From: Mycolicibacterium sp. MU0050
Lineage (GTDB): Bacteria; Actinomycetota; Actinomycetes; Mycobacteriales; Mycobacteriaceae
Direction: 5' to 3'
Assembly (NCBI RefSeq): GCF_963378085.1
Contig: NZ_OY726395.1
Coordinates: forward strand, 4,898,001 to 4,962,000
DNA: 64,000 bases
Shown here: piece by piece, positions 1 through 64,000 of the stretch
How positions within the stretch are numbered: position 1 is the first letter of the stretch
How the letters are laid out: each line of letters opens with the position of its first letter
Translations under genes and position numbers: made by a program
The notes under the pieces: generated by a model
The model's database searches: none
Seen by the model: only the letters and a program-made list of their open reading frames with translations
What the model was told of the DNA's origin: nothing

Positions 1-905
1 TGCATGCGCAGCGACTCCTCGATGAAAGTCGGTATCTTGTCCGGGTTTTCCCGCAGCATCTGCTGATAGTCCGGGCGGTCCCCGAGTGTTTGCACCGCCG
101 CGCTGAGAAGCTTGGTCACCGTCTCCTGTCCGGCGGCGAACAGGAACGTCGCCGGCTTGACCACCTCCATCAACTCTGGCGTCGAGCCGTCGGGGTACAC
201 CGCGGTGGCCATCCCGGACAGCACGTCCTCACGCGGTTCGCGGCGGCGCTCGGCGAGGTACCCGGCAAACTTGTCGTCCAGGTACTGCAGGGGGTCCAGA
301 CCCACCGGCTCACCGTCGAGGGCGCCCACCCGGGTGCCGCTGGGTTGTTCGGCGCCCAGTGCGGCGAGGAACTCCGGGCGGTCCTCGTCGGGAACACCGA
401 GTAGATCGATGATCGCCGAGGTGGCAAAGGGTTTCGCGTACTCGGAGAGGAACTCGCACTTCCCGTCGGCACCCGAGGGATCCATGATCTGGTCGAGCTG
501 GTTGTCGACCAGCTGCCACATGTACTCCTCGTTCTCCTTGAGGCGTCGCGGCGTCAACAGCTTGTTCAGCAGCGACCGTGCCCGCTCGTGGGCCGGTGGG
601 TCCATGACCACCATGTGCTCGTGGATGGGGAACAGGTGCCGGTGGGCCTCGATCTGCTCGGTGATGTCGTCGCCCTCGGGTTCGAAGGGCAACGGCGGGA
701 ACGGTCCGCCGATGGCGTTGACCGCGGAGAACGAATCGTGGTCCTTGAACGCGGTCATCACCTCCTGGTAGCCGGTCACCGCGACGACGCCGTAATGCGG
801 CTCGCGGAATACCGGCCCCTGCTCACGGAGGTGGTCCCAATACGCGTAGGGGTCCTGGCTGATCTCGGGGTCGGAGAAGTAGTCGACGGAAGCGAGGTCG
901 GTCAT
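1..905 (-). CDS. Cytochrome P450 (3' end outside window)
   Basis: Haem monooxygenase of the soluble actinobacterial P450 type; the substrate cannot be read from sequence. The visible 301 residues start MTDLASVDYF and contain the C-helix HxxxR (H106, R110), the I-helix oxygen-activation motif AGQET (258-262) and the K-helix ExxR (E297-R300). The haem-cysteine loop lies beyond the left edge. The ATG at 905 has an AAAGGA-type ribosome site upstream. The ferredoxin gene lies 49 bp upstream on the same strand and is presumably its electron donor. Transcription probably starts in the 1168-1275 gap shared with the divergent TetR gene, which carries a candidate operator. Confidence 0.93.
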   Translation of the reverse strand, partial: MTDLASVDYFSDPEISQDPYAYWDHLREQGPVFREPHYGVVAVTGYQEVMTAFKDHDSFSAVNAIGGPFPPLPFEPEGDDITEQIEAHRHLFPIHEHMVVMDPPAHERARSLLNKLLTPRRLKENEEYMWQLVDNQLDQIMDPSGADGKCEFLSEYAKPFATSAIIDLLGVPDEDRPEFLAALGAEQPSGTRVGALDGEPVGLDPLQYLDDKFAGYLAERRREPREDVLSGMATAVYPDGSTPELMEVVKPATFLFAAGQETVTKLLSAAVQTLGDRPDYQQMLRENPDKIPTFIEESLRM

Positions 906-954
906 GGGTCGGCCGTCCTTTCGGCGATGATGCGGGCTGACTATTGGGCTGGAA

Positions 955-1167
955 CTACTCTTCGTCGACCGTGATCGCCCCGCGCGGACATGCGTCGACG
1001 GCAGCGCGCACCTGTTCCCAGAACTCCGGCGGCGGCTGCTCGTCACAGCGGGCGATGTCGTCGTCGGTCAGGTCGAAGACCTCGGGTGCGGTTTCGATGC
1101 AGAGTGCGTGGCCTTCGCACAGTTGCTGGTCGATCCGCACTCGCAGAATCCGCGCACCCACGCTCAC
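955..1167 (-). CDS. 3Fe-4S-type ferredoxin, P450 partner
   Basis: A 70-aa electron-transfer ferredoxin. It has the actinobacterial P450-ferredoxin pattern CxxXxxC...CP: CEGHALC near residues 17-23 and ACPRGA near the C-terminus. The variable position between the first two cysteines is His, and such three-cysteine ferredoxins usually bind a 3Fe-4S cluster. The acidic C-terminus (VDEE) fits docking to basic partners. It is the promoter-proximal gene of a two-gene operon with the P450. The reductase that feeds it is not in the window. Confidence 0.92.
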   Translation of the reverse strand: MSVGARILRVRIDQQLCEGHALCIETAPEVFDLTDDDIARCDEQPPPEFWEQVRAAVDACPRGAITVDEE

Positions 1168-1187
1168 TTGCCCTCCCTGTTGGAATC

Positions 1188-1206
1188 TGATCGACCGACC
1201 AAACTG
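1188..1206. promoter_or_regulatory. Candidate TetR operator, copy 1
   Basis: TGATCGACCGACCAAACTG lies between the divergent ferredoxin-P450 operon and the TetR gene. It matches the site at 1929-1947 in 17 of 19 positions. The core TGATCGA/CCGACCA is an imperfect inverted repeat. Its place in the divergent promoter region suggests autoregulation plus control of the P450 operon; binding is inferred. Confidence 0.6.
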
Positions 1207-1275
1207 TTAGGATACGCAATGCCTATCACGGCGCGTGACAGACGGTCAAGCAACACTGCGACAAAGGACGGCTGA

Positions 1276-1869
1276 ATGCCCGTGTCCCCCAAGACCAAGC
1301 CTGCGGACAGCAGCGCGCGGCAGCGGCTCATCGAGGCCACCGCGAAGGTCATGCGCGAGGAGGGCTACGCTGCGGCCACCTCACGGCGGGTGGCCACCGA
1401 GGCCGGCGTCAAGCAGGCACTGGTGTACTACTACTTCCCCACCATGGACGACCTGTACGTCGAGGTGCTGCGGTCCGGCGCCGAGGCGTCCCTGGCGAAC
1501 ATGCGCGCCGCGCTGACCGACAACGACCCGCTGCGCACCCTCTGGCTGATCAACAGCGATCTGCGCATGACCGGGCTGAACACCGAGTTCATGGCGCTGG
1601 CCAATCATCGCAAGGCGATCCGCGCGGAACTCAAGGCGTACGCCGAGCGAGTGCGCGACATCGAGACGGCGGCGGTGACCGTCGCCCTGCGCACGGCCGG
1701 AGTCGACGTCGAGGAGTACCCGCCGGTGGCGGTGTCGATGATCATCGCGCAGATCGCCCGCAGCCTGTGCAACGAGAGCGCCGTCGGGGTCACCCTGGGG
1801 CACGAGGAACTCCGCGCGTTCATGAAACGCCAGCTCGACCTGTTCGCCGGCCCCACCTCGGACGACTGA
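1276..1869 (+). CDS. TetR/AcrR-family transcriptional regulator
   Basis: A 197-aa regulator with an N-terminal TetR helix-turn-helix (about residues 15-62, including TSRRVATEAGVKQALVYYYF) and a ligand-binding C-terminal helical domain of unknown specificity. It is divergent from the ferredoxin-P450 operon and followed by the SDR and F420-type oxidoreductase genes. A 19-bp near-repeat occurs upstream of this gene and again upstream of the SDR, so it probably controls both flanking units and itself. The ATG at 1276 follows an AAAGGACGG ribosome site. Confidence 0.93.
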   Translation: MPVSPKTKPADSSARQRLIEATAKVMREEGYAAATSRRVATEAGVKQALVYYYFPTMDDLYVEVLRSGAEASLANMRAALTDNDPLRTLWLINSDLRMTGLNTEFMALANHRKAIRAELKAYAERVRDIETAAVTVALRTAGVDVEEYPPVAVSMIIAQIARSLCNESAVGVTLGHEELRAFMKRQLDLFAGPTSDD

Positions 1870-1928
1870 TCGACCACCCCACTTCCCCCACACCTGGTTG
1901 ACAGGTCGCCCGATCAATGCCACGCTCC

Positions 1929-1947
1929 TGATCGATCGACCAAACAG
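1929..1947. promoter_or_regulatory. Candidate TetR operator, copy 2
   Basis: TGATCGATCGACCAAACAG is the near-duplicate of the 1188 site. Here TGATCGA/TCGACCA is an inverted repeat with one mismatch. It sits about 65 bp before the SDR start and some 25 bp downstream of a TTGACA hexamer (1898-1903). It is inferred to place the SDR/LLM unit under the TetR at 1276. Confidence 0.6.
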
Positions 1948-2010
1948 GGCGATCACCCTCACGCCGGTCGGGCGATTGCTGGCAGGCGTCCGAAAGAATT
2001 GAGGTGGGTC

Positions 2011-2850
2011 ATGGGCGGACGGGTTGAAGGCAAGGTCGCATTCATCACCGGGGCGGCGCGCGGGCAGGGCCGCAGCCACGCGGTGCGGCTGGCCGAGGAA
2101 GGCGCCGACATCATCGCGATCGATGTCTGTCGGCAGATCAGCAGCGAGAGCCGCATTCCCGCAGCCACTCCCGACGACCTGGCCGAGACCGCCGACCTGG
2201 TGAAGAATCTCGGCCGCCGCATCGTCACCGCCGAGGTCGACGTGCGCGACTACGACGCGGTCAAGGACGTAGTGGACAGCGGCGTCGAGCAGTTGGGCCG
2301 GCTGGACATCGTCGTCGCCAACGCCGGGATCGGCAACGGTGGCGACACCCTGGACAAGACCAAGCAAGAAGACTGGGACGACATGATCGACGTCAACCTG
2401 TCGGGCGTGTGGAAATCAGTCAAAGCGGCTGTGCCGCACCTACTTTCCGGCGGCAACGGCGGATCGATCATCCTCACCAGCTCGGTCGGCGGCCTCAAGC
2501 CCTACCCGCACACCGGCCATTACATCGCCGCCAAGCACGGCGTCATCGGCCTGATGCGGACGTTCGCCGTGGAGTTGGGGCAGCACTCGATCCGCGTCAA
2601 CGCCGTGTGCCCGACCAACGTCAACACCCCGCTGTTCATGAACGAGGGCACCATGAAGCTGTTCCGTCCAGACCTGGAGAACCCGGGCCCCGAGGACCTC
2701 AAGGTGGCCGCGCAGTTCATGCACGTGCTCCCCGTGGGGTGGGTCGAACCCATCGACATCAGCAACGCCGTGCTGTTCCTGGCCTCCGACGAGGCCCGCT
2801 ACATCACCGGCCTGCCCATGACCGTCGACGCCGGCAGCATGCTGAAGTGA
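2011..2850 (+). CDS. Mycofactocin-coupled-type SDR oxidoreductase
   Basis: Short-chain dehydrogenase of 279 aa. TGAARGQG near residues 13-20 is the dinucleotide-binding turn. The long insert after strand beta-2 (IDVCRQIS to about DVRD) is typical of SDRs that hold NAD tightly and exchange electrons through mycofactocin. The catalytic Ser is in ILTSS and the Tyr/Lys in GHYIAAKHG. ATG 2011 follows GAGG with 6-bp spacing; an in-frame TTG at 1999 is less likely. The LLM gene follows after 16 bp. Oxidation of an alcohol made by the upstream P450 is plausible but unproven. Confidence 0.9.
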   Translation: MGGRVEGKVAFITGAARGQGRSHAVRLAEEGADIIAIDVCRQISSESRIPAATPDDLAETADLVKNLGRRIVTAEVDVRDYDAVKDVVDSGVEQLGRLDIVVANAGIGNGGDTLDKTKQEDWDDMIDVNLSGVWKSVKAAVPHLLSGGNGGSIILTSSVGGLKPYPHTGHYIAAKHGVIGLMRTFAVELGQHSIRVNAVCPTNVNTPLFMNEGTMKLFRPDLENPGPEDLKVAAQFMHVLPVGWVEPIDISNAVLFLASDEARYITGLPMTVDAGSMLK

Positions 2851-2866
2851 CGCGGGGCGGCGTCGC

Positions 2867-3787
2867 GTGAAGCTCGTATTCAGCCTGCCACACATGTTGC
2901 GGCTCAAGGCCATGACGCAACCGTGGGAGCATGCCGTCACGGGTGCCGACCAGACCCGGATGGCGCGTTGTGCCGACGAGTGGGGCTTCGACATGATCGC
3001 GGTCCCGGAGCACTTCATCATTCCCAACGAGCATCTCGAACTGTCCGGGCCGCATTACCTGCAGTCGACCATCGCCCAGGCGTATCTCGCCGGGGCGACC
3101 AGTCGGATCATGTTGAACTCGTGCATAACCGTGTTGCCGCTGCAGCATCCGATCGTGCTGGCCAAGAACTTGGCCACGGCCGACTGGATGAGCAGCGGGC
3201 GCATGATGGTCACGTTCGGAGTGGGTTGGCTCAAAGGCGAATTCGACCTGCTCGGCGTGCCGTTCCACGAACGCGGGAGGATCGCCGACGAATACCTGGC
3301 CGCCATCAAGGAACTGTGGACCAGCGACACTCCGCGCTTCGACGGCAAGTACGTGTCGTTCGACGACGTGGCTTTCGAGCCGAAGCCGGTGCAGAAGCCG
3401 CACCTGCCGATCTGGATCGGCGGTGATGCCGACGCGGCGCTGCGCAGGGCGGCCAAATTCGCTTCGGGGTGGTGGTCGTTCCTGACCCCACCGGAGCAGA
3501 TCGCCGATCGGTTGGACTTCATCAAGTCCCAACCCGAATACGACGGCCGTCCGTTCGACGTGGTGCACGGGTTGGGCACCACGCGCGTCGGGGAAGGGCA
3601 TGCGGTGCAAGATGATCCGCACGGGCGTCCGGGTATGAGCGCATCGGAGATCGTGGACCGGTTGAGCTGGCTCGGCGAGCAGGGCGTCACCGTCAGCTCG
3701 GTCCCCATCCCGCAGGTGCGCGGGGTCGACGAATACCTCGACTACTCGCAATGGGTCATCGAGGAGATCAAGCCGAAGGTGGCCTGA
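2867..3787 (+). CDS. LLM-class F420-dependent-type oxidoreductase
   Basis: 306-aa luciferase-like (TIM-barrel) oxidoreductase. Mycobacterial members of this subgroup usually use coenzyme F420 and act on secondary metabolites or lipid-derived substrates. Family features are the N-terminal EHF segment (VPEHFIIPNEH), the nonprolyl-cis-peptide region near TFGVGWLKGEF, and the FEPKPVQKPHLPIWIGG strand. The start is GTG 2867, 16 bp after the SDR stop, so it is probably co-transcribed with the SDR. F420 versus FMN use cannot be decided from sequence alone. Confidence 0.88.
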   Translation: MKLVFSLPHMLRLKAMTQPWEHAVTGADQTRMARCADEWGFDMIAVPEHFIIPNEHLELSGPHYLQSTIAQAYLAGATSRIMLNSCITVLPLQHPIVLAKNLATADWMSSGRMMVTFGVGWLKGEFDLLGVPFHERGRIADEYLAAIKELWTSDTPRFDGKYVSFDDVAFEPKPVQKPHLPIWIGGDADAALRRAAKFASGWWSFLTPPEQIADRLDFIKSQPEYDGRPFDVVHGLGTTRVGEGHAVQDDPHGRPGMSASEIVDRLSWLGEQGVTVSSVPIPQVRGVDEYLDYSQWVIEEIKPKVA

Positions 3788-3826
3788 GGAGGTTGCGCCC
3801 GGGCGAAAAGTGGGCACTCTGCAGCC

Positions 3827-4525
3827 ATGCAGACTCAGCAGTACGCGCCCGGGCGCAGCGTCGACGTGTTCGGCCAACCCACCGACCCGACCGTCCTCGT
3901 GTGGCACGGCACGCAAACCGACGCCAGGTCCACCGTCGGGTCCCTCGCCGATCAACTGGCCGGCCACGGCTTGCGGGTGGTCGTGCCAGATTGGGATTCG
4001 CACGCCGCGGATCGCGGCCGCGCCGATCTGCTCAACTCCGTGGAGTTCGCTCAGTCCGACGCCTCCGGGCCACTGGCCGTGGTCGGGTGGTCCCTGGGGG
4101 CGGTCGCGGCGGCGGGTCTCGCCATTCGCGCCGACGAATACAACGTTGCCCTGCGGCACGTCGTCGGGCTGGGCGGCGCCTTCATGGTGCGCGATCCGCT
4201 CTCGGGGGAAACGCTGGGCCCACAGCTGCGCACCGCACGCGTAGGCGCACCGTTCACGCTATTGCACGGAGTGGACGACGACGTGGTCCCGGTGACGGCC
4301 AGCCGTGCGTTCGCAGCCGACCTACAGGCCGTCGGCTGGCCGGTGCGGGTCGTCGAGCTGGCCGCCGATCACGGCAATATTGCGGGGGCGCAGTACAACT
4401 CGGCGCAGGACCGGTACGAGCCGACGTCGGATCCGGACACCCGGCGGGTCGTCACTGAGGTGGCCGGCCACATCGCGGAGGCGCTGGCGGACCCCCCGCC
4501 CGCGCCGCACGCCTTACGGTCGTGA
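3827..4525 (+). CDS. Alpha/beta hydrolase, paralogue A
   Basis: 232-aa alpha/beta-fold hydrolase. WHGTQTDAR holds the oxyanion-hole HG, VVGWSLGAVAAAG the nucleophile elbow (GWSLG), DDDVVP the acid region, and AADHGNIAGAQYN the catalytic His. Substrate unknown. It is a clear paralogue of the gene at 21629 and shares similar DNA just upstream (GGGCAC-CTGCAGC). A truncated copy of the 26.8-kb amidase gene follows directly, only one base after the stop. This suggests that hydrolase and amidase genes were once adjacent and were later duplicated or separated. Confidence 0.85.
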   Translation: MQTQQYAPGRSVDVFGQPTDPTVLVWHGTQTDARSTVGSLADQLAGHGLRVVVPDWDSHAADRGRADLLNSVEFAQSDASGPLAVVGWSLGAVAAAGLAIRADEYNVALRHVVGLGGAFMVRDPLSGETLGPQLRTARVGAPFTLLHGVDDDVVPVTASRAFAADLQAVGWPVRVVELAADHGNIAGAQYNSAQDRYEPTSDPDTRRVVTEVAGHIAEALADPPPAPHALRS

Positions 4526-4799
4526 CATGAATCTCGACGAGTACCGCGCCCACGACGCCACCGGCCTGGCCCAACTGGTCGCCGACAAGGCCGTGACCGC
4601 GGCGGAACTCCTCGCGCTCGCACAGCAGCGGGCAGCCGAGGTCAATCCCCGGCTCAACGCGATCGTCCGCGATGTCCCCGCCGATCCCGACCGCGCGCGC
4701 ACCGGGCCGTTCGGCGGGGTCCCGTTCCTCATCAAGGACCTCTCGCAGGACTACGCGGGAGTGCCCACCTCGGCGGGCTCACGCGTCTTCATGTCGCTT
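4504..4799 (+). repeat. Partial duplication of the amidase 5' region (copy at 26777-27072)
   Basis: This segment matches 26777-27072 at constant offset, starting about 23 bp before the amidase ATG and stopping sharply after codon 90 (ATGTCGCT). Over the coding part I count only about ten codon differences, roughly eight of them synonymous. That excess suggests both copies were under coding selection before this one was truncated. Confidence 0.85.
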
Positions 4800-4908
4800 G
4801 GGTCAAGCACGTCGACATCAGCAATGCCGTGCTTTCCTGGCCTCCGACGACGCCCGCTACATCACCGGCCTGCCGGTCACGGCGGACGGCGGCTGCATGC
4901 GGAAGTGA
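4527..4908 (+). pseudogene. Chimeric remnant: amidase 5' end joined to SDR 3' end
   Basis: The first ~91 codons (4527-4799) are the N-terminus of the amidase found intact at 26800, including its catalytic Lys but lacking both catalytic serines. At 4799/4800 the sequence jumps to the 3' end of a mycofactocin-type SDR: WVKHVDISNAVL, then after a one-base deletion LASDDARYITGLP to the CMRK stop at 4908. This tail resembles, but differs from, the tail of the SDR at 2011. The result is a non-functional fusion left by a deletion between an amidase and a second SDR gene. The open frame continues by chance to 5192 antisense to the GntR gene. Confidence 0.88.
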
Positions 4909-4952
4909 CCCGGGCCGGCACCGCCGCAGATGCCCTGAACGGCATAAGCGCG

Positions 4953-5621
4953 CTACTGATCGGCCGGGCGGGACGCCGCCCGTTGCTCGAGCCAGCCGGC
5001 CAAGGAACGCCCCGCCTCCAGCACGTGGCGTTCGGCGATCACTCGGGCCCGTTCGGCATCCTTGTCCGTCAGCGCGTCGAGGAGTTCCTCATGCTCATCC
5101 AGGGAGTGGTTCTCGTGCTCGGGAAACAGCGTGAGGAAGTTCGACGGCACGACGCGAACGGCTTGACGGATCTGGGTCAGCAGGCGCGGTGAGTGCGCAG
5201 CGCGGTGAATCTCTTGGTGGAAGCGCCAATTCGCTTCACCGATGCTGTCGTCGCCGGACCGCGATGCCACGTCGGCGGCCAGGGAGCGCAGTTCGGCCAG
5301 CTCGTCTGCGGTGATCCGTTCGGCCGCCCACGCTGCCGCCTGGCCGGTGAGGACGCCCAGGATGGTGAACGAGTCCATCACGTCGCCGACGTTGACGCCG
5401 ACCACGGTGATACCGCTGCGCGGCGCGATCTTGACCAGGCCTTCGAACGACAGTTCCAGCAGCGCCTCCCGCACGGGGGTGCGACTGGTGGCGAACTCCT
5501 CGGTGATCGAGTCGAGGTCGACTCGAGTGCCGGCCGCCATCGCGCCGGTCAGGATGCGATCCCTGAGTTCGCGGGCGGCGCGTTCCCGCACCGTCCCGGA
5601 GATGTCCATCGCCATGGCCAT
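4953..5621 (-). CDS. GntR-family (FadR/FCD-type) transcriptional regulator
   Basis: 222-aa regulator. The N-terminal winged helix (residues ~8-75, with TSRTPVREALLELSFEGLV) is followed by an all-helical FCD ligand domain whose metal-site-like residues include H in WRFHQEIH and DEHEELLDAL. Such proteins commonly sense small acids or CoA-linked metabolites. It is divergent from the monooxygenase/CoA-transferase/lyase operon at 5684, with a perfect 7-bp-arm palindrome between them, so it is the likely local repressor. The MAMAMD start leaves three candidate ATGs within 12 bp. Confidence 0.92.
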   Translation of the reverse strand: MAMAMDISGTVRERAARELRDRILTGAMAAGTRVDLDSITEEFATSRTPVREALLELSFEGLVKIAPRSGITVVGVNVGDVMDSFTILGVLTGQAAAWAAERITADELAELRSLAADVASRSGDDSIGEANWRFHQEIHRAAHSPRLLTQIRQAVRVVPSNFLTLFPEHENHSLDEHEELLDALTDKDAERARVIAERHVLEAGRSLAGWLEQRAASRPADQ

Positions 5622-5652
5622 ACTGTACAGCCCACCAGATCAAGCATTTGAA

Positions 5653-5676
5653 ATCTGATGTATCAGATGTTAGATT
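5653..5676 (+). promoter_or_regulatory. GntR operator overlapping a leaderless promoter
   Basis: ATCTGAT-GT-ATCAGAT is a perfect inverted repeat (about 5653-5668). It is followed at once by TAGATT, a good mycobacterial -10 hexamer (about 5671-5676) placed 7 bp before ATG 5684. No ribosome site precedes that ATG, so a leaderless transcript is likely, with the operator directly upstream of the -10 element. Confidence 0.65.
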
Positions 5677-5683
5677 CGCCATC

Positions 5684-7054
5684 ATGAGCCAGAAGCGCGC
5701 CGACCAGATGTCCCTGGTCGCATTCATGCAGGCGGGCAACGCCTCGGTGTACTCGGGATCGTGGCGGCATCCGGCCACCGAGCACGGTTATCTCGATGCG
5801 GCGTACTACGCCAAGGTGGGCCGTCAACTCGAAGAGGGCTGCTTCGACCTGATGTTCTTCGACGACCGGTTGGCGATGCCCGGCATCTACGGCCAGTCGG
5901 TGGCCGAGGCGGTGCGCTACGGCGCGCGACCGGTCAAACTCGACCTGTCGGTGGTGCTCGGTGTGCTGGCCGAGGCGACCTCACACATCGGCCTGGGCGC
6001 GACCTACTCCACCACCTACTACGCGCCGTTCCACGTGGCCCGCACGTTCGCCACGCTCGACCACCTGTCCCGTGGCCGAGCCGCGTGGAACGTGGTCACC
6101 TCGGTCAACGACAGCGAGGCGCAGAACTTCGGTGTGCAAAGCCATCTCGGCCACGACGAACGCTACGACCGCGCCGACGAGTTCCTCGAAGTGGTCGCCG
6201 GCCTGTGGGACAGCTGGGAGGACGAGGCCATCGTCGCCGACCGCGGGTCGGGCCAGTACGCCGACCCGACCAAGGTGCACGAGCTGGGTCATGTCGGACA
6301 GTACTTCTCGGCGCGCGGCCCGCTGACCGTGCCGCGCACCCCGCAGGGTCGACCCGTCATCCTGCAGGCCGGCTCGTCGGGCCGGGGCCGCGACTTCGCT
6401 TCGCGCTGGGCCGATCTGATCTTCACCGGCGATCCCGGCTTCGACGTCGCGCGCGCACACTACGCCGATCAGAAGCAGCGCATCGCCGAGTCCGGGCGCG
6501 ACCCGCAGACGGTGCGGATCTGCCCGATGGCCTACGCCGTGGTCGGCGAATCCGAATCCCACGCCAAGGAACGCGAGGCGATGTTCCTAGAGGACCTGGT
6601 GCACCCGATGGCGTCGCTGACGCTGCTGTCGGAGTTGATGAACTACGACTTCGCCCAGCACGATCTCGACGATCCGATCACCGACGATCTGCTCGCTCAA
6701 GCCTCGGGTATCCGCGGCCTGGTGCAGGGGTTGCGTGAGCATATCGGCGGGACGGTCCGGGTGCGCGACCTCGCCGCCCACCGCGCCACGCTGCTGCAGG
6801 GCCCAAGGTTCGTCGGCACCGGACCGCAGGTGGCCGATCAGATGGCGGCCTGGTTCGAAGACGGTGCGTGCGATGGGTTCGTGCTGGCCGCCACCCACAT
6901 GCCCGGTTCGTTCGAGGATTTCGTCCGGATGGTGGTGCCCGAGTTGCAGCGCCGCGGACTGTCCCGCACCGCCTACCAGGGTTCGACGCTGCGGGAGCAT
7001 CTCGGTTTGCCGCGCCCGGAGTCCAACCACCGCGGTGCCGGAATGGCCGTCTGA
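5684..7054 (+). CDS. NtaA/SnaA/DszA-family flavin-dependent monooxygenase
   Basis: 456-aa luciferase-fold monooxygenase of the nitrilotriacetate / dibenzothiophene-sulfone monooxygenase group, which uses reduced FMN from a separate reductase (none seen nearby). Characteristic stretches are WRHPATEHG, FDLMFFDDRLAMPG, the AAWNVVTSVNDSEAQNFG core, HDERYDRADEFLEV and PVILQAGSSGRGRDFA. ATG 5684 is favoured by the leaderless promoter; an in-frame TTG at 5648 would place the operator inside the gene. It is the first gene of a three-gene operon with a CoA-transferase (4-bp overlap) and a CitE-type lyase. Confidence 0.9.
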   Translation: MSQKRADQMSLVAFMQAGNASVYSGSWRHPATEHGYLDAAYYAKVGRQLEEGCFDLMFFDDRLAMPGIYGQSVAEAVRYGARPVKLDLSVVLGVLAEATSHIGLGATYSTTYYAPFHVARTFATLDHLSRGRAAWNVVTSVNDSEAQNFGVQSHLGHDERYDRADEFLEVVAGLWDSWEDEAIVADRGSGQYADPTKVHELGHVGQYFSARGPLTVPRTPQGRPVILQAGSSGRGRDFASRWADLIFTGDPGFDVARAHYADQKQRIAESGRDPQTVRICPMAYAVVGESESHAKEREAMFLEDLVHPMASLTLLSELMNYDFAQHDLDDPITDDLLAQASGIRGLVQGLREHIGGTVRVRDLAAHRATLLQGPRFVGTGPQVADQMAAWFEDGACDGFVLAATHMPGSFEDFVRMVVPELQRRGLSRTAYQGSTLREHLGLPRPESNHRGAGMAV

Positions 7055-8262
7055 TGGCGAGTGCGACCACCGCCGGAATGCTCGACGGCATCCGGGTGCT
7101 CGACCTGGCCACGCTGGCCGCCGCCCCGCTGGTAGCGACCTACCTCGGCGAGTTCGGCGCCGAGGTGATCAAGGTCGAACAGCCCGGGCAGGGCGACCCG
7201 ATCCGCACCTGGGGGCATCAGCGCAACGGAGTCGGACTGATGTGGAAGTCGCTGTCGCGCAACAAGAAATCGATCACTCTGAATCTGCGCTGCGAGCAGG
7301 GCCAGCAGTTGGTGCATCGGCTCGTCGAGCACGCCGACGTGGTGATCGTCAATACCCGGCCGCAGACGTTGCGCAAGTGGGGTCTGGACTACGAGGCGCT
7401 GCGCGCGGTCAACGACCGCATCGTCATGCTGCACATCACCGGTTTCGGCTTGACGGGGCCCAAGAGTGAACGCCCCGGGTTCGGCACCCTCGGCGAGGCG
7501 ATGAGCGGATTCGCGCACCTGACCGGGGAGGCCGACGGGCCGCCGACGCTGCCGCCGTTCATGCTTGCCGACGGCGTGGCCTCACTCAACGCGGCCTACG
7601 CGGTGATGATGGCGCTCTACCACCGCGACGTGCACGGCGCCCCAGGCCAACTCATCGACGTCAACCTGATCGATCCGCTGGCCCGACTGCTGGAACAGAG
7701 CCTGCTCGGCTATGACCAGTTGGGCATCGTCGGACAGCGGGCCGGTAATCGCTGGGATATCTCGGCACCGCGCAACACCTACCGGACCGCCGACGGGCGG
7801 TGGCTGGCGATGTCGGGCAGCTCCCCGGCGCTGGCACTGCGGGTCTTTCACGCGATCGGTCGCGAGGACCTGGTCTCCGACGCCGACTTCTCCGATCCGC
7901 AGCGCCGTTTGGCGCGCGCGGCCGAGGTGGACGCGGTGGTGGCGGAATGGGTCGCCGGACAGACGCTTTCGGATGCCATGGCAGTGTTCGACGCGCACGA
8001 GGTGGCCGCCGCGCCGGTGTACGACGTGCGTGGGCTCGTCGAAGACGAACAGCTGGCGCACCGCGAGGTTTTCGTCTCGGTGGACGACGACGAACTCGGC
8101 GCCATGACGGTGCAGGCCCCCGTGCCGCGGTTCTCCGGCGCCGAGCCCCGGGTCCAAGCCCTGGGGCCGCGGCTGGGGCAGCACAACGCCGAGGTCTACG
8201 GTCAACTGCTCGGTTTGACGCCCGCGGATCTGGATCAGTTGCGCGTCGACGACGTGCTCTGA
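7054..8262 (+). CDS. CaiB/BaiF family III CoA-transferase
   Basis: 402-aa formyl-CoA-transferase-fold enzyme that moves CoA between carboxylic acids. The N-terminal GIRVLDLATLAAAPLVATYL and LGEFGAEVIKVEQP segments and the LADGVASLNAAY segment, with the family's catalytic Asp, are present. The start codon overlaps the preceding stop (TGATG), implying translational coupling. With a CitE-type lyase downstream, the pair resembles C5-diacid routes (activation as CoA ester, then cleavage), but no hydratase is present, so the pathway is unassigned. Confidence 0.92.
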   Translation: MASATTAGMLDGIRVLDLATLAAAPLVATYLGEFGAEVIKVEQPGQGDPIRTWGHQRNGVGLMWKSLSRNKKSITLNLRCEQGQQLVHRLVEHADVVIVNTRPQTLRKWGLDYEALRAVNDRIVMLHITGFGLTGPKSERPGFGTLGEAMSGFAHLTGEADGPPTLPPFMLADGVASLNAAYAVMMALYHRDVHGAPGQLIDVNLIDPLARLLEQSLLGYDQLGIVGQRAGNRWDISAPRNTYRTADGRWLAMSGSSPALALRVFHAIGREDLVSDADFSDPQRRLARAAEVDAVVAEWVAGQTLSDAMAVFDAHEVAAAPVYDVRGLVEDEQLAHREVFVSVDDDELGAMTVQAPVPRFSGAEPRVQALGPRLGQHNAEVYGQLLGLTPADLDQLRVDDVL

Positions 8263-8306
8263 GCGCCTTTATCTGACAACTTCTATGACACAGAGGAATT
8301 CACTCG

Positions 8307-9233
8307 ATGACTGACCTGATCCGCCGCTCCGAACTGGCCCTGCCGGCCTGCAACGACCACATGTTCGCCAAAGGCGTCAGTTGCGGCGCGGACCTGGTGT
8401 TCCTCGATCTCGAGGACGCCACCCCGGTGGGACTGAAGGTCGAATCGCGGGCCAAGGCGATCCGTGCGCTGACCGAACTCGACTGGGGTCGCACCGCACG
8501 GGCCGTGCGGATCAACGGCCTGGACACCCCCTGGTGCCACGACGACATCATCGAGGTGGTCACGCACGCGGGCGCCCAACTCGACACCCTGGTGATACCG
8601 AAAGCCCGTACCGCGCGCGATGTCTGGTGGGTGGATGTGTTGCTGACCCAGTTGGAGGAGAAACTGGGTCTGAACCGCAAGATCCGGCTGGAGGTGTTGA
8701 TCGAGGAAGTCGAGGGACTGGCCAACGCCGAGGAGATCGTGCGCGCCAGTTCGCGCTTGGACGCGGTGATCTTCGGAGTTGGGGACTTCTCGTTGTCCCA
8801 GGGGGCGCGGGTGGACACCAACTTCGTGCCGATCGCGGACTACCCCGGCGACTTCTGGGCCTATGCCCGCAACAAGATCATGGTCGCTGCGCGCATCGCC
8901 GGCATCGACGCCATCGACTCGCCATACCCGGACTACGCCGATGTGGCCGGTTACGAGGCCGAGGCACGCCGGTCCTCACTGTATGGCTACACCGGCAAAT
9001 GGGCCATCCACCCCAACCAGGTCCCGATCGCCAACGAGGTCTTCGCGCCGAATGCCGAGGAGATTGCGTTGGCGCACCGCAACATCGAGGCCTACCGCGC
9101 GGCCGAGGCCGCTGGGCGCGGTGCCACCGGTGTCGACGGTGTGTTGGTGGATGCCGCGCACGTCAAGAAGGCCGAAGAAGTCCTGGCCCGCGCTGCGCTG
9201 ATCGATGGTCAGTTGGTCTCGGTCGACGGGTAG
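8307..9233 (+). CDS. CitE-like / HpcH-HpaI-family CoA-ester lyase
   Basis: 308-aa TIM-barrel lyase of the citrate-lyase-beta / malyl-CoA lyase superfamily. VFLDLEDATP, the KAR segment, the metal-ligand region LEVLIEEVEG and VIFGVGDFSLSQG fit Mg-dependent cleavage of (methyl)malyl- or citramalyl-CoA-type substrates. It follows the CoA-transferase by 44 bp with a GAGGA ribosome site and is probably in the same operon. Its 3' end overlaps the convergent prpR gene by 25 bp. Confidence 0.88.
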   Translation: MTDLIRRSELALPACNDHMFAKGVSCGADLVFLDLEDATPVGLKVESRAKAIRALTELDWGRTARAVRINGLDTPWCHDDIIEVVTHAGAQLDTLVIPKARTARDVWWVDVLLTQLEEKLGLNRKIRLEVLIEEVEGLANAEEIVRASSRLDAVIFGVGDFSLSQGARVDTNFVPIADYPGDFWAYARNKIMVAARIAGIDAIDSPYPDYADVAGYEAEARRSSLYGYTGKWAIHPNQVPIANEVFAPNAEEIALAHRNIEAYRAAEAAGRGATGVDGVLVDAAHVKKAEEVLARAALIDGQLVSVDG

Positions 9234-10624
9234 GGCAAGACGCTGCTGGTGCGCGGGTCGACGTGAACCGGTCGCCCGATGTAGGGGAACGCGCGTTGCG
9301 CGCAGGACGGTCGGTCGCACACCTTACATCCCGCCCCGATCGGCACCCGGGCCTCCTCGTTGGCGAGGTCGATACCCGCCGAATAGATCAGCTTGGCAGC
9401 GTGAGTAAGTTCGCAGCCCAGCCCGATGGCAAACGACTTACGTTGTCCCAGATAGTGACTCGGTGCGGAATCCGTGGTCCGCGCGATCCAGAAGTACGAC
9501 CGGCCGTCGGGCATCTGGGCCACCTGGGTAATGAACTCGCCGGGGCGGTTGAACGCCCGGTGCACCACCCACAGCGGGCAGCTGCCACCCACCCGGGAAA
9601 AGTGAAAAGCGGTGGCCGACTGGCGCTTGGAAATGTTGCCGGCGGCATCGGCACGCACGAAGATGAACGGCACGCCACGCGAGTCGGGACGCTGCAACGT
9701 CGAGAGCCGGTGGCAGATGGTTTCGAACCCGACCTCGAATTTGCGCGTCAGCCGATCGATGTCATAACGCAGCAGCGTCGCCGATTCCAGGAACTGCCGG
9801 TAGGGCAACAGCAGCGCCCCCGCGAAGTAGTTGGCCAGTCCGATCCGGGCCACCGGGCGGGCCTCGGTGCTCAAGTGCTCGTCGGCGGCGATGATCGCGG
9901 TGAACAACTCCGTCTGGGTGAGTAGCGCCAGCTGAGTGGCCATCTGAAAGGCCCGCTGACCGGAATCCAGCCAGCGTGCCACGTGCAACGTCCTGGTGTC
10001 CGGTCGATACCGCCTCTTCGCGTGCGGACCAAGAGATTCCACGTCGTCGAGGACGACGGTGACGCCCAGCTCGGCGGCCAGGAGCTCGGCGAGCTGGCGG
10101 TCCAGGCCGCCGATCCGCAGCTGGTGGGTGGCGAACATTTGCTCGGCCGCGCGGTCGAGGTCGTCGAGGTAGTTCTGGCGGTCGTAGAAGAAGTCGCGGA
10201 CCTCTTCGAACGGCTTGGGCGGCGCAAGGTCGCCGGGGACATCCAGGCTGGCCCGGACAGCCAGCGTTTCCAATTCGGCGGTGGCCGCCGTCAAACGACG
10301 ATGCAGACTGATCACGGCGTGCCCGACCTCGGGCATCCGCGCAGCAAGTTCCTCGATCTGGGCGGCGCTGACTTGAGCTTCGCCCAGACTCTGCCGGAGG
10401 TCGGCCACCAGGCGCGCATCGGAATCGGGGGTGAAGAAGTGCGCGGGCAGGTTGAAGCGCTCGGTAAGCGTCAGCAGCACTGGCACCGTCACCGGCCGCT
10501 GGTCGTTCTCCAACTGATTGACGTAGCTGGTCGAAAGGTTCAGCGCCCGCGCCAGCGCTACTTGAGTGAGGCCGTGCTCTTCCCGCAGCCGGCGTAGCCG
10601 CGCTCCCATGAAGGTCCTCGACAC
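9209..10624 (-). CDS. prpR: RamB/PrpR-type regulator of the methylcitrate cycle
   Basis: 471-aa regulator: an XRE-type helix-turn-helix at the N-terminus (residues ~8-62, LTQVALARALNLSTSYVNQL), a long middle region with the short-chain-fatty-acyl regulator domain, and a C-terminal cysteine cluster C433, C436, C441. The characterised M. tuberculosis PrpR activates prpDC and carries an Fe-S cluster through similar cysteines. Divergent placement from prpD supports the name. The GTG start is chosen because the MSRTFMGARLRRLR beginning matches family N-termini. Confidence 0.9.
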   Translation of the reverse strand: MSRTFMGARLRRLREEHGLTQVALARALNLSTSYVNQLENDQRPVTVPVLLTLTERFNLPAHFFTPDSDARLVADLRQSLGEAQVSAAQIEELAARMPEVGHAVISLHRRLTAATAELETLAVRASLDVPGDLAPPKPFEEVRDFFYDRQNYLDDLDRAAEQMFATHQLRIGGLDRQLAELLAAELGVTVVLDDVESLGPHAKRRYRPDTRTLHVARWLDSGQRAFQMATQLALLTQTELFTAIIAADEHLSTEARPVARIGLANYFAGALLLPYRQFLESATLLRYDIDRLTRKFEVGFETICHRLSTLQRPDSRGVPFIFVRADAAGNISKRQSATAFHFSRVGGSCPLWVVHRAFNRPGEFITQVAQMPDGRSYFWIARTTDSAPSHYLGQRKSFAIGLGCELTHAAKLIYSAGIDLANEEARVPIGAGCKVCDRPSCAQRAFPYIGRPVHVDPRTSSVLPYPSTETN

Positions 10625-10647
10625 CGCTCCAGCCTAGCTCGACGTGC

Positions 10648-10666
10648 TTTCACAACCTTCGCAAAA
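10648..10666. promoter_or_regulatory. Candidate PrpR/RamB boxes in the prpR-prpD gap
   Basis: TTTCACAACC and TTCGCAAAACC are tandem related sequences close to the TTTGCAAA-type motif known for RamB-like regulators. They lie about 25-45 bp from the prpR start and 60-75 bp from the prpD start. A separate 11-bp palindrome TAGAGCCTCTA is at 10698-10708. Assignment is by resemblance only. Confidence 0.4.
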
Positions 10667-10724
10667 CCAGCGATATCAGGACACACAAATACGCATGTAG
10701 AGCCTCTATCCGGAGGTCGACGGG

Positions 10725-12245
10725 GTGCGTACGGTGCGAAACATGCAGATCCACGAAGTGCGTACCCGACGCAGCGCCGACGACTTTCCCCGCAGCCAGC
10801 ACCTGGCCACCAAGATCGCCGAGATCGCGGCCGACCCGGTTGCGGTACCCCCGGAGACCGAAGCCATGGTGATCAACCGGATCATCGACAACGCCGCGGT
10901 GTCGGCGGCGTCGGTCCTCCGTCGACCGGTGACTGTGGCTCGTGTCCAGGCGCTGGCACATCCGCGGGCCGGCGGTGCCTCGGTGTTCGGCGTCGACGGC
11001 ACGGTGTCGGCCGAGTGGGCCGCCTGGGCCAACGGCGTGGCGGTGCGGGAGCTGGACTTCCACGACACCTTCCTGGCGGCGGAGTACTCCCATCCCGGGG
11101 ACAACATCCCGGCGCTGGTCGCGGTGGGCCAGCAACTCGGGGTGAGCGGCGCCGACCTGATCCGCGGCCTGGCCACCGCCTATGAGGTCCATGTCGACCT
11201 GGTCAAAGGCATCTGCCTGCACGAACACAAGATCGATCACGTCGCGCATCTCGGCCCGGCGGCGGCCGCCGGACTGGGCACGATGCTGCGCCTGGACCCG
11301 GACACCATCTACGACGCGATCGGGCAGGCGCTGCACCTGACGACGGCGACGCGGCAGTCCCGCAAGGGCTTGATCTCCAGTTGGAAGGCCTACGCCCCGG
11401 CCTGGGCCGGCAAGGTCGCCGTCGAGGCCGTGGACCGGGCCATGCGCGGCGAAGGTTCCCCCGCCCCGATCTGGGAGGGCGAGGACGGCGTCATCGCCTG
11501 GCTGCTCTCCGGTCCCGAGCACACCTATCAGGTCCCGCTACCTGCACCGGGCGAGCCCAAGCGCGCCATCTTGGACACCTACACCAAGGAGCATTCCGCC
11601 GAATACCAGAGTCAGGCGCCCATCGACCTGGCCCGCCGGATGCGGGAACGCATCGGTGACCTGGACCAGATCGCTTCGATCGTGCTGCACACCAGCCATC
11701 ACACCCACGTGGTGATCGGCACCGGCTCCAACGATCCGCAGAAGTTCGACCCCGATGCGTCCCGGGAAACACTGGACCACTCGGTGATGTACATCTTCGC
11801 CGTCGCGCTCCAAGACGGCACCTGGCATCACGAGCGCTCGTACGCACCCGAGCGCGCGCACCGGCCCGACACCATCGAGCTCTGGCGCAAGATCTCCACC
11901 GTCGAGGACCCGGAATGGACCCGGCGTTACCACTCGACGGACCCGGCCGAAAAGGCATTCGGCGCCAAGGCTGTCGTCACGCTCAAGAGCGGCGAGACGA
12001 TCGTCGACGAACTTGCCGTCGCCGACGCCCACCCACTTGGTGCTCGGCCGTTCGCGCGCGAGCAGTACATCGCCAAGTTCACCGAGCTGGCCGACGGCGT
12101 GGTGGACGTCGAGGAACAGCAGCGTTTCCTCGGCGCGGTGCAGGACGTCTCGGCGGCCGGACCCGGCGACCTGTCCGCACTGAACGTGCGCGTCGACCAG
12201 CTGGTCCTGGACAAGGCGCCGACGATTCCCGGGGGCATCTTCTGA
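10725..12245 (+). CDS. prpD: 2-methylcitrate dehydratase
   Basis: Dehydrates 2-methylcitrate to 2-methyl-cis-aconitate in propionyl-CoA breakdown. The protein is 506 aa from GTG 10725, which has GGAGG nine bases upstream; ATG 10743 ([13 protein letters not shown]) is an alternative closer to the usual N-terminus. MmgE/PrpD-family segments are clear: [36 protein letters not shown] and [16 protein letters not shown]. First gene of prpD-prpB-prpC-pyc; its stop overlaps the prpB start. Confidence 0.96.
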
Positions 12246-13162
12246 TGGCGGGCCTGTTGGGATCGTCGACACCGGCCTCGGAGAAGCGACGCAAGTTACG
12301 CCTCGGACTGGATTCTGGCCGGTTGCTGCGCCTCCCCGGCGCGTTCTCTCCGTTGGTGGCGAAGCTGGTCGCCGAGGTCGGGTTCGACGGCGTCTACGTC
12401 TCGGGCGCCGCGCTGTCCGCCGATCTGGGATTGCCGGACATCGGGTTGACCACGCTGACCGAGGTGGCCGGTCGCGGGGCCCAGATCGCCTCGGCCACCG
12501 AGCTTCCCACGTTCATCGACGCCGATACCGGCTTCGGCGAGCCGATGAGCGCAGCTCGCACTGTCACATTGCTCGAGGATGCGGGCCTCGCGGGCCTGCA
12601 CCTCGAGGATCAGGTCAACCCGAAGCGGTGCGGGCATCTGGACGGCAAGGCCGTGGTCGAACCCGCGGAGATGGTCCGGCGGCTGCGCGCCGCGGTCGCG
12701 GCTCGGCGCGACCCGAACTTCATCATCTGCGCCCGCACGGATGCGGCCAGCATCGAAGGCATTGCCGCTGCCATCGAGCGGGCCAAGGCCTACGCCGACG
12801 CGGGAGCAGATCTGATCTTCACCGAGGCGCTGCACACCCCAGCCGACTTCGAACAGTTCCGCGATGCGGTCGACGTTCCGCTGCTGGCCAACATGACCGA
12901 GTTCGGTAAGTCCGAGCTCCTCACCGCCGCGCAGCTCTCCGAGATCGGGTACAACATGGTGATCTACCCGGTCACCACCCTGCGCCTGGCTATGCACGCC
13001 GTCGAGCGGGGCCTACGCGAAATCGATTCCGCCGGAACTCAATCCGAACTGTTGGATCAGATGCAGCACCGCAGCCGACTCTACGAGCTGCTGCGCTACG
13101 CCGACTACAACCAGTTCGACTCCGACATCTTCAACTTCTCGCTGCAAGGGGTGACACCGTGA
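12245..13162 (+). CDS. prpB: 2-methylisocitrate lyase
   Basis: 305-aa member of the isocitrate-lyase/PEP-mutase superfamily that cleaves 2-methylisocitrate to pyruvate and succinate. The catalytic signature KRCGH lies in LEDQVNPKRCGHL; FIDADTGFGEP is the Mg-binding strand and ICARTDA the following one. ATG 12245 overlaps the prpD stop (TGATG) and the end overlaps prpC (GTGA). M. tuberculosis lacks this gene and uses Icl instead, so its presence points to an environmental mycobacterium. Confidence 0.96.
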   Translation: MAGLLGSSTPASEKRRKLRLGLDSGRLLRLPGAFSPLVAKLVAEVGFDGVYVSGAALSADLGLPDIGLTTLTEVAGRGAQIASATELPTFIDADTGFGEPMSAARTVTLLEDAGLAGLHLEDQVNPKRCGHLDGKAVVEPAEMVRRLRAAVAARRDPNFIICARTDAASIEGIAAAIERAKAYADAGADLIFTEALHTPADFEQFRDAVDVPLLANMTEFGKSELLTAAQLSEIGYNMVIYPVTTLRLAMHAVERGLREIDSAGTQSELLDQMQHRSRLYELLRYADYNQFDSDIFNFSLQGVTP

Positions 13163-14292
13163 CCGTTACCGCGAACCAAACCGGACAACCGAAGATCCAC
13201 AAGGGTCTGGCCGGGGTGGTGGTGGACACCACCGCGATCTCCAAGGTCGTTCCCGAGACCAACACGCTGACCTATCGCGGCTACCCGGTGCAAGACCTGG
13301 CCGCGCACTGCAGTTTCGAGCAGGTGGCCTACCTGCTCTGGCACGGTGAACTGCCGACCGACCAGGAGTTGGCACTGTTCACCCAGCGGGAGCGGGCGTC
13401 GCGGCGCATCGACCGGTCAATGCAGTCGCTGTTGGCCAAACTGCCGGACAACTGCCATCCCATGGACGTGGTGCGCACCGCCATCAGTTACCTCGGGGCA
13501 GAGGACCCCGACGAGGACGACCCCAGCGTGTCGGCGAACATGGCGAAAGCACTGCGCATGTTCTCGGTACTGCCCACGATCGTCGCCGCCGACTTGCGGC
13601 GGCGACGCGGCTTGGAACCCATTGCACCACACAGCCATCTGAGCTACTCGCAGAACTTCTTGAACATGTGCTTCGGTGAGGTTCCCGATGCGTCCGTGGT
13701 CCGGGCATTCGAACAGTCCATGGTGCTCTACGCCGAACACAGCTTCAACGCGTCGACCTTCGCGGCACGGGTGGTGACCTCTACCCAATCCGACATCTAC
13801 AGCGCGGTCACGGCGGCGATCGGCGCGCTCAAAGGGTCCCTGCACGGCGGGGCCAACGAAGCAGTCATGCATGACATGCTCGAGATCGGTTCGGCGGATC
13901 GGGTTGCGGAGTGGTTGCACGGCAAGCTTTCCCGCAAGGACAAGGTGATGGGTTTCGGTCACCGCGTCTACAAGAACGGCGACTCGCGGGTGCCCACCAT
14001 GAAACAGGCCCTGATCGACATGGCGGCGGTCCGCGATGGGCAGCGCTGGGTCGACATCTACAACGCGTTGGAGAGCGCGATGTTTGCCGCCACCCAGATC
14101 AAACCGAACCTGGACTTTCCCACCGGGCCGGCCTATTACCTGATGGGGTTCGACATTCCCAGCTTCACACCGATCTTCGTGATGAGTCGGATCACCGGGT
14201 GGACGGCGCACATCATCGAGCAGACCCAATCCAACGCGTTGATCCGGCCGCTCAGTGAGTATTCCGGTCAACCTCAGCGTCGGTTGGCCTGA
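13159..14292 (+). CDS. prpC: 2-methylcitrate synthase
   Basis: 377-aa citrate-synthase-family enzyme condensing propionyl-CoA with oxaloacetate. Catalytic histidines are in LKGSLHGGANEAV and MGFGHRVYK, and the C-terminal RPLSEYSGQP segment is conserved. The length fits the short actinobacterial methylcitrate synthases. GTG 13159 overlaps the prpB stop. Pyruvate carboxylase follows 4 bp later and can supply the oxaloacetate this enzyme consumes. Confidence 0.95.
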   Translation: MTVTANQTGQPKIHKGLAGVVVDTTAISKVVPETNTLTYRGYPVQDLAAHCSFEQVAYLLWHGELPTDQELALFTQRERASRRIDRSMQSLLAKLPDNCHPMDVVRTAISYLGAEDPDEDDPSVSANMAKALRMFSVLPTIVAADLRRRRGLEPIAPHSHLSYSQNFLNMCFGEVPDASVVRAFEQSMVLYAEHSFNASTFAARVVTSTQSDIYSAVTAAIGALKGSLHGGANEAVMHDMLEIGSADRVAEWLHGKLSRKDKVMGFGHRVYKNGDSRVPTMKQALIDMAAVRDGQRWVDIYNALESAMFAATQIKPNLDFPTGPAYYLMGFDIPSFTPIFVMSRITGWTAHIIEQTQSNALIRPLSEYSGQPQRRLA

Positions 14293-14296
14293 CCGC

Positions 14297-17200
14297 GTGT
14301 TCGACAAGATGTTGGTCGCCAATCGCGGTGAGATCGCGATTCGCGCGTTCCGCGCTGCCCATGAACTCGGAGCCGCGACGGTCGCGGTGTATCCATTCGA
14401 GGACCGCAACTCGGTGCATCGGTCGAAGGCCGACGAGTCCTACCAGATCGGGGAGCCCGGCCATCCGGTCCGGGCCTACCTGAGCGTCGACCAGATCGTG
14501 GCGACCGCGCAGCGCTGCGGTGCGGACGCCATCTACCCCGGTTACGGGTTCCTCTCCGAGAATCCGGCACTGGCCCGTACCTGCGCTGAGGCCGGGATCA
14601 CCTTCGTCGGGCCCTCCCACGCGGTACTCGAACTGACCGGGAACAAGGCCAGCGCGGTGGCCGCGGCGAAGGCGGCAGGTCTACCGGTGTTGGCCTCCTC
14701 GAAGCCCTCCGCGGAACTCGCTGAATTGCTCTCCGCCGCAGAGGACATGCAGTTTCCGCTTTTCGTCAAGGCAGTCGCCGGCGGCGGCGGACGCGGCATG
14801 CGGCGCGTGGCGTCCCGCGAGGAATTGACCGAGGCGATTGCGGCGGCCAGCCGAGAGGCGGAGTCGGCGTTCGGTGACCCCACGGTGTTCCTCGAACAGG
14901 CGGTGGTCAACCCGCGCCACGTCGAGGTACAGATCCTCGCCGACAACTACGGCAACGTGGTGCACCTGTACGAGCGCGACTGCAGCCTGCAGCGTCGACA
15001 CCAGAAGGTCATCGAGATGGCCCCCGCGCCCCACCTGGATCCAGCGGTGCGAGACCGAATGTGCGCCGACGCTGTGGCATTCGCCCGGCACATCGGCTAT
15101 TCGTGCGCGGGCACGGTGGAGTTCCTGGTCGACGAACGCGGCAACTACGTGTTCATCGAGATGAACCCGCGGATCCAGGTCGAGCACACGGTCACCGAGG
15201 AGGTCACCGATGTGGACCTGGTGTCGGCGCAGTTGCGGATAGCGGCCGGCGCATCGCTGAGCGACCTCGGCTTGCTCCAAGAGGCCATCGTGCTGCGCGG
15301 TGCGGCGCTGCAATGCCGCATCACCACCGAGGACGCCACCAACGGTTTCCGCCCCGACACCGGCCGGATCACCACCTACCGGTCGCCGGGCGGAGCGGGC
15401 GTCCGGTTGGACGGCGGTACCCATGTCGGTGCGGAGGTCAGTGCCCACTTCGACTCCATGCTGGTCAAGCTCACCTGCCGTGGCGCGGATTTCCGCGTGG
15501 CTGTTCGGCGAGCGCGACGTGCGGTGGCCGAGTTCCGAATTCGCGGCGTGGCCAACAACATCGGCTTCCTGCAGGCGGTGCTGGAGGACCCGGACTTCCT
15601 GGCCGGGCGGGTCTCCACCAGCTTCATCGATGAGCGGCCCGACCTGCTGACAGCCCGGTCGAGCGCGGACCGCGGTACCAGAATCCTCAGCTACTTGGCC
15701 GACGTCACGGTCAATCAACCGCACGGTCCACGACCCACCGGGGTCTATCCGCACGACAAGCTGCCGCCGACGGATCTGGGCGCTCCGGCACCGGCCGGTT
15801 CGAAACAGAAGCTGGCCGAACTAGGTCCACGCGGTTTTGCCGACTGGATGCGGCAGCACCGGGGAGTCCTGGTCACCGACACGACATTTCGCGATGCGCA
15901 TCAGTCGTTGCTGGCCACCAGGGTCCGCACCAGCGGCCTGGTCACGGTCGCTCCCCATATCGCACGCACCATGCCCGAACTGCTGTCGGTGGAATGCTGG
16001 GGCGGGGCCACCTACGACGTCGCGCTGCGCTTCCTGAAGGAAGACCCGTGGGAACGGCTGTCCGCAATGCGTGCCGGACTGCCGAACATCTGCCTGCAGA
16101 CGCTGCTGCGCGGGCGGAACACCGTGGGCTACACGCCGTATCCGGTGTCCGTCACCGATGCGTTCGTCGAAGAGGCAGCGGCGACCGGTGTCGACATCTT
16201 CCGGATCTTCGATGCGCTCAACAACGTCGAGTCGATGCGCCCCGCGATCGATGCGGTCCGGGCAACCGGAACGGCCGTGGCCGAGGTGGCGATGTCCTAC
16301 ACCGGGGACCTGATGAATCCGGCCGAGGACCTCTACACCCTGGACTACTGGCTGCGGTTGGCCGAGCAGGTCATCGAGGCGGGCGCGCACGTGCTGACGA
16401 TCAAGGACATGGCCGGCCTACTCCGCGCACCCGCTGCGGCAAAGCTGGTGTCGGCCCTGGTCACCCGCTTCGACGTGCCCGTGCGCCTGCACACCCACGA
16501 CACCCCGGGCGGCCAACTGGCCACGTACGTCGCGGCGTGGGAGGCCGGGGCTTCGGCAGTCGACGGCGCGGCAGCTCCGCTGGCCGGCACGACGAGCCAG
16601 CCGGCACTGAGCTCGATCGTCGCAGCCGCAGCGCACACCCGGTTCGACACTGGCCTGGCGCTGGATGCGGTCTGCGCGCTGGAACCGTACTGGGAAGCCT
16701 TGCGCAAGGTGTATGCGCCCTTCGAATCGGGACTGGCCGCGCCGACCGGGCGGGTGTATTCCCATGAGATCCCCGGCGGCCAGTTGAGCAATCTTCGTCA
16801 GCAAGCCGTCGCCTTGGGTTTCGGCGACCGATTCGAGCAGATCGAGGATGCCTATGCGGGCGCGGATCGCATCCTCGGCCGTCTGATCAAGGTCACCCCG
16901 TCGAGCAAGGTGGTCGGGGATCTCGCTCTGGCTCTCGTCGGTTCGGGCCTCAGCGCCGACGAGTTCGCCGCTGACCCGACCCGGTGCGACATACCGGACA
17001 GTGTGCTGGGGTTCCTGCGTGGCGAACTCGGCGATCCGCCGGGTGGTTGGCCAGAGCCGTTGCGCACCAAGGCACTTGCCAACCGCGGCCCGGGCCGATC
17101 CGAGCAACCGTTGTCCGCGGAGGATCTGGAGGTGCTCGCCGCCCCCGGCCCCAAACGTCAGGCCAAGCTGAACGCGTTGTTGTTCCCGAGCCCGAACCAG

Positions 17201-17680
17201 GAATACCTGGCGCATCGAGAACAGTACGGAGACACCAGTGGGCTCTCTGCCAACCAGTTCTTCTACGGGCTGCGCCGCGGCGAAGAACACCGGGTCAAGC
17301 TAGAGCAGGGTGTGGAACTGCTGATCGGCCTGGAAGCCATCAGCGAACCCGATGCCAAGGGCATGCGGACGGTGATGTGCATCATCAACGGCCAACTGCG
17401 TCCGGTGCTGGTTCGTGACCGCGGTATCTCGGCGGACGTCCCGGCTGCCGAGAAGGCCGACCGCGCCAACCCCGATCATCTGGCCGCGCCGTTCGCCGGT
17501 GTGGTCACCGTGGTGGTCGAGCCCGGCGATCAGGTCGCCGCCGGTGACACCGTGGCCACCATCGAGGCGATGAAGATGGAGGCTGCGATCACAGCTCCGA
17601 AATCTGGTGCCGTGCAGCGCATTGTGATCGCTCGGACCGCTCAGGTGGAAGCGGAGGATCTACTCGTCGTGATCAGCTGA
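14297..17680 (+). CDS. pyc: Pyruvate carboxylase
   Basis: Biotin enzyme making oxaloacetate from pyruvate. The 1127-aa protein has the biotin carboxylase domain (KMLVANRGEIAIR to ~residue 450, with the GGGGRGMRR ATP loop), the carboxyltransferase domain (~520-980; TDTTFRDAHQSLLATR) and a C-terminal biotinyl domain with EAMKMEA (biotin Lys ~1093). GTG 14297 is 4 bp after the prpC stop; an upstream in-frame GTG at 14255 would overlap prpC. Position in the prp operon suggests co-induction on propionate. A housekeeping pyc may exist elsewhere. Confidence 0.94.
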   Translation: MFDKMLVANRGEIAIRAFRAAHELGAATVAVYPFEDRNSVHRSKADESYQIGEPGHPVRAYLSVDQIVATAQRCGADAIYPGYGFLSENPALARTCAEAGITFVGPSHAVLELTGNKASAVAAAKAAGLPVLASSKPSAELAELLSAAEDMQFPLFVKAVAGGGGRGMRRVASREELTEAIAAASREAESAFGDPTVFLEQAVVNPRHVEVQILADNYGNVVHLYERDCSLQRRHQKVIEMAPAPHLDPAVRDRMCADAVAFARHIGYSCAGTVEFLVDERGNYVFIEMNPRIQVEHTVTEEVTDVDLVSAQLRIAAGASLSDLGLLQEAIVLRGAALQCRITTEDATNGFRPDTGRITTYRSPGGAGVRLDGGTHVGAEVSAHFDSMLVKLTCRGADFRVAVRRARRAVAEFRIRGVANNIGFLQAVLEDPDFLAGRVSTSFIDERPDLLTARSSADRGTRILSYLADVTVNQPHGPRPTGVYPHDKLPPTDLGAPAPAGSKQKLAELGPRGFADWMRQHRGVLVTDTTFRDAHQSLLATRVRTSGLVTVAPHIARTMPELLSVECWGGATYDVALRFLKEDPWERLSAMRAGLPNICLQTLLRGRNTVGYTPYPVSVTDAFVEEAAATGVDIFRIFDALNNVESMRPAIDAVRATGTAVAEVAMSYTGDLMNPAEDLYTLDYWLRLAEQVIEAGAHVLTIKDMAGLLRAPAAAKLVSALVTRFDVPVRLHTHDTPGGQLATYVAAWEAGASAVDGAAAPLAGTTSQPALSSIVAAAAHTRFDTGLALDAVCALEPYWEALRKVYAPFESGLAAPTGRVYSHEIPGGQLSNLRQQAVALGFGDRFEQIEDAYAGADRILGRLIKVTPSSKVVGDLALALVGSGLSADEFAADPTRCDIPDSVLGFLRGELGDPPGGWPEPLRTKALANRGPGRSEQPLSAEDLEVLAAPGPKRQAKLNALLFPSPNQEYLAHREQYGDTSGLSANQFFYGLRRGEEHRVKLEQGVELLIGLEAISEPDAKGMRTVMCIINGQLRPVLVRDRGISADVPAAEKADRANPDHLAAPFAGVVTVVVEPGDQVAAGDTVATIEAMKMEAAITAPKSGAVQRIVIARTAQVEAEDLLVVIS

Positions 17681-17699
17681 GAGCTCATCACAAAGCATC

Positions 17700-17733
17700 C
17701 ACGCTGGTTCGCCATCACTGACGAGCCAGCGTG
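17700..17733. terminator. Terminator-like hairpin after pyc
   Basis: CACGCTGGTTCG pairs with CGAGCCAGCGTG (12-bp stem with one G-T pair, 10-nt loop). It lies 20 bp after the pyc stop, between convergent units. No U-tract, as is usual in mycobacteria. Confidence 0.6.
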
Positions 17734-17891
17734 AATGCAATGGCTTGGAGTATCTGTTCGGCGTTCTTACCGATGGGGACTTCCAGTCCACCAAGGAGTA
17801 GGCCGGACAAGTTGACCAGGCCTGAGGTTTTGCTGCGCGCGGCCGCAAAACTCTGCTGCACGTCAGCCCAGTTGACCACGTTCCAGAACAC
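17715..17891 (-). pseudogene. Small unassigned ORF, possible C-terminal gene remnant
   Basis: A 58-codon frame from GTG 17891 ([15 protein letters not shown] to [10 protein letters not shown]). Protein-like sequence extends upstream in frame ([10 protein letters not shown]) to a stop near 17936 without a good start codon or ribosome site. The composition looks like a real folded-domain tail, so it may be the remaining C-terminus of a deleted gene next to the MTHFR-like gene. I do not recognise the family. Confidence 0.3.
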
Positions 17892-17931
17892 CTTGACGAA
17901 ATCGAACTCACCGTCGTTGCCGCAAAGCGGC

Positions 17932-18879
17932 CTACCTGTTCAGATGGACTGGTAGAGGGGGCGCCCAGTAGGTCAACATCTCGGCGAAAGTGTCGAAAGC
18001 CGGGCCGGAGACCCCATACGGAGCCTCGAGATGCAGACTCAGCGGAAAGCCGAGTTCGACGACGCCGTCGATCACCCGCTGGTACAGGTCCAGCAACAGC
18101 CTGCGCTTCACTGCCGGATTACTGGTTGCCAGAGCCCTCACGAACTCCTGCTCACGGGCCACCGCGGCATTGCCGGGGTCCTGGATCAGCCAGTCGATCA
18201 GCCCCACCTTGGCTTCGATCTTCGGCACAAAGCCGAACGAAAGCAGGATCTCCGGCCGAAAATCAGACGCCCGTGCGAATTTTCGGAGAAACTCGACGAT
18301 CGCATCGGAGTAGAGCAGTTGCGTCATCCCGAAGGTGGCGCCGTGCTCGCACTTGCCGGCAAACCGTGCCGCTTCGCCGTCGCGGGTGGGAATCAGGATC
18401 ACGCCGCGGTTCGACACGTGCTCGGCGTCAGGGAGCGCGAACCTGGACAACGCGTCGGTGGGGGCGACACCTGCGCCGTCGCCGTCGTTCATGGTGCGCG
18501 GAACGCCGACGAAGATCACCCCGTCGAAGCCGGCGGCGCGCAGGCGGCCGACCCGCCGTTGCAGCGCCGCCGGGTCGAGGAACGAGGTCACCTGCGTGCA
18601 CAAACCGGCCACCCCCGGTAACTCCGGTCCGATGCTGGACCAGAAGTCGAGCACGTCGAGTTTGGGCTTCATCTCGACCGGTCGGTCGGCGTCCTCGACG
18701 ATCATGCCGGGGATCATCACGTGCCTGATCCTTCCGGCCAGGCCGGCGTCGGCCGCGCAACTCAGTACCTTGTGCGCCTCGTCGCGCGCGGCATGGGGGC
18801 CGCGGTCGAGATTGGGTGGTACCAATTCCAACGCGATGGTGTGCAACGGCACGATGATCTCCTGTGTCACGGCGGGCAT
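17932..18879 (-). CDS. Mycobacterial-type methylenetetrahydrofolate reductase-like protein
   Basis: 315-aa TIM-barrel protein of the MTHFR family, expected to reduce 5,10-methylene-THF to 5-methyl-THF for methionine synthesis. [21 protein letters not shown] starts it; [24 protein letters not shown] and [10 protein letters not shown] fit the fold. As I recall, M. smegmatis has unusual monomeric, flavin-free MTHFRs, one encoded near prp/metE genes; this one fits that group by context. It lies 53 bp downstream of metE on the same strand, and a strong hairpin fills the gap. ATG 18879 is preferred to an upstream extension that overlaps metE. Confidence 0.72.
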
Positions 18880-18888
18880 GCCGAGGGG

Positions 18889-18921
18889 GCGTTGCACCCC
18901 AGACAGCCTGGGGCGCAACGC
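18889..18921 (-). terminator. Intercistronic hairpin between metE and the MTHFR-like gene
   Basis: GCGTTGC-A-CCCCAG pairs with CTGGGG-C-GCAACGC: thirteen pairs with one internal mismatch and a 5-nt loop. It may terminate most metE transcripts or stabilise the metE 3' end, which would reduce expression of the downstream gene. Confidence 0.6.
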
Positions 18922-18932
18922 ACGTCGCGGTG

Positions 18933-21200
18933 TCAGCTCTGGTCGCGGACAGCCTTTGCCGCGGCCACCATGTTGCGCAGGGATGCGGTCACCTCGTCGG
19001 TCTTGCGAGTTTTCAGACCGCAGTCCGGGTTGACCCAAAGCCGCTCGGCCGGAACGGCTTCGAGCGCGTCCCGCAAGGAAGCCACCATCTCCTCGGTGGA
19101 CGGCACGCGCGGCGAGTGGATGTCGTACACACCCGGACCCACGCTGTTGGCGAACCCGACGGCGTTCAGATCGCCGAGCACCTCCATGTGCGAGCGGGCG
19201 GCCTCGATCGACGTCACATCGGCGTCCAGATCGGCGATCGCCCCGATCACCTCGCCGAACTCCGAATAGCAGAGGTGAGTGTGGATCTGGGTCGTATCAC
19301 CGACACCGGAAGTCGCCAGTCGGAACGCGGCGACCGCCCACGCCAGGTACTCCTGTTGGTCCTTGCTGCGCAACGGCAGCAACTCCCGGAGCGCCGGCTC
19401 GTCGACCTGGATGATGGACACCCCGGCGGCCTCCAGCTCGACGGTCTCGTCCCGGATCGCCAGAGCAATCTGGTTGGCGCTGTCCGCAAGCGGCTGATCA
19501 TCGCGCACGAAGGACCAGGCCAGAATGGTCACCGGACCGGTGAGCATCCCCTTGACCGGCTTGTCGGTCAGCGACTGCGCGTAGGTGATCCACTCGACCG
19601 TCATCGGCTCCGGGCGCACCACATCGCCGTACAGGATCGGCGGTCGCACACACCGGGTTCCGTAGGACTGCACCCATCCGTTCTGCGTGGCGAAGAACCC
19701 GTCGAGTTTCTCGGCGAAGTACTGCACCATGTCGTTGCGCTCGGGCTCACCGTGCACCAACACGTCCAGTCCGAGCTCTTCCTGCAGGCGGACGACATCG
19801 GCGATCTCCGAACGCATCTGCTGTTCGTAGCCGGCCTGGTCGATTTCTCCGGCCCGCAATGCAGCACGAGCCTTACGGATGGCGATGGTCTGCGGATAGG
19901 AGCCGATGGTGGTGGTGGGCAACACCGGCAGGCCCAGCCGCGCGTTCTGCGCCGCGCGCCGTTTGTCGGCCGGGCCGCGCTGAGCACCGGTGGCCAGCAC
20001 CGACGTCAGCCGCTCCCGGACCGCGCCCACATGCAACCGCGGATCCGCCGCCCGGCTGGCCGCCGCCGCGTCGGAGGCCTCGATCTCGCCGACGACGGCC
20101 TCGCGGCCCTTGCGTAGCGCCACCGCCAGAGTTGCGACCTCGAACACCTTCTCGTCGCCGAAGGCGAGCCAGGTGCGCAGGGTGTCGTCGAGATCATGCT
20201 CGGCATCCAGCGAATACGGCACGTGCAAGGTCGAACACGACGTCGAAACAGCCAGTGCGCCAACGGAGCCCAACAGGGAGGCCAAAGCGCCCAGTGCCGT
20301 CTGCAGGTTGGTCCGCCAGATGTTGCGGCCGTCGACCACACCGGCGACTACCAGCTTGTCGGCCAGTTCCGGGACCGCGCCCACGGCCCGCACCCCGCCG
20401 GCGATCAGGTCGACGCCGATCGCCTCGATCGGGGTGCGCGCCAGCGCCGGCAGCGCGTCGTCGAGCGCACCGAAGTAGGTCGCGACCAGGATGTCCGGAC
20501 GCCGGGGCGCCGCGGCGAGCTCGGTGTACACCCGGTGCGCGAGCTTGGCTGCGTTGTCGAGTTGATCGGTGACCAACACCGGCTCGTCGAGCTGGACCCA
20601 TTCCGCGCCCGCATCGGCGAGTTGGGCCAGCAGTTGCGCGTAGAGCGGCAACAGCTGATCGAGACGTTCGATCGGCGCGTCGGCGCCGTCCACGGCTTTG
20701 CTCAGCGCAAGGAAGGTCAATGGTCCGATCACGACCGGACGGGCCGGGACCCCGAGTTCCCGCGCTTCGGCGAGTTCGGTCAGCACCTTGTCCGGGTGTA
20801 GTGAGAACGTGGTGTCCGGGCCGATCTCCGGCACTATGTAGTGGTAGTTGGTGTCGAACCACTTGGTCATCTCCAGCGGCGCGACCTCGGCCGTGCCGCG
20901 AGCCGCCGCGAAGTAGCGGTCCAGATCGTCGTCGATACTTTGCACGCGCGGCGGCAGTGCGCCCAGCATCACCGCAGTATCGAGCATCTGGTCGTAGTAG
21001 GAGAACGTGTTCACCGGCACGGAATCCAATCCGGACCGGTTCAGCGACGTCAGCGTCTGTCGACGCAACTCGGCGGCGACCTCTTCGAGTCGGGGGCGGT
21101 CGATCCGGCCGGCCCAGTAGCCCTCGGTGGCGCGCTTGAGTTCCCGGTTCGGCCCGATGCGGGGAGCACCCAGAATGGTCGCGGTGAATGGTGTTGCCAT
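18933..21200 (-). CDS. metE: Cobalamin-independent methionine synthase
   Basis: 755-aa enzyme transferring a methyl group from 5-methyl-THF-polyglutamate to homocysteine. Two MetE half-barrels are visible. The C-terminal zinc-site segments are [10 protein letters not shown] (His, Cys) and NPDCGLKTR (Cys), with the [10 protein letters not shown] and [11 protein letters not shown] segments before them. ATG 21200 follows GAAGGACG and gives the usual MetE length; longer upstream frames run into the riboswitch. A cobalamin riboswitch in the leader implies repression when B12 is available, when MetH can take over. Confidence 0.97.
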
Positions 21201-21324
21201 GGAACGTCCTTCGGTACGACGGGAAGCGCATCGCCCATGGACGGGTAACGAAGGCAGCCGACAACGCGGCCCTCGGCCATCCGCCCATTCCTCGAGGCGA
21301 TACGCCGCCGGACGCGGCGCGTCC

Positions 21325-21550
21325 GACACAGCCGGCAGGTCTTCGGACTCGCAGGCGCGCACCGTGCTCGGTGCTCCTAGTGGCCGTCGCTTCCCGGTAG
21401 CTCTGCGCTACCAGTGCTGATGACGGCGGTCGTTCCTGCATACCGCTGCGGGACAGTCCCGGATTCTCACCGGGTTCCCTCTCCCGATCCACCCAGGTGG
21501 GTGAACCGGTCGGTGCCTTCCGTACGGGTGTACGAACGGCAGACCAGCTG
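21325..21550 (-). promoter_or_regulatory. Cobalamin (B12) riboswitch in the metE leader
   Basis: Read on the minus strand, the leader contains the conserved core CCGGTGAGAATCCGGGACTG with CCCGCAGCGGT just after it (around 21440-21480). Nearer the gene is the B12 box AGTCCGAAGACCTGCCGGC (around 21331-21349). Spacing and order fit the AdoCbl-class riboswitch. It lies about 125 bp before the metE start, between metE and the divergent hydrolase. Boundaries are approximate. Confidence 0.93.
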
Positions 21551-21628
21551 CACTCCGCATCTTAGCCACTTCAACGATCGAAGCGTTGGTGCAGGTGTGC
21601 GCGGGCGCTTTGTGGGCACACTGCAGCA

Positions 21629-22306
21629 ATGGAGACTCTCGAGTACGCCCCCGGGCGCAGCGTCGGCGTTTTCGGCGACCCCGCCCATCCCACGGTGCTG
21701 CTGTGGCACGGTACGCAAACCGACGCCCGACACACCGTCCGCTCGTTGGCCGAACTGCTCGCCGGCCACCACCTGCGCGTGGTGGTCCCCGATTGGAATT
21801 CGCACGCCGACGATCGCGGCCGCGCCGATCTGCTGGCCTCCGTGGAGTTCGCGCAGGCCGACGCCGCCGGGCCACTGGCCGTGGTCGGGTGGTCGCTCGG
21901 AGCGGTCGCGGCGGCGGGTCTCGCCATTCGCGCCGACGAATACAACGTTGCCCTGCAGCACGTCGTCGGGCTGGGCGGCGCTTTCATGGTGCGCGATCCG
22001 CTGTCCGGCGAGATGCTCGGTCCGCGGCTGTCCGCCGCGCGCGTGCGCGCGCCCTTCACGCTGCTGCACGGGGCGGCCGACGACGTGGTGCCGTTACAGG
22101 CCAGTCGGGACTTCGCCGCCGAACTCGAGCAGGCCGGCTGGCCGGTCCAGGTCATCGAGCTGGCAGCCGATCACGGCAACATCGCTGGGGCGCAGTACAA
22201 CTCGGCGGAAGACCGCTACGAACCGACCGACGATCCGCACACCCGGGCGGTCGTCACCGAGGTCGCGGCGCGCGTCGCCGCGGCGCTGGCAAACCCTCCG
22301 ACGTGA
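21629..22306 (+). CDS. Alpha/beta hydrolase, paralogue B
   Basis: 225-aa paralogue of the hydrolase at 3827, with the same elements: WHGTQTDAR, GWSLGAVAAAG, DDVVP and AADHGNIAGAQYN. A stretch near 21905-22010 is almost base-identical to 4104-4209, while flanking parts differ more, which suggests gene conversion. It starts just upstream of the metE riboswitch, in the opposite direction, and its stop is 6 bp from the convergent FMN protein. Substrate unknown. Confidence 0.85.
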   Translation: METLEYAPGRSVGVFGDPAHPTVLLWHGTQTDARHTVRSLAELLAGHHLRVVVPDWNSHADDRGRADLLASVEFAQADAAGPLAVVGWSLGAVAAAGLAIRADEYNVALQHVVGLGGAFMVRDPLSGEMLGPRLSAARVRAPFTLLHGAADDVVPLQASRDFAAELEQAGWPVQVIELAADHGNIAGAQYNSAEDRYEPTDDPHTRAVVTEVAARVAAALANPPT

Positions 22307-22312
22307 CCGCAC

Positions 22313-23890
22313 TCATCCCACCGCCGACCTCGACGGCGGCGCCGAACCGCCCTGCGGTTCCCGCGCCACCATCAAACGGGCGATCTCCGCGCGGTCGGCG
22401 ACCGACGGTAAGCCCATCCCGCGGTCATACCCGTACACCTCGTGCAGCGGGGTCGAATCGACGCGACCATCGAGGATGTCGACGGAGTCGGTGCTGATCA
22501 ACCCGGGATGCTCGACACCGCAGGCCTGCGACACCTTGACCAGGTCGCGGCGGAGCGCCTTGATGTAGTTCGCCACCCGGACCGCCTTCTCATCCGGCAC
22601 CAAACCGCGACTCAGCCAAGCGTTCTGGGTGGCGACGCCGGTGGGGCAGCTGTCATCGTGACACCGCTGTGCCTGGATGCACCCGACCGCGAGCATGGCC
22701 TCCCGGGCTACGTTGACCATGTCGCAGCCGAGGGCGAACCCGACCACCGCGTTGTCCGGGAGTCCGAGTTTGCCGCCGCCGATGAACGTCACCTGCTCGT
22801 GCAGGTCCCGCTCTGCGAAGGCTCGGTAGACCCGCGAAAAGCCCAGCTGGAAGGGCAGCGACACGGTATCGGTGAACGTCAGCGGCGCCGCGCCGGTCCC
22901 ACCCTCCCCGCCGTCGATGGTCACGAAGTCCACGCCGCGATCGGTATCGCGCATGAGATCGGTCAGTTCCGACCAGAAGTCCAGATCGCCGACCGCGGAC
23001 TTGATGCCCACCGGCAACCCCGTCTCGGCGGCGAGCAGTTCCACCCAGTCGAGCAGGCTGTCGGTGTCGCTGAACTCCGCGTGCCGCGACGGGCTGACGC
23101 AGTCTTGCCCCTGCGGGATCCCGCGCGTCTCGGCGATCTCCGCGGACACCTTCACTCCCGGCAGCAGTCCCCCCAGGCTCGGCTTCGCACCCTGGCTGAG
23201 TTTGATCTCCAACGCGCGCCCCGGCGTGCTCGCCACCACGTCCTTGAGTTTCTCCAGGTCGAAGCGGCCCTCCTGGTCGCGGCAGCCGAAGTAGGCGGTG
23301 CCGATCTGGAAGACCAGCTCACCGCCGTGGCGGTGATACCGCGAGACGGCGCCCTCGCCGGCGTTGTGCAGACAGTCCGCCATCAGGGCGCCGCGGTTGA
23401 GGGCCTCCACGGCGTTGCCCGACAGCGAGCCGAAGCTCATCGCGGAGATGTTGACCACCGACGCGGGCCGGAACGCATGCCGACGGCGCCGCGCGGCACC
23501 GAGCACTTTCGCGGACGGCAACGCCACGTCGTGCACGGACATCGGCTCCGACAGCGGTGTGGCCCGGCCGAAGGTCCGATGCTTGATGATCGGATAGCCC
23601 GTCGTGTGCTCGATGTCGTTGTCCGTGCCAAAGCCGAAGTAGTTGTTCTCCCGCTTCGCCGAGGCGTACACCCATCGACGTTGGTCGCGGGTGAACGGCC
23701 GCTCCTCGTTGTTTGAGGCCACGATGTACTGCCGCAATTCCGGGCCGATCGACTCGATCAGGTACCTGCCGTGTCCGATGACCGGAAAGTTTCGCAGTAT
23801 CGAGTGTTTACGTTGGAAGACATCGCGCACGGCGACCGCGGCCACCGCAGAGGCCGCCGCCGCGGCGGCGGCACGCATGGGCTTGATCAT
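22313..23890 (-). CDS. FMN-binding glutamate-synthase-domain (GltB-like) protein
   Basis: 525-aa protein consisting of the glutamate synthase central/FMN domain without a glutaminase domain. An N-terminal hydrophobic Ala/Val stretch (~6-24) may anchor it to the membrane. FMN and Fe-S features are present: VNISAMSFGSLSGNAVEALN, SLGGLLPGVKV, the KSAVGDLDFW strand, VTIDGGEGGTGAAP and cysteines in GCIQAQRCHDDSCPTG for a 3Fe-4S cluster. Such stand-alone proteins are common in bacteria but their reaction is not established. It is convergent with hydrolase B. Confidence 0.88.
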   Translation of the reverse strand: MIKPMRAAAAAAASAVAAVAVRDVFQRKHSILRNFPVIGHGRYLIESIGPELRQYIVASNNEERPFTRDQRRWVYASAKRENNYFGFGTDNDIEHTTGYPIIKHRTFGRATPLSEPMSVHDVALPSAKVLGAARRRRHAFRPASVVNISAMSFGSLSGNAVEALNRGALMADCLHNAGEGAVSRYHRHGGELVFQIGTAYFGCRDQEGRFDLEKLKDVVASTPGRALEIKLSQGAKPSLGGLLPGVKVSAEIAETRGIPQGQDCVSPSRHAEFSDTDSLLDWVELLAAETGLPVGIKSAVGDLDFWSELTDLMRDTDRGVDFVTIDGGEGGTGAAPLTFTDTVSLPFQLGFSRVYRAFAERDLHEQVTFIGGGKLGLPDNAVVGFALGCDMVNVAREAMLAVGCIQAQRCHDDSCPTGVATQNAWLSRGLVPDEKAVRVANYIKALRRDLVKVSQACGVEHPGLISTDSVDILDGRVDSTPLHEVYGYDRGMGLPSVADRAEIARLMVAREPQGGSAPPSRSAVG

Positions 23891-24009
23891 GCTTTCAGGG
23901 TTGCCGGTAAGTGGCGTTCCAAACCGACCCGCGGCTCTCGTGCCGCGAGAAGAGAATGCAGGGAACGGCCTCCCACCCCTGATGTTGTTGTCCCCGTGTC
24001 GGTTTCGAT

Positions 24010-24939
24010 CTAGCCCGTGGCGCCGGACGGGGCTGCGCCGCCGATGCGGGCGGTGATGTCGGCGGCGGCGGCGCAGATCTGCTCGCCGAGTTCGTTCACC
24101 CGCGCTCCGGGCAGGGGCTCGGGCGCATCAACCAGGCTCAGGACCAGCGCCGGGGCGTGGTCGGCGTTGAAGACCGCGGCGCTGATCGTGACCACGCGGT
24201 AGTCCGCGTCGGGTTGAATCTCCCGCAGCAGCACATCGGCGTGCGGGTTCCCGCTGAGTTCCTGCAGGGTCGGCCCGGCGGCCAGGTATTGCAACGACAA
24301 GGCGTGCTGCCCTCGCCTCTCCTGTATCACCTCGGCGATGCCGGCGCCACCCCGTCCCAAATGCTCGACGGCAAAGCCTCGCTCCCGGATCAATTGCAGC
24401 GCAGGAAAATAGGCCTCTTCGAGCCGGGTCGCGGGGATGCCGAGGTCCCGCTCCCCGCGCTCGTACCACTGCGCAAGTTGCTCGCGAGGCAGCCGCGCCG
24501 CGGCCACGGCGCCCAGCGGCGGAGCGAAGTCGATCCGGTCCCCGAGCCGCAGGCCCAGACTCCCCCGCCGTCCGCGGGCGGGCTGGATGAGTTCGGCGAC
24601 CACCAGGTCGGTGGCCGAGGGCACGAAACCGAGGCAGACCATGTCGGCGGCGTCAGCGAGTGCGTGCATGGCATCGCGGGCGTGGTCGACCACGTCGATG
24701 GCACCGGCCGCAGCGTGCCCGATCGGGATCAGCGCGGGCCCCAGTTGGTAGGTCTTCCGCCGCGGATGGCGCACCAGCCACCCAGCCCGGGTGAGCGCAA
24801 TGAGCATCGGGTAGCAGGTCGCCTTTGCGGTCCCGAGATGACGCGCGATCTCAGCCAGCGTGCGGCCCTGACCGGGATCGGCCATCAGCAGATCCATGAG
24901 CAGCAGAATCCGGTCGGTTTGCGGTGATTCACGCACCAT
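24010..24939 (-). CDS. IclR-family transcriptional regulator
   Basis: 309 aa from ATG 24939, with GTG 24969 as an upstream alternative. The N-terminal winged helix (residues ~8-75, LAEIARHLGTAKATCYPML) precedes an IclR effector domain, recognisable from the GLRLGDRIDFAPPLGAVAAA region. It is divergent from the ThDP-dependent enzyme at 25041. Repeated CGCACTATGC elements between the two genes are likely binding sites, so it probably controls itself and that enzyme. Confidence 0.88.
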   Translation of the reverse strand: MVRESPQTDRILLLMDLLMADPGQGRTLAEIARHLGTAKATCYPMLIALTRAGWLVRHPRRKTYQLGPALIPIGHAAAGAIDVVDHARDAMHALADAADMVCLGFVPSATDLVVAELIQPARGRRGSLGLRLGDRIDFAPPLGAVAAARLPREQLAQWYERGERDLGIPATRLEEAYFPALQLIRERGFAVEHLGRGGAGIAEVIQERRGQHALSLQYLAAGPTLQELSGNPHADVLLREIQPDADYRVVTISAAVFNADHAPALVLSLVDAPEPLPGARVNELGEQICAAAADITARIGGAAPSGATG

Positions 24940-24943
24940 TGTT

Positions 24944-24974
24944 CGCACTATGCCACTGTTGCTACGCACTATGC
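24944..24974. promoter_or_regulatory. Direct repeats CGCACTATGC in the IclR / ThDP-enzyme gap
   Basis: CGCACTATGC occurs at 24944-24953 and 24965-24974, exactly 21 bp apart (two helical turns), with a third partial CGCAC at 24932. They lie next to the IclR start and about 70-95 bp before the ThDP-enzyme start. They are candidate IclR operators. Confidence 0.5.
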
Positions 24975-25040
24975 AACCTCGATATGGTCGGGGCAGCGTC
25001 TGGACGTGACGCGCGACACGAACAAGAAGGGGTGAGACCG

Positions 25041-26753
25041 ATGTCGGTCACCGGTGGACAGTTGCTGGCCGAGGCGCTCGCCGACGCGGGCGTCGATGAC
25101 GTTTTCACGCTGCACGGCGGCCATCTCGACGCCTTCCTGGTGGCCTGCGGTGACGCCGGGATCCGGCTCACCGACACCCGCCACGAGTCCAGCGCGGGCC
25201 ACGCCGCCGACGCCTACGCGCGCGAAACCGGCAAATTCGGTGTCTGCGTCGTGACCTCCGGTCCCGGCTTCACCAACGTCTACACCGCGCTCGCCAACGC
25301 CTACCTGGACCGGGTGCCGACCCTGTTCATCGTCGGTGCGCCGCCGCTGCGGGAAACCGAAACCAACCCGCTGCAAGGCGGTTTCGACCAGATCGCCGCC
25401 GCCGAACCGGTCACGAAGTGGGCCCACCGCATCACCGACCCGGCGCGCGTGCCGGAACTGGTGGCACTCGCGGTGCGCAAGGCCACCTCCGGCGCACCCG
25501 GCCCGGTCCTGCTGGAGATCCCCATCGATGTGATGTTCTCCGAGGTCGACGCCGGACGGGTGCGGCGGCCCACCAATTACGTGCTCGACAGCCACACCGC
25601 GCCGGCACCGTCCGCGGTGGACCAGGCCCTGGATGTGCTTCGCAGCGCGCAGCGACCCGCCATCCTCATCGGCGGCGGCGTGATCTTCTCCGGGGCGTCG
25701 GAGGCCGTGGTGGCATTCGCCGAAACCGTCGGCGCGCCCGTGTACTACCCAGGTAAGGCCGACGGCGCCATCCCTGCCGACCATCGCCTGGCCGCCGGCG
25801 GACTGTTGGCGCTGAGCGCGCTGCCCATTGCGGGTCTGCAGACTCCGGACGTCGTGTTCCTGGTGGGCACGCGGTCGGGCATGTTCACCGGCGGACGCAC
25901 GAGCACCTTCCCCGGCGCCCGCATCGTGCAGATCGACGTGGACGCCGCCGAGATCGGCCGCATGCACGACGTGGAGGTGCCGATCGTCGCGGACTGTCGC
26001 GCGACCTTGGAAGCGTTGCATGCCAGGGCGGCCGGGCAGGACTGGCCGGACTGGTCCGCGTGGGTGGAGACCGCCACCGGCGCCAAGAATCTGCCCGCGG
26101 CGCTCTATACCGATGACACCACCGCAACCGGGAAGCCGCACCCCTACTTCGCCGCGCAGGCGATCGTGGCGGCCTGCCCGCCGGACACGATCTTCGTCCT
26201 CGACGGCGCCGAAGCGCCGCAGTGGGCCGAATTCTTCACCAAGGCAGGAGAAATCGGACAGATCCTGCGGTTGGGTTACCTTGGCTGCCTGGGAGTAGGC
26301 CCCGGCTTCGCGATCGGCGCCCATCGCGCCCGCCCCGATGCGCCCATTGTCGTGATCACCGGTGACGGTGCGGCCGGCTTCCATGTACAGGAGTTCGACA
26401 CGATGGTCCGGCACGGCATCCCCGTCGTCACCGTGGTGTTCAACAATGCCGTCTGGGGCATGTCCATTCACGGTCAGCAGGCCGTGTACGGGCAGCGCGG
26501 GGTGGTGGTGACCGAGCTCGCCGAAACCCGCTACGACCTGGTGGCCCTGGGGTTCGGCGCGCACGGCGAGCATGTCAGCTCGGTGAGCGACATCCCGGAC
26601 GCGATGAAGCGTGCCTTCGCCGCCGGCGGGCCCGCCTGCATCGACCTCGAGGTCGACCCGGAGATCGTGCATCCGGTGACCACCATGATGCTCGGCGACG
26701 TCGACGCCACCGACGAGATCGTGGTGCCCTACTACGAGAACATTCCGCGCTGA
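25041..26753 (+). CDS. Thiamine-diphosphate-dependent enzyme, acetolactate-synthase-like
   Basis: 570-aa ThDP enzyme with the three domains of the IlvB/POX family. The cofactor-activating Glu is E49 in DTRHESSAGHAADAYAR. The ThDP motif runs from GDG (441-443) to NN (468-469), 25 residues apart. Substrate is not predictable; it could be a 2-oxoacid decarboxylase, ligase or oxalyl-CoA-like enzyme. ATG 25041 follows AAGAAGGGGTGAG. It is divergent from the IclR gene, its probable regulator; the amidase follows 46 bp downstream. Confidence 0.87.
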   Translation: MSVTGGQLLAEALADAGVDDVFTLHGGHLDAFLVACGDAGIRLTDTRHESSAGHAADAYARETGKFGVCVVTSGPGFTNVYTALANAYLDRVPTLFIVGAPPLRETETNPLQGGFDQIAAAEPVTKWAHRITDPARVPELVALAVRKATSGAPGPVLLEIPIDVMFSEVDAGRVRRPTNYVLDSHTAPAPSAVDQALDVLRSAQRPAILIGGGVIFSGASEAVVAFAETVGAPVYYPGKADGAIPADHRLAAGGLLALSALPIAGLQTPDVVFLVGTRSGMFTGGRTSTFPGARIVQIDVDAAEIGRMHDVEVPIVADCRATLEALHARAAGQDWPDWSAWVETATGAKNLPAALYTDDTTATGKPHPYFAAQAIVAACPPDTIFVLDGAEAPQWAEFFTKAGEIGQILRLGYLGCLGVGPGFAIGAHRARPDAPIVVITGDGAAGFHVQEFDTMVRHGIPVVTVVFNNAVWGMSIHGQQAVYGQRGVVVTELAETRYDLVALGFGAHGEHVSSVSDIPDAMKRAFAAGGPACIDLEVDPEIVHPVTTMMLGDVDATDEIVVPYYENIPR

Positions 26754-26799
26754 GCCACGGCCGCCCCCGGCGGATCGCCGCACGCCCTACGGTCGTGGC

Positions 26800-28269
26800 A
26801 TGAATCTCGACGAGTACCGCGCCCACGACGCCACCGGCCTGGCCCAACTGGTCGCCGACAAGGCGGTGACGGCGGCCGAACTGCTCGCGCTCGCACAGCA
26901 GCGAGCGGCCGAGGTCAATCCCCGGCTCAACGCGATCGTCCGCGATGTCCCCGCTGATCCCGACCGCGCGCGCACCGGGCCGTTCGGCGGGGCGCCGTTC
27001 CTCATCAAGGACCTCTCGCAGGACTACGCGGGAGTGCCCACCTCGGCGGGCTCGCGCGCCTTCATGTCGCTGCCGGCCACCGAGCACGCGACCGTCGTGC
27101 AGCGCTGGATCGACGCCGGGCTGGTCATCTTCGGGAAGACGAACACCCCCGAGTTCGGGGCGAAGGGCATCACCGAGCCGGATGCGTGGGGCCCGACCCG
27201 CAACCCGTGGGACCTGCAGCGCAGCCCCGGCGGGTCCTCCGGCGGGGCCGCGGCGGCCGTCGCCGCGGGCATCGTGCCGTGCGCCGGCGCCAGCGACGGC
27301 GGGGGCTCGATCCGCATTCCGGCGGCCAGCTGCGGCCTGGTCGGCCTGAAACCCGGCCGCGGACTCATCCCGTCGGGTCCGGCGACCGGCGAATCCATGC
27401 ACGGGGCCGCCGTGCAGGGCGTGGTCTCCAGGACGGTGCGGGACACCGCCGGGATGCTCGACGTGCTGGCCGGGGGTGAGCCCTGCGCCCCGTTCTCGCC
27501 GGCGGTGCCGGCGACGTCGTTCGCGGCCGCGGTGGGGCGGGACCCGGGCCGGCTGCGCATCGGCGTGCGGGTGCCGACGGCCATCAACCCGGCCCCGGAC
27601 CGCGAGGCCTTCGCGGCCGTCGAGACCGCGGTGCGCGTGCTTACCGAGCTGGGCCACCACGTGGAGGAGCTGCCGCGCGCCCCGTTCGACGACGCCGCGC
27701 TGGCCCGGGACTTCCTGCTGACATGGTTCGTCTACACCGCCTGGGAGCTCGCCGAGGCCAAGCGGGTGACGGGCGCCGGCGACGACGCCTTCGAGCGCGA
27801 CACGCTGATCCTGGCCGGGTTGGGTCGCGCGACCAGCAGCGTCGACTACCTGGATGCCGTGCAGCGTCGCCATGAACACACCCGCAAGCTCAGCACCTAC
27901 TTCGAGTCCTTCGACCTGTTGTTGACCCCGACGCTGGCCACCCCGCCGCCGAGGATCGGCGAGTTCGACCTTCCGGTCGCGCTGCAACGCGGTGCGGACG
28001 TGCTGCTCAAGACCCGCACCGCGGGACTGCTGCGCTACACCAAGATCGTCGACGACATGGTCGACAAGAACCTGTCCTGGGTGCCGTACACCCAGTTGGC
28101 GAATCTCACTGGCCGCCCGGCGATTTCACTGCCTTTGCATTGGACGGCAGACAACCTGCCGCTGGGGGTGCAGTTCGTCGCGCCGCTCGACGGTGAAGCC
28201 CTGCTGATCCGGCTCGCGGCCCAGCTGGAAACCGCGCTGCCGTGGCACGACCGCGTGCCACCCATCTGA
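26800..28269 (+). CDS. Amidase-signature-family amidase
   Basis: 489-aa amidase with the Ser-cisSer-Lys triad: K70 (FLIKDLSQ), S146 in PGGSSGGAAAAVAAG, and nucleophile S170 in DGGGSIRIPA. It hydrolyses an amide of unknown identity. Its first 273 coding bases and ~23 bp upstream are duplicated at 4504-4799, where the gene is truncated. There the copy follows hydrolase A, which suggests this amidase once had a hydrolase neighbour. Its end is 7 bp from the convergent lipoprotein gene. Confidence 0.92.
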   Translation: MNLDEYRAHDATGLAQLVADKAVTAAELLALAQQRAAEVNPRLNAIVRDVPADPDRARTGPFGGAPFLIKDLSQDYAGVPTSAGSRAFMSLPATEHATVVQRWIDAGLVIFGKTNTPEFGAKGITEPDAWGPTRNPWDLQRSPGGSSGGAAAAVAAGIVPCAGASDGGGSIRIPAASCGLVGLKPGRGLIPSGPATGESMHGAAVQGVVSRTVRDTAGMLDVLAGGEPCAPFSPAVPATSFAAAVGRDPGRLRIGVRVPTAINPAPDREAFAAVETAVRVLTELGHHVEELPRAPFDDAALARDFLLTWFVYTAWELAEAKRVTGAGDDAFERDTLILAGLGRATSSVDYLDAVQRRHEHTRKLSTYFESFDLLLTPTLATPPPRIGEFDLPVALQRGADVLLKTRTAGLLRYTKIVDDMVDKNLSWVPYTQLANLTGRPAISLPLHWTADNLPLGVQFVAPLDGEALLIRLAAQLETALPWHDRVPPI

Positions 28270-28276
28270 AATCCGG

Positions 28277-28726
28277 CTAGCCCCAGTAGGCGAAGGTGCA
28301 GGTGGGTCGCGGTTCGCTCACGAACGACACCAGCTGATCGCCGTTGAAGATGATGGTGCAGATGAGTTCGGCGTCCCCGCCGTCGGCGCTGACCTCCGAG
28401 TCCAGCTCCCAATACACGTCGTACTGCTTTTCCCAGGGCAGGACCACATTGGTCTCGGTTTGTTCCGGGCCGCCATTGATGCGGTAACGGATCGTCACCG
28501 GCGCGCCGCTGCCCCGGACCGCCAGGACCGCCGTGCCGACCGGGTCCCCGGCCGGCGCCGCCTGCGGGGTTGTCGACGGGGATGTCGTCGACGGGGCCGA
28601 GGTTGCCGTTTCGGCGGTGGCGGTGCCGGCCTTCTCGGCCACCGGGGTTCCCGCGGTGCTGCTACACCCTGTCGCGAGCGCGACGACCCCGAACAGGGCA
28701 ACGACGGCGTACCTGAGCTGGCGCAT
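28277..28726 (-). CDS. MmpS-like lipoprotein
   Basis: 149 aa. The signal sequence MRQLRYAVVALFGVVALATGC ends in the lipobox LATGC, then comes a Thr/Ser/Pro-rich linker (to ~62) and a small beta domain: VTIRYRINGG, VVLPWEKQYDVYWELDS, ELICTIIFNGD and a closing PTCTFAYWG. The V-Y-I-G / LPW / C / C layout resembles the periplasmic domain of mycobacterial MmpS proteins, though MmpS are not usually lipoproteins and no MmpL gene is nearby. Probably anchored outside the cytoplasmic membrane. Confidence 0.75.
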   Translation of the reverse strand: MRQLRYAVVALFGVVALATGCSSTAGTPVAEKAGTATAETATSAPSTTSPSTTPQAAPAGDPVGTAVLAVRGSGAPVTIRYRINGGPEQTETNVVLPWEKQYDVYWELDSEVSADGGDAELICTIIFNGDQLVSFVSEPRPTCTFAYWG

Positions 28727-28829
28727 GCCTCAGCCTACGATGACGCGCGCCGCGCCCGGGACGGTTTTTCCACCGCCCGTCCGCACTGCGGTAGGAATCA
28801 ACGACGGGTCCCCCGCGTTGCACACGTCC

Positions 28830-29924
28830 ATGGCCGCTGCTGATCTCTTTCGACCCGTTTCCATCCGCTCGCTCACCGTGCCGAACCGGTTCGCTATGGC
28901 ACCGATGACCCGCCAGGCCTCCCCCGAGGGCGTGCCCGGCACCGACGTGGCCGAGTACTACCGGCGCCGGGCCGCGGGTGGGGTCGGCCTCATCATCACC
29001 GAGGGCATTCGCCTGCCGGATCCGGCTGCGGGTTACCCGGCGAGCATCCCGACGCTGGCCGGCGACGAGGTCCTGACCGGCTGGCGGCGCGTGGTCGACG
29101 CCGTGCACGGCGAGGGGTCGAGGATCGCCGCCCAGCTCTGGCACCAGGGCGCCGAGCGTGCCGATGACGACGGCGTGATCACCGTGAGCCCGTCGGGCAT
29201 CGACGGGCTGGGACGTCGCAAGGGCCGCGCGCTCGAGCCGTCGGAATTGCCGAAACTCGCCGACCTGTTCGCGCGCAGTGCGGCCACCGCCCGTGAACTC
29301 GGCTTCGACGCCGTGGAGCTACACGGAGCTCACGGGTATCTGCTCGACCAATTCCTTTGGGAAAAGACCAATTTGCGCACCGACGGCTACGGCGGTTCGT
29401 TGGCCGCGAGGACCCGCTTCCCCGCCGAGGTGGTGCGCGCGGTCCGGGAAGCTGTCGGACCGGACTATCCGATCATCTTTCGGTACTCGCAGTGGAAGGG
29501 CACCGACTACACCGCGTCGATCGCCGAGAACCCGACTCAGCTGCAGGATCTGCTGACGCCGCTGGTCGACGCCGGAGTCGACGCGTTCCACCCCTCCGCG
29601 CGCAGGCACTATGTGCCCGCGTTCCCCGACCACGATGCCCAGTTGAGCTTGGCCGGCTGGACGAAGAAGGTGACCGGGCTGCCGGTGATCACGGTCGGCT
29701 CGGTGGGTCTGGAGACACAGTTCCGCAGCGAAAAGCGCGGCCAGGTCATCCAGCCCGCCCCGCTTGACCGCCTTGTCGAACAGTTCGAGGCCGGCGAGTT
29801 CGACATCGCGGCCATCGGCCGCGCGCTACTCGCCGACCCCGACTGGGTGAACCGGCTACGCGACGGCCAACTCGGTGAATTCGCCGGCTACAACCCGGAA
29901 ACCGCGCTGGCCGCGCTTGCCTGA
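28830..29924 (+). CDS. Old Yellow Enzyme-family NADH:flavin oxidoreductase
   Basis: 364-aa FMN TIM-barrel ene-reductase. ADLFRPVSIRSLTVPNRFAMAPM opens it; HQGAERADD, ELHGAHGYLLDQFLWEKTN and TDGYGGSLAARTRF are typical of the family. ATG 28830 is chosen; there is no strong ribosome site, and TTG 28818 is an alternative. It probably reduces activated C=C bonds of xenobiotics or lipids. It is convergent with the catalase fragment, whose stop lies 2 bp after its own. Confidence 0.9.
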   Translation: MAAADLFRPVSIRSLTVPNRFAMAPMTRQASPEGVPGTDVAEYYRRRAAGGVGLIITEGIRLPDPAAGYPASIPTLAGDEVLTGWRRVVDAVHGEGSRIAAQLWHQGAERADDDGVITVSPSGIDGLGRRKGRALEPSELPKLADLFARSAATARELGFDAVELHGAHGYLLDQFLWEKTNLRTDGYGGSLAARTRFPAEVVRAVREAVGPDYPIIFRYSQWKGTDYTASIAENPTQLQDLLTPLVDAGVDAFHPSARRHYVPAFPDHDAQLSLAGWTKKVTGLPVITVGSVGLETQFRSEKRGQVIQPAPLDRLVEQFEAGEFDIAAIGRALLADPDWVNRLRDGQLGEFAGYNPETALAALA

Positions 29925-29925
29925 G

Positions 29926-30069
29926 CTACTGACGACCGGTCAGTGGATCTGCGGATCGGGCGGGGTCGCCGTTGGCGCCACCAAACTGCTCCATCAGCAG
30001 GGATGCGAAGCGGGGGTCCGGCTCGTTGACCCGGACCTCGAATTGAAGGTCTTTGTTATGAGTGAACAC
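29926..30069 (-). pseudogene. Truncated manganese catalase (N-terminal fragment)
   Basis: A 47-codon frame from GTG 30069 with a GAGAGG ribosome site. FTHNKDLQFEVRVNEPDP and ASLLMEQFGGANG match the N-terminus of non-haem Mn catalases, which are normally ~290-300 aa. After the FGG stretch it runs only into DPARSADPLTGRQ and stops, so all dimanganese ligands are missing. The tail could be the original C-terminus left by an internal deletion. A good SigF-like promoter is still present upstream. Confidence 0.78.
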
Positions 30070-30140
30070 GTCGTGGCCTCTCGGAATCGGTAGGAGGGGA
30101 CTCGCGATCCGAGGGCTGAAGACCGCCTATTTCGGTTCGG

Positions 30141-30165
30141 GTACCCGAGACCGCGCGGCGCAAAC
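30141..30165 (-). promoter_or_regulatory. SigF-type promoter upstream of the catalase fragment
   Basis: On the minus strand: GTTT, a 15-bp spacer, then GGGTAC, matching the mycobacterial SigF pattern GTTT-N15-17-GGGTA. Transcription would start about 60 bp before GTG 30069. Confidence 0.65.
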
Positions 30166-30182
30166 GCGCGCGCCGCGTGGTG

Positions 30183-30452
30183 TTAGATCCGTACCGTCGC
30201 GCCGCGACCGAGTTCGACGACCCTGTCGTCGAGGCGGCGTCTTTTCATTTCGTCGGTGAAGTCACTCAGGGGCGAGGCGAAGACACCGTAGTCGTCGAAA
30301 TAATGCACGGGAATCACCTTGGGGAGCCCGAGCAACTCCACGGCGTCGGCGCCCTGGACACCGTCCATCGTGACGGTCAAGCCGAACGGGAGACGGTTTC
30401 CTGCCGGTAGCCGGGTGCCGCCGAGGTGGACGACACCCGCCTGCCGGGTAGC
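30183..30452 (-). pseudogene. C-terminal remnant of an MBL-fold metal-dependent hydrolase
   Basis: About 89 codons beginning directly, and in frame, after the stop codon of the gene at 30453: GVVHLGGTRLPAG, FGLTVTMDGVQGADAVELLG, then VIPVHYFDDYGVFASPLSDF. This is the C-terminal half of UlaG-like metallo-beta-lactamase-fold hydrolases. The N-terminal HxHxDH half is absent, so no active enzyme can be made. A TTG at 30380 could start a 65-aa peptide, but without a visible ribosome site. Confidence 0.75.
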
Positions 30453-31124
30453 TCAATTGGCGCGTTCGGCTTGCCGCTTCTGCTTCTCCACGTCCGCCAG
30501 GTCCTCCACCCGATCAGCCTGCGCGCGTTTGCTTTCGGCCGCCCGACGCTTCTCCTGGGCATCCTCGCGCTTGGCCTGCGCATCTGCTGCCGCCTTCTTC
30601 TCCGCGGCCCGGACGCGGTCCAGTTCCTGCCGCTTGGCGGCCTCCACCGTCTCCTTGCGACGGGCCGCGACGTCGTCGGCCTGCTTCTTGGCGGCGGTGG
30701 CCCGCTTCCCGGCGGCCACGGTGGCGGCAGTCTTGCGCTCAGCGGCCGTCTCGCGAGCGGCATCGATCTTCGCCTCCGCGGTGGCACGAGCCTCTTTTCG
30801 GTCCGCCACGGCCTCGTCGCGGGCCGCCTTGAGTTGCTGGTCGGCCTGCGCCTTCTTTTCCGCGGCGGTGGCCTCGAGCGCGGCCGCCCGGCCGCGAGCC
30901 TCGCTGCGGGCGGCCAAGGCGGCGCCTTGATTGTGCAACTCGGGCTCGCCCAGAGCATTGCCCACGGTGGCGTCCAGTGCGCCGATCGTGCGCTCGTAGA
31001 GCAGCCGGGCCGGCGCTTCCTCGTCCATCCGTGAGACCACACGGTCCTCGATGACGCGCAACGGCAGCCGGGCAATTTGGTACTGGAACCGAAGAATGGT
31101 TCGCGGAACTTCGATGATGTTCAT
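30453..31124 (-). CDS. Alanine/lysine-rich coiled-coil protein of the stress island
   Basis: 223 aa. The N-terminus (MNIIEVPRTILRFQYQIARLP) is ordered and followed by RLLYERTIGALDATVGNALG; from ~75 onward it is a long Ala/Lys/Arg/Glu coiled coil. Similar mycobacterial proteins are sometimes labelled IF2-family by low-complexity similarity only; I would not infer a translation role. It lies 25 bp downstream of the CsbD-like gene, likely in one operon. Function unknown. Confidence 0.75.
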   Translation of the reverse strand: MNIIEVPRTILRFQYQIARLPLRVIEDRVVSRMDEEAPARLLYERTIGALDATVGNALGEPELHNQGAALAARSEARGRAAALEATAAEKKAQADQQLKAARDEAVADRKEARATAEAKIDAARETAAERKTAATVAAGKRATAAKKQADDVAARRKETVEAAKRQELDRVRAAEKKAAADAQAKREDAQEKRRAAESKRAQADRVEDLADVEKQKRQAERAN

Positions 31125-31149
31125 TGGTTAAGTCCTGGTTTTCGGTAAG

Positions 31150-31707
31150 TCAGGGCAGGTCGGTGCGTTCGGACAGGCTGTCGGCGCGCTCGCGGAGCCG
31201 TTGGGCCTCGGCCTTGTCGCCGGCGGCGTCCTGGACGTCGCGGCGGTGCTCGTCGGCGGCATCGACCACCTCGCGCGTGGCGGACCGGGCCTCGGCCTGC
31301 TCTCGGGCCTGGGCCTGCTGGACCTTCCGGTCGGCGTCGAGGTCTGCCTGCGACCGCTGTTGCGCCGCGTCGCGGGCCGCGGCCTGCTCGGCGGCCTGCT
31401 TCTGCGCGGCCTGTTGCGTGGTGAGCGACTGCTCGGCGGCGGCGGCGCTGCTGTTCACCGCGCCGCGCGCGGCAGCAGCCTGCCGGTGGGCTTCGGCCTC
31501 CTTGGCGCGCGCCTCCGCGGCCTCGGCGTCGGCGACGGCCTCGACCGCGCCGGCCTCCTTGCGCTCCTTGGCCTGCACCTGCTCGAGCTGGCCCTCGGCC
31601 GTCAGCGAGTCGTTGCCGGTGACCGCGCCGAAGACCTCCTTGGCCTTGCCTTTCACCGTGTCGATCAGTCCCTTGCGGGCCTGGCCGGCCTTGTCCTGCT
31701 CACTCAT
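31150..31707 (-). CDS. CsbD-like stress protein with coiled-coil tail
   Basis: 185 aa from ATG 31707, with AGGAGAAATGT just upstream. The N-terminus (residues ~12-50: DTVKGKAKEVFGAVTGNDSL, then AEGQ) is a CsbD-like domain, found in general-stress proteins. The rest is a charged Ala/Gln/Glu/Arg coiled coil. The neighbouring gene encodes a similar coiled-coil protein. The reading frame extends upstream to 31908 but lacks sense as protein. Molecular role unknown. Confidence 0.78.
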   Translation of the reverse strand: MSEQDKAGQARKGLIDTVKGKAKEVFGAVTGNDSLTAEGQLEQVQAKERKEAGAVEAVADAEAAEARAKEAEAHRQAAAARGAVNSSAAAAEQSLTTQQAAQKQAAEQAAARDAAQQRSQADLDADRKVQQAQAREQAEARSATREVVDAADEHRRDVQDAAGDKAEAQRLRERADSLSERTDLP

Positions 31708-31820
31708 ACATTTCTCCTGTTGGTTTCGGGGATGACGTCGCGCGGGGAACACACGTGCGACATCCCGAGTCATCCACAACGCTGGGGCTTGGCTCCTTGC
31801 ATGCTCGTTTTGCGAGCCGT

Positions 31821-32411
31821 TCAAACGCGATCCGGTCGGCCGGTCGCCGTGAAGCGCTTGGCGGCTGCGCGACCGGCCCGGCTCAGCAGCCACCCGACCA
31901 GCACCCACGGCCCAGCGACCAGCACCGGGTCCATCCAGGTGTGGGAATTGTCGACGCGGCCGGTGCCCACCCGCGACTTCCAGCCGTTGTGGGTGAACTC
32001 ACTCTTGATGCCCGTCTGCGTGATCGGGTTGTCCGGGCGGAGCGTGAACATCGACCCGACGTGACTCTCGAGGGCATTGATGCGGTCGGCACCGAGCAGG
32101 AGCAACCAGTGTGCGGCTCGGGCCTCGCTGTAGCGATAGGCGTACCGGCGCACCGCACCGGACAGCCCGCGGGGCGGGGTCGCCGTTCCGAACACCGGAG
32201 TCAGACGTTGGTGCTCGATCGACCGTTCCCGCGGCCACTTCTCGGGTTGCTGCTCAGGTAGGTCCCAGTGCGCGCCGGTGGAATCCGGATCGAACCGCAG
32301 CCGCGGGACCGCAGGGCGGTCGGCGGGGTCGAGGTCGACACCCCACCCGGGAATGCGTGCCCGTAGGTCGTCGCTGCTCGGCACCGGGGGGCGGTCGGCC
32401 GTGTACACCAT
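31821..32411 (-). CDS. Conserved hypothetical protein with one C-terminal membrane segment
   Basis: 196 aa. A Pro-rich start leads to VPRLRFDPDSTGAHWDLPE, a Tyr/Arg/Ala-rich middle (YRYSEARAAHWLLLLGADRI) and one likely transmembrane helix (DPVLVAGPWVLVGWLLSRAG, ~162-181) before a basic end. I do not recognise a catalytic motif. It lies 13 bp downstream of the frameshifted alcohol dehydrogenase and so may share its SigF-type promoter. A short GCTCG/CGAGC hairpin follows at 31803-31817. Confidence 0.72.
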   Translation of the reverse strand: MVYTADRPPVPSSDDLRARIPGWGVDLDPADRPAVPRLRFDPDSTGAHWDLPEQQPEKWPRERSIEHQRLTPVFGTATPPRGLSGAVRRYAYRYSEARAAHWLLLLGADRINALESHVGSMFTLRPDNPITQTGIKSEFTHNGWKSRVGTGRVDNSHTWMDPVLVAGPWVLVGWLLSRAGRAAAKRFTATGRPDRV

Positions 32412-32424
32412 GATGGAACTCCCG

Positions 32425-33574
32425 TCAGCTGGCGTGGGGAAGGACGATGGGTTTGATGCAGTCGTCGAGCTTCGCGGAGAAGATGTGGTACGCCTCGGCC
32501 ACGTGCTCCAGCGGAATACGATGCGTCACAATGTCGTTGGGCTTCAGATAACCGTTCTGGATGTGGGAGAACAACCGGGGCCACTGCCGTTTGACGGGGC
32601 ACTGATTCATGCGCAGCGTCAGACCCTTGTTCATCGCGTCACCGAACTTGACGGCACTGAACATCGGCCCGTATGCCCCCATCACCGAAACCGTGCCGCC
32701 TTTGCGCACCGAGTCGATGGCCCAGTTCAGCGCGATCGGGGAACCGCCCTGGAGTTTGAGTTTCGCGGCGGTCACGTGCTGCAGAAAGTTCCCGTCGGCC
32801 TCGGCACCGACGCATTCGATCACCGAGTCGGTGCCCAAGCCGTCGGTCGTCTTCTTCATCTCGACCACGATGTCGTCGTATTCGGCGAAGTTGCGGGTCT
32901 CCGCGTGCGCGAAAGTCCCGCGCCTTCGCCAGCCGGTTCTCCAGGTGGTCGATCACGATGACGCGGCCGGCACCCATGAGCCAGGCCGACGTCGCCGCGT
33001 ACAGCCCTACCGGGCCGGCGCCGAATACCGCGACCGTGTCGCCCTCGGCGATGTCAGCGAGTTGTGCGCCGAAGTACCCGGTGGCCAGGGCGTCGGTACA
33101 CAACAGCGCGTCCTCGTCGTCCATCCACTCCGGTATCAACGCCGGGCCGACGTCGGCGAACGGCACCCGCACAAATTCGGCCTGGCCGCCGTCGTAGCCC
33201 CCGCAGGTGTGCGAGTACCCGTAGATGCCGCCGACGGCCGTGGCGTTCGGGTTCACGTTGTGGCAGTTCGAGTAGAGACCACGGGCGCAGAAGTAGCACG
33301 AACCGCAGAAGACGTTGAACGGCACCATCACCCGATCACCGGGTTTGAGCTTCTGCACCGACGGTCCGACCTTTTCGACTGCCCCGATGAACTCGTGGCC
33401 GAAGGTCATGCCAACCCGGGTGTCCGGCATCATCCCGTGGTAGAGGTGGAGGTCGGAGCCGCAGATCGCAGCCATCGTGACCCTGATGATGGCGTCGTTG
33501 GGATGTTCGATCGGAGGCTCGTCTTTCTCTTCGACGCGTACCTTGTACGGGCCGCGGTAGACCATCGCGCGCAT
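32425..33574 (-). pseudogene. Zinc-dependent alcohol dehydrogenase, frameshifted
   Basis: An MDR-family dehydrogenase resembling glutathione-independent formaldehyde dehydrogenases. The N-terminal part (MRAMVYRGPYKV; catalytic-zinc AAICGSDLHLYHG and GHE; structural-zinc CGSCYFCARGLYSNC; GAGPVGL NAD motif) reads from ATG 33574 to about 32915. One extra base in the AAA at 32912-32914 shifts the frame. The C-terminal half (KTTDGLGTDSVIECVGAEAD to the 32425 stop) continues in another frame. GGAGGGCGC precedes the ATG and a SigF-type promoter lies upstream. It could be a recent mutation or a sequencing error. Confidence 0.88.
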
Positions 33575-33604
33575 GCGCCCTCCTCCGTCGTTGTCACTGC
33601 GGCG

Positions 33605-33629
33605 CTTACCCCGTTTCGATTGCGTGAAA
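33605..33629 (-). promoter_or_regulatory. SigF-type promoter for the dehydrogenase operon
   Basis: Minus strand GTTT, 15-bp spacer, GGGTAA: a strong match to the mycobacterial SigF pattern. The start point would be about 20-25 bp before ATG 33574. It probably serves the dehydrogenase and the small protein at 31821, perhaps reaching the CsbD-like genes. Confidence 0.75.
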
Positions 33630-33767
33630 CGCCGCCGACTCCGGTGGCGGGCCTCACGAACCCGACCGGCTACGGACGCAGCAATGCTTATGGTCAAGGC
33701 CACTGGGGTAACCGGACTCGGCGCCCGAGTCGGCGCCGAATGCCCACAGGCAGCACAGGAGGCGGGA

Positions 33768-35129
33768 ATGGCATCGGCAGCAACTACTGACGTGCATGAG
33801 GGCACGCAGCCCGACAGCAAGCTCAAACGCAAGATCACCGGAACGCTGCTGTTCCTGTTCATTCTCGGCGATGTCCTGGGTGCGGGGATCTACGCGCTGA
33901 TGGGGGTGCTCGCCGGCAAGGTCGGCGGAGCATTGTGGGCGCCGCTGCTGGTGGCGCTGCTGTTGGCGCTGCTCACCGCGGGCTCCTACGCCGAACTGGT
34001 CACCAAGTACCCGAGGGCCGGCGGCGCCGCGGTGTTCGCGGAGCGGGCCTTCGGACGCCCGATGGTGTCCTTCGTGGTCGGGTTCTGCATGCTCGCCGCC
34101 GGCGTCACCAGCGCGGCCGGACTGTCCTTGGCGTTCGCGGGCGACTATCTGACCACCTTCATCGACGTGCCGCCCGTGCTGGCGGCGGTGGTATTTCTCG
34201 CCCTGGTCGCCGCCCTGAACGCCCGCGGCATCAGCGAGTCGGTCAAGAGCAACGTGGTGATGACCGTCATCGAGCTGACCGGGCTGCTCATCGTCATCAT
34301 CGCCGGCGCGGTGGTGCTGGCCGGTGGCCGCGGTGACGTCAGCCGACTGAGCGAATTTCCCCCGGAATCGACTCCCGCCCTGGCGATCCTGGCCGGGGCG
34401 ATCATCGCCTATTACTCGTTCGTCGGGTTCGAGACCTCCGCCAACGTCGCCGAGGAGATCCGCAATCCGAGCAAGGTGTATCCGACCGCGCTGTTCGGCT
34501 CCCTGATCGCCGCCGGTGTGGTCTACGTGCTGGTCGCGCTGGCCAGTTCGGTGGTCCTGCCGCCGGCGGAGCTCGCAGAATCCTCCGGCCCACTCTTGGA
34601 TGTCGTGTCGGCCTCCGGGCTCGGGGTGCCCGACTGGGCGTTCAGTGCGATCGCGCTCATCGCCGTGGCCAACGGCGCGTTGTTGACCATGATCATGGCC
34701 AGCCGGCTCGCCTATGGCATGGCGGAGCACGGGCTGTTGCCGGGGGCACTGAGCCGAGTCCTGCCCGAACGCCGGACCCCTTGGGTGGCAATTGTTTCCA
34801 CCACCGCAGTGGCCATGATCCTCACCTTGATGGGCGATCTGTCGACACTGGCCGAGACCGTTGTTCTCCTGCTGCTGTTCGTGTTCATCGCGACCAACAT
34901 CGCGGTGCTGGTTCTGCGCCGCGATCCGGTCAAGCACGACCATTTCCGGGTCTGGACCGCCGTTCCCGTCCTGGGCGTTGCGTCGTGCCTGCTGCTCCTG
35001 AGCCAGCAGACGGCCAAGGTGTGGTTGTTCGCCGCCATCTTGCTGGCCGTGGGGGTGGTGCTGTATTTCGTCGCCCAAGCAGCGTCCCGGCACGACGCCA
35101 ACGGCCCCGATGGGGGCGCCGGAGCGTGA
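33768..35129 (+). CDS. APC-superfamily amino acid permease
   Basis: 453-aa integral membrane transporter with about twelve hydrophobic helices. LKRKITGTLLFLFILGDVLGAGIYALMG is the typical first helix with its GAGIY unwound motif, and ISESVKSNVVMTVIELTGLL and FVGFETSANVAEEIRNPSK are family hallmarks. Substrate unknown. ATG 33768 has AGGAGGCGGGA. It is divergent from the frameshifted dehydrogenase. A weaker SigF-like element (GCTT-N16-GGGTAA) precedes it near 33684-33710. Confidence 0.92.
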   Translation: MASAATTDVHEGTQPDSKLKRKITGTLLFLFILGDVLGAGIYALMGVLAGKVGGALWAPLLVALLLALLTAGSYAELVTKYPRAGGAAVFAERAFGRPMVSFVVGFCMLAAGVTSAAGLSLAFAGDYLTTFIDVPPVLAAVVFLALVAALNARGISESVKSNVVMTVIELTGLLIVIIAGAVVLAGGRGDVSRLSEFPPESTPALAILAGAIIAYYSFVGFETSANVAEEIRNPSKVYPTALFGSLIAAGVVYVLVALASSVVLPPAELAESSGPLLDVVSASGLGVPDWAFSAIALIAVANGALLTMIMASRLAYGMAEHGLLPGALSRVLPERRTPWVAIVSTTAVAMILTLMGDLSTLAETVVLLLLFVFIATNIAVLVLRRDPVKHDHFRVWTAVPVLGVASCLLLLSQQTAKVWLFAAILLAVGVVLYFVAQAASRHDANGPDGGAGA

Positions 35130-35276
35130 TCCGCCACGCAGCATTCCCGGCGGGCGGATATGGCCGTTCGCCTGCGCCTTTACCCCCAGCCGGGTACGGT
35201 GAGGGTTCGGTTCAGCAACAGCCGTTCGGGTCGCGACGCAACGCGGCGCGGCTCGCCCGATTTCCACACTGAGGCG

Positions 35277-35687
35277 ATGGGGGCTGATGATATGACGGGC
35301 ATGCTCTCCGAGGGGCCGGCGCGCCGACGCACGCGGCGGTGGTCCGCTCCTCCGAGCGCTTTCTATCGACGCAGTGGACCCGAAATGGCCACCGACTGGC
35401 CGGAATTCGACGTTGCAAGGGTCCTGGTTTCCGGTGACATCGACGCAGCCGGCACCTGCGACGTGCGCGACTACGTACTCAACAAGGTGCTGGTATGTCA
35501 CCGCCTGGTCCTCGACCTCACCCGAGTGCGGTTCTTCTCGTGCGACGGATACTGGATGCTCAAGACGCTGGAACACCGCTGCGCGCTGGCGGGCATCGAG
35601 CTGAAGGTATTGCCCGGACCTTACGTAACACCAGTCATGGCGATGTGCGAGAACGCCGTAAAGGACGCCTCTGCCTTGGCCAACTGA
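35277..35687 (+). CDS. STAS-domain protein, anti-anti-sigma-factor-like
   Basis: 136 aa. A basic, probably flexible N-terminus (~1-45) precedes a STAS fold: FDVARVLVSGDIDAAGTCDVR, LVCHRLVLDLTRVRFFSCDG (the phosphorylatable-Ser loop region) and YWMLKTLEHRCALAGIELKV. Such proteins normally bind anti-sigma kinases and release a sigma factor, which fits its place among SigF-type genes. The start is uncertain: ATG 35277 or 35292. It ends one base from the convergent ANTAR gene. Confidence 0.8.
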   Translation: MGADDMTGMLSEGPARRRTRRWSAPPSAFYRRSGPEMATDWPEFDVARVLVSGDIDAAGTCDVRDYVLNKVLVCHRLVLDLTRVRFFSCDGYWMLKTLEHRCALAGIELKVLPGPYVTPVMAMCENAVKDASALAN

Positions 35688-35688
35688 C

Positions 35689-36372
35689 TCAGTGCCCCCG
35701 GCTGTCGATCACCCGCTGCGCGATATCGGCCAGCTTGACGTTGCTCTCCTGCGACAGCTGGCGCAGCATGTCGAAAGCGCGTACGTCGTCGACGTCGTAG
35801 CGCTCCATGATGATGCCCTTGGCCTGACCGATTCGGTCTCGACTCAACAACGCCGTCTCGAGCTGGTGTCCGTGTTCGTTCGCAAGAATGGCCGCAGTGG
35901 CGTGGGCCGCGAGTACGCTTCCGACCGTCAGGGCGTCCCCGTCCCAAACGTGCGGCTGATACCCGAACAAATTGAGTGCGCCCGCGGTCTTCTCGGCGGT
36001 GAACAGTTTGAACGAGATCCCGCTGAGCACACCGATTTCCACCACAGCCGGCGAGTACTTCGGCCACCGCGTCTCCGTCCGGAAGTCGTCGGTGCGCACC
36101 ACCACGTCGGCAACGGCCGCTTGGATACAGGGTCCCTCGTCGTACGACACCTGCAATTCATCGAGGCGCTCGGGGATGTCCGTGGTGCCGCCCAGGGACT
36201 CGAAGCCATTCCGACGGATCAGCAAGACCCCCGCCGTGTCTGCGCCCGGGATCAACTCGACGGCGGTGGCGGATACTTCCGCCAGCACCTCCTCGGTTGT
36301 GCGTCGTCCCGCCGGCGCCCGGGCCAGTTCGGCCATCCGGGTCGCCAACTCGTGCCCCGACCGGTCCACCAT
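35689..36372 (-). CDS. GAF and ANTAR domain regulator
   Basis: 227 aa. A GAF sensor domain (~20-150, with DELQVSYDEGPCIQAA and ISFKLFTAEKTAGALNLFG) is followed by an ANTAR RNA-binding domain (~165-220: RDRIGQAKGIIMERYDV, then AFDMLRQLSQESN). ANTAR proteins act as antiterminators on paired RNA hairpins. It sits between stress genes in opposite orientation, ending against the STAS gene. ATG 36372 has GGGAAGG upstream. Confidence 0.92.
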   Translation of the reverse strand: MVDRSGHELATRMAELARAPAGRRTTEEVLAEVSATAVELIPGADTAGVLLIRRNGFESLGGTTDIPERLDELQVSYDEGPCIQAAVADVVVRTDDFRTETRWPKYSPAVVEIGVLSGISFKLFTAEKTAGALNLFGYQPHVWDGDALTVGSVLAAHATAAILANEHGHQLETALLSRDRIGQAKGIIMERYDVDDVRAFDMLRQLSQESNVKLADIAQRVIDSRGH

Positions 36373-36438
36373 GATTGCCTTCCCGCCTCGCCGAGCAGGG
36401 CCCTCGGGCCCGTGGCGACGCTAGCCCCCGAGTCTAGG

Positions 36439-36464
36439 GTTTGGGGTTACGCGCTGGCGGATAT
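36439..36464 (+). promoter_or_regulatory. Weak SigF-like promoter before the flavoprotein gene
   Basis: GTTT, 16-bp spacer, GGATAT (one mismatch to GGGTAT) about 10 bp before ATG 36474, so the transcript would be nearly leaderless. Confidence 0.4.
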
Positions 36465-36473
36465 CAGCGGTCG

Positions 36474-37130
36474 ATGAGCGCGGAGTGGGATTGCGTCGTC
36501 GTCGGAGGCGGCGCGGCAGGGTTGAGTGCCGCTTTGGTGTTGGGCCGAGCACGACGACGGACCCTGGTGGTCGACCTCGACGAGCAGAGCAACCGGGCGT
36601 CGGCCGTGCTCGGAGGGCTGCTCGGATACGACGGTCGACCGCCGGCTGAGCTCTACGCGGCCGGGCGGCGCGAACTGGCGGCCTATCCCAGCGTCGAATA
36701 CCGAGTCGGGGAAGTCACCGATGGCGCGCGCGCCGACACCGGCCTGACACTCGAGCACCGGGACGGGGTGACCGTGGAGCAGCGACGCTTGGTTGAGGTG
36801 GTCGGCGAAGCGGGCGAGCTCGATGAACTGGTGTTTGCCGAGGGGCCGCCGCTGCGCCGCGACGGCCTGCTGGTGACCGCCCCGCTGCGGCAACGCACGC
36901 CCCTGGCTGAAAAGCTCGGTGCCCGTTGCGCTTCGGGGCCGTTGTCGCCGGAACAGATCTGCGTCGACAGCTTGTTCCGCACCGATTCCGCGGACATCTT
37001 CGCGGCCGGAGATGTGTGCACGGAGCACCCTCACGTTGCCGGCGCCATCGCCGCGGGCTCGAACGCCGCGATGATCGTCGTGCAGAGCCTGCTCGCCGAC
37101 GATGTCGGCCTGCCCTACCCGCCGTCCTGA
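36474..37130 (+). CDS. Thioredoxin-reductase-like flavoprotein lacking its central domain
   Basis: 218 aa. Relatives are ~310-330 aa. The N-terminal FAD motif (CVVVGGGAAGLSAALVLGRA) and GGLLGYDGRPPAEL are intact, and the C-terminal FAD segment TDSADIFAAGDVC is present. But after RDGVTVEQRRLV the sequence jumps to EVVGEAGELDELVFAEG, so the NAD(P)-binding domain and the redox CxxC are missing. The deletion keeps the frame. It may be a decayed reductase or a stand-alone FAD-domain protein. Internal deletion is inferred from family layout. Confidence 0.78.
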   Translation: MSAEWDCVVVGGGAAGLSAALVLGRARRRTLVVDLDEQSNRASAVLGGLLGYDGRPPAELYAAGRRELAAYPSVEYRVGEVTDGARADTGLTLEHRDGVTVEQRRLVEVVGEAGELDELVFAEGPPLRRDGLLVTAPLRQRTPLAEKLGARCASGPLSPEQICVDSLFRTDSADIFAAGDVCTEHPHVAGAIAAGSNAAMIVVQSLLADDVGLPYPPS

Positions 37131-37163
37131 TGGGCGCCGGCCCCACCGACGCTTGCCGGCAAC

Positions 37164-37189
37164 GTTTGACGGCCAATGGCACCGGGAAC
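37164..37189 (+). promoter_or_regulatory. Weak SigF-like promoter before the three small membrane genes
   Basis: GTTT, 16-bp spacer, GGGAAC, 60 bp before ATG 37250. The -10 differs from GGGTA by one base. Confidence 0.4.
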
Positions 37190-37249
37190 CTCTAGCGCAT
37201 TGGAGCGTGGTCGGCCCATGCCGTCGACCAAGACCGAAGAGAGGCAAAG

Positions 37250-37651
37250 ATGCAACCGAAATCCGACGCCGATGCGTCGATCGGGGATCTTGTCGCCCAG
37301 TTATCGGAGCAAACCTCCCGGCTGGTGCGCGACGAAATGCGTTTGGCGCAACGCGAGTTCACCGAGTCGGCGAAGCACGCCGGGCGTGGCGCCGGCATCA
37401 TCAGCGCCGCCGGTATCGCAGCGATGTTCGGTGTGGCCAGCGTGGTCGCCGCCGCCATCGCCGCGCTCGCGTTGGCGGTCCCGGTGTGGGCCGCCGCCCT
37501 GATTGTTGCGGCCGTTCTCTTTCTGGTCGCCGGTGTCGCGGGTCTGGTCAGCAAGAAGCAGTTCGAGCAGGTCTCCCCCACCCCAGAACGAACCGTGGCC
37601 AACGTGAAACAGGACATCGATGAAGTGAAGGGCGCTCGCCATGACCGCTGA
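37250..37651 (+). CDS. Holin-X/phage-holin-superfamily III-like membrane protein
   Basis: 133 aa. An N-terminal amphipathic part (IGDLVAQLSEQTSRLVRDEM) is followed by two transmembrane helices (~47-70 and ~76-100) and a short charged tail. This layout is the actinobacterial Holin-X type; despite the name these are chromosomal stress/envelope proteins of unknown role. First of a three-gene set: its end overlaps the DUF3618 gene by 11 bp. Confidence 0.82.
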   Translation: MQPKSDADASIGDLVAQLSEQTSRLVRDEMRLAQREFTESAKHAGRGAGIISAAGIAAMFGVASVVAAAIAALALAVPVWAAALIVAAVLFLVAGVAGLVSKKQFEQVSPTPERTVANVKQDIDEVKGARHDR

Positions 37652-38006
37652 AGAGACCCCGTCGGGCCGTAACGGCGAACCGGGCCCGGACGCCGACATC
37701 GATGACCTGCAGGCCGACATCGAAAAGACCCGTCATGAGCTGGGTCAGACCGTCGAGGCGCTCGCAGCGAAGGCCGACGTGAAGGCGCGGGTCGAGGACA
37801 AGGTGTCCGAGACCAAGGACCGCATGGCCGCCAAAACCACCCAAGCCCCCGAGGCCGTCGCGGACAGGGCGCACGCCGCGCAGCACGCCACCCGGGAGGC
37901 GCTGACCACCGACACCGGATCGGTCAGACCGGTAGTTCCGGTGGCGGCGCTGATCGCCGCAGCAGCCCTGGTCGGGGCCGTGCTGTGGCTACGCCGCCGC
38001 CGCTGA
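37641..38006 (+). CDS. DUF3618-family membrane protein
   Basis: 121 aa. DIDDLQADIEKTRHELGQTV (residues ~18-37) is the DUF3618 signature; a helical region follows and a single C-terminal transmembrane helix (VVPVAALIAAAALVGAVLWL) ends in RRRR. ATG 37641 lies inside the previous gene, so translation is coupled. These proteins regularly accompany Holin-X and DUF4235 proteins in actinobacteria; function unknown. Confidence 0.85.
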   Translation: MTAEETPSGRNGEPGPDADIDDLQADIEKTRHELGQTVEALAAKADVKARVEDKVSETKDRMAAKTTQAPEAVADRAHAAQHATREALTTDTGSVRPVVPVAALIAAAALVGAVLWLRRRR

Positions 38007-38030
38007 GCACTGTTGAAAGGAGCGCGTTTC

Positions 38031-38321
38031 ATGCCTAACAGGACGAGCACGTCGGCGAAGATTCTCTACCGGCCCGTCGGCCTTGCCAGCTCGATGGCGG
38101 GCGGACTGTTGGCGGGCGTGATCTTCAAGCAGGTGTGGCGCAGGGCGTCACCCGGCGACAAACCCGACCCGCCCAAGCCGTTGGAGACGGAATATCCGTT
38201 CAAGGAAATTCTGTTGGCCGCCGCCATTCAGGGCGTCATCTACTCGGTGGTGAAAACCGTGATCGACCGGCAGGGCGCCCGGCTGTTCGAGAAAGCAACC
38301 GGGGAGTGGCCGGGGAGCTGA
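38031..38321 (+). CDS. DUF4235-family membrane protein
   Basis: 96 aa. KILYRPVGLASSMAGGLLAG and PFKEILLAAAIQGVIYSVVK are the two hydrophobic segments of DUF4235, with a short conserved KPDPPKPLE loop between. ATG 38031 is chosen for its AAGGAG ribosome site; an in-frame TTG at 38013 is unlikely. Last of the three-gene membrane set. Function unknown. Confidence 0.82.
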   Translation: MPNRTSTSAKILYRPVGLASSMAGGLLAGVIFKQVWRRASPGDKPDPPKPLETEYPFKEILLAAAIQGVIYSVVKTVIDRQGARLFEKATGEWPGS

Positions 38322-38340
38322 CCGACCGCGCGCCCGCCGG

Positions 38341-39255
38341 TTAATCCCGGTGTTCGAAGCTGACATCGGCTCGGGTGATCGGCCGTGCGCACTCGCTGCA
38401 GCTGAGCCGCGGCGTCAGTACGGCGTCACAGCGCAGGTGCGCGAGCCGCACCGGCGGCTGCCCGCTCGCCAGCCAGCGGTCCCCCCACGCCAACATCGAC
38501 AACGGCACCGGGTACAGATCGAGACCTTTGGCGGTGAGCCGATATTCGTGCCGGGGCGGCCGGGTCTGGTAGGGGTGCTTGCCGACGATGCCGTGGTCGA
38601 CCAGGCGTTGCAGACGCTGACTCAAGATGTTGCTCGCGATCCCCAGGTGCCGCAGGAAATCCTCGAAACGCATTGAGCCGTAGAACAGTTCACGGATTAT
38701 CAACGCGCTCCAGCGGTCGCCGATCACCTGGAGGGTGGCGGCGATCGAACTGCGTCGTGGACGCTGCAGCAGGTCGAGGTTGGGAGCACGATGGCGGGCA
38801 GCGGCGCCAGCGGACTCGAGCGCTTCGGGCCGTCGGCTGAAGCTGACGTCACGCGCGAGGACCACCTCGTTGCAGGCCGCGCAGCGCAACTCGCCCCGAA
38901 TCTGATCGCGACAGCCCAGGTGTGCAACCCGCGTCGGCGCGGCTGCGCCGTCCAGACACCACCGGTCGCCCCACGCCATCGCCGTCATCGCGCACGTGAA
39001 GAAGTCGGCGCCGGCGGCTGTCAGCGTGTAGTCCCTGCCGTCCTGCACCATCAGTCCGTTGGCGCACAACGCGCTCAACCGGGCGCTCAAGGTCGAACGG
39101 GCGATCTGTAGGCGGCTTTGAAACGCATCGAACCGACGGGTGTCGTCGATGATCGCCTCGCTGAGCAGCAGCCAGGACCAGGCGTCCCCGATGGCCTCGG
39201 TGGCGCCGAACACCGAACAGCTGAGCGGCGCAGCAGCCTTGACCAGGTCCGACAC
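38341..39255 (-). CDS. Tandem HxlR-family regulator (two fused winged helices)
   Basis: 304 aa holding two HxlR units in one chain. Unit 1 (~15-140) includes ATEAIGDAWSWLLLSEAI and LRCAAC (C125, C128). Unit 2 (~165-304) includes VIGDRWSALIIRELFYGSM and LSCSEC (C286, C289). Each winged helix thus ends with a CxxC knuckle and an ARDVSF/TRADVSF tail. Normal HxlR proteins are ~110-150 aa dimers; this one may bind as an intramolecular pseudo-dimer. It lies 30 bp downstream of the crotonase gene on the same strand. GTG start. Confidence 0.85.
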   Translation of the reverse strand: MSDLVKAAAPLSCSVFGATEAIGDAWSWLLLSEAIIDDTRRFDAFQSRLQIARSTLSARLSALCANGLMVQDGRDYTLTAAGADFFTCAMTAMAWGDRWCLDGAAAPTRVAHLGCRDQIRGELRCAACNEVVLARDVSFSRRPEALESAGAAARHRAPNLDLLQRPRRSSIAATLQVIGDRWSALIIRELFYGSMRFEDFLRHLGIASNILSQRLQRLVDHGIVGKHPYQTRPPRHEYRLTAKGLDLYPVPLSMLAWGDRWLASGQPPVRLAHLRCDAVLTPRLSCSECARPITRADVSFEHRD

Positions 39256-39285
39256 GCGCTCAGGGTACCTGCCCGGGCCTGCGCG

Positions 39286-40074
39286 TCAGTCCTGCCAGAA
39301 CCGCTTCGAGCGCTGGCGCCGCTGCTCCCGGCGTTCGCGGTCCCGGAAGTCCGAGACCCCCTCGGTCTTGTGGCGGCCGATCCATTCGGCCTCCAGCGCG
39401 AGGCCGACGGCAATATTGTCCGCGCCGTAGTTGAGACACTTCTTGGTCCGCTCGAGAGTGCGGGGATTCTTCTCCAGCAGCACCTCGATCAACGCCTCGA
39501 CCTCGGCGTCGAGCTGCTCCGGCGTGGTGAGGCGGTTGACCAGGTTGTACTTCTCCGCGGTCGCGGCGTCGAACAGCGCGCCGATCAGGTTCCATTCCTT
39601 GGCCTTCCGGCGACCGGCGAAGGCCGCCAGCCGGTTGGTGCCGCCCCAGCCGGGGGTGATCTCCCAGTCGATCTCCGGCATGCCCCACCGCGACCGGTCG
39701 GTGGCCACCACGAAGTCGCAGACCAACGTGAGCTCCAGGCCGCCGCCGACGGCGATGCCGTCGACCTTTGCGATCGTCATCATCGTCATGTCCTCGATGA
39801 TCTTCGCCGTCTCCTGATAGAGACGGATCTGCCGTCCGGCGATCTCGTCATCCCAGGTGTTGAACTCCGCGACGTCATCGCCGGCGCAGAAGGTCTCACC
39901 GGCACCCTGCAACACTACGACGCGGCAATCCCGGTCGTCGCGAATCTCCCGGACGGCGTGATTGAGCTGTTCGGACAGATCCCGATCCAGCGCGTTGTGC
40001 ACCTCCGGCCGATTCAACGTCACGGTGGTCACCGGACCGGATCGCTCCACAACCAACTTCTGCTCGTCACCCAT
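39286..40074 (-). CDS. Enoyl-CoA hydratase/isomerase-family (crotonase) protein
   Basis: 262 aa. GPVTTVTLNRPEVHNALD, GAGETFCAGDDVAEF (first oxyanion loop) and KVDGIAVGGGLELTLVCDF (second oxyanion loop) are typical; PEIDWEITPGWGGTNRL carries the usual catalytic region. The reaction (hydration, isomerisation, C-C cleavage) is undefined. It is divergent from the Rieske oxygenase cluster, across a 290-bp region containing the MarR-type operator and direct repeats, and probably forms an operon with the HxlR gene. Confidence 0.9.
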   Translation of the reverse strand: MGDEQKLVVERSGPVTTVTLNRPEVHNALDRDLSEQLNHAVREIRDDRDCRVVVLQGAGETFCAGDDVAEFNTWDDEIAGRQIRLYQETAKIIEDMTMMTIAKVDGIAVGGGLELTLVCDFVVATDRSRWGMPEIDWEITPGWGGTNRLAAFAGRRKAKEWNLIGALFDAATAEKYNLVNRLTTPEQLDAEVEALIEVLLEKNPRTLERTKKCLNYGADNIAVGLALEAEWIGRHKTEGVSDFRDRERREQRRQRSKRFWQD

Positions 40075-40101
40075 GCCGAACCTCCGTACCAGTCACTAGT
40101 T

Positions 40102-40127
40102 ACTTGCATTACAAGACTGACTTGCAT
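40102..40127. promoter_or_regulatory. ACTTGCAT direct repeats before the crotonase gene
   Basis: ACTTGCAT occurs at 40102-40109 and 40120-40127, 18 bp apart; the first also forms CTTG-N5-CAAG. The spot, 28-53 bp upstream of the crotonase start, and the style of repeat fit HxlR-type operators, so autoregulation of the crotonase-HxlR unit is inferred. Confidence 0.4.
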
Positions 40128-40204
40128 AGCGAGACGTTACTGGGCCGCCACCCGCGGGACAAGGGGGTTCGTCCGGGAAGCGAGGCTGAGCACGCCCGTC
40201 GCGG

Positions 40205-40224
40205 CAATATCAACTACTTGTCAT
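40205..40224. promoter_or_regulatory. MarR-regulon operator, site A
   Basis: CAATATCAACTACTTGTCAT, 140 bp before the first Rieske gene. Its reverse complement matches site B (43813-43832) in 19 of 20 bases, and TATCAACTACTTG is identical to site C (49681). The CAASTACTTG-like core is palindromic. Confidence 0.7.
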
Positions 40225-40364
40225 CTTGTCGGCGGCGGGCTACGGTCTGAGGCTGTAGCCCTGACCGCAGCGACCGGAGCACCAGCGGCTCGCTGCACAG
40301 GACTCGCCGGTTCGCAGCCCTGCACCGGCACTCGAAGTGGCAATGACTTGGCAGAGGAGCGGGC

Positions 40365-41630
40365 ATGGCTCGGTTTCCCAAACCAGCTGAAGGCAGTTGG
40401 ACCCAGCACTACCCCGAACTGGGCACCGGACCGGTGTCGTACGAGGATTCGATCAGTCCGGAAATCTACGAACTCGAGCGTAAGGCGATCTTCAAGCGCG
40501 CCTGGCTCAACGTCGGCCGCGTCGAGCAGGTGCCCCGCACCGGCAGCTACTTCACCAAGGAGATGAAGGCGGCCAACACGTCAATCATCGTCGTGCGCAA
40601 CAAGTCCGGCGACATCAACGCTTTCCACAACGTGTGCCGGCACCGCGGCAACAAGCTGGTGTGGGACGACATGCCGCTCGAGGACACCAGCGGTATGTGT
40701 CGGCAGTTCATCTGCAAGTACCACGCCTGGCGCTACGACCTGGACGGCAACCTGACCTATGTGCAGCAGGAAGAAGAGTTCTTCGACCTGGACAAGAGCC
40801 GCTACGGCCTGGTGCCCGTGCACTGCGAAGTGTGGGAGGGGTTCATCTTCGTCAACTTCGCCGAGACCCCGGAGCAGTCGCTGCGCGATTTCCTCGGGCC
40901 CATGATCACCGGCCTCGAGGGCTACCCCTTCGACAAGATGACCTCGCGGTTCACCTATCGCTCCGACGTGAAGGCGAACTGGAAGCTGTACATGGACGCT
41001 TTCCAGGAGTTCTACCACGCCCCGGTACTGCATGCGAACCAGTCCCCCACGGCGTACTCGAAGGCCGCCGCGCAGGCCGGATTCGAGGCACCGCACTACC
41101 GGATCGACGGTCCGCATCGCCTGGTGAGCACCTCCGGGGTACGGGCCTGGGAGATGGCCGACGAGATGCGCAAGCCGATCGAGGACATCTGCCAGAGCGG
41201 ACTCTTCGGCCCTTGGGACAAGCCGGATCTCGGTGAGATGCCGCCCGGCCTCAACCCCGCCAACTGCGACCCGTGGGGCCTTGATTCGTTCCAGCTGTTC
41301 CCGAACTTCGTGATCCTGTTCTGGGGGCAGGGTTGGTACCTGACCTATCACTACTGGCCGACGTCGTTCAACACCCACACCTTCGAGTGCACGCTGTACT
41401 TCCCCCAGCCTCGGACCCCGCGCGAGCGGTTGGGCCAGGAGTTGGCCGCGGCCTCGTTCAAGGAGTACGGCCTGCAGGACGCGAACACCCTGGAGGCCAC
41501 CCAGTCCGCCATCGAGTCGAGGGTGGTCCAGGAGTTCCACCTATGCGACCAGGAGATCCTGCTGCGGCACCTGCACAAGGAGACCGCCGCCTGGATCGAG
41601 GACTACCAGCGCACGACGGCCGGGGTGTGA
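40365..41630 (+). CDS. Rieske non-haem iron oxygenase, alpha subunit (canonical ligands)
   Basis: 421 aa. Rieske 2Fe-2S ligands are canonical: C91-R-H93 (CRHRG) and C117-K-Y-H120 (CKYHAW). The mononuclear iron site is E215-x2-H218-x4-H223 (EFYHAPVLH) after KANWKLYMDAFQ. It hydroxylates an unknown substrate with electrons likely from the KshB-like reductase at 43842. ATG 40365 has GAGGAGCGGGC. It is paralogous to the protein at 45739 (same WPKPAEGSW/RFPKPAEGSW opening) and followed by a similar ~110-aa protein, so the two modules arose by duplication. Confidence 0.93.
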   Translation: MARFPKPAEGSWTQHYPELGTGPVSYEDSISPEIYELERKAIFKRAWLNVGRVEQVPRTGSYFTKEMKAANTSIIVVRNKSGDINAFHNVCRHRGNKLVWDDMPLEDTSGMCRQFICKYHAWRYDLDGNLTYVQQEEEFFDLDKSRYGLVPVHCEVWEGFIFVNFAETPEQSLRDFLGPMITGLEGYPFDKMTSRFTYRSDVKANWKLYMDAFQEFYHAPVLHANQSPTAYSKAAAQAGFEAPHYRIDGPHRLVSTSGVRAWEMADEMRKPIEDICQSGLFGPWDKPDLGEMPPGLNPANCDPWGLDSFQLFPNFVILFWGQGWYLTYHYWPTSFNTHTFECTLYFPQPRTPRERLGQELAAASFKEYGLQDANTLEATQSAIESRVVQEFHLCDQEILLRHLHKETAAWIEDYQRTTAGV

Positions 41631-41635
41631 CCGCG

Positions 41636-41965
41636 ATGAGTAGCATCCTGCCCCCGGAATTCGCCGACCTCGAGCCGTTCTCCGAGTGGTCGCTGGGCTC
41701 CGAACCGGAGCGCTACGCAAAGCGTCTGAACAGCACCATGACCGAGATGCAGGCCTTCTACGACGCCATCACCGCGCGCGCCGAGGAGGCCATCTCCTAC
41801 TGCGACAAGTTCAGCCTCGACGACATGCCCGAGGACGTGCTCAACCTGATGCACCTGCTGTATTCGATGGTGACGGTGTCCTTCCCGGTCGAATGCTGGA
41901 AGCAACCGCGCGTGCCCGACTCCGGGGCCACGTCGTTGGATTGCGTCGCCGAGCCCGTCCCGTGA
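41636..41965 (+). CDS. Small Rieske-oxygenase companion protein, copy 1
   Basis: 109 aa, cytoplasmic, acidic, mostly helical, with no metal-binding motif of a known kind. It shares with the protein at 47007 the pattern EPF-x(n)-MQ-FYDA, EEAI-YCDKF, LDD-PED-LNL-HL-YS. Both directly follow Rieske alpha-subunit genes. It could be a small beta-like or assembly subunit; known oxygenase beta subunits are larger (~160-190 aa). GTG 41627 (overlapping the previous stop) is an alternative start. Family not recognised. Confidence 0.8.
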   Translation: MSSILPPEFADLEPFSEWSLGSEPERYAKRLNSTMTEMQAFYDAITARAEEAISYCDKFSLDDMPEDVLNLMHLLYSMVTVSFPVECWKQPRVPDSGATSLDCVAEPVP

Positions 41966-43215
41966 CCGCTGCCGCCACCACGGTGCTGCGGGCGGCCCGG
42001 TGGGCCGACGTCGCCGCCGGCGAGGTCCGCTCGCCCGCGGTGATCGTGCTCGAGGGCAACCGCATCACCGCCGTCAACCCCGAAGGGCCCCTGCCGGATT
42101 CGGCCACCGAGATCGACCTCGGCGACGTGACGCTGCTGCCCGGCCTGATGGACATGGAACTCAACCTGCTCATCGGCGGTCCCGGCAGTCCCGAGGGCCT
42201 GCCCACCCCGATGCACGGGGTGCAGGACGACCCGGCCTACCGGACGCTGCGCGGGGCGGTGAACGCCCGCACCACCCTGGACGCCGGGTTCACCACGGTG
42301 CGCAACCTCGGCCTGATGGTCAAGACCGGCGGCTATCTGCTGGATGTCGCCCTGCAGCGGGCGATCGACCAGGGCTGGCACCCCGGGCCGCGGATCTACC
42401 CCGCCGGCCACGCGGTCACCCCGTACGGGGGGCACCTCGATCCCACCGTGTTCCAGCGCCTGGCCCCGGGCATCATGCCCCTGACCGTCGCGGAGGGCAT
42501 CGCCAACGGCGTGCCCGACGTGATCGCCTGCGTGCGTTACCAGATCCGGCACGGCGCCAAGTTGATCAAGGTCTCGGCCTCCGGCGGCGTGATGTCGCAC
42601 AGCACCTCCCCGGGCGCGCAGCAGTACTCCGATGCCGAATTCGCGGCCATCGCCGACGAGGCGCACCGGGCCGGCGTGCGGGTGGCCGCGCACGCCGTCG
42701 GCGACACCGCCATCCAGGCGTGCATCCGCGCCGGGATCGACTGCATCGAGCACGGCTTCCTCGCCAGCGACGAGACCCTGCAGATGATGGTCGACCACGG
42801 CACGTTCCTGGTGTCGACCACGTACCTGACCGATGCGATGGCCATCGACCGGATTGCCCCGGAGTTGCGCAAGAAGGCCCTGGAGGTGTTCCCCCGGGCA
42901 AAGTCCATGCTGCCCAAGGCAATCGCCGCGGGGGTCAAGATCGCCTGCGGCACCGACGCCCCGGCGATCCCGCACGGGCAGAACGCCAAGGAACTGGTGG
43001 CGCTCGTCGAGCGCGGCATGACCCCGATGCAGGCCCTGCAAGCCGCGACGGTCACCAGCGCCGAGTTGATCGACGCCACCGACGACCTCGGGCAGCTGGC
43101 GCCGGGTTACCTGGCGGACATCATCGCAGTCCCGGGCGACCCCAGCACCGACATTGCCGCCACCCTGGACGTACGGTTCGTGATGAAGGACGGACAGGTG
43201 GTCAAACAGCCGTGA
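41962..43215 (+). CDS. Amidohydrolase-superfamily protein lacking the HxH motif
   Basis: 417 aa, TIM-barrel amidohydrolase. The N-terminal beta-sandwich leads to LLPGLMDMELNLLIGG, where the first metal-ligand pair HxH is replaced by E66-x-N68. The other ligands are present: K203 (KLIKVSASGG), H244 (VAAHAVGDTA), H264 (CIEHG) and D332 (CGTDAP). The enzyme may therefore bind one metal rather than two, or have a changed activity. GTG 41962 overlaps the previous stop. Probably processes a ring or amide intermediate; substrate unknown. Confidence 0.88.
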   Translation: MTAAATTVLRAARWADVAAGEVRSPAVIVLEGNRITAVNPEGPLPDSATEIDLGDVTLLPGLMDMELNLLIGGPGSPEGLPTPMHGVQDDPAYRTLRGAVNARTTLDAGFTTVRNLGLMVKTGGYLLDVALQRAIDQGWHPGPRIYPAGHAVTPYGGHLDPTVFQRLAPGIMPLTVAEGIANGVPDVIACVRYQIRHGAKLIKVSASGGVMSHSTSPGAQQYSDAEFAAIADEAHRAGVRVAAHAVGDTAIQACIRAGIDCIEHGFLASDETLQMMVDHGTFLVSTTYLTDAMAIDRIAPELRKKALEVFPRAKSMLPKAIAAGVKIACGTDAPAIPHGQNAKELVALVERGMTPMQALQAATVTSAELIDATDDLGQLAPGYLADIIAVPGDPSTDIAATLDVRFVMKDGQVVKQP

Positions 43216-43317
43216 GGTCGGCCCCGGTGGGCTCCGACAGACCGGTTGACGTGCGCTAACGTCGTGGCACCGGGCAGTCGCTGGTCATCGCGGTCCGCGG
43301 TAGGGCAGGAGGCGGAC

Positions 43318-43770
43318 ATGGAACTCACCGAGAACACGTTGTGGCTGCTGAAGCAGGCCTTCTATTTCTCGCTGACCTCGGTGAACGACGCGGTCAAGTC
43401 GCACGGCGTCAGCACCGCCCAGATCGGTGTCCTGCGCCAGCTGGCCAACGAACCCGGCCTGTCGGGCGCGGAACTGGCGCGCCGCCTGCTGATCAGCCCC
43501 CAGGGCGTCCAATTGGCGCTCACCGCCCTGGAGAAGCGCGGTTTGGTCGAGCGCAAGCAGGATCCCGAGCACGGCCGCATCCGCCAGGTGTTTCTGACCG
43601 GCGAGGGCCGGGCCGTCGCCGCCGCCGTCGTCAGCGACGCGATCGCCGCCCACGACCGGGTGTTCGGCGTGCTCACCCCCGAAGAGCAGAAGCAACTCCG
43701 GTCGCTGCTCGCCCGCATCGTCGAGCAGGGCACCGGACACACCCTGGTCACCGACCACGTCGAGTCGTAG
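43318..43770 (+). CDS. MarR-family transcriptional regulator
   Basis: 150 aa winged-helix repressor: GVSTAQIGVLRQLANEP, LSGAELARRLLISPQGVQLALTAL (recognition helix) and the wing RKQDPEHGRIRQVFLT. ATG 43318 has GCAGGAGGCG. It sits in the middle of the Rieske cluster. Three near-identical palindromic sites lie before the first Rieske gene, before the reductase gene just downstream, and before the aldehyde dehydrogenase, so it is the best candidate for a cluster-wide ligand-sensing repressor. Confidence 0.92.
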   Translation: MELTENTLWLLKQAFYFSLTSVNDAVKSHGVSTAQIGVLRQLANEPGLSGAELARRLLISPQGVQLALTALEKRGLVERKQDPEHGRIRQVFLTGEGRAVAAAVVSDAIAAHDRVFGVLTPEEQKQLRSLLARIVEQGTGHTLVTDHVES

Positions 43771-43812
43771 TCCGCCGTCGCCACCGCATTGTGGCGCCAA
43801 CCCTTGATACTT

Positions 43813-43832
43813 ATGACAAGTACTTGATATTG
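43813..43832. promoter_or_regulatory. MarR-regulon operator, site B
   Basis: ATGACAAGTACTTGATATTG with a perfect core palindrome CAAGTACTTG, 10 bp before the reductase ATG. An additional TTGATACTT half-site lies at 43804-43812. The site would block a promoter serving the reductase and downstream genes. Confidence 0.72.
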
Positions 43833-43841
43833 TTGGCCGCG

Positions 43842-44903
43842 ATGCCTCCTGCGACCCGCCCCGTTGACACGGCCGCAGCGGTGACCCCGTCCAGTTCGAA
43901 CGGGTTCGCGCCGCTGCGGGTCAAACGCGTTGTGCAGGAGACCGCCGACGCGGTCTCCCTGATCTTCGAGGTCCCCGACGGGGACCGCGAGCGCTTCGCC
44001 TACCGCTCCGGGCAATTCGTCACCTTGCGGGTGCTCATCGACGGTCACGAGCACCAGCGCTGCTACTCCATGTCGTCATGTCCGGTGCTGGAAGCGGACC
44101 TGCAGGTCACGGTGAAACGCGACCGCGGCGGGCTGGTGTCCAATTGGCTCAACGACAACGCCGCCGTGGGCGCCGAATACAGCGTCGGGCCCCCGGAGGG
44201 CCGCTTCGTGCTCACCGACACCGATCGCGAACTGGTCGCGTTCGCCGGCGGCAGCGGCATCACGCCGGTGATCTCGCTGCTGCGCTCCGCGCTGACCGCC
44301 ACCCCACGACGGGCCGGGCTCTTCTATGCCAACCGCGGCCGTGATTCGATCATCTTCGCCGATGCCCTGGCACAGCTGGAAACCGAGCATCCCGAACGCT
44401 TCTCGCTGCGACACCACCTCGACGAGTCCGCCGGGGTGGTGTCGCAGCAACACGTCGCCGAGTTCATGCGCGGCCGCGGCAACGCCGACGTATACGTGTG
44501 CGGGCCCGGGCCGTTCATGGACACCGTCGAGACGGCGCTGCTCGAGTTCGGGGTGCCCCGCCAACGCATCCACCTCGAACGTTTCACCGCTGTCGCGGCC
44601 CCGGCCCCCGACACCAACGGCGCCGTGATCACCGAAGAGGTGACCATCCAGCTGGATCGCACCACGGTCACGCAGCCCTACCGCGCCGGCAACACCTTGC
44701 TGCAGACCGCCCGGCTGGCCGGCCTGAAGGCCCCGTCGTCGTGTGAAACCGGTTCGTGCGGAACGTGTATGGCGCAGGTGACCGAGGGATCCGCCCGGAT
44801 GCTCAACAACGACGCCCTGGACGACGACGAGGTGGCCGAGGGCTGGGTGGTCACCTGCCAAGCGATCCCCACCAGTCCGACGGTGCGGGTGGTCTACGAG
44901 TGA
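43842..44903 (+). CDS. KshB-like ferredoxin reductase (FAD + plant-type 2Fe-2S)
   Basis: 353 aa: FAD domain (~20-120; RCYSMSSCP), NAD domain (~125-255; FAGGSGITPVISLLRSAL, YVCGPGPFMDTVE) and a C-terminal plant-type 2Fe-2S domain with C301, C306, C309 and C339 (CETGSCGTC). The layout equals the reductase of 3-ketosteroid 9-alpha-hydroxylase and phenylacetyl-CoA epoxidase. It should pass electrons from NADH to the Rieske oxygenases. ATG 43842 has no clear ribosome site, and MarR site B lies just upstream. Confidence 0.93.
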   Translation: MPPATRPVDTAAAVTPSSSNGFAPLRVKRVVQETADAVSLIFEVPDGDRERFAYRSGQFVTLRVLIDGHEHQRCYSMSSCPVLEADLQVTVKRDRGGLVSNWLNDNAAVGAEYSVGPPEGRFVLTDTDRELVAFAGGSGITPVISLLRSALTATPRRAGLFYANRGRDSIIFADALAQLETEHPERFSLRHHLDESAGVVSQQHVAEFMRGRGNADVYVCGPGPFMDTVETALLEFGVPRQRIHLERFTAVAAPAPDTNGAVITEEVTIQLDRTTVTQPYRAGNTLLQTARLAGLKAPSSCETGSCGTCMAQVTEGSARMLNNDALDDDEVAEGWVVTCQAIPTSPTVRVVYE

Positions 44904-44946
44904 TCGGCAACAGAAAGGCGTCCAGCGTGTGTTCGGTGGGGTTCCG

Positions 44947-45690
44947 ATGAACCGGGTGGCGGTGGTGACCGGCGGCGCGTCCGGGATGGGCGAAGCGACC
45001 TGCCACGAACTCGGCCGACGCGGCTGCTCTGTCGCCGTGGTCGACGTCAATGCCCAAGCGGCACAACGCGTCGCCGATGATCTGCGGCGCGACGGGGTCA
45101 CCGCGACGGCGGTGCGCGCCGACGTCACCGACCGGGCCGGCGTCCAGGACGCCTTCGCCAAGGTCCGCGCCGAGCTCGGGCCCATCGAGATCCTGGTGAC
45201 CAGCGCGGGCCTGTTCGGCTTCGCGTCCTTCGCAGACATCACGGTCGACGACTGGCAACGCATGATCGACGTGAACCTGACCGGCACCTTCCATTGCTGC
45301 CAGGTGGCCCTGCCCGACATGGTGGCCGCCGGCTGGGGCCGCATCGTGATGATCTCGTCGTCCAGCGCGCAGCGCGGCACCCCGTTCGCCGCGCACTACG
45401 CGTCCTCCAAGGGGGCGCTGCTGACGCTGACGAAGTCGCTGGCACGGGAGTACGCGTCGGTGGGCATCACGGTCAACAACATTCCGCCCTCGGGCATCGA
45501 AACCCCGATGCAGCACCAGTCCCAGGCCGCCGGCCACCTCCCCGACAACGACACCATTGCCGCCAACATCCCCATGGGACGGCTTGGCACCGGCGCGGAC
45601 ATCGCCGCGGCCGTCGGATTCCTGTGCTCCGAGGAAGCCGGCTTCATCACCGGCCAAACCCTCGGCGTCAACGGTGGGTCCGTCATGTGA
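44947..45690 (+). CDS. SDR-family NAD(P)-dependent oxidoreductase
   Basis: 247 aa classical SDR: VVTGGASGMGEATC cofactor loop, VDVN acid after beta-2 (NAD preference), SAGLFG, ISSSSAQ with the catalytic Ser, and YASSK with the Tyr/Lys pair. ATG 44947 is preferred to GTG 44929. The gene lies 43 bp after the reductase and 48 bp before the second oxygenase. It could oxidise a cis-diol or alcohol made by the oxygenases. Confidence 0.92.
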   Translation: MNRVAVVTGGASGMGEATCHELGRRGCSVAVVDVNAQAAQRVADDLRRDGVTATAVRADVTDRAGVQDAFAKVRAELGPIEILVTSAGLFGFASFADITVDDWQRMIDVNLTGTFHCCQVALPDMVAAGWGRIVMISSSSAQRGTPFAAHYASSKGALLTLTKSLAREYASVGITVNNIPPSGIETPMQHQSQAAGHLPDNDTIAANIPMGRLGTGADIAAAVGFLCSEEAGFITGQTLGVNGGSVM

Positions 45691-45738
45691 CTTCGTTCTT
45701 CCTGCAGTCCCAACACCACTAGCCCCACGGAGGTTCAC

Positions 45739-47010
45739 ATGGCGGCACAATGGCCGAAACCGGCTGAAGGATCCTGGACCGAGCACTACCCGGAACTCGG
45801 TACGGGCCCGATATCGTTCCGCGACTCCATCTCGCCGGAGTTCTACGCGGCCGAGCAGGAGGCGATCTTCAAGCGGGCGTGGTTGAACATCAGCCGCGTC
45901 GAGGAGACGCCCGAGCCCGGCAGCTACATCACCCGGCAGGTGGAGGCGGTCGACGCCGCGCTGCTCCTCGTCAAGGACGAGAACGGCCGGATCCGAGCCT
46001 TCCACAACAGCTGTCGGCGACGGGGCCACCCGGTGGTCACCATCGACTACCGCGCTTCCGAACTGCGCAACACCGGAACCGGATTCACCTGCCGGCACTG
46101 CGGTTGGGAGTATGGGCTCGACGGGTCCCTGAGGTCCGTTCCGGATCCGGATCATTTCGCTGATCTGGACCTCGTCGACTTCGGCTTGAAGGAGGTGCAC
46201 TGCGATGTCTGGGCCGGCTTCGTGTTCCTCAACTTCGACGAGAACCCGCGCCAGAGCCTGCGGGAGTTCCTCGGACCGATGGTCACCGGTCTCGACGACT
46301 ATCCCTTCGACAAGCTGACCGAGCGCTACGACTGGGTCGCCCACAACAACAGCAACTGGAAAATCTTCGCCGACGCCTTCCAGGAGTACTACCACGTGCC
46401 GGCCCTGCACACCCAGCAGGTGCCGCCGGAGGTTCGCAACCCCGGCGCCGGGTTCACCTGCGGGCATTTCCAACTCGACGGGCCGCACCGGTTGGTCTCC
46501 ACCGCGGGCACCCGCCGCTGGCTGCTGGCCCCGGAATACATGTATCCGATCGAACGGGCCACCCGCTCCGGGCTGGTCGGGCCGTGGCGCACCCCCGACA
46601 TCGGCGAGCTGCCCGCCGGGCTGAACCCCGGTGGCATCGAACCGTGGGGCATCAGCAACTTCCAGATCTTCCCCAACCTGGAGATCCTCATCTACGGCGG
46701 CTGGTATCTGGTGTACCGGTACTGGCCGACGTCGTACAACACCCACCGCTACGAGGCTTTCACGTACTTCCATCCGGCGCGGACGGTCCGGGAGCGGATC
46801 GAACATGAAGTCGCCGCAGTGGTTCTCAAGGAATTCGCGCTGCAGGACGCGGGCATGCTGGGCGGGACCCAGGCCGCACTCCAGTACGACGTCGTCGACG
46901 AGTTCCCGGTCAACGACCAGGAGATCCTGGTGCGCCACCTGCACAAGACCGTCGCCGACTGGGTCAGCGACCATCAGCGCGAGCGGACCCCGGCAGGAGC
47001 CCAGCAATGA
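45739..47010 (+). CDS. Rieske-type oxygenase alpha subunit with altered cluster ligands
   Basis: 423 aa, paralogue of the protein at 40365. The mononuclear iron site is intact: E216-x2-H219-x4-H224 (EYYHVPALH). The Rieske site is not: CxH has become C92-R-R94 (CRRRG), and CxxH has become C118-R-H-C121 (CRHCGW). Both histidine ligands are lost and a cysteine is gained. Reading frame and surrounding fold are well preserved, so it looks selected rather than decayed. It may bind a differently ligated cluster, take electrons from its paralogue in a mixed oligomer, or work without a Rieske cluster. ATG 45739 follows ACGGAGG. Confidence 0.9.
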   Translation: MAAQWPKPAEGSWTEHYPELGTGPISFRDSISPEFYAAEQEAIFKRAWLNISRVEETPEPGSYITRQVEAVDAALLLVKDENGRIRAFHNSCRRRGHPVVTIDYRASELRNTGTGFTCRHCGWEYGLDGSLRSVPDPDHFADLDLVDFGLKEVHCDVWAGFVFLNFDENPRQSLREFLGPMVTGLDDYPFDKLTERYDWVAHNNSNWKIFADAFQEYYHVPALHTQQVPPEVRNPGAGFTCGHFQLDGPHRLVSTAGTRRWLLAPEYMYPIERATRSGLVGPWRTPDIGELPAGLNPGGIEPWGISNFQIFPNLEILIYGGWYLVYRYWPTSYNTHRYEAFTYFHPARTVRERIEHEVAAVVLKEFALQDAGMLGGTQAALQYDVVDEFPVNDQEILVRHLHKTVADWVSDHQRERTPAGAQQ

Positions 47011-47342
47011 CCACGCCACGCTTGCCCAGCGCCTTTGCCGAGCTGGAGCCGTTCGCCGAAACATGGTGCCTGCCAACGGAGACCGAGCGGTGGAACCAGC
47101 GGCTGTCCAGCAGCATGCCCGCCATGCAGGAGTTCTACGACGCGTTCTTTCCGCGCGTCGAAGAGGCGATCGAGTATTGCGACAAGTTCACCTTGGATGA
47201 CCTACCCGAGGACGCGCTCAACCTGCTGCACCTGATCTATTCGCTGGTGATGGTGGCCATGGCCGTGGAGATCATGCATCAGCCGGCACCCGTCGACGCC
47301 GCCGACGCGGTGATGATCCGCACCGGCGAACCCCGCCCGTGA
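47007..47342 (+). CDS. Small Rieske-oxygenase companion protein, copy 2
   Basis: 111 aa. Paralogue of the protein at 41636: ELEPFAE, MQEFYDAFFPR, EEAIEYCDKFTLDDLPED and LNLLHLIYSLV. Start ATG 47007 overlaps the stop of the altered oxygenase gene (ATGA), so translation is coupled and a 1:1 complex is plausible. Predicted soluble and helical. Family not recognised. Confidence 0.82.
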   Translation: MTTPRLPSAFAELEPFAETWCLPTETERWNQRLSSSMPAMQEFYDAFFPRVEEAIEYCDKFTLDDLPEDALNLLHLIYSLVMVAMAVEIMHQPAPVDAADAVMIRTGEPRP

Positions 47343-47370
47343 CTTCCCATTTCGAGAAAGGCCGCCTTCC

Positions 47371-48216
47371 ATGAGCCTGCTGACCATCAACAAACTGACT
47401 TCCTCTGTCGGCGCCGAGGTGGTGGGCGTCGACCCCGACCGGCTCGCGACCGATGGCGGCCTGGGCGCCGCGGTCCTCGATGCCCTGGAGGACAACGGAG
47501 TTCTGGTGTTTCACGACCTGAACCTCAGCCCCGAGGCGCAGGTCGCGTTCGCCGAGCGGCTGGGCCAGATCGACCGGTCCGCCGACGGGCACCACCCGGT
47601 CTCGGGCATCTACCCGATCACCCTGGACAAGTCGAAGAACAGCGCGGCCGAGTACCTCAAGGCCACGTTCGACTGGCACATCGACGGCTGCACCCCGATG
47701 GGCGACGAGTGCCCGCAGAAGGCCACCGTGCTGTCGGCCGTGCAGGTCGCCGCAACGGGCGGGGAGACCGAGTTCGCCAACTCCTACGCGGCGTACGAGA
47801 CTCTGAGCGACGCCGAGCAGAAGCACTACGCAACGCTCCGGGTGGTGCATTCCCTGGAGGCCTCGCAGCGGCGGGTGTACCCGAACCCCACCGAGGACCA
47901 ACTGTCCCGCTGGAAAAGTCGCGCCACCCACGAGCATCCCTTGGTGTGGACGCACCGCAGCGGCCGAAAGTCGTTGGTGCTGGGCGCGTCGGCGGACTAC
48001 ATCGTCGGCATGGACCTCGCCGAGGGCCGCGCGCTGCTCGACGAGTTGCTGGCGCATGCCACCGCGCCGGGCCGGGTGTACAGCCACCAGTGGTCGGTCG
48101 GCGACACCGTCATCTGGGACAACCAGGGGGTTCTGCACCGCGCGGCACCCTACGAGCCCAACTCGCCCCGGGAGATGTTGCGCACCACCGTGCTGGGCGA
48201 CGAGCCCATCCAGTGA
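47371..48216 (+). CDS. TauD/TfdA-family 2-oxoglutarate-dependent dioxygenase
   Basis: 281 aa non-haem Fe(II) enzyme. The HxD-H facial triad is visible: H103-x-D105 (FDWHIDG) and H256 (GVLHRAAPY), with R267 (PREMLRTTV) for 2-oxoglutarate. It oxidises an unknown small molecule; family members act on taurine, phenoxyacetates and sulfonates. AGAAAGGCC is the ribosome site. Last gene of the forward Rieske cluster; a hairpin follows. Confidence 0.92.
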   Translation: MSLLTINKLTSSVGAEVVGVDPDRLATDGGLGAAVLDALEDNGVLVFHDLNLSPEAQVAFAERLGQIDRSADGHHPVSGIYPITLDKSKNSAAEYLKATFDWHIDGCTPMGDECPQKATVLSAVQVAATGGETEFANSYAAYETLSDAEQKHYATLRVVHSLEASQRRVYPNPTEDQLSRWKSRATHEHPLVWTHRSGRKSLVLGASADYIVGMDLAEGRALLDELLAHATAPGRVYSHQWSVGDTVIWDNQGVLHRAAPYEPNSPREMLRTTVLGDEPIQ

Positions 48217-48228
48217 CCGGCCCGGCTC

Positions 48229-48253
48229 AGCCGCGCCGGTGACGGGCGCGGCT
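48229..48253. terminator. Convergent hairpin between the TauD-type and aldehyde dehydrogenase genes
   Basis: AGCCGCGCC pairs with GGCGCGGCT across a 7-nt loop, directly between convergent stops. No U-tract. Confidence 0.5.
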
Positions 48254-49662
48254 CAGCCGGCCGCCACCGCCACCGACTTGGTCTGCAGGTAGCCGTCGAG
48301 TCCCTCCCGACCGAGCTCGCGGCCATAACCGCTGTCCTTGACGCCGCCGAAGGGGGCGACGGGATCCATGGTGTAGCCCTGGTTCACGCCGAAGGTTCCG
48401 GTGCGGACCTGTGCGGCCACGGCAAGCCCACGCTCGGTGTCGGCGGTGAAGACCGACCCCGCCAGGCCATAATCCGAGTCGTTGGCAATGGCCACGGCGT
48501 CGGCCTGATCTCCGTAACCGATGACGGTCAAGACGGGGCCGAAGATCTCCTCCCGGGCGATCCGCATGGCGTTGTTGGCGTCGGCGAACAGGGTCGGGCG
48601 CACGTACCAGCCGGTGTCCAGCCCGTCGGGCTGCTCGGCGCCGCCGGTCACCAGTCGGGCGCCCTCGCTGACCCCCGAATGGATGTAGTCGCGCACGCGT
48701 TGCTGCTGCCGGGCCGTCACCAACGGACCCATCTGGGTGGCCGGGTCGGCCGGGTCGCCCACCGCGATGGTGGACAGTTCCGCGGCCAGGGCGTCGACGA
48801 AGTCGCTCTGCCGGTGCTGCGGAACCAGGATGCGCGTCAACGCATTACAGATCTGCCCGCTGTTGGACAGGCTTGCCGAACGCACCGCGGCGGCGACGGC
48901 GGCCGGGTCCGCGTCGTCGAGCACCACCGCGGCTGACTTGCCGCCGAGTTCCAGGCTCACCGTGGTCAGGTTGGCGGCGCACGCCGCGGCCACCGCCTTG
49001 CCCGCGGCGGTCGATCCGGTGAACGACACCTTGTCGACGCCGGGGTGTCCGACCAGCGCCGCGCCCACCTCGGTACCGCCCGGCAGGACGCTCACCACGC
49101 CGGACGGCAGGTCGAGTTCGTCGAGCATCTCCTTGAGCAACAGCGCATCCAGCGGCGACTCGGGGGCCGGCTTCACGATGACCGCGCACCCGGCCAGCAG
49201 CGCCGGGACCAACTTGGTGATGATGAGGAACTGGGGCATGTTCCACGGCACCACCGCCGCGACCACGCCGACGGCTTCCTTGCGGACCTGCACCTCGGCG
49301 CCGAAGAATCCGGGCCGATTCTCCTGCCACGCAAAGGATTCGGCGATGTCGCAGAAGGCGCCCATCATCATGGTCGGCAGGCCGACCTGGGCGCGCTGCG
49401 CGAAGCTGATCGGCGCGCCGATCTGCCGGCTGATCAGTTCGGCCAACTCGCCGCCGCGCTCGGCGTAGCGGGCGGCCAGCCGGCGCAGCGCGGCAATGCG
49501 TTCGGCCGGGTCCAGCCGCGGCCACGGGCCGTCGTCGATGGCCTGGCGCGCGGCCGCGACCGCGGCCTGGACCTCGGCGGCGGTGGCGGCCGGGACCTCG
49601 GCGATGGGTTGTTCGGTGTGCGGTGAGATCACCGTGATGACGCCGTCGCGGCCCTGGCTCAT
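48253..49662 (-). CDS. NAD(P)-dependent aldehyde dehydrogenase
   Basis: 469 aa. VVPWNMPQFL, KVSFTGSTAAGKAV, catalytic base E238 in SLELGGKS and nucleophile C272 in NSGQICNAL are all present. It oxidises an aldehyde to the acid. The gene faces the Rieske cluster but carries MarR-type site C just before its start (ATG 49662), so it is probably co-regulated and handles an aldehyde from the same pathway. Confidence 0.94.
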   Translation of the reverse strand: MSQGRDGVITVISPHTEQPIAEVPAATAAEVQAAVAAARQAIDDGPWPRLDPAERIAALRRLAARYAERGGELAELISRQIGAPISFAQRAQVGLPTMMMGAFCDIAESFAWQENRPGFFGAEVQVRKEAVGVVAAVVPWNMPQFLIITKLVPALLAGCAVIVKPAPESPLDALLLKEMLDELDLPSGVVSVLPGGTEVGAALVGHPGVDKVSFTGSTAAGKAVAAACAANLTTVSLELGGKSAAVVLDDADPAAVAAAVRSASLSNSGQICNALTRILVPQHRQSDFVDALAAELSTIAVGDPADPATQMGPLVTARQQQRVRDYIHSGVSEGARLVTGGAEQPDGLDTGWYVRPTLFADANNAMRIAREEIFGPVLTVIGYGDQADAVAIANDSDYGLAGSVFTADTERGLAVAAQVRTGTFGVNQGYTMDPVAPFGGVKDSGYGRELGREGLDGYLQTKSVAVAAG

Positions 49663-49680
49663 GCGTGCCCCTTCCCGAAG

Positions 49681-49702
49681 TATCAACTACTTGAGAAGTG
49701 TA
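49681..49702. promoter_or_regulatory. MarR-regulon operator, site C
   Basis: TATCAACTACTTG followed by AGAAGTGTA, 19 bp before the aldehyde dehydrogenase ATG. The first 13 bases are identical to site A. Confidence 0.68.
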
Positions 49703-49748
49703 CGTCGCATCAGGTTCGCGACCGAGCCCCCGCCCTCACCTCAGAGCG

Positions 49749-51011
49749 TCACCGCATCCGGGTCGCCGGCAGCGTCGTCGACGGTTTGGGGTGAGGCGGC
49801 GGCCCACCGACCTCTTCGACGCCGAGGAGATGCACATCCCGGCCGCTGGCCGCCGTCACCTCGACGACCTCGAACTCGTCGCCGTCGGGGTCATCGAACC
49901 AGACGACCATCCGAAGATGTATGGACAAGTCGGGCGAAATCACCCCCAGCAGCACGGCTTCCTGCGGGCTGGCCACCATCGGCGCCGTGTTCACCGGTGT
50001 GACCGGAACCTCGACGTCGAGGGCCGGCAGGATGGTGCCGTCGGCCTCGGTGACCGTGATCGCGAAGGCCTCGGTCACCGAGCCCCCCTGGTAGTCCACA
50101 TGGGCCAGGCTGTGCGCGAACTCCCGGTCCGGGGTGTAGGTGTAGTGGACCCGCCACCCTTCCGCTTCCAGCTGTATGTCGAACTCCACGGCGCCACCGT
50201 GCTCGAGTTCGCTGTAATCGAAGCTCAGCCCCTCGCCGTCGGCGCCCGTGTACAGGAAACTGCCTGTGGCCACGCCGTTCTGGTCCGGCGCACCGGGCTG
50301 GATGTGGTCGGTGATCGGCGAGGCCGAATCCTCTGCCGGGCGCAGATTCACGGGGATAGTCAGGTCAGAGTGCCCGTACCTCCCGGCGGCCGTGACATGG
50401 AGATGGACAGCCAGCCCGCCGGGGGTTTGGGTTGCCCGCTCCAGGGTTTCTTGGCTCGGGACGTAGGTGATGCCGACCTCCCACGTGTTCTCGTCCACGC
50501 GATTGACGTTGTCCAGGTCGAAATCCACCCGATCGCCCCATTCGGAGGACCTCCCTAACCACCTGAGCTCTCGCGGATCCTCGGCGCCCTTCACGATGAT
50601 GCTGCCGCGAACGGATCCATCGCTCGGGTCGGTTTCCCAGGACCACGAGTCGATCACGCTGAGTTCCGCAGGTTGCCCGGCGGCGGCGATCTGGACGTCG
50701 AAGGTGACCGGGTCGTCGATGCCCTCGACGGTCATGACCACCGTGTCGATGGTCGGCGGGCCGTCATAGTCCGGATTGCGGGTGTGGGTGTAGTGGACCC
50801 GCACGCTGCTGGTGGTTTCCTGCGCCCAGTCCCACTCGACCGTGCCCAGTTCCTGGTTGTAGTCCGCGCCGATGGTGGGCGGCCTGCCGTCGGGGCTCGT
50901 GTAGAGGAAACTGCCGGTGGATTCGCCGTTCTCGTTGGGCATCCCGGGCCGGATGTGGTCGGTGATCGTGGGGGACGGGGTGCTCGAGCCGGCGAGGTCG
51001 ACGGTGAGCAC
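49749..51011 (-). CDS. VCBS/Ig-like repeat protein without signal peptide (probable 5'-truncated)
   Basis: 420 aa of extracellular-type beta repeats. Two repeat starts are close copies: ITDHIRPGMPNENGESTGSF and ITDHIQPGAPDQNGVATGSF, each followed by a long beta region with Asp-rich turns. Large mycobacterial Ig-like/VCBS surface proteins have such units behind a signal peptide, but this frame opens just after an in-frame TAG with GTG 51011 and no hydrophobic leader. It is probably the C-terminal remainder of a bigger gene, or a product exported in another way. Confidence 0.7.
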   Translation of the reverse strand: MLTVDLAGSSTPSPTITDHIRPGMPNENGESTGSFLYTSPDGRPPTIGADYNQELGTVEWDWAQETTSSVRVHYTHTRNPDYDGPPTIDTVVMTVEGIDDPVTFDVQIAAAGQPAELSVIDSWSWETDPSDGSVRGSIIVKGAEDPRELRWLGRSSEWGDRVDFDLDNVNRVDENTWEVGITYVPSQETLERATQTPGGLAVHLHVTAAGRYGHSDLTIPVNLRPAEDSASPITDHIQPGAPDQNGVATGSFLYTGADGEGLSFDYSELEHGGAVEFDIQLEAEGWRVHYTYTPDREFAHSLAHVDYQGGSVTEAFAITVTEADGTILPALDVEVPVTPVNTAPMVASPQEAVLLGVISPDLSIHLRMVVWFDDPDGDEFEVVEVTAASGRDVHLLGVEEVGGPPPHPKPSTTLPATRMR

Positions 51012-51043
51012 GTAGCAAACCTACTCGCCCATCGCCGACATCT

Positions 51044-51068
51044 TGATGCTGCTACCTGATGCTAAGAT
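51044..51068 (+). promoter_or_regulatory. vapB promoter/operator region
   Basis: TGATGCT is repeated at 51044-51050 and 51058-51064. TAAGAT (51063-51068) is a good -10 hexamer, 7 bp before GTG 51076, implying a leaderless antitoxin transcript. The repeats are likely VapBC autoregulatory half-sites. Confidence 0.5.
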
Positions 51069-51075
51069 GCCATGC

Positions 51076-51333
51076 GTGCGCACGACCATCCGGATCGACG
51101 AAGACCTCTACCGGGAGATCAAGGCGCGCGCCGCCCGATCGGGCCGCACCGTAGCCGCCGTGCTTCAGGACGCCGTTCGGCGAGGCCTCGCCGCCGACAC
51201 CCGGCCGCAAGCCGGCCCCTACCGCGTCGAACCGTTCGGCCAAGGCGGCCTGCGGCCCGGCGTCGACCTGTCCTCCAGCGCGGAACTCGCCGAACTCCAG
51301 GATGAGGACGTGGACTTGAATGCGCTGCGTTGA
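51076..51333 (+). CDS. vapB: VapB-type ribbon-helix-helix antitoxin
   Basis: 85 aa. MRTTIRIDEDLYREIKARAA is the ribbon and first helix of an RHH DNA-binding domain, followed by SGRTVAAVLQDAVRRGL. The C-terminal GQGGLRPGVDLSSSAEL region is the flexible toxin-neutralising arm. GTG 51076 fits the leaderless promoter; ATG 51067 is the alternative. The 3' end overlaps the toxin gene by 14 bp. Confidence 0.88.
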   Translation: MRTTIRIDEDLYREIKARAARSGRTVAAVLQDAVRRGLAADTRPQAGPYRVEPFGQGGLRPGVDLSSSAELAELQDEDVDLNALR

Positions 51334-51751
51334 CGTCAACGTGCTGGTGTACGCGCATCGCGCCGATCTCCCGGAACACGACGAATACCGCGCCGTCCTC
51401 GAACGTTTCGCCAACGACGAAGAGCCCCTGGGTCTGGCAGAGGCGGTACTCAGCGGTTTCGTTCGGGTCGTGACGAATCGCCGGATCTTCACCGTGCCCA
51501 GTACGCCCGAACGGGCCTGGGCAGCGGTCGATGCACTTCTGGCCGCACCCGCCGCTATGCACCTGCGGGCCGGCGAACGGCATTGGAGCACTTTCCGTCA
51601 GCTATGCGGTGACATCGATGCCCGCGGCAACGACATCCCCGACGCGTACCTGGCCGCCTACGCAGTGGAAAACAGCGCACTGTGGCTCAGTGCCGACCGG
51701 GGTTTCGCGCGCTTCCAACGGCTGCGCTGGCGCCACCCCCTGGAGGTTTAG
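51320..51751 (+). CDS. vapC: VapC-type PIN-domain ribonuclease toxin
   Basis: 143 aa PIN domain. The acidic metal site is visible: D5 (CVDVNVLVYAHR), the E in GLAEAVLSGF, D in NDIPDAYLAAYAV and D in LWLSADRGFARF. ATG 51320 lies inside vapB. It likely cleaves a specific RNA when VapB is degraded. It ends directly against the convergent LuxR-type gene. Confidence 0.92.
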   Translation: MRCVDVNVLVYAHRADLPEHDEYRAVLERFANDEEPLGLAEAVLSGFVRVVTNRRIFTVPSTPERAWAAVDALLAAPAAMHLRAGERHWSTFRQLCGDIDARGNDIPDAYLAAYAVENSALWLSADRGFARFQRLRWRHPLEV

Positions 51752-52579
51752 CTAAGGCAGCAGGCCGAGCAACCGCGCCCGTGACACCGCCTCGAACCGC
51801 GTGCCCGCGCCGAGTTTGGTTGCGGCGCTACGCAGATAACTCTTGACCGTCTCGGTCTGCAGCGAAAGACGTTTGGCCGCCTCGGCATTGGTGCAGCCGA
51901 GCGCGATCTGGGCCAGCACATCGCGCTCCCGGGGAGTTAGCGTCACCGCGGTCGGCTGTTCGGCACCGGCGAGCCGCTCCGCCAGCCGACGCAGCTGCGC
52001 GCCAGTGTCCGGATCCACCCCGGCGGCCAGCCGCCGCAGTTCAGCGTGCACCTCCCGGACGGCCTCCGGACTCGCGGTGCCGGCCGCCTCGGCCTGGCGC
52101 AACCGCAACCGCCGGTCCACCTCGTCGCGGATCCGTAGCTCGTCGGCCACTCTGCGTCCGGCATCGAGCATCAGGTCCACGGCCCGGCCACCCATCGGTG
52201 CCCTCGACCGGTAGGCGCCGTAGAGCATCGCCCGCGGGGTCGCGTCGACGACCACGGGCACCGCGAGGATCGACTCGATGCCCTCGGACAACACCGGGAC
52301 GTCGTAGTCGTGGGTGATGTTCGAGGCGTTGCGATAGTCGGCGACCGAAAGCGGTCGGCCCGCGACCATGCTGGCCCCACCAAGACCCGTGCTGGGCCGC
52401 ACCACCACGCCGCGCAACAACCCTGTTCGGGTTCCGACAAACTCGCTGAGAACCAGCGCGCCGCCCCGCACCTCACCGCCGAACAGCACCGGGATGCCGC
52501 CGTCGGTCGCGAGTCGACGCAGCTCGGCGCGCACCACGTCGGTATCGCGGGGACGCAGCAGCCCCGAACCGGTGGACAT
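51752..52579 (-). CDS. GAF-type sensor with LuxR helix-turn-helix
   Basis: 275 aa. The N-terminal part (~10-150) is a GAF-like sensor (GIPVLFGGEVRGGALVLSEF; SILAVPVVVD). The C-terminal part (~215-270) is a LuxR HTH: LTPRERDVLAQIALGCTNAE, then TVKSYLRSAATKLGA. It is divergent from the acyl-CoA synthetase gene and in such pairs often regulates it. Ligand unknown. Confidence 0.9.
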   Translation of the reverse strand: MSTGSGLLRPRDTDVVRAELRRLATDGGIPVLFGGEVRGGALVLSEFVGTRTGLLRGVVVRPSTGLGGASMVAGRPLSVADYRNASNITHDYDVPVLSEGIESILAVPVVVDATPRAMLYGAYRSRAPMGGRAVDLMLDAGRRVADELRIRDEVDRRLRLRQAEAAGTASPEAVREVHAELRRLAAGVDPDTGAQLRRLAERLAGAEQPTAVTLTPRERDVLAQIALGCTNAEAAKRLSLQTETVKSYLRSAATKLGAGTRFEAVSRARLLGLLP

Positions 52580-52639
52580 GGGGCAATACCCTCTTTCGGG
52601 GGTAGCGGGCGGACGAGTGTGACATAGATCCTAGCTGGC

Positions 52640-54343
52640 ATGACAACCAATGCCGATCTGTATCGCAGCGCCCGCGATCAGCTGGTCGCCGCGATCAACG
52701 ACTACGACAAGGCACTCGAGACCTTCGCCTGGCCGCAGCTCGAGGGCACGTTCAACTGGGCCACCGACTGGTTCGACGCCATCGGTCGCGACCCGGCCAC
52801 CGCCGAGCGGCCGGCGCTGTGGATCGTCGAACACGACGGCAGCGAGCATCAGGTCACCTTCGCGGAGATGGCCCAGCGCTCGGATCTGGTCGCCACCTGG
52901 CTGCAGCAGCAGGGGGTGGCCAAGGGCGACCGCGTCATCCTGATGCTCGGCAACCAGGTCGAACTCTGGGAGGCGATGCTCGGGGTTGCCAAACTGGGAG
53001 CCGTCATCATGCCGACCACCGCGGCCCTGGGTCCGGCCGACCTCGCCGACCGGATCAGCCGCGGCGGCGCCCGATTCGTGATCGCCAACGCGGCCGACGC
53101 CCCGAAATTCGAGTCCGTCGCCGGCGACTACGGCCGGATCGCCGTCGGCGATGAAGTCCCGGGGTGGCTGCGCTACGCCGACGCGTACGACGTGGTCGAC
53201 GCCGGCCCATTCACGGCGTGCACCGCCGTGACGGACCCGATGCTGATCTACTTCACCTCGGGCACCACCAGCCGCCCCAAGCTTGTCGAGCACTCCCAGA
53301 TCTCGTATCCGGTCGGCCACCTGACCACCATGGCCTGGATCGGCGTCCGGCCCGGCGACGTCCACCTGGCGATCAGCTCCCCGGGGTGGGCCAAACACGC
53401 GTGGAGCTGCTTCTTCGCGCCGTGGATCGCCGAGGCGACGATCTTCGTCTACAACTATCCGCGTTTCGACGCCGCGGATCTGCTGCACCAGCTCCGGCGC
53501 GCTCGGGTGAACACCTTTTGTGCCCCACCGACGGTGTGGCGCATGCTGATTCAGGCCGACCTCGGCGCCCGGCCGGAGGGCCTGCGTGAGGTGCTGGGCG
53601 CCGGCGAGCCGCTCAACCCCGACGTCATCACCCAGGTCGAGAACGCCTGGGGCCTGACCATCCGCGACGGGTTCGGACAGACCGAGACCACGCTGCAGGT
53701 CGGCAACACCCCGGGCCAGCCGATCAAGGCGGGGTCGATGGGCCGGCCGATGCCGGGGGTCCCGGTGGTGCTCGTCGACCCGGTGTCCGGCCAGCCGTCG
53801 GAGACCGAAGGCGAGATCTGCCTGGACCTGAGCGCCGCACCGCTGAATCTGATGACCGGTTACGTCGACGACCCCGAGCGCAACGCCGCCGTCACCGCGG
53901 GCGGTTACTACCACACCGGGGATGTCGCCAGCCGCGACGCCGACGGCTACATCACCTACATCGGCCGCACCGACGACGTGTTCAAGTCCTCGGACTACAA
54001 GGTGTCGCCGTTCGAGCTGGAAAGCGTGCTCATCGAGCATCCCGCAGTGGTCGAGGCCGCCGTGGTCCCGCAGCCCGACGACACCCGGCTGTGCGTGCCC
54101 AAGGCGTATGTGGCGTTGGCCGACGGCTGGAGCGCCGATGCGGGCACCGCCCAGGCCATCATGGAGTACGCCCGCGACAACCTGGCGCCCTACCTCAAGG
54201 TCCGGCGGGTCGAGTTCTTCGACCTCCCCAAGACCATCTCGGGCAAGATCCGCCGGGTCGAGCTACGCCAGCGCGAAGACGAGGCGCATCGGCAGGGCGC
54301 GCCGATCGACACCGAGTTCCGCTACGAGGACTTGGTCCAGTAG
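52640..54343 (+). CDS. AMP-dependent acyl-CoA synthetase
   Basis: 567 aa ANL-family ligase. The phosphate loop is YFTSGTTSRPK (Ser where many have Gly), the A5 region is GFGQTETTLQVG, the hinge is YHTGDVASRDADGYITYIGR, and the catalytic Lys is in KTISGKIRRVELR. It activates a carboxylic acid to its CoA ester, probably medium-chain or aromatic. It is divergent from the GAF-LuxR gene and 25 bp upstream of selO. Confidence 0.94.
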   Translation: MTTNADLYRSARDQLVAAINDYDKALETFAWPQLEGTFNWATDWFDAIGRDPATAERPALWIVEHDGSEHQVTFAEMAQRSDLVATWLQQQGVAKGDRVILMLGNQVELWEAMLGVAKLGAVIMPTTAALGPADLADRISRGGARFVIANAADAPKFESVAGDYGRIAVGDEVPGWLRYADAYDVVDAGPFTACTAVTDPMLIYFTSGTTSRPKLVEHSQISYPVGHLTTMAWIGVRPGDVHLAISSPGWAKHAWSCFFAPWIAEATIFVYNYPRFDAADLLHQLRRARVNTFCAPPTVWRMLIQADLGARPEGLREVLGAGEPLNPDVITQVENAWGLTIRDGFGQTETTLQVGNTPGQPIKAGSMGRPMPGVPVVLVDPVSGQPSETEGEICLDLSAAPLNLMTGYVDDPERNAAVTAGGYYHTGDVASRDADGYITYIGRTDDVFKSSDYKVSPFELESVLIEHPAVVEAAVVPQPDDTRLCVPKAYVALADGWSADAGTAQAIMEYARDNLAPYLKVRRVEFFDLPKTISGKIRRVELRQREDEAHRQGAPIDTEFRYEDLVQ

Positions 54344-54368
54344 TTCGCGGCCTCCGTAGGGTGGAGGG

Positions 54369-55832
54369 ATGAGCGCCGCACCAGCGAATCCCGTCGTCTT
54401 GGGCAGCTGGTTTGCACGCGACCTGGCCGAACTGGCCGTCACGTGGCAGGCCGAGCCCCCGCCGGACCCGAAACTACTGATCCTCAACGCGCCCCTGGCC
54501 GCCGACCTGGGGCTCGACCCGGACTGGCTGCGCAGTCCCGACGGCGTTGGCCTGCTGACCGGCACGGTGCTGCTCGACGGGGCCGCCCCGGTCGCCCAGG
54601 GGTACGCCGGTCATCAGTTCGGCGGCTTCGTCCCGCGCCTCGGCGACGGCCGGGCGTTGCTGCTCGGCGAGCTCACCGACACCGCGGGCAGGGTGCGCGA
54701 CCTGCACCTCAAGGGTTCTGGGCGCACGCCGTTCGCCCGCGGCGGCGACGGCTTGGCCGCGGTCGGTCCGATGCTGCGTGAGTACCTGATCAGCGAGGCG
54801 ATGCACGCGCTGGGCGTGCCGACGACGCGCGCCCTGGCGGTGGTGGCCACCGGGCGGCCCGTGCACCGCGACACCGCCCTGCCCGGAGCGGTGCTCGCCC
54901 GGGTGGCCGCCAGCCACCTGCGGGTCGGCAGTTTCCAGTACGCCGCCACCGGCGGCGACCCGGCCCTGCTGCGCCGGCTGGCCGACCACGCCATCGCCCG
55001 GCACGCGCCCGCCGCCGCGGAGGCCGACAACCCGTACCTGGCGCTGTTCGAGGCGACGGTGGACGTGCAGGCCGCCCTGATCGCCCAATGGATGCTGGTC
55101 GGCTTCATCCACGGCGTGATGAACACCGACAACATGACCATCTCCGGTGAGACCATCGACTACGGGCCGTGCGCGTTCATGGACGGCTACCACCCCGGCA
55201 CGGTCTTCAGCTCGATCGACGTCGGTGGCCGCTACGCCTACGGCAATCAGCCCGGCGTGGCGATGTGGAATCTGGCCCGCTTCGCCGAGACCCTGTTGCC
55301 GCTGTTCGCCGAGGACACCGAGGAGGCGATCGGCATCGCCACCGCGGCGCTCGAGGGCTTTCGCACCCGGTACGAGGCCGCCTGGACCGCCGGTATGCGC
55401 GCCAAATTGGGGCTGCCCGCCGAGGCCGGCGACGAGGAGACGGGCCCGCTCATCGAGGACCTGCTCACGCAGCTGTCCCAGAGCCAGGTCGACTTCACCT
55501 CGTTCTTCCGTGCGCTCGCCGACGCGGCCCGCGGTGATCGGGAGCCCGCCCGGGGACTGTTCCTCGACCTCGCTGCGTTCGACGCCTGGTTGGTGCGCTG
55601 GCTCGCGCTGAATCCCGATGCGGTGGCGATGGATCGGGTCAATCCGATCTACATTCCCCGCAATCACCTCGTCGAGCAGGCGCTGGCCGCGGCGACCGAC
55701 GGCGACCTCGAGCCCTTCGAGCGGTTGCTCGCGGCGGTCACCGACCCCTACGTCGAGCGGGCCGGCCTGGAGCGTTACGCCGAACCGGCGCCGGACTCCT
55801 TCGGCCCGTATCAAACCTTCTGCGGGACGTGA
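54369..55832 (+). CDS. selO: SelO/YdiU-family protein adenylyltransferase
   Basis: 487-aa pseudokinase-fold enzyme that in characterised members AMPylates proteins using an inverted [53 protein letters not shown] and [10 protein letters not shown] are the conserved blocks. The C-terminus ends QTFCGT: a Cys occupies the place of selenocysteine in vertebrate SelO, and the final TGA is a true stop lying inside a terminator stem. GGAGGG precedes ATG 54369. Confidence 0.95.
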
Positions 55833-55882
55833 TTTCGGTGCGCTCAGATGCGCTGAGTGTCACCTGAGCGCACCGAAATCAC
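55829..55882. terminator. Perfect 19-bp inverted repeat, bidirectional terminator
   Basis: GTGATTTCGGTGCGCTCAG (55829-55847) pairs perfectly with CTGAGCGCACCGAAATCAC (55864-55882), loop 16 nt. It spans the selO stop codon and touches the stop of the convergent VOC gene. No U-tract. Very strong stem; it looks like a dispersed intergenic element. Confidence 0.75.
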
Positions 55883-56436
55883 TTGCGGCGACCGAGGATC
55901 CGGATCGGATCGGCGCCATCCCAGGCCGCGCACGTCGCCGCGATCCTCGCCAGGTTGGCCCGGAAACTGGGCGTTTCCTCGACCACTTCGGTGAAGAAGC
56001 CGAAGTCCTCGACGGTGTCCACGAACGCGATGCGCTGGCCCGGCGCGGTGAGTTCGCAGGCGATGTCGTAGCCCTGGCCGACGAATTGGGCCACCTTGGC
56101 CTCGTAATCGGCGGTCAGCGTCGCGGCCTGGTGGAACCCGCTGCGGCCGGTGATCGCGGCCATGTCGGCGAAAACGCTGGGGCCGGTGGTGTGGTTCTGG
56201 ATGAGTTCGATCTGCACCGGACCGGCCTGCGCCACCCCGACCTGCAGGTCGATCACGGCGTCGGCGCCGCGGTAGCGGCAGGTGTTCTGCGCGCGCGGCA
56301 GGATGTGGAAAGGCCCGATCCCGAACGCCCGCGCCCATCGCGCGGCCGCGTCCAGCAGGTCATCGACCACGAAACCCAGCTGGAAGAACCGGAAATCGCC
56401 GTCGGGCCAAGGCTGTTCGAACAGCGGGAGGTTCAC
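55879..56436 (-). CDS. VOC/glyoxalase-superfamily protein
   Basis: 185 aa. FFQLGFVVDDLLDAAARWAR and GPFHILPRAQNTCRYRG open a vicinal-oxygen-chelate fold; PVQIELIQNHTTGPSVFADM and GFHQAATLTADYEAKVAQF are the second module with the metal-type H and E. GTG 56436 overlaps the stop of the thioesterase gene (GTGA), so the two are coupled. Possibly a lyase or isomerase acting on a CoA-linked or hydroxylated substrate. Confidence 0.82.
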   Translation of the reverse strand: MNLPLFEQPWPDGDFRFFQLGFVVDDLLDAAARWARAFGIGPFHILPRAQNTCRYRGADAVIDLQVGVAQAGPVQIELIQNHTTGPSVFADMAAITGRSGFHQAATLTADYEAKVAQFVGQGYDIACELTAPGQRIAFVDTVEDFGFFTEVVEETPSFRANLARIAATCAAWDGADPIRILGRRK

Positions 56437-57383
56437 CGGGACGGGGCGGGATGCGGCCGGATCATGACCTCCTGGGCGACGCTGGCCACCAGCGCGCCGG
56501 CCGCATCGACGATGCTGCCGCGGACCAGCGCCCGGTGGCCGCGCATCGTCACCGACTCCTGGGTGTAGAGGTGCCACTGGTCGAAGCGGGCCGGTCGATG
56601 CAACCAGATGGCGTGGTCCAGGCTCACACCGATGTTCTGCGTCCAGTCGATCGGCTCGGGGTACTCCCGAAATGCCATGTCCACCAACAGGTAATCACTG
56701 GCGTAGGTGATCATCGCGTGATGCAGCGCCGGGTCGTCCCCGACGCTTCGCGGCAGGCGCATCCAGTGCGCCCGCGGCCCCCGGGCCGGTTGGCCGCCGA
56801 GGAAGTTGGGGGCCTCCCCGATGCGCATCTCCAGCGGCGGCGGCACCTCGATCCACGTCTGCGCCATGTCCTGCGCCTCGGCCGGGGCTCTGCTCGCCCA
56901 GTGCTGCAACAGCGGCAACTCGAGCGGGGCGGGGGCCTGCGGTGGGGCGGCCGGCTGCTCGGGCGCGTCCGGGTTGTCGTGGAAGGAGGCCACCGCGGTC
57001 AACACGGTGCCGCGGCTCTGCACCAGTTCGACATGCCGCGTGGAGAGCGCCCTACCGTCACGGGTGCGGGACACGACGATCTCGACCGGCTCGTCCAAGG
57101 CTCCCGGGCGGGTGAAGTACGCGTGCAGTGAGTTCAGCGTCTGCCCCTCGACCGTGGCGGCCGCGGCGAGGTGGGCCTGCGCGAGCAACTGGCCACCGAA
57201 GATGGACCCGAACCGGTCGGCCTCGCTGCCCGCCCGGAACCGGTCCGGGCCGATGCGCTCGAGCCGCAACGCGCTCTCGATGTCCCCGAGGACCTCCAGC
57301 ACGCGGCTTTCCAGGGCAGATCCGCTGCCGAGCAGGGCACCGGTGAAGGTGTCGGTGTCGGTGACCGCTGCGGTGTGGCTCAC
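56433..57383 (-). CDS. tesB: Acyl-CoA thioesterase II (TesB-type)
   Basis: 316 aa double hotdog. The first hotdog contains DRFGSIFGGQLLAQAHLAAA and LNSLHAYFTRPG; the second contains YASDYLLVDMAF, QNIGVSLDHAIWLHRP (catalytic Asp) and ESVTMRGHRALVRGSI. It releases fatty acids from acyl-CoA. GTG 57383 is selected for its GAGGAGGAAGC ribosome site; a longer frame starts at 57413. Confidence 0.93.
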   Translation of the reverse strand: MSHTAAVTDTDTFTGALLGSGSALESRVLEVLGDIESALRLERIGPDRFRAGSEADRFGSIFGGQLLAQAHLAAAATVEGQTLNSLHAYFTRPGALDEPVEIVVSRTRDGRALSTRHVELVQSRGTVLTAVASFHDNPDAPEQPAAPPQAPAPLELPLLQHWASRAPAEAQDMAQTWIEVPPPLEMRIGEAPNFLGGQPARGPRAHWMRLPRSVGDDPALHHAMITYASDYLLVDMAFREYPEPIDWTQNIGVSLDHAIWLHRPARFDQWHLYTQESVTMRGHRALVRGSIVDAAGALVASVAQEVMIRPHPAPSR

Positions 57384-57482
57384 GCTTCCTCCTCGGGGCT
57401 GCCCGCCCGACATAAAAGAGCTTAGGTTCGCTCAGTACCGTAGCCGCCGGCAGCGGGAGGACCCAACCGGGTACCGCGGCGC

Positions 57483-57857
57483 TCAGAGCACGTAGTCGCC
57501 GATCAGCTTCCCGATGGTGCGGATGTCGACGTGCCCCTTGAAGTCCAGCCGCACCTTACCGAGGCCGGAAAACCACAATTCCAGTTCGGCGTCCAGGTCG
57601 AACCGTCCCGCGGTCTCGATGCTCCACGCCTGAATCCTGCTGTAGGGCAGGGAGGAATAGTCACGCTTCTTGCCGCTGAAGCCCTGGACGTTGATCACGA
57701 TGAGCCGCTTGTTGGTGAAGACCACCGCGTCGCGCATCCCCTTGAAACTGAGGTGGACGTGCTCGTCATCGACGAGAATCGGCGCCAGTTCGCCGGCGAC
57801 GGGCTTCGGATCGGCTGGTCCAAGTTTGACGAAGAGGCCGTTCTGGAAGTCGATCAT
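57483..57857 (-). CDS. Bacterial PH-domain protein
   Basis: 124 aa made almost entirely of one PH-like beta barrel: LSFKGMRDAVVFTNKRLIVI, KKRDYSSLPYSRIQAWSIET and LELWFSGLGKVRLDFKGHVD. Such YdjZ/YokE-like PH domains are soluble or membrane-associated with unknown ligands. A 77-bp gap separates it from the upstream hydrolase gene on the same strand. Confidence 0.85.
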   Translation of the reverse strand: MIDFQNGLFVKLGPADPKPVAGELAPILVDDEHVHLSFKGMRDAVVFTNKRLIVINVQGFSGKKRDYSSLPYSRIQAWSIETAGRFDLDAELELWFSGLGKVRLDFKGHVDIRTIGKLIGDYVL

Positions 57858-57935
57858 GACCGGACGCTATCGACTGGGCCATCGGCCCGGGAGGGATCGG
57901 CCAAACTGGGTTCCGGCCTGCCGTGCAGGGCGCCG

Positions 57936-58760
57936 TCAGGACTGGAAGAACGCCAACAATTCGGGGTTGAGCACGTCGGCGTGCGTGGTCGGCAACCCGT
58001 GCGGCAGGTCGACGTAGGTCGTCAGGGTGCCGTTGGCCAGCAGATCCGCCGACTTCGGCCCCGCCGCGGCGTACGGCACAATCTGGTCGTCCTCGCTGTG
58101 CACCACCAGTACGGGCAGGGTGAGCCGTTTGAGGTCCCCAGTGAAGTCGGTCTGGGAGAACGCCACGATGCCGTCGTAGTGGGCCTTGGCGCCGCCCATC
58201 ATGCCCTGCCGCCACCAGTTCGCGATCACGGCCTCGGACGGTTCTACGCCGTCCCGGTTGAAACCGTAGAACGGCCCGGCTGCCAACGTGCGGTAGAACT
58301 CCGAGCGGTTCGCCGCCAACTGGGCCTGCAGGTCGTCGAACGCGGCCTTCGGCTGGCCCTGCGGGTTGGTGTCCGTCTGGACCATCAGCGGCGGCACCGC
58401 GCACAGCAGCGCCGCCTTTGCCGCGCGCTCCTCGCCGTGGCGGGCCAGGTAACGGACCACTTCTCCCCCGCCGGTGGAATGCCCGACGTGGATCGCGTCA
58501 CGTAGATCCAGGTGGTCGATGACGGCCTTGAGATCGTCGGCGTAGTGGTCCATGTCGTGCCCGCCGGCGACCTGGGCCGAGCGCCCGTGTCCGCGGCGAT
58601 CATGTGCCACCACCCGATAACCCTCGGACAGGAAGTACAACAACTGGGTGTCCCAGTCGTCGGATGACAGTGGCCAGCCGTGACTGAAGACGATGGGTTG
58701 GCCCGAGCCCCAGTCCTTGTAGAAGATTTCGACACCGTCGCTGGTCGTGATCGTGGGCAT
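57936..58760 (-). CDS. Alpha/beta hydrolase of the non-haem chloroperoxidase/esterase type
   Basis: 274 aa. YKDWGSGQPIVFSHGWPLS holds the oxyanion HG, VVAHDRRGHGRSAQ follows, IHVGHSTGGGEVVRY has the nucleophile Ser, VVHSEDDQIVP the Asp, and GLPTTHADVLN the His. Family members are serine esterases with incidental peroxidase activity. ATG 58760 is preferred over a longer frame to 58835. Confidence 0.93.
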   Translation of the reverse strand: MPTITTSDGVEIFYKDWGSGQPIVFSHGWPLSSDDWDTQLLYFLSEGYRVVAHDRRGHGRSAQVAGGHDMDHYADDLKAVIDHLDLRDAIHVGHSTGGGEVVRYLARHGEERAAKAALLCAVPPLMVQTDTNPQGQPKAAFDDLQAQLAANRSEFYRTLAAGPFYGFNRDGVEPSEAVIANWWRQGMMGGAKAHYDGIVAFSQTDFTGDLKRLTLPVLVVHSEDDQIVPYAAAGPKSADLLANGTLTTYVDLPHGLPTTHADVLNPELLAFFQS

Positions 58761-58977
58761 GGCGCCGGGCCTTCCTCGGTGACGAGCACGGGTGGAGTGC
58801 GTCCAGCCTACGACGCGCTGCCCGCCGAAGGTCACCGATTGGGAGCGGTGCGGTCACGTCGAGGCTCATTTCCGTCTCGGTCGCGCAACCGTTCCGGAAT
58901 CGGCCCCAGAGAGCTCTTATATTTCAGGTGCGTAATTTCTCTCCTGTAATTCGCCAGGACTAACAGAAGGAGTCGAC

Positions 58978-59502
58978 GTGCGGCTTTCTATTTCTCGATT
59001 CCTTTGCACGGGGGTCGTCAGCATCGGAATGGGTGCTGCTGCAGTGCTATTGGGCGGACAGGCCGCGGCCACTCCGTTCGTCACGGGCGGCGCCGACTGC
59101 CTGGAGAAGATGTCGGGGACCGCGGCGCCCTGTGCTGCGGTGTCACTCGAGGCGTCCGGCCTGGCCGCCCCCGTCGCGGGTCCGCCGCCCGGCCCGCCGC
59201 TGGTTCCGCCCGTGGTGCCGCCCCCGTTGGTGCCGCCGGTGCCGCCGGTCGCGCCCCCACCGGTGCCCCCTCTGGTGCCGCCGGTGCCCCCAGTTCCGCC
59301 GCTGGTGCCGCCCGTTCCGCCGGTTGCCCCGCCGCCGCCGGTCCCCGTCGTCCCGCCCGTCGCGGCCCCTGTGGCGGCCGGCGCGCCGCTCACGACGATG
59401 AGTGGCGCGGCGTCCGGCAAGGGCGTACCCACCAATCCGCAGACCACCCGCGGTCCGCAGTCCGGCGTCCCCACATTGCCCGGAGCCGCCGATCCCAGCT
59501 GA
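58978..59502 (+). CDS. Secreted proline-rich protein
   Basis: 174 aa from GTG 58978 with AGAAGGAG upstream. A signal peptide (~1-31, cleavage near AAATPF) is followed by a short Cys-containing region (DCLEKM, APCAAV) and a central Pro/Val repeat (~65-130) built from PPLVPPVPPV-like units. The tail is Gly/Thr/Pro-rich. Likely exported to the cell wall, possibly as a spacer or adhesin; no family beyond low complexity. The upstream region (58900-58975) is AT-rich and should hold the promoter. Confidence 0.8.
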   Translation: MRLSISRFLCTGVVSIGMGAAAVLLGGQAAATPFVTGGADCLEKMSGTAAPCAAVSLEASGLAAPVAGPPPGPPLVPPVVPPPLVPPVPPVAPPPVPPLVPPVPPVPPLVPPVPPVAPPPPVPVVPPVAAPVAAGAPLTTMSGAASGKGVPTNPQTTRGPQSGVPTLPGAADPS

Positions 59503-59514
59503 TCAAATGTGGAC

Positions 59515-59564
59515 GGGATCCGCTGCGCGGCAGTCGAACCAATGACTCCCGCACAGCGGATCCC
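59515..59564 (+). terminator. Hairpin after the proline-rich gene
   Basis: GGGATCCGCTG (59515-59525) pairs with CAGCGGATCCC (59554-59564), an 11-bp perfect stem with a 28-nt loop, 13 bp after the stop. Confidence 0.55.
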
Positions 59565-59612
59565 GGCGCAGAGTTCGTCGTAGCAGTGCTGTTCATCTAA
59601 GAGGTCGGGTCC

Positions 59613-60419
59613 ATGCGAGCAGTCATTCGTTCTGTTCTCGCGGCGGTCGTGGTCGCCGCCGTGTTAGCCGCACCGACGGCTGAAGTCCAAACCACGGCGA
59701 TCGTCCAACCGCTGCACTCGATGATCGAATCGATCCAGCCGACCGGCGACGAACCCGTCGGCGTGGCCCACCCCGTGATTGTGACGTTCACCGGGCCGGT
59801 GGCCAACCGCGCCAGCGCGGAGCGGGCCTTGCGAATCAGCTCCACGCCGGCCATGACGGGCAAGTTCGAGTGGCTGGAAAGTAATGTGGTGCAATGGGTT
59901 CCAGACCGCTACTGGCCGTCGAACAGCACGGTGATGCTGTCGGTCGGCGCCAAGAATGCGCAGTTCAAGACCGGCCCCGCCGTCATCGGCGTCGCCAGCC
60001 TGTCCAAGCACACGTTCACGGTGACCATCGACGGTGACCCGGCCGGACCGCCGGTCCGCCTGCCCGCGCCTCATCATCTGCCGCACGCGGGCGAGGAGGG
60101 CGTGCTGCTGGCCTCCATGGGACGCGAGAAGTATCCGACGCCCGTGGGCAAATACACTGTGCTGGAGAAGAACCGGACGGTGCTGATGGATTCCAGCAGC
60201 GTCGGAGTGCCGATCACCGAGACCGAGGGCTACCTGCAGGAGGTCGACCACGCGGTGCGGATCACCTGGCGAGGCATCTTCGTGCACTCGGCGCCGTGGG
60301 CGGTCAACTCCATGGGCATCGAGAACACCAGCCACGGTTGCATCGGGCTGATCCCCGCCGCCGCCGAATGGTACTTCGACCACGTCAAGATCGGCGATCC
60401 GGTCATCGTGGAGGAATAG
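59613..60419 (+). CDS. L,D-transpeptidase
   Basis: 268-aa exported cell-wall enzyme forming 3-3 peptidoglycan crosslinks. A signal peptide (RSVLAAVVVAAVLAAP) is followed by an Ig-like domain (~40-130; IVTFTGPVANRASAERAL) and the YkuD catalytic domain, with IFVHSAPWAVNSMGIENTSH and the active-site SHGCIGL (H241, C243). Mycobacteria rely heavily on 3-3 links. It has its own start region after the preceding terminator. Confidence 0.94.
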   Translation: MRAVIRSVLAAVVVAAVLAAPTAEVQTTAIVQPLHSMIESIQPTGDEPVGVAHPVIVTFTGPVANRASAERALRISSTPAMTGKFEWLESNVVQWVPDRYWPSNSTVMLSVGAKNAQFKTGPAVIGVASLSKHTFTVTIDGDPAGPPVRLPAPHHLPHAGEEGVLLASMGREKYPTPVGKYTVLEKNRTVLMDSSSVGVPITETEGYLQEVDHAVRITWRGIFVHSAPWAVNSMGIENTSHGCIGLIPAAAEWYFDHVKIGDPVIVEE

Positions 60420-60506
60420 CCGACCAAGCCGCCCCCGCTGATCGACGCCGCGGGGTAGTGTCGAGGCATCGGGACCAACTCAGGACCCCATGATCAAGGG
60501 GCCAGC

Positions 60507-60647
60507 ATGTCTGATAAGTCTCCGCGCCAGTCGATGACGAAAAAGTCCGGAAAAAGCCTGAAGGAAAAGCGGGCCGCCAAGCACGCCAAGGCCGCCCAGG
60601 CCCAGGCGTCCGCCACCGACTCGCTCATCAACGGCAAGAAGCGCTGA
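60507..60647 (+). CDS. 46-aa basic conserved small protein
   Basis: MSDKSPRQSMTKKSGKSLKE begins a 46-residue Lys/Ala-rich helix-forming protein ending SLINGKKR. Codon use fits the neighbours, and the sequence pattern (SPRQ-M-KKSGKSLKEKRAAK) is one I recall from actinobacterial hypothetical proteins. No membrane segment. It may bind nucleic acid or ribosomes; that is only inferred from charge. Confidence 0.65.
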   Translation: MSDKSPRQSMTKKSGKSLKEKRAAKHAKAAQAQASATDSLINGKKR

Positions 60648-61094
60648 AAACAAGCAGCTTTCGCGGACCTTGATCGCGTTCGAGGCGCTGAACCCACGGA
60701 CGCAGCAACGGCGGCTCGGCCCGACGTCTACTCGCGTGAGTGGTTACGTTCGCCGAGCAGCAAAGTTCCCTCGGGATCGTAGATGTGACGGTCAAGGCAT
60801 TGCATGGTTGGGACTGCAGGGGTTAGGGCCGCGTCGCGTCACCTGCTGCCTGTGGTACCGAACCCGCGATCGGACCAATGTGCCAATCGCCCGTCGGCCG
60901 CGCGGGTGGCGGTGCGAATGTAGAGCCGAGCTCGTTTCCCGTGGACCAGGATCACGGACCGGTGCCCATACCCGCTGAGTGGGACGTCCCCTGGTGCGGA
61001 GCACCCTCGGTCACCACCATAGAGGCCCAAGGATCTCGCAGCTCGCCGCCCCGTTTCTAGGGGTGCGCGTACCAATTCGCCGAGGGGACAAACC
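60648..61094. other. 447-bp intergenic region, no gene recognised
   Basis: Neither strand gives a frame that looks like a known protein. A minus-strand stretch near 60860-60960 (LYIRTATRAADGRLAHW) is protein-like but short and lacks a credible start. GGTGC-GGA-GCACC forms a small hairpin near 60994-61006. The AGGGGAC ribosome site of the next gene closes the region. Confidence 0.5.
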
Positions 61095-62714
61095 ATGCCG
61101 ACAGGCGGTGACTACGACCTGATCGTGGTGGGATTCGGCGCCGCCGGTGCCGCAGCGGCCATCGAGGCTGCCGATCGCGGGGCACGCGTGCTCGTGCTGG
61201 ACCGCGGCCACGGCGGTGGGGCCACCGCGTTGTCCGGGGGCATCATCTACGCCGGCGCCGGGACACCGGAGCAGCGGGCCGGCGGCTACGAGGACAGCGT
61301 CGAGGAGATGCGCGCCTACCTGCGGGCCGAAGTCGGCGATGCCGTCAGCGACGAAACCCTCACCCGGTTCTGCGAGCAGAGCCCCGCGATGATCGAGTGG
61401 CTCAAGGCCCAGGGGGTGGAATTCCGGGGCGGGCCGGTGTCGTCCTACAAGACCTCCTACCCCACCGACGACTTCTACCTCTACTACTCGGGCAACGAGA
61501 AGGCCCACCCGTACGGCGGGTACGCCCGGCCGGCGCCGCGCGGCCATCGCGTCCTGGCCCCCGGGATGAGTTCGGGCCGAGTGCTCTTCGAGCACCTGCA
61601 CCGCTCCGCGCGAAGCAAGGGCGTCGAGATCGTCCCGCTGGCCCGGGTCCACGACCTGATCAAGGACGATCAGGGACGCGTCACCGGTATCCGCTACCGG
61701 GCGGTGCCCACCGACAGCGCTGCCGCACGCAAGTATTCGACGCTGACAAAGCTGACCGGCAAGGTGGGCACCTGGCTGCCCGGCGTCGTCAAGGGAGCAG
61801 TCGCGCGGGCCGAAGAAATCTGGACCGAGGCCGCCGTGCCGGGCCACGCGCACGCCGGGGCCGTGGTGCTGGCCGCCGGGGGGTTCGTCTACAACCGGGA
61901 ATGGATGCAGGAGTTCGCGCCGCAGTTCATGAAGATCTCGCCGCTCGGAACGCCGGGTGACGACGGCGGCGGCATCGCGCTCGGTCTGGCGGCCGGGGGC
62001 ACGGCCGACAAGATGGGCAACGTCACCGCCTGGCGTTTCCTGGCGCCGCCGAGCGCGTTCCTGGAGGGCCTCACCGTCGGCGCGGACGGTCGACGAATCG
62101 CCAACGAAGACCTCTACGGAGCCACCCACGGCAACGTGCTGATGCGCGAGTTCGGTGGCCGCGGATGGGCCATCTACGACGCGTCGACCTGGAAGAAGGT
62201 GCGCCGACAGATCCGCGGGCAGACGCACGTGTTCCAACGTTTGCAGCTGCTGTACCTCTTCACACTCGGGCACAAGAAGGCCGCGACCATCGAGGGCATC
62301 GCAGCGCAGAACGGCATCGACCCGGCCGGGCTACGCCGCACCTTTGATGAGTATCGAAGTGGGATCACCAGCGGTGCAGGAGATCCCGCGCACAAGACGT
62401 CCGAGTTGTGCCCGCCGATGCAGACCGGGCCGTTCTATTCGATCAACATCTCCGCCGATTCGTCGATGTTCTTTCCGATCCCCGGCCTGACGTTGGGCGG
62501 CCTGGTGGTCGACGAGAACACCGGCGAGGTGGTGCACCGCGACGGCGGTGTGGTTCCGGGCCTGTATGCCGCGGGCCGCAACGCCGTCGGCATCTGTTCC
62601 AACAGCTATGTCAGCGGCCTGTCGCTCTCCGACTGCATCTTCAGCGGTCGCCGGGCGGCCGCCCACGCCGCACAGCGGCTGGGCTTCGGGTCGGTGCACC
62701 GAGACGCCGACTGA
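61095..62714 (+). CDS. KstD/fumarate-reductase-type FAD-binding dehydrogenase
   Basis: 539 aa. YDLIVVGFGAAGAAAAIEAA is the FAD Rossmann motif, GGATALSGGIIYAGAG the following family block, VVLAAGGFVYNREWM the substrate-domain return, and GLYAAGRNAVGICSNSYVSG the C-terminal FAD block. It resembles 3-ketosteroid delta-1-dehydrogenases and related flavoproteins; substrate is uncertain. GAGGGGACAAACC precedes ATG 61095. Confidence 0.88.
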   Translation: MPTGGDYDLIVVGFGAAGAAAAIEAADRGARVLVLDRGHGGGATALSGGIIYAGAGTPEQRAGGYEDSVEEMRAYLRAEVGDAVSDETLTRFCEQSPAMIEWLKAQGVEFRGGPVSSYKTSYPTDDFYLYYSGNEKAHPYGGYARPAPRGHRVLAPGMSSGRVLFEHLHRSARSKGVEIVPLARVHDLIKDDQGRVTGIRYRAVPTDSAAARKYSTLTKLTGKVGTWLPGVVKGAVARAEEIWTEAAVPGHAHAGAVVLAAGGFVYNREWMQEFAPQFMKISPLGTPGDDGGGIALGLAAGGTADKMGNVTAWRFLAPPSAFLEGLTVGADGRRIANEDLYGATHGNVLMREFGGRGWAIYDASTWKKVRRQIRGQTHVFQRLQLLYLFTLGHKKAATIEGIAAQNGIDPAGLRRTFDEYRSGITSGAGDPAHKTSELCPPMQTGPFYSINISADSSMFFPIPGLTLGGLVVDENTGEVVHRDGGVVPGLYAAGRNAVGICSNSYVSGLSLSDCIFSGRRAAAHAAQRLGFGSVHRDAD

Positions 62715-62715
62715 C

Positions 62716-62796
62716 ATGACGTTCGACGAGGGCGTCCGGAGCACCTCGCTGCACTCGTACTGCACGGCCGCGGACGTGGCTCCGTTCCACCACTGA
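62716..62796 (+). CDS. 26-aa ORF, possible leader or gene remnant
   Basis: MTFDEGVRSTSLHSYCTAAD runs to a stop at 62796, between the flavoprotein and the alcohol dehydrogenase. The start lies 1 bp after the preceding stop. It could be coupled to the flavoprotein, but with no family and so short a length it may be chance. Confidence 0.25.
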   Translation: MTFDEGVRSTSLHSYCTAADVAPFHH

Positions 62797-62844
62797 TCCC
62801 GCACCAGCGGACTTCCTGACCGCCGGTTTCAGAAAGGACATAGC

Positions 62845-63855
62845 GTGAGAGCCGCCGTAATATCCGCGCCCGGTCAAGTCGACATTGTCGACATCCCGAC
62901 TCCGTCCGTCAGTGCGGGCGATGTGCTCGTACGTATCCGCGCCTGCGGGATCTGTGGGTCCGACACGTTCTACCTGTCCATCGGTGGTCTACCGCCGCAC
63001 CAGGGCAACATGCCGCTCGGACACGAGGCAGCCGGCGAAGTCGTCGCGGTCGGTAGTGCGGTTACCGACATCGCCGTCGGCCAACGCGTGGTGATCAACC
63101 CCATGGCTGCGCCGGACGGTGTCATCGGCAACGGCGGCGCCAGCGGGGCACTGGCGCAGTACCTCCTCATCAAGGATGCGGTGGTAGGCCACAGCGTCGA
63201 GCCCATCCCCGATCACGTGCCATTCGAGGTAGCAGCACTGAATGAACCCATGGCCGTCGCCCGCCACGGCGTCAACCAGGTAGCGCCCAAGCTGACCGAC
63301 CAGGTGGTCGTCTTCGGTGCCGGCCCGATTGGTCTCGGTATGACAATTTCGCTCAAATCCCTTGGCGTCCATCATGTCGTCGTGGTCGATGTGGTGGCTG
63401 ACCGTCTCGACAAAGCGCTCGAAGTCGGAGCGGATGCGGTCATCAACTCCAGCACCGAGGACCTGCCCGCCCGCCTCCGCGAACTGCACGGCAATGGCGA
63501 ATCCATTTGGCCGGACCGGGCCGGCACGGACATCTACCTCGACGCCGCAGGGGTGCCCGCGGTGGTGAACACTGCGCTGAGCACCGCCAAGCGCGGCGCC
63601 AAGATCGGCATCGTCGGGGTCCACAAGGAACCGGTCAGCGTGGACCTGATGAACATCATGAGCAACGAGCTGACTCTGGTCGGCTCGATGGGGTATCCTA
63701 CGGAGATCTTCGAAGTAACCCCCGACATCGTCGCTGACTGGCAGACCTATGCGAAGATCATCAGCCACACCATCGATTTCGACGACCTGCCGGAGGCCCT
63801 CGAGCTGGTAGCCACACCCGGCGCCACGGAAAAGGTCGTCATCGTCTTCGACTGA
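62845..63855 (+). CDS. MDR-family zinc-type alcohol/polyol dehydrogenase without structural-zinc loop
   Basis: 336 aa. RACGICGSDTFYLS and GHEAAGEV supply the catalytic zinc Cys and His-Glu, and VVVFGAGPIGLGM is the NAD motif. The four-cysteine structural-zinc lobe is absent: the region reads INPMAAPDGVIGNGGASGAL. GTG 62845 follows AGAAAGGACATAGC. It belongs with sorbitol/threonine-dehydrogenase-like enzymes; substrate unknown. Confidence 0.9.
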   Translation: MRAAVISAPGQVDIVDIPTPSVSAGDVLVRIRACGICGSDTFYLSIGGLPPHQGNMPLGHEAAGEVVAVGSAVTDIAVGQRVVINPMAAPDGVIGNGGASGALAQYLLIKDAVVGHSVEPIPDHVPFEVAALNEPMAVARHGVNQVAPKLTDQVVVFGAGPIGLGMTISLKSLGVHHVVVVDVVADRLDKALEVGADAVINSSTEDLPARLRELHGNGESIWPDRAGTDIYLDAAGVPAVVNTALSTAKRGAKIGIVGVHKEPVSVDLMNIMSNELTLVGSMGYPTEIFEVTPDIVADWQTYAKIISHTIDFDDLPEALELVATPGATEKVVIVFD

Positions 63856-63877
63856 TCGGGGTGGCACCTGGCCGGCG

Positions 63878-63907
63878 CTGGCCGGCGCGCGGATACGCGC
63901 CGGCCAG
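63878..63907. terminator. Perfect 12-bp hairpin between convergent genes
   Basis: CTGGCCGGCGCG pairs with CGCGCCGGCCAG around a 6-nt loop, between the dehydrogenase stop and the stop of the partial minus-strand gene. Confidence 0.65.
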
Positions 63908-63916
63908 TCGGGATGC

Positions 63917-64000
63917 TCAGCCCAGTTGCAACGGAATCGAGTCGAACGCACGCGCCCAACTCGAGGTGGTTCGGACCGCCTCGCCGGCCAGCCTGCAGCC
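63917..64000 (-). CDS. C-terminal end of an unidentified gene (runs off window)
   Basis: 27 codons ending RAFDSIPLQLG and a TGA at 63917, in an open frame to the right edge. The hairpin just beyond its stop supports a real gene end. Too short to assign. Confidence 0.45.
   Translation of the reverse strand, partial: GCRLAGEAVRTTSSWARAFDSIPLQLG

What the first reader, a model, noticed from the sequence alone, without database searches (positions are those of the whole stretch)
45739..47010. Rieske-type oxygenase that has lost both histidine ligands of the 2Fe-2S cluster
The first cluster motif is C92-R-R94 instead of CxH, and the second is C118-R-H-C121 instead of CxxH, while the mononuclear iron motif E216/H219/H224 and the rest of the fold are preserved. 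The paralogue 5 kb upstream keeps canonical CRHRG/CKYHAW. An intact frame, coupling to a companion gene and shared operon context argue against a pseudogene. It may hold a cysteine-rich cluster, or act as a partner that borrows electrons from its paralogue in a mixed trimer.
Basis: partly seen in the sequence, partly recalled or inferred. Interest (0 to 1): 0.85.

Follow-up and report, generated by a model that had tools for sequence, protein, structure and literature searches.

The report
Oxygenase subunit with a rewired iron-sulfur site
In many mycobacteria and some relatives, one of two paired oxygenase subunits has swapped the histidines that hold its electron-carrying iron-sulfur cluster for other residues, mostly cysteines, while its catalytic iron site stays intact, which suggests that its partner subunit now supplies the electrons.

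Summary
The 423-aa ORF has C92-R-R94 and C118-R-H-C121 where canonical Rieske oxygenases have CxH and CxxH. It is not an isolated mutation. Of about 158 distinct orthologues read, 58 are altered: 39 have CxxC, 3 have CxxS, and 16 have CP[RG]C...C[KR]RC, a rubredoxin or zinc-ribbon pattern. H94 is kept in 15 of the 42 CxxC/CxxS rows; in the 27 that lost it, position 97 is always His, against Asn in 90 of 90 canonical rows. The Rieske domain has relaxed (dN/dS about 0.37 versus 0.15), yet C92 and C118 never change in the 42 and the catalytic domain stays constrained, including the bridging Glu and 2-His-1-Asp site. A paralogue with a canonical cluster was read in all 58 altered genomes. One genome shows the reverse: paralogue altered, orthologue canonical. 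Best reading: an alpha/alpha-prime oxygenase in which one chain's Rieske site has become a Cys-rich, probably structural metal site, while its catalytic iron is fed by the partner. The heteromer, the metal and the substrate are inferred. Structure prediction was never available. Known archaeal Rieske mutants mirror the natural steps closely.

The parts
45739..47010 (+). O: alpha-prime subunit, Rieske-oxygenase fold with altered cluster site (423 aa)
   Evidence: Pfam Rieske 36.1 bits (cut-off 20.3) and Ring_hydroxyl_A 170.1 bits (cut-off 24.9)
46012..46029 (+). first cluster loop C92-R-R94-R-G-H97 (canonical C-R-H-R-G-N)
46090..46101 (+). second cluster loop C118-R-H-C121 (canonical C-K-Y-H)
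46384..46410 (+). bridging Glu E216 and mononuclear-iron ligands H219, H224
   Evidence: same in all 134 aligned O rows; CntA E205 counterpart alignment and PMC7948474
46846..46848 (+). D370, likely third iron ligand
   Evidence: invariant in the 44 rows and in the 90 canonical and 42 altered rows; ligand role recalled for the family
40365..41630 (+). P: paralogous alpha subunit with canonical CRHRG/CKYHAW, proposed electron-giving partner
47007..47342 (+). cO: 111-aa companion, start overlaps the stop of O (ATGA)
   Evidence: no Pfam or NCBIfam hit; next to O in the layouts listed
41627..41965 (+). cP: paralogous companion of P
   Evidence: cO and cP cross-match at about 50% in relatives
43842..44903 (+). 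PaaE/GbcB-like reductase with C-terminal plant-type [2Fe-2S] domain (start codon approximate; 43941-44903 was searched)
44929..45690 (+). SDR-family dehydrogenase directly upstream of O
47371..48216 (+). TauD-family dioxygenase, next in the same run of genes

Best explanation
O and P form one oxygenase of two different alpha chains. P keeps the Rieske [2Fe-2S] cluster, takes electrons from the ferredoxin domain of the reductase and passes them across the subunit boundary through the bridging glutamate of O to O's mononuclear iron, where O oxidises the substrate. O's own Rieske domain has retired from electron transfer. Its cluster pocket became a cysteine-rich site (C92, C118, C121 plus H94, H97 or C95 as fourth ligand), most likely a structural zinc or mononuclear iron site that keeps the domain folded. 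Shown: the residue changes, the conserved clade, retention of the Cys in a relaxed domain, full constraint on the catalytic domain and bridging Glu, pairing with P, and one reciprocal case. Inferred: the heteromer, the direction of electron flow, the metal.
For: 58 of about 158 distinct orthologues altered. C92 and C118 no change, C121 one change in the 42-row clade while Rieske columns average 6.6 changes. Rieske dN/dS 0.37 in altered rows versus 0.15 canonical; catalytic domain 0.073 versus 0.087; P of the altered genomes 0.15 and 0.09. Of 39 Rieske-domain residues invariant in 90 canonical rows only 11 stay invariant in the 42; in the catalytic domain 102 of 110 stay. H94 lost in 27 rows, H97 in 27 of 27; N97 in 90 of 90 canonical. 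Sixteen of 16 rows of a second group have four Cys and D212, E216, H219, H224, D370 intact. P canonical in 58 of 58 altered genomes (28, 28 more among the 30, plus L173 and G197). In L172 P is altered with Q136 and E139 also lost, while O is canonical. P and O are linked in two gene orders. The bridging Glu is essential in CntA (PMC7948474, passages), and 44 A within a chain versus 12 A between chains makes electron transfer intersubunit. ARF H64C gives a 3Cys-1His [2Fe-2S] and H44I/K45C/H64C a rubredoxin-like site (PMC2946596, section 6).
Against: No structure or complex was modelled (structure prediction busy, 14 calls). P's own mononuclear site is equally conserved, so P is not just a donor. 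In a closed head-to-tail trimer with one O, one iron would have no working donor; if the alpha3alpha'3 form listed for NdmA/NdmB means stacked homotrimers, such a form would leave O unfed. Three altered rows (L029, L116, L119) have Ser at 121, so only two Cys remain there. The Cys are not the only fixed Rieske columns: 18 of 105 show no change in the 42 rows. The H94-to-H97 exchange rests on only two independent losses (sign test not possible). One origin for all 58 is not rejected, so the two patterns are not shown to be independent. The reciprocal case is a single genome; with P nearly always canonical, pairing of altered O with canonical P is partly expected.
Confidence: 0.6

Rival explanations
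1. O still holds a [2Fe-2S] cluster with three Cys and one His (or Arg), of shifted potential, and still transfers electrons: a retuned rather than retired cluster.
For: ARF H64C, the same position as C121, assembles a low-potential 3Cys-1His [2Fe-2S] cluster (PMC2946596). H94 is kept in 15 of 42 CxxC/CxxS rows. C92 and C118 are invariant. Some rows keep a strong Rieske profile score (L022 53.5 bits).
Against: Strong relaxation of the Rieske domain, CxxS rows, deletions next to the loops, and the four-Cys group, whose mutant counterpart makes a mononuclear site. H44C and the double mutant in ARF failed or were largely impaired in cluster assembly.
Confidence: 0.22
2. The Rieske domain of O is simply decaying, without any metal; O persists as a structural or substrate-binding subunit and its iron site is not redox active.
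For: dN/dS of the Rieske domain is raised and three rows lose C121.
Against: Cys kept in 42, 42 and 39 of 42 rows while neighbours scramble, including loss of the non-ligand C113; 16 of 16 four-Cys rows; bridging Glu and iron ligands kept.
Confidence: 0.12
3. O works alone with another electron source (direct ferredoxin, or peroxide shunt), independent of P.
For: In the slow-grower L033 a stand-alone plant-type ferredoxin sits where the window has the reductase, so electron supply is evolvable; mononuclear site intact.
Against: L033 has a canonical O, so that change does not track the altered site. The bridging Glu, known in CntA for receiving electrons from a neighbour's Rieske cluster, is kept. 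P was found in all 58 altered genomes.
Confidence: 0.06

Closest known systems
Carnitine / glycine-betaine type Rieske oxygenases (CntA, GbcA)
   Same: Best solved-structure and NCBIfam neighbours of O and best NCBIfam neighbour of P; CntA is a head-to-tail alpha trimer with bridging Glu (PMC7948474 abstract and passages); GbcB is among the better reductase hits
   Different: O is far below the family cut-off (88 bits versus 670 for GbcA); CntA is one chain with a working Rieske cluster; here two alpha chains and an altered cluster site
NdmA/NdmB heterohexamer
   Same: Two different alpha chains in one complex, listed as alpha3alpha'3 (PMC12445004 passages)
   Different: NdmA and NdmB are described as having the cluster that NdmC lacks (PMC10380055 passages); here one chain has lost the canonical ligands
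NdmC (with NdmD, NdmE)
   Same: Oxygenase chain without a Rieske cluster, electrons come from a Rieske domain on another protein (PMC10380055 passages)
   Different: There the Rieske domain sits on the reductase NdmD; here the domain remains on O with new ligands, and the reductase has no Rieske domain
Engineered Sulfolobus ARF mutants H64C and H44I/K45C/H64C
   Same: Nearly the same substitutions at the same positions: CxxC second loop, then CxxC/CxxC (PMC2946596 section 6)
   Different: Laboratory mutants of a ferredoxin; position 94 is Arg or Gly here where the mutant has Ile; here it is natural, in an oxygenase, and the metal is unknown
Rubredoxin / zinc ribbon
   Same: CP[RG]C...C[KR]RC in 16 of 16 rows of one group; weak sub-threshold zinc-ribbon profile hits in L176
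   Different: Arose inside a Rieske domain; the profile hits are all below cut-off; the window gene itself has CxRRGH...CxxC

Membership tests
Rieske non-heme iron oxygenase, alpha subunit | 2Cys-2His motif CxH...CxxH | tested here: not met
   CRR / CRHC in the window gene; not met in 58 of about 158 orthologues
Rieske non-heme iron oxygenase, alpha subunit | Rieske-domain and Ring_hydroxyl_A catalytic-domain homology | tested here: met
   Pfam 36.1 (cut-off 20.3) and 170.1 (cut-off 24.9) bits; in L176 of the four-Cys group the Rieske score falls under the cut-off (15.5)
Rieske non-heme iron oxygenase, alpha subunit | bridging acid plus 2-His-1-carboxylate iron site | tested here: met
   E216, H219, H224 in 134 of 134 rows, D370; identity by alignment, binding not tested
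Rieske non-heme iron oxygenase, alpha subunit | C3 oligomer with intersubunit electron transfer | not testable with these tools
   structure tool busy on all 14 tries
NdmC-type cluster-less oxygenase | Rieske domain carried by the reductase | tested here: not met
   the searched reductase stretch has FAD, NAD and Fer2 domains and no Rieske hit
3Cys-1His [2Fe-2S] protein | three Cys and one His in cluster geometry | tested here: inconclusive
   C92, C118, C121 plus H94 or H97 in 39 of 42 rows; geometry and metal not testable
Rubredoxin / zinc ribbon | CxxC...CxxC knuckles binding one metal | tested here: inconclusive
   pattern met in 16 of 16 of one group, not in the window gene; metal not testable

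The most novel reading that the evidence does not exclude
A natural evolutionary series turns a Rieske [2Fe-2S] site into a 3Cys-1His and then a rubredoxin or zinc-ribbon site inside a living oxygenase, because a second alpha chain took over electron delivery: a hetero-oligomeric Rieske oxygenase with divided labour, in which either chain can be the one that loses its cluster.
Probability: 0.5. Interest if true: 0.82.

Novelty: new variant of a known kind. Interest (0 to 1): 0.72.

Why it matters
In Rieske oxygenases as reviewed (PMC12445004, passages), each alpha chain carries a Rieske cluster that feeds the next chain. A widespread pair in which one chain has given up its cluster ligands would show which subunit donates and which catalyses, and would give natural single-donor enzymes for studying intersubunit electron transfer. 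It also offers a natural counterpart of the laboratory conversion of a Rieske site into a rubredoxin site, with several intermediate states still alive. Annotation by domain profile would call most of these proteins ordinary dioxygenases.

Tried and rejected
Pseudogene or sequencing error: rejected (shared by many species; catalytic dN/dS 0.07). H120 as the replacement ligand: weaker than H97, since H120 is present in 23 of the 27 rows without H94 (absent in L020, L103 and both Aldersonia rows) and H97 in 27. Arg94 as ligand (as in biotin synthase, recalled): not excluded, but Aldersonia has Gln94, so a shared Arg ligand does not explain the clade. Independent origin of the four-Cys group: I first read it so from the tree; the AU test does not reject one clade (p 0.545, held tree 2.54 log units better), so I dropped the claim. 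P without O: apparent cases G102 and G198 are O genes cut by contig ends; G359 stays open (P near a contig end, 80% complete, no O found). G217, which I first took to have neither, has no P and an O remnant in two different frames without its first part; described only. Plasmid search gave only four relatives at 33-34%. Paper searches found no report of natural CxxC/CxR Rieske oxygenases (listings only, open-licence PMC only) and nothing in the listing that names the operon's substrate.

Limits: one search kept the best 80 of 234 places and used one peptide pattern from the altered site, so 58 of 158 is not a frequency. The count 158 adds 134 distinct rows, 14 further four-Cys rows and 10 canonical rows; these last 24 were not de-duplicated by sequence. 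O loci L266-L295 were not read for the motif. In one search identical rows, rows under 380 aa (4 short P) and L001-L007 were left out; one search skipped any hit out of frame. dN/dS is a simple pairwise count on up to 400 pairs per group (287 for P of altered genomes), pairs not independent, canonical group 77 of 90 rows (L159-L172 left out). In one search the amidohydrolase query was taken in a wrong frame, so its rows only place that stretch of DNA. The 151 P rows include at least one O fragment (L252), so I cite other calls for P.

Full report
What is there. The ORF at 45739-47010 (+) encodes 423 aa with Pfam Rieske and Ring_hydroxyl_A domains, both above cut-off. Where the paralogue P at 40365-41630 has CRHRG and CKYHAW, this protein (called O here) has CRRRGH and CRHCGW. 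The window's genome gives seven matches to O, O itself included, P being the next at 54%. O overlaps its 111-aa companion by ATGA and lies in an operon-like run: P, cP, amidohydrolase, MarR, reductase, SDR, O, cO, TauD. That order recurs in relatives; in genus g23, O comes before P. The tool gives no genus names for G genomes; I take g23 for Nocardia-like from recall only.

It is a conserved state. Orthologues came from a scan of 84,980 species genomes (best 80 of 234 kept) and from even draws of the genus and family. Of 134 distinct O rows, 90 are canonical at both His positions with N97; 42 form the CxxC group, 39 with Cys and 3 with Ser at 121; 2 have CPRC/CKRC. A directed search of 26 genomes added 14 more of the last kind, 16 in all, every one with four Cys, and 10 canonical rows. 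A tree made without the ligand region groups the 42 (SH-aLRT 92; 62 in the second tree). One clade holding all 58 altered rows is not rejected. The simplest history is one H121-to-C change, then loss of H94 in the window's group (to Arg) and in Aldersonia (to Gln), a CPxC first loop in a small-genome Mycobacterium group, and C121-to-Ser near M. neoaurum. The order of steps is inferred.

What selection says. In pairs drawn from one band of catalytic-domain divergence, altered O rows have Rieske dN/dS 0.37 against 0.15 in canonical O and 0.15 and 0.12 in P, while the catalytic domain is 0.073 against 0.087. Of 39 Rieske-domain residues invariant in 90 canonical rows, 11 stay invariant in the 42 and 23 fall under 90%; of 110 catalytic ones 102 stay. 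The lost set includes W101, R114, Q115, K119, Y120, Q136, E139, F141 and the non-ligand C113. The kept set is W48, L49, R53, G61, C92, G96, C118, W123, G129, L131, L150. Parsimony gives no change at C92 and C118 and one at C121, against a mean of 6.6 per Rieske column; 18 of 105 Rieske columns are free of change in the 42 rows, so the Cys are among a small kept set, not alone. The domain has been largely released, but the Cys have not. In all 27 rows of the clade without H94, position 97 is His; among the 15 with H94, one has H97. This looks like a ligand exchange, but only two independent losses underlie it.

The partner. P is canonical in 102 of 103 distinct rows. It was read in all 58 altered genomes and is canonical in each: 28, 28 more among the 30, L173 and G197. 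In the family draws, 57 genomes have O and 55 of them have P; of the other two, the window's own genome was not in that draw (its P is), and P of G609 is in two pieces. One further P genome, G1066, was not in the first draw. I made this comparison by hand from the two lists. In the genus draw one genome, G217, lacks P; its O is a broken remnant in two frames, which fits interdependence. The one altered P is in genome G508 (L172): CRHHG...CKQRACGW with a two-residue insert, and 9 of 44 P-invariant Rieske residues are changed, Q115, Y120, H121, Q136, E139 among them, against 0-1 in five compared g23 genomes, which differ slightly more in the catalytic domain (5-6 against 4). Its O is canonical. 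So much of the same module was lost in the other chain, while the partner kept it. No genome in which I read both chains had both altered. Since canonical P is the rule, this weighs less than it may seem; the reciprocal case is the telling one, and it is single.

Mechanism. In the head-to-tail alpha trimer of CntA, clusters and mononuclear irons are 44 A apart within a chain and 12 A apart between chains, and the bridging Glu E205 is essential (PMC7948474, abstract and passages). O keeps that Glu (E216) in all 134 rows and in the 16 four-Cys rows. An O that has lost Rieske ligands but keeps the residue that receives electrons from a neighbour's cluster is best explained by a P neighbour. Stoichiometry is open: P's iron site is also conserved, so a complex containing P-P and P-O contacts would serve both. 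The reductase with its plant-type [2Fe-2S] domain is the likely upstream donor in the window; it was not matched near O in some relatives.

The altered site. In the archaeal Rieske ferredoxin ARF, changing the second His to Cys gave a low-potential 3Cys-1His [2Fe-2S] cluster, changing the first alone failed, and H44I/K45C/H64C gave a rubredoxin-like mononuclear site (PMC2946596, section 6 read). The natural rows repeat these positions: Cys at 121, and in the four-Cys group Cys at 95 together with loss of H94 (Arg, once Gly; Ile in ARF). I favour a structural zinc or mononuclear iron site for the four-Cys and window groups, and leave a real 3Cys-1His cluster possible where H94 is kept.

Known and new. 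Alpha3alpha'3 oxygenases (NdmA/NdmB, PMC12445004 passages) and a cluster-less oxygenase chain served by another protein's Rieske domain (NdmC, PMC10380055 passages) are known. I found no report of an alpha chain with natural CxxC, CxR or CPxC substitutions (listings of open-licence papers only). Substrate and pathway remain unknown.

Noticed in passing
L033:5881-6240: In this slow-grower a 119-aa plant-type [2Fe-2S] ferredoxin sits where the window has a full reductase ending in such a domain; its O is canonical.
   Followed up: partly
L176:6604-12230: In a four-Cys species about 6 kb of other genes (two ATPase/VWA-like, two membrane proteins and a TetR-like regulator, names from recall) separate MarR from the SDR, and the window's reductase had no match in this locus.
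   Followed up: partly
L172:2753-4021: P of genome G508 is the only P row of 103 with an altered cluster site (CRHHG, CKQRACGW with a two-residue insert); its O is canonical.
   Followed up: yes
L251 and L252, contig ends: In genomes G198 and G102 the O gene is cut near residue 200 by contig ends, the rest lying on another contig; likely an assembly effect, cause unknown.
   Followed up: partly
L323 (G217:C10:66426-67492): O remnant with a canonical cluster motif, broken into two frames and without its first part, in a genome where no P was found.
   Followed up: partly
L144, position 97 of O: G733 keeps H94 and already has H97, a possible intermediate of the ligand exchange.
   Followed up: no
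window 47007-47342 and 41627-41965: Each alpha chain has its own small companion; that of O has no Pfam or NCBIfam match, that of P was not searched; role unknown.
   Followed up: no
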